A DNA stretch of 14,260 bases. Source: Azonexus sp. (GTDB taxonomy: Bacteria; Pseudomonadota; Gammaproteobacteria; Burkholderiales; Rhodocyclaceae). The notes under the pieces were generated by a model, which searched no databases, was not told the origin of the DNA, and was given only the letters and a program-made list of their open reading frames with translations. Shown here piece by piece: positions 1-14,260 of the stretch (positions within the stretch are counted from its first letter, which is position 1; the number at the start of each line of letters is the position of its first letter). Location of the stretch: positions 1-14,260 of the forward strand of contig JAKLLI010000015.1 of NCBI GenBank assembly GCA_023150195.1, given 5' to 3'. The translations under genes and the position numbers were made by a program.

Positions 1-207
1 GGTGCCAACGCCGTCCGTCCCCGAAACCAGCACCGGCTCCTTGTAACGCTTGGGCACCTCGAAGAGCGCACCAAAACCGCCAATGCCGCCAAGCACGCCA
101 TCGCGCAGGGTCTTCTTGGCCAGCGGCTTGATACGATCAACAAGGGCATCGCCCGCATCGATATCGACGCCGGCATCACGGTAGGAGAGGGAAGTATTCT
201 GGGTCAT
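1..207 (-). CDS. purM: Phosphoribosylformylglycinamidine cyclo-ligase (AIR synthetase), 5' part only
   Basis: PurM makes 5-aminoimidazole ribonucleotide from FGAM with ATP in the fifth step of de novo purine synthesis, in the cytosol. Read on the minus strand from the ATG at 207-205, the first 69 codons give [20 protein letters not shown], later [13 protein letters not shown] and then [13 protein letters not shown] at the window edge. The [12 protein letters not shown] start, GGFG(A)L and the [13 protein letters not shown] nucleotide/metal motif are hallmarks of PurM. The gene runs off the left edge, so about four fifths of a usual protein of about 345 aa is missing. No strong Shine-Dalgarno precedes the ATG. 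It is divergent from creB, across a 151-bp gap. In many betaproteobacteria purM lies near hda; here creBCD and other genes sit between them. The identification is firm, and the start agrees with the family N-terminus. Confidence 0.95.
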
Positions 208-240
208 GATAGGCAAGGCCAAAAGGCTGAAAGACCCGCG

Positions 241-269
241 ATTTTACCCGAAACGCGGGCGCATCTTAA
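241..269 (-). promoter_or_regulatory. Predicted sigma70-type promoter of purM
   Basis: Read on the minus strand, the -35 is TTAAGA (269-264) and the -10 is TAAAAT (246-241), with a 17-nt spacer. Transcription would start near 234, giving a leader of about 27 nt before the purM ATG. A 6+6 bp inverted repeat (CCCGCG 235-240, CGCGGG 254-259) brackets the -10 and could be an operator. The promoter is inferred from sequence only. Confidence 0.5.
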
Positions 270-310
270 GTGCCGGTGCCAACAGCGAAAAATCCTGCGG
301 TCGACATGCC

Positions 311-332
311 TGCCGGACAATTTTTTCCGGCA
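311..332. repeat. Inverted repeat in the purM/creB intergenic region
   Basis: Seven-bp perfect arms, TGCCGGA (311-317) and TCCGGCA (326-332), flank an 8-nt T-rich spacer. It lies just upstream of the -10-like TATCAT at 343-348 and the creB start at 359, where a transcription factor could bind. It is not followed by a T-run, so it is not a typical terminator in the creB direction. Function unknown. Confidence 0.4.
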
Positions 333-342
333 TTCCCGGGCT

Positions 343-348
343 TATCAT
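343..348 (+). promoter_or_regulatory. Possible -10 element of creBC
   Basis: TATCAT matches five of six bases of the sigma70 -10 consensus and lies 11 nt before the creB ATG. If used, the transcript would start at about 355 and be almost leaderless, which would fit the absence of a Shine-Dalgarno. No convincing -35 is seen at 17 nt. Weak prediction. Confidence 0.3.
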
Positions 349-358
349 TGCCGCCATC

Positions 359-1033
359 ATGAATATCCTGATTGTTGACGACGAACCGGCCATCGCCGAT
401 ACGCTGCGCTACGCACTGCACGCCGAGGGCTTCACCACCGAATGCTGCTCGCTGGGCGGCGAGGCGCTGGCGCGGCTGCAGCAGGGCGGCATCGATTTCG
501 TTGTCCTCGATGTCGGCCTCCCCGACATCACCGGCTTCGACGTCTGCCGCGCGCTGCGCCGCAACTCCGACCTGCCGGTGCTGTTCCTCACCGCCCGTTC
601 CGACGAGGTCGACCGCATCGTCGGCCTCGAACTGGGCGGCGACGACTACGTCACCAAGCCGTTCAGCCCGCGCGAAGTCGCCTCACGGGTGCGCGCGATC
701 CTGCGCCGCCTGTACGCCAAGGGCGAATCTCGCGGTCAACCCGAAAAACCGGTGAAATTCGCTGTCGACCGCGATGGCCTGCGCATCGCCTACCACGGCC
801 ACTGGCTGGCGCTGACCCGCTACGAATACCTGCTACTGGCGCTGCTGCTCGAACGTCCGGGACGCATCCTTAGTCGCCCTCAGATCATGGCAGCGGTCTG
901 GCAGGACGACGGCGAAAGCCTGGAGCGCACGGTTGACACCCACATCAAGACGCTGCGCGGCAAGCTGCGCGCGGTGCGCGACGACGAGGTCATCCTCACC
1001 CATCGCGGCCTCGGCTACAGCCTGGCCGCCTGA
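359..1033 (+). CDS. creB: CreB-like response regulator, OmpR/PhoB class
   Basis: DNA-binding response regulator, phosphorylated by the adjacent CreC kinase. The 224-aa protein has a receiver domain at about residues 1-118 with the acidic pair D7/D8, phosphoacceptor D51 (in VLDVGLPD), T78 and K100. A winged-helix OmpR-type domain follows at about 132-222, ending THRGLGYSLAA. Length matches E. coli CreB (229 aa). I start it at the ATG at 359 because the protein then opens MNILIVDDEPAIADT, as the family does. The open frame extends back to 206, but the extra 51 codons are not receiver-like and cross the purM promoter. No Shine-Dalgarno is visible. The naming rests on similarity to CreB, the CreC-type partner, and creD downstream with an exact cre-tag. 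creC follows after 2 nt, so the two are surely co-transcribed. Confidence 0.9.
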   Translation: MNILIVDDEPAIADTLRYALHAEGFTTECCSLGGEALARLQQGGIDFVVLDVGLPDITGFDVCRALRRNSDLPVLFLTARSDEVDRIVGLELGGDDYVTKPFSPREVASRVRAILRRLYAKGESRGQPEKPVKFAVDRDGLRIAYHGHWLALTRYEYLLLALLLERPGRILSRPQIMAAVWQDDGESLERTVDTHIKTLRGKLRAVRDDEVILTHRGLGYSLAA

Positions 1034-1035
1034 GC

Positions 1036-2463
1036 ATGAACATCTCGGTCCGCCTCTTCTTCGGCTATTTCCTGGTGGTCGGGCTGGCCGCGTGGTTCGT
1101 GCTGTACACCTTCGTCAAGGAAAGCGAGCCGAGCATCCGCCAGGCCACCGAGGAAAGCCTGGTCGACAGCGCCAACCTGCTCGCCGAACTGGCCGCCGGC
1201 GAACTCGCCGCCGGGCGCATCAACGACGGCGCCTTCGCCAAAGCCGTCGCCGCCGCACTGCAGCGCCATCCGGGCGCGGAGATTTACGGCATCAGGAAGG
1301 ACAGCGTCGACCTGCGCATCACCCTCACCGACGCGCGCGGCACCGTCGTCTACGACTCGGCCGGGCAGGCGCTGGGCAAGGATTTTTCCAAATGGAACGA
1401 CGTCGCCCGCGTGCTGCGCGGCGAATACGGCGCCCGCCAGAGCCGCGTCAACCCGGACGACCCGAGCACCTCGGTCATGCACGTCGCCGCGCCGGTGCGC
1501 CGCGACGGCCAGTTGATCGGCGTCGTCTCGCTGGCCAAGCCGATGACCTCGATCGCCCCCTTCGTCGAACGCGCCACCCAACGCGTGCGCGCCTCCGGCC
1601 TGACGCTGCTGCTGGCGACGGCGCTGATCGGCCTGATCTTCACCACCTGGCTGAGCTGGTCGATCCACCGCCTGCGTGACTACGCGCGCGCCGTCAGCGA
1701 AGGGCAGAAGGCCGAACCGCCGAACGGCGGCGGCCGGCAACTTTCCGAACTGGCGCAAGCGCTGGCGACGATGCGCGAAAAGCTCGAAGGCAAGCAGTAC
1801 GTCGAACGCTACGTGCAGAACCTGGCGCACGAAATGAAAAGCCCGCTGACGGCGGTGATCGGCGCCGCCGAAATCCTCGAAGACGAACTCCCGGCCGAAG
1901 ACCGCCGCCGCTTCGCCGCCAGCATCGGCGAACAGGCCGGGCGCCTGAGCGACATCATCGAACGCATGCTGCAACTCGCCCGCGTCGAACAACTGCAAGC
2001 CCCCGGCGCCAATATTGCGGTCGACCTCGCCGAACTGCTCAATGCCGCAGTCGCCGACCGCCAACTGGCCCTCGCCGCACGCCACCTGCACTGCGTCATC
2101 GACGCCGAACCGGGCATCACCCTCAACGGCGACGCCTTCCTGCTGCGCCAGGCCGTCCTCAACCTGCTCGACAACGCCATCGAGTTCTCGCCCGACGGCG
2201 GCGAAATTTCACTGATTTTGCGGTCGACCGTCGAAACCGCCGAAATCCGCATCCGCGACCACGGCGCCGGCGCCCCCGACTACGCCCTGGCGCAACTCTT
2301 CAACCGCTTCTACTCGCTGCCCCGCCCGGCGACGGGGAAGAAGAGCACGGGGTTGGGGCTGGCGCTGGTGCGGGAGGTAGCGAGGTTGCATGGTGGGGAG
2401 GCGGGGTTTGCGAATCACCCGGAGGGTGGGGGTGAGGCGCGGCTGACTTTGGCACTTGGCTGA
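1036..2463 (+). CDS. creC: CreC-like sensor histidine kinase
   Basis: Inner-membrane sensor kinase, predicted to autophosphorylate and pass phosphate to CreB. The 475-aa length is nearly that of E. coli CreC (474). Visible parts are TM1 at about residues 6-27, a periplasmic sensor domain at about 28-187, TM2 at about 190-211, a HAMP-like linker, and the H-box LAHEMKSPLTAVIGAAEIL with H265. These are followed by the N-box around N380 (LLDNAIEFSP), then the RDHGAGAP and TGLGLALV ATP-lid boxes near the C-terminus. The H-box closely resembles CreC (THELKSPLAAIRGAAE, from memory). The ATG lies 2 nt after the creB stop, with no clear Shine-Dalgarno, which suggests translational coupling. In E. coli creD follows directly; here about 1.5 kb with a RhuM-family gene intervenes. 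The signal it senses cannot be read from sequence. Confidence 0.92.
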   Translation: MNISVRLFFGYFLVVGLAAWFVLYTFVKESEPSIRQATEESLVDSANLLAELAAGELAAGRINDGAFAKAVAAALQRHPGAEIYGIRKDSVDLRITLTDARGTVVYDSAGQALGKDFSKWNDVARVLRGEYGARQSRVNPDDPSTSVMHVAAPVRRDGQLIGVVSLAKPMTSIAPFVERATQRVRASGLTLLLATALIGLIFTTWLSWSIHRLRDYARAVSEGQKAEPPNGGGRQLSELAQALATMREKLEGKQYVERYVQNLAHEMKSPLTAVIGAAEILEDELPAEDRRRFAASIGEQAGRLSDIIERMLQLARVEQLQAPGANIAVDLAELLNAAVADRQLALAARHLHCVIDAEPGITLNGDAFLLRQAVLNLLDNAIEFSPDGGEISLILRSTVETAEIRIRDHGAGAPDYALAQLFNRFYSLPRPATGKKSTGLGLALVREVARLHGGEAGFANHPEGGGEARLTLALG

Positions 2464-2802
2464 CGGTCAAATCGGAATGCTTCGCAGCGCCAAATTAAAT
2501 AGGCCAAAAGCACGCAGTACAAAGGCATGATCTTCCGGGAGATAATCACGCCTTCGCTCCCTCGTTCCTTGTCAGAAAAATAATGCCTTCCTACCAACAA
2601 AGCACGCTCTGGAAAACAGCCTTTCCCGAAGGTTGCACTGAATACGCTGCCCAACGCGAGCGCCTTACCGAAGCCTACGAACGCTTACACGAACGGGGCA
2701 ACGCCAGGAACTGAGAATTGAACGGTTTTGCGAAATTTATACTCGCCAATCAATCCGATGCTGACGCAACCCAAGCTAACCTCTCAAAAAATGCCCTCCT
2801 AA
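2464..2802. other. AT-richer intergenic stretch between creC and the RhuM gene
   Basis: These 339 bp are visibly richer in A/T than the flanking genes and contain no long convincing gene. They hold a plus-strand 43-codon ORF (2583-2714, listed separately) and, before it, a short frame ending MIFREIITPSLPRSLSEK whose TAA overlaps the next ATG. A minus-strand frame at 2415-2654 runs into the antisense of creC and does not look like a protein. No terminator with a stem and T-run was found after creC. The stretch looks like decayed or imported DNA brought in with the RhuM gene. Confidence 0.5.
2583..2714 (+). pseudogene. Small ORF, possible N-terminal remnant of a larger gene
   Basis: A 43-codon frame begins MPSYQQSTLWKTAFPEG and continues with a charged, helix-like stretch (AAQRERLTEAYERLHERGN) before TGA at 2712-2714. 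The residue pattern looks like real protein rather than random translation. Its ATG overlaps the TAA of a short upstream frame (TAATG at 2581-2585). No Shine-Dalgarno is evident. I do not recognise a family with certainty. It may be the surviving start of an accessory gene degraded next to rhuM, or a genuine small protein. It is not needed by either neighbour. Confidence 0.35.
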
Positions 2803-3816
2803 ATGCCCGAACTCATCCTTTACACCACCGAAGACGGCCAGAGCAGCATCAAGCTGCGCGCTGAGGACGGCACGGTCTGGCTGTCGCAGCAGGAGATGGC
2901 CGAGTTGTTCGCGACCAGCATTCCGAACATCAACCAGCATGTGCGCAAGATTCTGGCCGAGGGCGAGCAGACCGAAGCAACTATTAAGTCCTGCTTAATA
3001 GTTCAAGACGAAGGCAGCAGAAGCGTCCGGCGCAAAACCATGGTGTACAGCCTGCCGCTGATCCTGGCCGTCGGTTACCGGGTACGCTCGGCGCGTGGCA
3101 CGCAGTTCCGGCAGTGGGCGACGCGGCATCTGAACGAATTCCTGGTCAAGGGCTTCGTCATGGACGACGCGCGGCTGAAGGACCCGGCCGGCTGGGATTA
3201 TTTCGACCAACTGCTGGCCCGCATCCGCGACATCCGGAGTTCGGAAAAGCGCTTCTACCAGAAGGTGCGCGACATTTACGCAACGGCGCTCGATTACGAC
3301 GGCAAGAGCGAGGCGGCGCAGCTGTTCTTCAAAAAAGTACAGAACAAGATGCTGTGGGCAATCACCGGCCAGACGGCGGCCGAGTTGATTGCCGCTCGCG
3401 CCGATGTCGGAGCGCCGAACATGGGATTGACCACCTGGGCCGGCACGCAGGTTCGTCAGAAGGATGTGACGATTGCCAAGAATTACCTGAACGCCGAGGA
3501 AATTGAAGAGTTGAACCGCATCGTCACCATGTATCTGGAATTTGCAGAAGACCAGGCGCGCCGCCGCAAGACGATGACCATGGCCGATTGGGCTGACCGG
3601 CTCGACGCCTTCCTGAATTTCAACGAACGAGACGTACTGACGCATGCCGGCAAACTGCGCGCCGAAGTCGCGGAAAAGCTGGCACTGGAGCGCTACACGG
3701 CTTTTGATAGCGCGCGCCGGCAACACACCGCAGAGCTCGCTGATGCCGAAGATCTGGCAGCACTTGAAGTGTTGCAAAAAACAAGACCAATCGATCCGGG
3801 GTCGGATCAGACGTAA
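2803..3816 (+). CDS. RhuM-family (virulence RhuM) protein
   Basis: A 337-aa protein of the RhuM family, first named from a Salmonella pathogenicity island and common in accessory loci, often beside restriction-modification genes. Its molecular role is not firmly known. Recognisable family segments are the N-terminal VWLSQQEMAELF and INQHVRKIL (helix-turn-helix-like, about residues 25-50), then RRKTMVYSLPLILAVGYRV, FRQWATRHLNEFLVKGF and the C-terminal MTMADWADRLDAFL and AEVAEKLALERY blocks. The set looks complete and unbroken. ATG 2803 is preceded directly by an in-frame TAA, so it cannot start earlier. The bases before it contain CCTCCT rather than a Shine-Dalgarno, so translation may be weak or coupled. 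It lies between creC and creD in the same direction, probably as a later insertion, because neither Cre product needs it. Confidence 0.85.
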   Translation: MPELILYTTEDGQSSIKLRAEDGTVWLSQQEMAELFATSIPNINQHVRKILAEGEQTEATIKSCLIVQDEGSRSVRRKTMVYSLPLILAVGYRVRSARGTQFRQWATRHLNEFLVKGFVMDDARLKDPAGWDYFDQLLARIRDIRSSEKRFYQKVRDIYATALDYDGKSEAAQLFFKKVQNKMLWAITGQTAAELIAARADVGAPNMGLTTWAGTQVRQKDVTIAKNYLNAEEIEELNRIVTMYLEFAEDQARRRKTMTMADWADRLDAFLNFNERDVLTHAGKLRAEVAEKLALERYTAFDSARRQHTAELADAEDLAALEVLQKTRPIDPGSDQT

Positions 3817-3822
3817 CAACCG

Positions 3823-3942
3823 TCAGGCGCTACCGCCCCAAAGCGGACCAGACTTAGCGTCCTTACGTTCCAGCACTACGAACGTATCGGACTGATCGCG
3901 CCGCTTGCCCGCAAACTTCACCCCCACTTCACAAACCCTCAT
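3823..3942 (-). CDS. Possible small ORF antisense to the creD upstream region
   Basis: On the minus strand a 39-codon frame from the ATG at 3942 (or 44 codons from a GTG at 3957) reads MRVCEVGVKFAGKRRDQSDT, continues FVVLERKDAKSGPLWGG and stops at 3825-3823. It has a hydrophilic, protein-like pattern but no recognised family and no Shine-Dalgarno that I can defend. It covers the cre-tag and the creD promoter region, so it may be chance. It could also be a dispersed repeat that happens to read as protein. Low confidence. Confidence 0.2.
   Translation of the reverse strand: MRVCEVGVKFAGKRRDQSDTFVVLERKDAKSGPLWGGSA
3864..3886. repeat. Inverted repeat between rhuM and creD
   Basis: Perfect 7-bp arms TACGTTC (3864-3870) and GAACGTA (3880-3886) with a 9-nt spacer. 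No T-run follows on either side, so it is not a classic intrinsic terminator. It lies 31 bp upstream of the cre-tag and could be a protein-binding site, or a weak terminator separating rhuM from creD. Function unknown. Confidence 0.4.
3917..3932 (+). promoter_or_regulatory. cre-tag: predicted CreB binding site of the creD operon
   Basis: TTCACCCCCACTTCAC is an exact match to the cre/blr-tag TTCAC-N6-TTCAC, the direct repeat bound by phosphorylated CreB (BlrA in Aeromonas). It ends 67 nt before the creD ATG, a position suited to activation. Reading the window for TTCAC and GTGAA on both strands, I found no other copy with the right 11-bp phase, including upstream of creB. The match is seen directly; binding is inferred from the family. 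Confidence 0.85.
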
Positions 3943-3999
3943 CACCACCTCACTCACCCCGTCCAGACTCGCTCCCGTCATTCAACCAGGGAGCTCATC

Positions 4000-5316
4000 A
4001 TGGACAGGAAACTGCTTTACAAGATCGTCGCCATCGTCACGATGGCGATCCTTTTGCTGATACCGCTGGCGCTGATCGAGGGGCAGATTCGCGACCGCAG
4101 TCAGCGGCAGCATGAGGTGCAGCAGAACATTGCCGAGAGTTCGGCCGGAGCGCAGACGCTGATCGGGCCGATCGTTGTGCTGCGCTACCGCGAGCGCCTG
4201 CGCGAGACGCGGGTAGCGCCGGAGACCGGCAAGGTCACCGAGAGCACGCGGGTGGTCGAGCATCGGCGGCTGGTGGCACCGGAGTCGCTGGAGATTGATG
4301 GCGGCGTGAAGGTCGAGACGCGCCAGCGCGGCATCTACCAGGCGCGGCTGTTCCACCTCGACAGCCAGATCGCCGGCCGCTTCCGCTTCGACGCGCCGAC
4401 GCACAGCGGCAATGCCGAACTGCTCGATCTGCAGGCAACGCTGGTCGTCGGGCTGTCCGATCCGCGCGGCGTGGCCAGCGACCCGGAGGTGACGATCAAC
4501 GGCCAGCGCCACCGTTTCGCCAGCGGCAAGGTCGATCCGGAAATCATGCCTTTGCAGCCGTTGACCGTAGCACTCGGGGGCATCGAGGCGGGCAAGCCCT
4601 GCGATTTCACGGTGGCCTTTCCGCTGCACCTGACCGGCACCACGCGCCTGGCCATCGCGCCAGTGGGCGAGAGCAACCGCATCGCGCTGAAGTCGGACTG
4701 GCCACATCCGAATTTTGGTGGCCGCTTCCTGCCACGCGAACGCAGCATCGGCGGCAACGGCTTTGACGCCCACTGGGAGATTTCTCACCTCGCCCGCAAT
4801 TTCGACAACACGCTGAACCCGAACAGCGGCGAGGCGCTGTCCATCGAGTTCATCCATCCGGTTAACGTCTATCTGCAGTCGGAACGCGCGGTGAAGTACG
4901 GCGTGCTGTTCATCACGCTGACCTTCGCCGGCTTCTTCCTCACTGAAATCCTGCGCCGCGCGCCAATCCATCCGCTGCAATACCTGCTGGTCGGGCTGGC
5001 GCTGGCGATCTTCTTCCTGCTGCTGATCGCCTTCTCCGAGCACATGCCCTTCGCCACCGCCTACGGCCTGTCGGCGGCGGCCTGCATCGTGCTGATCGGC
5101 TGGTACCTGGCCGGCGCACTCGGCGGCTGGCGCCAGGGCGCGGCCTTCGGCGCCGGGCTGAGCGGGCTTTACGGCGTGTTGTTCGGGGTGCTGCGTTCGG
5201 AAGACAACGCGCTCCTGATGGGCAGCCTGCTGCTCTTCGCGGCGCTCGGCGCGACCATGCTGGCGACCCGCCGCCTCGACTGGTACGGCCTCGGCCGCAA
5301 GGCGGAGGACGCCTGA
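4000..5316 (+). CDS. creD: CreD inner-membrane protein
   Basis: CreD is an inner-membrane protein of unknown biochemical activity and the best-known target of CreBC. Its loss or overproduction alters envelope-stress and beta-lactam phenotypes in some species. The 438 aa are close to E. coli CreD (450). Visible are one N-terminal TM (about residues 9-27) and a large soluble, probably periplasmic, domain (about 30-295) opening with the family-like GAQTLIGPIVVLRY. A C-terminal cluster of about five TMs follows (about 300-318, 328-346, 352-372, 380-397, 403-421). A good Shine-Dalgarno, AGGGAG (3988-3993), lies 6 nt before the ATG. An exact cre-tag is upstream. The TGA overlaps the ATG of the next gene (TGATG), which indicates an operon with the GH3 enzyme. 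Confidence 0.93.
   Translation: MDRKLLYKIVAIVTMAILLLIPLALIEGQIRDRSQRQHEVQQNIAESSAGAQTLIGPIVVLRYRERLRETRVAPETGKVTESTRVVEHRRLVAPESLEIDGGVKVETRQRGIYQARLFHLDSQIAGRFRFDAPTHSGNAELLDLQATLVVGLSDPRGVASDPEVTINGQRHRFASGKVDPEIMPLQPLTVALGGIEAGKPCDFTVAFPLHLTGTTRLAIAPVGESNRIALKSDWPHPNFGGRFLPRERSIGGNGFDAHWEISHLARNFDNTLNPNSGEALSIEFIHPVNVYLQSERAVKYGVLFITLTFAGFFLTEILRRAPIHPLQYLLVGLALAIFFLLLIAFSEHMPFATAYGLSAAACIVLIGWYLAGALGGWRQGAAFGAGLSGLYGVLFGVLRSEDNALLMGSLLLFAALGATMLATRRLDWYGLGRKAEDA
5304..5308 (+). promoter_or_regulatory. Ribosome binding site deciding the GH3 start
   Basis: GGAGG lies inside the end of creD, 7 nt before the ATG at 5316. It supports a start that includes the unusual hydrophobic N-terminus of the GH3 protein, rather than a later Met just before the catalytic domain. 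Confidence 0.7.
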
Positions 5317-6614
5317 TGCCGGCCGGCACCGCGTTCGGTCGCGGCGCAGCGACACCGGCGGCCAATCTGTGGCCGCTGGTGCTGCTGCCCTCGGCCTGGC
5401 ATTACCAGCACCCGCTGCTGTTCAGCCTGCGCCACGTCGAAAACATGTTGCTCTGGGGCTTGCCGCTGCTCGGGCTGCTCTGCTGGCGGCGGCTGCCGGG
5501 CCTCGCCTGGGTGATGCTGCTCGGCATTGGGTTGCTACTCGCCTGGCAGGCGGCCGACTACCGTTTGCAGCGTGAGGCAGTGCTCGCCGCCGGGCCGGCG
5601 ATGCGCGCGGTCGGCCAGCATTTCGTCGTCGGCTACACCGATGTCGACGAAGTCAGCGAACTGGCGGCCAAAGGGCTGATCGGCGGCATCTACGTCGGCC
5701 GGCGCAACGTGCGCGGACGCAGCCTGGACGAGGTGCGCGCCGAGATCGCCGGCCTGCAGGCGATGCGCGCACAGGTAGGGTTGCCGCCGCTAATCGTCGC
5801 CGCCGACCAGGAGGGCGGCCGGGTCAATCATCTGTCGCCGCTGCTCGAACGTCTGCCGCCGCTGGCCGGCGTCGCCGACCAGCCCGACCCCGGCATTGCC
5901 GCGCAGGCCTACGGCGCACGCCAGGGCGGTGCTCTGGCCGGGCTCGGCGTCACCCTCAACTTCGGCCCGGTGGTCGACCTGCGCCCAGCCGACCGGCCTG
6001 CCGGCGACATCTTCAGCGACATCCCGGCACGTGCCATCGGCAGCGATCCGGAAGGCGTCACCGAAGTCGCCGCCGGCTACCTCGACGGCCTCGCCGCCAG
6101 GGGCGTGCGGGGCACGCTGAAGCATTTTCCCGGTCTGGGGCGGGTCGACCGTGACACGCACCTGCACCCGGCCCGGTTGAGCGAAACGCCCGCCGAACTG
6201 GCCGCCGACTGGCAGCCCTTCCGCAGCCTGGCCGGCCACGCCGGCAGCGCGCTGATGCTCGGCCACGTGACGCTGGAGGCGCTCGACCCCTACCGCGCCG
6301 CCTCGCACTCGCCGGCCGTCGTCCGGCTGTTGCGCAATGAATGGGGCTACGACGGCGTGCTGGTCACCGACGACCTGAACATGGGCGCGGTGTACAGCCA
6401 GGGCATCGGCAAGGTCGCCAGCGAGGCGCTGATTGCCGGCGTTGACCTGGTGCTGGTCAGCTACGATCCGCGCCAGTTCTACCGTGCCTTGTACTGCGCG
6501 GCGATTGCGCTTGAAAGCGGTCGCCTGTCGTCTGAAACCTTGGCCGCCAGTTCAAAACGGCTGGCGCGATTCAATGGCGTCGATAGCGCGCATCCAGTCC
6601 GCAGAAAATCGTGA
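5316..6614 (+). CDS. Membrane-anchored GH3 / NagZ-like beta-N-acetylhexosaminidase
   Basis: Glycoside hydrolase family 3, NagZ branch. NagZ removes GlcNAc from GlcNAc-anhydroMurNAc muropeptides during murein recycling. The catalytic domain covers about residues 95-420. Visible are VAADQEGGRVNHL, LNFGPVVDL, KHFPG (K269-G273), the general acid/base dyad as DTH (D280, H282), and LVTDDLNMGAV with probable nucleophile D352. Unlike the usual cytosolic NagZ of about 340 aa, this 432-aa protein begins with about 85 extra residues. These hold a moderately hydrophobic stretch (about 19-37) and two strongly hydrophobic ones (about 44-57 and 62-78) around a short CWRRLPG turn. By the positive-inside rule the Arg-rich turn would be cytoplasmic and the enzyme domain periplasmic; this is inference. 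The usual KHFPGHG is KHFPGLG here. Its start overlaps the creD stop, with a strong Shine-Dalgarno inside creD, so it should respond to CreB. Confidence 0.87.
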   Translation: MPAGTAFGRGAATPAANLWPLVLLPSAWHYQHPLLFSLRHVENMLLWGLPLLGLLCWRRLPGLAWVMLLGIGLLLAWQAADYRLQREAVLAAGPAMRAVGQHFVVGYTDVDEVSELAAKGLIGGIYVGRRNVRGRSLDEVRAEIAGLQAMRAQVGLPPLIVAADQEGGRVNHLSPLLERLPPLAGVADQPDPGIAAQAYGARQGGALAGLGVTLNFGPVVDLRPADRPAGDIFSDIPARAIGSDPEGVTEVAAGYLDGLAARGVRGTLKHFPGLGRVDRDTHLHPARLSETPAELAADWQPFRSLAGHAGSALMLGHVTLEALDPYRAASHSPAVVRLLRNEWGYDGVLVTDDLNMGAVYSQGIGKVASEALIAGVDLVLVSYDPRQFYRALYCAAIALESGRLSSETLAASSKRLARFNGVDSAHPVRRKS

Positions 6615-6678
6615 GCCTCAAATCCTGTGGTACGCCGTTGCAGTCTTTACCCCCGGTGCAGGCCAGCGCAGCAGCCTC

Positions 6679-6687
6679 TGCTAAAAT
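6679..6687 (+). promoter_or_regulatory. Predicted extended -10 promoter of hda
   Basis: TGCTAAAAT is an extended -10 (TGn plus TAAAAT) lying 27 nt before the GTG start of hda. A start near 6694 would give a 5' leader of about 21 nt. No good -35 is present at 16-18 nt, as expected for an extended -10 type. It suggests that hda does not depend on the creD operon for expression. The 100-bp gap after the GH3 gene shows no clear terminator. Confidence 0.5.
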
Positions 6688-6714
6688 TCGCGCTCCGATT
6701 TTTCGCCATCTACC

Positions 6715-7374
6715 GTGCGCCAGCTAATACTCGACCTTTTGCCTGAAACACCGCCGACGCTGGACAATTTTGTGGCCGGCGCGAATGCGGAAACCTTGGC
6801 CGCCTTGACAGGCTGGCTGGCGGGTCAGAACAGCACCACCGGGTTCTGCCTTTATGGAGAAGCGGGCTGTGGGCGCACTCACCTGTTGCAGGCGAGCGGC
6901 TTCACCCTGAGCGATGCCATCGCCGACCCCGACCTGAGCGACCTGCCCGCCGACATGCATCTCGCGGTCGACAATGTGGAGGCGCTGAGCGAGTCCGGAC
7001 AAATCGTCCTGTTCAATCATTTCAATCGGCTGAAAATGGCCGGCGGCCAATTGTTGACCGCAGCAGCGCAACCGCCGGCGCATCTGGCGCTTCGTGAAGA
7101 CCTGCGCACCCGGCTGGGCTACGGCCTGATCTACCGCCTGCATCCCTTAACCGATCACGAAAAGGCCGCCGCACTGGCAACGCAGGCACGCGAGCGGGCG
7201 CTGAAATTGCCGCCGGAAAGTATCGATTACCTGCTACGCCACGCCCCCCGCGACATGCGCTCGCTCTCTGCTTTCATCGTGGCGCTCGATCGCTACACCC
7301 TCGAACACAAACGCGCCGTGACCCTGCCGCTGCTGCGCAGCCTGCTCAACGACACCTTGCCGCTGGAAAACTGA
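6715..7374 (+). CDS. hda: DnaA regulatory inactivator Hda
   Basis: Hda is an AAA+ DnaA paralogue. With the DNA-loaded sliding clamp it stimulates ATP hydrolysis by DnaA and so prevents re-initiation. The 219 aa begin MRQLILDL, where QLILDL (residues 3-8) is a good clamp-binding motif. A Walker A-like segment, LYGEAGCGRTHLL (about 46-58), has Arg where ATPases usually have Lys, as in other Hda proteins. A Walker B-like HLAVDNVEAL and the C-terminal RDMRSLSAFIVALDRY (arginine-containing lid) follow. There is no DnaA domain IV, as expected. The start is GTG at 6715, chosen because the clamp motif must be kept; no Shine-Dalgarno is seen. The next gene starts 1 nt after the TGA, so they form an operon. 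Confidence 0.93.
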   Translation: MRQLILDLLPETPPTLDNFVAGANAETLAALTGWLAGQNSTTGFCLYGEAGCGRTHLLQASGFTLSDAIADPDLSDLPADMHLAVDNVEALSESGQIVLFNHFNRLKMAGGQLLTAAAQPPAHLALREDLRTRLGYGLIYRLHPLTDHEKAAALATQARERALKLPPESIDYLLRHAPRDMRSLSAFIVALDRYTLEHKRAVTLPLLRSLLNDTLPLEN

Positions 7375-7375
7375 C

Positions 7376-8044
7376 ATGAATCTCGCCCTTTTCGACCTCG
7401 ACAACACCCTGCTGGCTGGCGACTCCGATTTTGAATGGGCGCAGTTCCTCATTTCCCGGGGTGTCGTCGACCCCGTGCTTCAGGAGGCCAAAAACCAGCA
7501 GTTTTACGCGCAATACAAGGCGGGCACGCTGGATATCTACGAGTTTCTCGACTTCCAGCTGGCACCGCTGGCCCGCCACGACCGCACCGAACTGGATGCC
7601 TGGCACCTTGAATACATGGATCGCCACATTCGTCCGATCATGACCGCGCAGGCGCGCACCCTGGTCCTTGAGCACCTGGCCAGCGGCGATCTGTGCGCCA
7701 TCGTGACGGCGACCAACAGCTTCGTCACCGGGCCGATCGCCCGTGAATTCGGCATTCCCAACCTGATCGGCACCATTCCTGCGGTCGACGTGGCCACGGG
7801 CCGTTTTTCCGGAAAATCGACAGACACCCCCTCGTTTCAGGGCGGCAAAATCACCCGCGTCGAAAGCTGGCTGGCATCGCAGGGCCTGTGGTGGGGCGCC
7901 TTCGAGCAAAGCTATTTCTACAGCGACTCGCACAACGATTTGCCGCTGATGGAGAAGGTCACCCGACCCGTCGCCGTAGACCCGGATGAGACCCTGCGCG
8001 CCCACGCCAGCAAAATGGGCTGGAAAATCATCACTTTGCGGTAA
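7376..8044 (+). CDS. HAD superfamily subfamily IB phosphatase (SerB-like)
   Basis: Cytosolic phosphomonoesterase of the haloacid dehalogenase superfamily, subfamily IB. The exact substrate is not fixed by sequence; relatives are annotated as phosphoserine or histidinol-phosphate phosphatases. The 222 aa contain motif I FDLDNTL (nucleophile D7, acid D9), motif II at IVTATNS (T111), motif III Lys around K158 (GGKITRV), and motif IV SDSHNDLPL (D184, D188) for Mg2+. An alpha-helical cap lies between motifs I and II. Length is typical. The ATG follows the hda stop after 1 nt, so it should be translated with hda, an arrangement common in betaproteobacteria where it precedes pcnB. The catalytic residues look intact, so it is probably active. 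Confidence 0.85.
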   Translation: MNLALFDLDNTLLAGDSDFEWAQFLISRGVVDPVLQEAKNQQFYAQYKAGTLDIYEFLDFQLAPLARHDRTELDAWHLEYMDRHIRPIMTAQARTLVLEHLASGDLCAIVTATNSFVTGPIAREFGIPNLIGTIPAVDVATGRFSGKSTDTPSFQGGKITRVESWLASQGLWWGAFEQSYFYSDSHNDLPLMEKVTRPVAVDPDETLRAHASKMGWKIITLR

Positions 8045-8047
8045 AAT
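8042..8047 (+). promoter_or_regulatory. Possible -10 element for pcnB
   Basis: TAAAAT overlaps the TAA stop of the preceding gene and lies 45 nt before the pcnB GTG. No good -35 or TGn extension is visible, so this is weak. It could give pcnB-folK a promoter of its own in addition to read-through from hda. Confidence 0.3.
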
Positions 8048-8092
8048 CCGGGCTTTTCCGCTGCGCCCCGGCGCACTTTTGTACAGGCACTC

Positions 8093-9436
8093 GTGATCCG
8101 CAAACTCATTTCCCGCGTCTTCCGCAGCAAGAAGCCCAAAGCCGGCCACAGCGAACCGGCTGTGATTCCCGTTTCCAGTCATGGCATCACCCGAGACCGC
8201 CTCAGCAGCGGTAGCCGCCGGACGTGCGAAACGCTGCAAGCGGCCGGATTCAAAGCCTACGTCGTCGGTGGCGCGGTACGCGATCTGCTGATCGGCGCCG
8301 AGCCCAAGGATTTTGACGTGGCCACCGATGCCACGCCGGAAGAGGTCAAGCGTGCCTTCCGTCGCTCGCGCATCATTGGCCGCCGTTTTCAGATCGTGCA
8401 TGTGATGATGGGGCAGGAGGTGATCGAAACCACCACCTTCCGCGGTCAACTCGACGCCAATACCAAAAAGGACGAACACGGTCGCGTACTGCACGACAAC
8501 GTGTTCGGCACCCAGGCCGAGGATGCCGCGCGCCGCGATTTCACGGCCAATGCGCTGTATTACGATCCCGGCACGGAAACGATCATTGATTACCACCACG
8601 GCGTTGGCGATCTGAAAGCCCGCACCCTGCGCATGATCGGCGAGCCGCGCGCCCGCTATCGCGAAGACCCGGTGCGCATGCTGCGCGCCGTTCGTCTCGC
8701 CGCCAAACTGGGCTTGTCGATCGATCCCGAGGCCAAAAAGCCGATCCGCGACATGGCCGGCCTGCTGGAAAACGTCCCGGCGGCCCGACTCTTCGACGAA
8801 ATGCTCAAGCTACTGACTTCCGGCCATGCCGTGAAATGCATCACGCAATTACGCGACGAAGGCCTGCACCACGGCTTGCTGCCCCTGCTCGACGTCATTC
8901 TCGAACAGCCGATGGGCGAAAAATTTGTGATGTTGTCGCTGGCCAACACCGACGAGCGCATTCGCAAAGGCAAGGGCAGTTCGCCCGGTTTCCTGTTCGC
9001 CACCCTGCTCTGGCACGAAGTGCTGGCCCACTGGGACAAGATGAAAGCCAAGGGCGAAGCCAAAATTCCTGCGCTGTTTCAGGCCATGGACAACGTGCTG
9101 GATGTCCAGGGCGAAAAACTCGCGATCACGCGGCGCATCGCCGGCGACATCAAGGATATCTGGGCCTTGCAGCCGCGCTTCGAACAACGTGCCGGCAAGC
9201 GTCCCTATGCCTTGCTGGAACAACCCCGTTTCCGCGCCGGCTACGATTTTCTGGTGCTGCGCGCCCAGGCCGGGGAAATCGACATGGAAGTTGCCGACTG
9301 GTGGACGCGTTTCCAGCAGGCGGATGGCGAGCAACGGGCCACCTTGCTGATGCCGGAGCAGGCAGGCGATAAAAAGCGCCGTCGGCGCCGCAAAAAACCA
9401 GCGACAGCGACGGTCGACCGTGGCAACGCCGAATAA
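8093..9436 (+). CDS. pcnB: Poly(A) polymerase I
   Basis: PcnB adds poly(A) tails to RNA 3' ends, promoting decay, and belongs to the class II nucleotidyltransferases with CCA-adding enzymes. The 447 aa show the head motif YVVGGAVRDLLIG (G59, G60, R63, D64) followed by KDFDVATDATPEEV, whose D73 and D75 bind the catalytic metals. GRRFQIVHV, DFTANALYYDP and EDPVRMLRAVRLAAKLG (the arginine-rich nucleotide-recognition helix) follow. The C-terminus has a run of Arg/Lys (DKKRRRRRKKPA), as in PcnB and unlike CCA-adding enzymes. GTG 8093 is used as start; it gives the basic, serine-containing N-terminal extension expected for PcnB. The TAA is followed immediately by the ATG of folK with no gap, a usual pcnB-folK pair. 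Confidence 0.93.
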   Translation: MIRKLISRVFRSKKPKAGHSEPAVIPVSSHGITRDRLSSGSRRTCETLQAAGFKAYVVGGAVRDLLIGAEPKDFDVATDATPEEVKRAFRRSRIIGRRFQIVHVMMGQEVIETTTFRGQLDANTKKDEHGRVLHDNVFGTQAEDAARRDFTANALYYDPGTETIIDYHHGVGDLKARTLRMIGEPRARYREDPVRMLRAVRLAAKLGLSIDPEAKKPIRDMAGLLENVPAARLFDEMLKLLTSGHAVKCITQLRDEGLHHGLLPLLDVILEQPMGEKFVMLSLANTDERIRKGKGSSPGFLFATLLWHEVLAHWDKMKAKGEAKIPALFQAMDNVLDVQGEKLAITRRIAGDIKDIWALQPRFEQRAGKRPYALLEQPRFRAGYDFLVLRAQAGEIDMEVADWWTRFQQADGEQRATLLMPEQAGDKKRRRRRKKPATATVDRGNAE

Positions 9437-9913
9437 ATGAGCCAGGCCTTCATCGCGCTGGGCGCCAATCTGGGTGACCCGGCCGCAACGATTCGCGCCG
9501 CCTTCGAGGCACTGAACGAACTACCGGAAAGCCGGCTGCTGGCCTGCTCCGAACTCTATCGCACCGCACCGGTCGGCATGACCGGGCAACCCGAGTTCGT
9601 TAATGCCGCTGCGCGCATCGAAACCACGCTGGCGCCGGAGGCCCTGCTCGACGCACTGCTGGCCATCGAGCACCGCTTTGGTCGTATCCGCGCCGAACGC
9701 AACGGCCCCCGCACGCTGGATCTCGACATCCTGCTTTACGACGACTTGGTGATCGACACCCCGCGCCTGACCTTGCCCCATCCCCGCCTGCATCTGCGCG
9801 CCTTTGTCCTCTATCCGCTCGCCGACCTCGCCCCCGATCTGGCCTTGCCCGGACGCGGCACGCTGGCGGCGTGGTTGCCGGCGGTCGCCAATCAGGGCAT
9901 CTGCCCCCTGTAA
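9437..9913 (+). CDS. folK: HPPK: 6-hydroxymethyl-dihydropterin pyrophosphokinase
   Basis: FolK transfers pyrophosphate from ATP to 6-hydroxymethyl-7,8-dihydropterin, the step before dihydropteroate synthase in folate synthesis. The 158 aa are the usual single-domain length. Visible are AFIALGANLGDP at the N-terminus, SELYRTAPVG, QPEFVNAAARIET, the catalytic-loop Arg cluster (R83-R92) and RTLDLDILLYDD. The metal-binding D95 and D97 have the same numbers as in E. coli FolK. LPHPRLHLRAFVLYPLADLAP closes the conserved part. The ATG abuts the pcnB TAA, with no separate ribosome site, so translation is likely coupled. A 70-bp gap with its own promoter separates it from panB. Confidence 0.95.
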   Translation: MSQAFIALGANLGDPAATIRAAFEALNELPESRLLACSELYRTAPVGMTGQPEFVNAAARIETTLAPEALLDALLAIEHRFGRIRAERNGPRTLDLDILLYDDLVIDTPRLTLPHPRLHLRAFVLYPLADLAPDLALPGRGTLAAWLPAVANQGICPL

Positions 9914-9920
9914 TTAGCGC

Positions 9921-9951
9921 TTGACGCGCCTCCGGCGCCTCTGTGTATCCT
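9921..9951 (+). promoter_or_regulatory. Predicted promoter of panBC
   Basis: TTGACG (9921-9926) is a good -35. The best -10 is TATCCT (9946-9951), but the spacer of 19 nt is long. A 5-bp inverted repeat, GCGCC-TCC-GGCGC (9926-9938), fills part of the spacer. Transcription would begin about 25 nt before the panB ATG. Moderate to weak prediction. Confidence 0.4.
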
Positions 9952-9983
9952 AGTCACCCGTTTTTTCCCTACCCTCAACGCCC

Positions 9984-10802
9984 ATGTCCGCTCAAACGCT
10001 CACCCGCCGCCTGACCCAGGCCGATCTTGGCAAGCTGTACCAGGCCGGCGAAAAAGTCGTCATGTTCACCTGCTACGACGCCAGCTTCGCGCGCCTGCTC
10101 GACGGCGCCGGAGTAGACAGCATCCTGATCGGGGATTCGCTGGGCAATGTCATTCAGGGACATGACACCACCCTGCCGGTGACGGTCGCGGACATCGCCT
10201 ACCATACCGCCGCCGTCAAACGCGGCTCCGACCGGCCGTTCATCATTGCCGACATGCCTTTCGGCAGCTATCAGGAATCGCCGGAACAGGCCTTCCGCAA
10301 TGCCGCCACGCTGATGGCCGCCGGCGCCCAGATGGTCAAACTGGAAGGCGGCAAGGAGATGGCCCCCACCGTGGCCTTCCTCGTGCAGCGCGGCATTCCC
10401 GTTTGCGGCCATGTCGGGCTCACGCCGCAATCGGTACACGTCCTCGGCGGCTACAAGGTGCAAGGCAAGGGCGATGCCGCCGCACAGCGCCTGAAGGACG
10501 ATGCGCAAGCCCTGCAGGCCGCCGGGGCGACCATGATCGTGCTCGAAGCCATTCCGGCCACACTGGCCACGGAAGTGAGCGCTGCACTGGCCATCATCAC
10601 CATCGGCATCGGTGCCGGCAAGGACACCTCCGGGCAAGTGATGGTGCTGCACGACGCCTTCGACATCCCGCCGGGCAAGAAGGCCAAGTTTGTCAAAAAC
10701 TTCATGGAGGGCGCCAGCAGCATTCACGATGCGGCCTGCCGCGCCGTTGCCGCGGTCAAGTCCGGGGACTACCCCGGGCCGGAACACACCTACGCCGCCT
10801 GA
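9984..10802 (+). CDS. panB: 3-methyl-2-oxobutanoate hydroxymethyltransferase
   Basis: PanB converts 2-oxoisovalerate and methylene-tetrahydrofolate to ketopantoate, the first committed step of pantothenate synthesis; it acts as a cytosolic (beta/alpha)8 decamer. The 272 aa carry [66 protein letters not shown] and [11 protein letters not shown]. Expected ligands and catalytic residues are present: D51 and D90 (Mg2+), K119 and E121 (substrate), and E188 (general acid/base). All are offset 6-7 from the E. coli numbering by a slightly longer N-terminus. The ATG at 9984 gives the family length; no strong Shine-Dalgarno is seen. panC follows after 15 nt, so the two form an operon. PanB uses the same folate pool that the upstream folK supplies. 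Confidence 0.96.
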
Positions 10803-11642
<840 letters not shown>

Positions 11643-11670
11643 GGCGACAAAAATATACATAATTACAGCG

Positions 11671-11698
11671 TTGACACGAGTTTTATTGCCGTTACAAT
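11671..11698 (+). promoter_or_regulatory. Strong predicted sigma70 promoter of panD
   Basis: TTGACA (11671-11676), an exact -35 consensus, and TACAAT (11693-11698), five of six in the -10, are separated by 16 nt in an AT-rich stretch. Transcription should begin near 11705, about 27 nt before the panD start. This is the closest match to consensus in the window and implies that panD can be expressed separately from panBC. Confidence 0.75.
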
Positions 11699-11731
11699 GC
11701 GCTTCCCCCAACTTTCTGGATGAGTGAAACC

Positions 11732-12115
11732 ATGCAGAGAACCATGTTGAAGTCTAAGTTGCATCGCGTGACCGCAACCCACGCTGATCTGCATTACGAA
11801 GGTTCGTGCGCCATTGATGACGATCTGCTGGAAGCAGCCAACATCAAGGAATACGAGCAAATCGACATCTGGAACGTCAACAACGGCGAGCGTTTCACCA
11901 CCTATGCCATCCGCGCCGAGCGGGGTTCAGGCGTCATTTCGGTCAACGGCTCGGCCGCCCGTCGTGCCGCCCCCGGCGACATCCTGATCATCGCCACCTT
12001 CGCCGTGTATAACGAAGTGGAATTGGCCAAGCACGAGCCGGATCTGATCTACGTCGATTCACAGAATCGCATCGTCCGTCGCGGCCACAAGATTCCGGTT
12101 CAGGCCGCCGCCTGA
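11732..12115 (+). CDS. panD: Aspartate 1-decarboxylase precursor
   Basis: PanD decarboxylates L-aspartate to beta-alanine, the second substrate of PanC. It is made as a proenzyme that cleaves itself between G24 and S25, turning the serine into a pyruvoyl cofactor. I use the ATG at 11732 ([13 protein letters not shown]), not the in-frame ATG four codons earlier at 11720. With 11732 the cleavage site YEGSC puts Ser at residue 25, exactly as in E. coli, and the length is 127 aa against 126. K9, H11, Y22, R54-type and Y58-type active-site residues lie in matching context ([17 protein letters not shown]). It is followed by a strong terminator, so panD closes the pantothenate block. A PanZ-type maturation factor is not seen here. 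Confidence 0.94.
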
Positions 12116-12137
12116 TCCACGGCCTCTCCACCCGATG

Positions 12138-12168
12138 AAAACCCGCCTGTTGGCGGGTTTTTCTTTTT
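12138..12168 (+). terminator. Intrinsic terminator after panD
   Basis: A GC-rich stem, AACCCGCC (12140-12147) with GGCGGGTT (12152-12159) and a TGTT loop, is extended by A:T pairs and followed by TTTTTCTTTTT. It lies about 23 nt after the panD stop and should end transcription of the pan genes. Confidence 0.9.
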
Positions 12169-12177
12169 CGGTAGAAT
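12150..12177 (+). promoter_or_regulatory. Predicted promoter of the 170-aa hypothetical gene
   Basis: TAGAAT (12172-12177) is a good -10. TTGGCG (12150-12155), inside the loop and descending arm of the panD terminator, fits as a -35 with a 16-nt spacer. A good Shine-Dalgarno, GGAGAG (12207-12212), lies 4 nt before the downstream ATG. Terminator and promoter would thus share the same bases. Confidence 0.5.
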
Positions 12178-12216
12178 GCGGCTTCAAAAACAGCATCACC
12201 GACAACGGAGAGAGAC

Positions 12217-12729
12217 ATGGGCGTCGTATTCGCCAAAACTGCGCACGGGCAGGCGGAAATCAGCCAGCGCACCGGGGCGCTCACGCCACGTCAGCGGCGC
12301 GTCCTGATCATGGTCGATGGCAAGCGGACCGTCGACGAATTGCGCGAACTGCTTCAAGCCGATGATCTGCAGCACACGCTGGGCCTGCTTGAAGAAGAAG
12401 CCTACATCGAAGTCAGCGGACTCAAGGATGCTTCAGGCCAGCAGCAAATCGCCCCGGCAGCCCCCTTGCCTTCGATTACCGCATTCCGCCCTGCGCCCAG
12501 CCCGCCCAATCCCAAAGAACTGGAGATGGCGAGCAACTTCATCCAGAACTCGCTGAAGACTTTCTGCGGCCCCTTTGCCCACCTGCATATCGTCGAGGCC
12601 GCATTTTCGGCAAAAAGCCACGAAGCCCTGCGCCTGCAATTCGACCCCTGGTTCCACGTCATCGTGCAGACGCGCGAGGGGCGACGGCGCGCAGAAGAAC
12701 TGCGCGCCCAACTGCTCAAGGTCATTTAA
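12217..12729 (+). CDS. Conserved hypothetical protein, winged-helix-like N-terminus
   Basis: No function is assigned. The 170-aa cytosolic-looking protein has three parts. An N-terminal segment (about 1-68) has TPRQRRVLIMVDGKRTVDEL and a helical LLQADDLQHTLGLLEEEAYIE, which looks like a small winged-helix fold of the kind seen in bacterial response-type proteins. A Pro/Ala-rich linker covers about 75-102. A C-terminal alpha/beta part (about 103-170) is built around FCGPFAHLHIVEAAF and LQFDPWFHVIVQTREGRRRAEELRAQLL. There is no signal peptide, TM or Cys cluster. The Shine-Dalgarno GGAGAG and its own promoter-like sequence support the start. I believe similar proteins occur in other betaproteobacteria, but cannot confirm this. 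Its TAA overlaps the stop of the convergent NYN gene. Confidence 0.8.
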   Translation: MGVVFAKTAHGQAEISQRTGALTPRQRRVLIMVDGKRTVDELRELLQADDLQHTLGLLEEEAYIEVSGLKDASGQQQIAPAAPLPSITAFRPAPSPPNPKELEMASNFIQNSLKTFCGPFAHLHIVEAAFSAKSHEALRLQFDPWFHVIVQTREGRRRAEELRAQLLKVI

Positions 12730-14063
12730 CCGGCAGCAGCCTCGGTTTTGCGGGGTTTGCGTGGACGCGTGCTGCGTTTGGCCTTGCTCACGGCTGGCGC
12801 GCCCTCACCGGATGCCACCGCGGGTGTCTCGACGGGCTCGGCAACCGGCACCGGAGGAACAAGCGCCTCGACAGCGGACACCGCCGTGTCGACCGGCTTT
12901 TTGCGCGTCCGAGGACGACGCGCCGGTTTTTCCTCGGCAGCGGCCGCATCACTGGCCGGTGCGATGGGCGTATCGGGTGCCGCGACCACCACGGCCTCAT
13001 CCCCGAGATCGGCGGCTGGCACCGCCGCGGGCATCGCGGCAGCCTCCGTTGCTTTCGCCGTCGCGCGGTCTCGCCCTTCCTTGCGCGTACGGCGGCCTCC
13101 GCGACGCCGACTGCTGGTGGATTTATCGTCTTCCGCAGAGGCGGCTTCTGCCTCCGCAAGCACTTCGGCAAGCGGCTCGCCATCGGGCAAGGGGCTGGAT
13201 GCGGTGATTTCCGGCTCGCCAGCGGCCTCGGCGCCCTCCGCGACTTCAACCACCTTCGCAACAGCCCGCGTAACATAAGTGCCCGATTTTTCGTCACGCC
13301 CAACGGCCAGCAGGCCTCGCAAGGCCGCTTCTTCCAGCAAGCTGCCAAAGGTGCGGAAGCCATAATAGCTTTCGCTGAACCCCGGATTACGCCGCTTGAC
13401 CACTTCCTTGAGCACAGAGGCCCAGATACGCTCGGCTTCGCCACGGTCCGCCATGAGGTCGCCGAAGGTTGCGCTGACGATGTCCATCGCCTTGCGCTTG
13501 CGCTCTTCCATCTTTTCGCTGCGCTTGGCCTCTTCTTCCGGACTGCGCTTTTCACGTTCCCGGCGTTGCGCTCCTCGACCTGCTTCGCGATCCCGCACCA
13601 GATCATCGTAGTAGATGAATTCGTCGCAGTTGGTGACCAGCAGGTCGGAACAGGATTGCTTGACGCCCACGCCAATGACCCGCTTGGCGTTTTCACGCAA
13701 CTTGGAAACCAGGGGTGAAAAATCGGAATCGCCGGAAATGATCACGAAGGTATCGACATGCGACTTGGTGTAGCAAAGGTCCAGCGCATCCACCACCATG
13801 CGGATGTCAGCCGAATTCTTGCCGGACTGGCGCACATGGGGAATTTCAATCAATTCAAAGTTGGCTTCGTGCATCGCCGCCTTGAAACCCTTGTAGCGCT
13901 CCCAGTCGCAATAGGCTTTCTTGACCACAATGCTGCCCTTGGCGAGCAAACGCTCAAGCACCGGGCGGATATCAAACTTGTCGTACTGGGCATCGCGCAC
14001 ACCCAGCGCAATGTTCTCGAAGTCGCAAAACAGCGCCATGCTGGCGGTATCGTTGGCAGCCAT
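12726..14063 (-). CDS. NYN-domain nuclease-like protein with OST-HTH/LOTUS module
   Basis: Putative RNA-acting protein. The N-terminal NYN (PIN-like, LabA/DUF88) domain covers about residues 8-155. It has MALFCDFENIALG (D14), KNSADIRMVVDALDL (D86, D93), FVIISGDSDFSPLV (D112, D114) and SDLLVTNCDEFIYYDDL; these acidic residues form the usual metal-dependent ribonuclease site. A charged linker of about 30 residues rich in Arg/Glu follows (about 158-190). A segment at about 191-267 (DIVSATFGDLMADRG to YYGFRTFGSLLEEA and KSGTYVTRA) looks like the OST-HTH/LOTUS RNA-binding fold often fused to NYN. Residues about 270-445 are low-complexity, Ala/Glu/Pro-rich, with basic clusters RRRGGRRTRK, ARRPRTRKKP and TRPRKPRKT, probably disordered and nucleic-acid binding. 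AGAAGG lies 6 nt before the ATG. RNA cleavage is inferred from the family. Confidence 0.88.
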   Translation of the reverse strand: MAANDTASMALFCDFENIALGVRDAQYDKFDIRPVLERLLAKGSIVVKKAYCDWERYKGFKAAMHEANFELIEIPHVRQSGKNSADIRMVVDALDLCYTKSHVDTFVIISGDSDFSPLVSKLRENAKRVIGVGVKQSCSDLLVTNCDEFIYYDDLVRDREAGRGAQRREREKRSPEEEAKRSEKMEERKRKAMDIVSATFGDLMADRGEAERIWASVLKEVVKRRNPGFSESYYGFRTFGSLLEEAALRGLLAVGRDEKSGTYVTRAVAKVVEVAEGAEAAGEPEITASSPLPDGEPLAEVLAEAEAASAEDDKSTSSRRRGGRRTRKEGRDRATAKATEAAAMPAAVPAADLGDEAVVVAAPDTPIAPASDAAAAEEKPARRPRTRKKPVDTAVSAVEALVPPVPVAEPVETPAVASGEGAPAVSKAKRSTRPRKPRKTEAAAG

Positions 14064-14091
14064 GAAAAGCCTTCTCGTTGAGGAAGGCGGC

Positions 14092-14097
14092 AGTATA
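14092..14097 (-). promoter_or_regulatory. Possible -10 element of the NYN gene
   Basis: On the minus strand TATACT (14097-14092) matches five of six -10 bases and lies 28 nt before the ATG. The -35 position falls at about 14114-14120, where no good hexamer is seen. The IS begins only a few bases further upstream, so the native upstream control region may have been cut off. Confidence 0.4.
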
Positions 14098-14125
14098 CCG
14101 CTCCCCCGTATGCGTGGGCGGCCTA

Positions 14126-14260
14126 GGGCCTGTTCACAGTAACCGATTTGTGTTTACATCCTGGAATTTGGGTGTAAGACATGGATCGATTGATGTTGAA
14201 CGACAAACAATGGTTGCGGATTGCGCATCTGCTTCCTGGCAAACCGACAGACAAAGGCGG
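14126..14260 (+). mobile_element. IS5-family insertion sequence, left end only
   Basis: GGGCCTGTTCACAG, starting at about 14126-14127 next to a CTAG (14123-14126), looks like the terminal inverted repeat and YTAR-type target used by IS5-family elements. A transposase reading frame begins at 14181. The element runs off the right edge, so its other end and target duplication cannot be checked. It was inserted about 60 bp upstream of the NYN gene, facing away from it. Confidence 0.65.
14181..14260 (+). CDS. IS5-family transposase, N-terminus only
   Basis: The first 26 codons read MDRLMLNDKQWLRIAHLLPG and then KPTDKG before the window ends. The pattern of a short lead, then D-x-QW-x-x-I-x-x-LLPGK and a Gly-containing segment, is the usual start of IS5-family DDE transposases that open with a domain of unknown function before the catalytic part. 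The catalytic DDE residues are beyond the edge, so activity cannot be judged. The ATG lies about 55 nt inside the predicted left end, a usual spacing. The subgroup (IS427- or IS1031-like) is not determined. Confidence 0.75.
   Translation, partial: MDRLMLNDKQWLRIAHLLPGKPTDKG

Follow-up and report, generated by a model that had tools for sequence, protein, structure and literature searches.

A GH3 gene for a predicted membrane-anchored protein, overlapping creD behind a cre-tag, in an Azonexus sp. and its relatives

Organization of the cre locus

The analysed stretch of the Azonexus sp. genome (14,260 nucleotides; hereafter, the window) encodes CreB, CreC, and CreD, followed by a GH3 gene that overlaps creD. 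The features of the locus are as follows.

359..1033, + strand: creB, response regulator (NCBIfam NF008296, 338.1 bits; cut-off 273)
1036..2463, + strand: creC, sensor kinase (NCBIfam NF008312, 619.9 bits; cut-off 356)
3917..3932, + strand: perfect cre-tag TTCAC-N6-TTCAC, TTCACCCCCACTTCAC, 67 bp before the creD start
4000..5316, + strand: creD (PF06123, 465.6 bits; NCBIfam NF008712, 490.9 bits; cut-off 275)
5304..5308, + strand: GGAGG, Shine-Dalgarno-like, within creD, 7 nt 5' of the GH3 ATG
5314..5318, + strand: TGATG, in which the creD stop overlaps the GH3 ATG
5316..6614, + strand: GH3 gene for a membrane-anchored, NagZ-like protein of 432 aa (PF00933, 157.2 bits; cut-off 27)
5316..5606, + strand: N-terminal anchor, residues 1-97, with three predicted membrane helices (residues 11-24, 44-57, and 63-76)
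5613..6575, + strand: GH3 catalytic domain, approximately residues 100-420 (PF00933 match 101-418; 6k5j match 97-417)
6120..6161, + strand: N-acetylglucosaminidase motif K269-H282, KHFPGLGRVDRDTH, with the Asp-His dyad, placed by alignments
6366..6374, + strand: T351-D353 (TDDLNM), presumed position of the catalytic nucleophile, invariant in 47/47 sequences and aligned with SDDLSM of NagZ

The locus resembles the CreBC/CreD (BlrAB) regulon in that CreB, CreC, and CreD all exceeded their curated cut-offs, including the CreD equivalog cut-off of NF008712, and in that a cre-tag precedes creD. It differs in the glycosidase gene overlapping creD; our literature searches turned up no GH3 enzyme in published work on this regulon. 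The sensor part of CreC gave Cache-domain matches, all below the cut-off.

The coordinates of TGATG and GGAGG confirmed the overlap and the internal ribosome-binding motif described in an earlier note on this DNA, and the cre-tag in the promoter region ahead of creD supported its proposal that creD and a NagZ relative stand together under such a tag. This cre-tag was the sole perfect copy in the window; ten more sites with two mismatches were at chance level. Co-transcription of creD and the GH3 gene is suggested by their overlapping frames. A scan of 3800-6800 found no sigma-70-like promoter, and its two terminator-like matches, both inside creD, were at chance level. In S. maltophilia, according to one report, a gene 10 bp downstream of creD was not co-transcribed with it, and creD was repressed, not induced, by CreBC (PMC4689548).

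Conservation of the creD-GH3 pair

We surveyed 199 genomes of the host's family. The long GH3 type was found in 18 of them, directly behind creD in 16, so that the pair is conserved in related genomes, a point on which the earlier note had called for a check. The linked pair also occurred in genomes G551 and G538 and at the named loci L003 and L004, and unlinked GH3 copies were 2 of the 24 examined (G122 and G334). L003 comes from the culturable Azonexus fungiphilus DSM 23841, and the stretch retrieved for it does not include creBC; a protein of this type is also listed for Ferribacterium limneticum. The linked copy of G012 was truncated or broken in the assembly. creB and/or creC lay in the same stretch in 13 of the 20 linked loci, and hda followed the GH3 gene in seven. 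Comparison with the L003 copy gave a dN/dS of ~0.32, indicating that the GH3 gene is under purifying selection.

All 20 linked loci carried a perfect cre-tag before creD (expected, 0.015), located within 300 bp and on the creD strand in 19 and on the opposite strand in the 20th. The tag was also present at four of six loci with creD and no GH3 gene behind it. From these sites, the GH3 gene is apparently switched on by CreBC, with CreB as the putative activator. The host genome holds further cre-tags (C171, C260, and C277), none in a clear promoter position as judged by eye from ORFs.

Where the GH3 start could be assigned (15 of the 20 linked loci, L003 included), nine starts overlapped the creD stop and six lay 1-9 nt downstream; the GGAGG before the start was identical in L003. 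At L005, the GH3 gene stands at the cre locus with creD reduced to a 46-codon stub (tblastn best E 2e-8); creC there aligns in two reading frames, and thus CreBC may not work in L005. In G197, the GH3 gene also lies at the cre locus, with a cre-tag ~310 bp ahead of it, and the 95% complete genome gave no match to CreD. Two lineages lacking an intact creD have therefore kept the GH3 gene in its place at the cre locus, and the tie of this gene to CreBC reaches beyond what the earlier note had claimed, outlasting creD itself. A creD remnant was also searched for at L056, and none was found (best 19 bits).

These distributions bear on whether the two genes are ordinary neighbours, the GH3 gene having come to lie behind creD by history, with neither CreB control nor a functional tie. 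Such a history would fit the lack of an adjacent GH3 gene in 20 of 36 genomes with creD and the five changes of GH3 label required by the creD tree. However, the linkage in most carriers, the overlap or near-overlap kept in all 15 loci with an assigned start, and the retention after creD loss make it improbable.

A search of the order found the long type in 7 of 399 genomes, with two copies outside the family, linked in G538 and unlinked in G334. When 369 genomes of the class were searched, 87 matches reached E 1e-40 or better; that of the window scored 719.8 bits and the remaining 86 at most 162.6 bits. Nineteen of these 86 were retrieved; they had no creD match in their short flanks, and by eye they were of NagZ type or began with a signal-peptide-like sequence. 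The Paucibacter-type matches L006-L008 (33% identical) were assigned to another GH3 type, and no cre gene was matched in any of them. The GH3 gene of L007 lay within an apparent GlcNAc-use cluster (by eye, from ORFs).

Catalytic domain and relationship to NagZ

NagZ is the cytosolic GH3 beta-N-acetylglucosaminidase of peptidoglycan recycling. The window protein shares with it the GH3 domain, the dyad motif KHFPG..D(S/T)H, and the conserved active-site R and DD. The motif reads KHFPGLG-x4-DTH in the window protein, in agreement with the NagZ form KHFPGxG-x4-D(S/T)H. Among 47 aligned sequences, K269, H270, and H282 were invariant and D280 nearly so; DQEGG, R239, KHFPGL, and TDD were likewise invariant or nearly invariant. 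We take T351-D353 to mark the position of the catalytic nucleophile. The Asp-His dyad is described as marking N-acetylglucosaminidases in one report (PMC4974736). The product is thus predicted to be an N-acetylglucosaminidase, with a substrate suggested by its family.

The earlier description of the protein as NagZ-like held for kinship and not for identity. The GH3 type formed a clade distinct from NagZ (support 100/100), and all 21 copies scored below the cut-off of 207 in the NagZ equivalog model PRK05337 (110.7-168.5 bits; window, 133.7 bits). In an alignment with 13 NagZ-type sequences from the host family, one of them partial, the window type has KHFPGLG and DQEGGx(V/I) where NagZ has KHFPGHG and DHEGGRV. 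Moreover, NagZ is soluble without an N-terminal extension, whereas the window type has a conserved 97-residue hydrophobic N-terminus of three segments and resides at the cre locus. A role as stand-in for a missing NagZ or AmpG was rejected: 20 of the 21 carrier genomes encoded a canonical NagZ above the cut-off at another locus, and an AmpG-model match was found in 18/18 carriers.

B. subtilis YbbD/NagZ and mycobacterial LpqI are secreted or lipid-anchored, and one report gives the same for C. glutamicum NagA2 (PMC4974736). The window type resembles these GH3 N-acetylglucosaminidases in its probable location outside the cytosol and differs in its three membrane segments and its cre locus.

Among the best-matching solved structures are GH3 N-acetylglucosaminidases that are not NagZ (4zm6 and 6k5j, the latter matching residues 97-417). 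Together with the scores below the NagZ cut-off, they would suit a periplasmic enzyme co-opted into the CreB regulon and acting on another GlcNAc glycan, such as an exopolysaccharide or chito-oligosaccharide. This substrate is rather unlikely, as the recurring partners seen were creD and, in many loci, creB and/or creC, which belong to a wall-damage system.

N-terminal anchor and membrane side

We aligned 121 sequences, the window protein and the 120 matches listed out of 1375. The membrane anchor expected by the earlier note was supported, with ~97 residues before the GH3 domain. By a simple hydropathy scan, three hydrophobic segments were present in the window protein and in 106-117 of the 121 sequences among the matches listed, depending on the threshold; these segments count against a lipobox. 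The alignment of N-termini that had been proposed showed the pattern AWHxKHPLL..LRHxET kept in nearly all 121 sequences among the matches listed, which makes it unlikely that a later Met gives rise to a soluble form.

The suggestion of a periplasmic face was favoured by net charge and left divided by the count of K and R. In 120 of the 121 sequences among the matches listed, the N-terminus and loop 2 together had a higher net charge than loop 1 plus the segment following helix 3. K+R alone in the same segments favoured the periplasm in 95, was equal in 17, and was reversed in 9 of these listed matches; with independently placed segments, the GH3 domain was out in 63-70, in for 25-36, and tied in 22-26 of 121 (ranges over three thresholds, among the matches listed). 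The window protein itself, at 3 versus 4 by K+R, went against the periplasmic side. Overall, the GH3 domain is probably on the periplasmic side of the membrane.

With the domain facing the cytosol, the protein would be a tethered second NagZ acting on muropeptides that enter via AmpG, increasing recycling under CreBC. The K+R counts of the window protein and of the sequences predicted "in", and the AmpG matches in every carrier, agree with this arrangement, but it is unlikely in view of the net charge on the aligned loops; a second cytosolic NagZ would also be redundant, because nearly all carriers already have one.

A possible role in the CreBC response

Published reports link CreBC with beta-lactam responses in Aeromonas and Pseudomonas (PMC3660660, PMC2654508), and one states that the P. 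aeruginosa effect was not via ampC expression (PMC2654508). In our survey, a class C beta-lactamase exceeded the curated cut-off in 1 of 18 carriers (class C models only), and none was matched in the 77% complete host genome. Known AmpR ligands are cytosolic, and the GH3 domain is probably not. The rationale of the earlier note, that the enzyme makes a muropeptide inducing an AmpC-type beta-lactamase, thus found little support. The NagZ family resemblance and the beta-lactam link of CreBC speak for it; against these, the scarcity of class C enzymes, the probable location of the domain, and the NagZ already present render it highly improbable, and we set it aside as the main idea on account of that scarcity.

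Our best explanation, to which we give a probability of slightly under one half (about 0.48), is that the gene encodes a CreB-driven, inner-membrane, periplasm-facing GH3 N-acetylglucosaminidase that trims muropeptides and possibly edits the CreC signal. The sequence evidence consists of the pair, the cre-tag, the overlap, their conservation, the catalytic motif, the hydrophobic N-terminus, and the presence of NagZ and AmpG alongside; co-transcription, CreB activation, the periplasmic side, the muropeptide substrate, and feedback are what we infer from it.

Under this explanation, CreC and CreB would detect wall damage as pentapeptide muropeptides accumulating in the periplasm once PBP4-type carboxypeptidase activity is lost, and CreD and the GH3 enzyme would then be made together. 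In P. aeruginosa, PBP4 mutants were reported to show creD raised 25-60-fold (PMC2654508). The enzyme, a NagZ paralogue anchored in the inner membrane and facing the periplasm, would remove GlcNAc from GlcNAc-(anhydro)MurNAc-peptides beside that membrane, either ahead of their import by AmpG or in its place, altering the set of fragments around the CreC sensor.

The signals given for CreBC in published reports differ: periplasmic disaccharide-pentapeptide is said to activate BlrAB/CreBC in Aeromonas (PMC5574705, PMC6448482), versus anhNAM-pentapeptide, suggested as the CreC signal in Pseudomonas (PMC6890930); the role of CreD is obscure. If CreC senses the disaccharide-pentapeptide, the GH3 enzyme would remove the signal (negative feedback); if it senses anhMurNAc-pentapeptide, the enzyme would produce it (positive feedback). 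That the CreBC output operon carries a tethered periplasmic glycosidase editing the very muropeptide sensed by CreC, with the ligand pool under feedback, is a tentative proposal that we consider possible but more doubtful than the trimming of muropeptides as such.

If true, the direction in which a GH3 deletion shifts the cre response, up or down, would tell which fragment CreC reads, and the cre-locus GH3 gene would offer a genetic switch for identifying the CreC signal. A glycosidase at the cre locus able to interconvert such fragments would also point to wall-fragment handling as a job of the operon. The enzyme would be a NagZ relative tethered to the inner membrane, probably on its periplasmic side, with AmpG and a cytosolic NagZ alongside. 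The NagZ gene of the host genome itself lies behind apparent pdxJ and acpS genes, named by eye.

The cre locus in the window

The window encodes a cre locus with a GH3 gene directly behind creD. The cre-tag is the CreB box TTCAC-N6-TTCAC, termed perfect if without mismatch.

359-1033, + strand: creB, over the NCBI equivalog cut-off
1036-2463, + strand: creC, over the NCBI equivalog cut-off
2803-3816: RhuM-family gene (PF13310, 373 bits), between creC and the cre-tag of creD
3917-3932, + strand: perfect cre-tag, from the sequence
4000-5316, + strand: creD, over the NCBI equivalog cut-off
5316-6614, + strand: GH3 gene, from the sequence, overlapping creD
6715 onward: hda, downstream of the GH3 gene

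Two details described in the earlier note were recovered: a TGATG common to the creD stop and the GH3 start, and a GGAGG at 5304-5308, 7 nt before the GH3 start. The RhuM-family gene is probably a recent insertion, because none of the other cre loci compared matched it. The genome holding the window is 77% complete (425 contigs). Its closest named relative found was Azonexus fungiphilus (identity: CreD, 94%; GH3, 89%), and comparison of the GH3 gene with that of strain DSM 23841 gave dN 0.090 and dS 0.277. The window also encodes an NYN-domain protein (PF01936; 12726-14063, - strand) whose long low-complexity tail is enriched in Ala, Lys, and Arg.

Conservation of the creD-GH3 pair

The GH3 protein was searched against 199 family genomes, and the matches listed, sorted by E, formed two distinct score classes. 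The upper class comprised 18 genomes, all with E at or below 1.8e-73; in every other genome the top match was 1.6e-32 or weaker. Twelve weaker-class matches, once fetched, aligned as NagZ. In 16 of the 18 carriers, the long-type gene of the upper class, encoding a predicted hydrophobic N-terminal anchor, was the next gene after creD and had the same orientation; the lack of conservation in related genomes that the earlier note named as a refutation was thus not seen. The 16 include a partly readable copy in G012 (locus L059), whose alignment covers residues 191-420 only with a TGA in frame; it may represent a broken gene or an assembly error. creD was present in 36 of the 199 genomes (E 1e-10 or better), 20 of which had no adjacent GH3 gene, and the creD tree required five changes of GH3 label, amounting to repeated loss or gain.

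Adding two genomes from an order search (G551 and G538) and two named loci (L003 and L004) gave 20 linked loci. Among the 15 with an assigned GH3 start, nine shared bases with the creD stop (as TGATG or ATGA/GTGA), while the other six began 1-9 nt past it. In 13 of the 20 loci, the stretch also contained a creB and/or creC match of at least 150 bits. A perfect cre-tag was found within 300 bp before creD in all 20 (shuffle expectation, 0.015), on the sense strand in 19 and the opposite strand in one (L070). Since 4/6 creD-alone loci also had one (seven distinct loci were fetched; L076, whose contig ends near creD, was left out), the cre-tag generally accompanies creD. In five of the linked loci (L048-L052), two cre-tags in 11-bp phase (three TTCAC repeats) preceded creD, suggesting putative cooperative CreB sites. 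Genome G018 carried a second, partial creD piece (C1:2021645-2021879, locus L103; residues 358-433, one in-frame stop) adjoining a cre-tag identical to that before its intact creD.

Identity of the GH3 enzyme

The best solved relatives were GH3 beta-N-acetylglucosaminidases (6k5j, 4yyf, NagZ structures, and LpqI). KHFPGLGRVDRDTH agrees with the N-acetylglucosaminidase signature, which includes an Asp-His dyad (excerpt of PMC4974736), and an alignment of 47 sequences showed no or almost no variation at DQEGG, R239, K269, H270, D280, H282, and D352/D353. Against the NagZ equivalog model (cut-off, 207), scores ranged from 110.7 to 168.5 bits for the 21 long-type copies tested, and another gene exceeded this cut-off in 20 of the 21 genomes (exception: G077, 85% complete). 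The two types formed separate groups with full support in a tree built from 23 long-type and 12 NagZ sequences. By these sequence comparisons, the long-type GH3 protein is a NagZ-like paralogue and not NagZ; the NagZ likeness proposed earlier stands. With a separate NagZ gene in 20 of 21 carrier genomes and an AmpG-model match in 18 of 18, the GH3 protein does not appear to substitute for either. The earlier rationale of AmpC induction is unlikely to be the purpose of the gene, because a class C beta-lactamase exceeded the curated cut-off in just 1/18 carriers.

In other families of the class, four loci (L078, L080, L089, and L092) encoded GH3 N-acetylglucosaminidase-like proteins with, by eye, signal-peptide-like or lipoprotein-like N-termini, and their short flanks contained no creD match.

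Predicted membrane anchor and topology

Residues 1-97 of the window protein (432 aa) contain three hydrophobic segments, as do 106-117 of 121 sequences (the window protein plus 120 listed of 1375 matches), varying with the threshold. Mean net charge on the alignment was +3.2 at the N-terminus, +0.6 in loop 1, +3.2 in loop 2, and -0.3 past helix 3. Inside charge exceeded outside charge in 120/121 sequences, and K+R alone fitted in 95, was equal in 17, and was reversed in 9. These aligned charges favour an N-in arrangement of three helices with the enzyme in the periplasm. Placing segments per sequence with K+R only gave a less clear answer (out, 63-70; in, 25-36; tie, 22-26; three thresholds); four-segment sequences (13, 5, and 0) almost all scored "in", and the window protein itself scored 3 against 4, contrary to the periplasmic side. 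The hydrophobic segments support the proposed anchor, and a periplasmic orientation of the enzyme is likely (roughly 0.7). In sequence P0036, the loop that joins helices 2 and 3 and is predicted to be cytosolic carries an insertion ending in SRLRGND, which resembles a dispersed-repeat peptide.

A possible role in CreBC signalling

Excerpts of published work report that a periplasmic disaccharide-pentapeptide activates BlrAB, the Aeromonas CreBC homologue (PMC5574705, PMC6448482), that anhNAM-pentapeptide is put forward as the CreC signal in P. aeruginosa (PMC6890930), and that PBP4 loss strongly induces creD there (PMC2654508). The genes, motif, cre-tag, linkage, and hydrophobic segments were observed in the sequences; transcription, membrane side, substrate, and feedback belong to an inferred model. 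In it, CreB would turn on CreD and the tethered glycosidase together; a periplasmic NagZ-like enzyme would strip GlcNAc from GlcNAc-bearing fragments, hence editing the fragment pool at the membrane and ending or strengthening the CreBC signal. S. maltophilia calls for caution, since the excerpt of PMC4689548 reports that CreBC represses creD and that creD does not share a transcript with a gene 10 bp downstream of it. Full-text searches, with most subscription papers outside their coverage, turned up no paper describing a cre operon that contains a GH3 gene.

GH3 genes apart from creD

Locus L005 (Rhodocyclales bacterium GT-UBC) has the order creB, creC, one-mismatch cre-tag, 46-codon open frame, and GH3. 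This frame aligns with the N-terminal part of CreD (best tblastn E 2e-8), and the full-length GH3 gene overlaps the stop of this stub. The alignment to creC of L005 (4224-5646) is split into two pieces that overlap and differ in reading frame, which may reflect a frameshift or sequence error. Genome G197 (95% complete) had no CreD match and no detectable creD remnant at the GH3 locus, where a perfect cre-tag lies ~310 bp upstream of the GH3 gene and creB is nearby. These two cases suggest that creD can disappear while GH3 stays. Against this stand two genomes (G122 and G334) that carried an unlinked GH3 gene, with CreD on another contig, and the 20 of 36 creD genomes without an adjacent GH3 gene.
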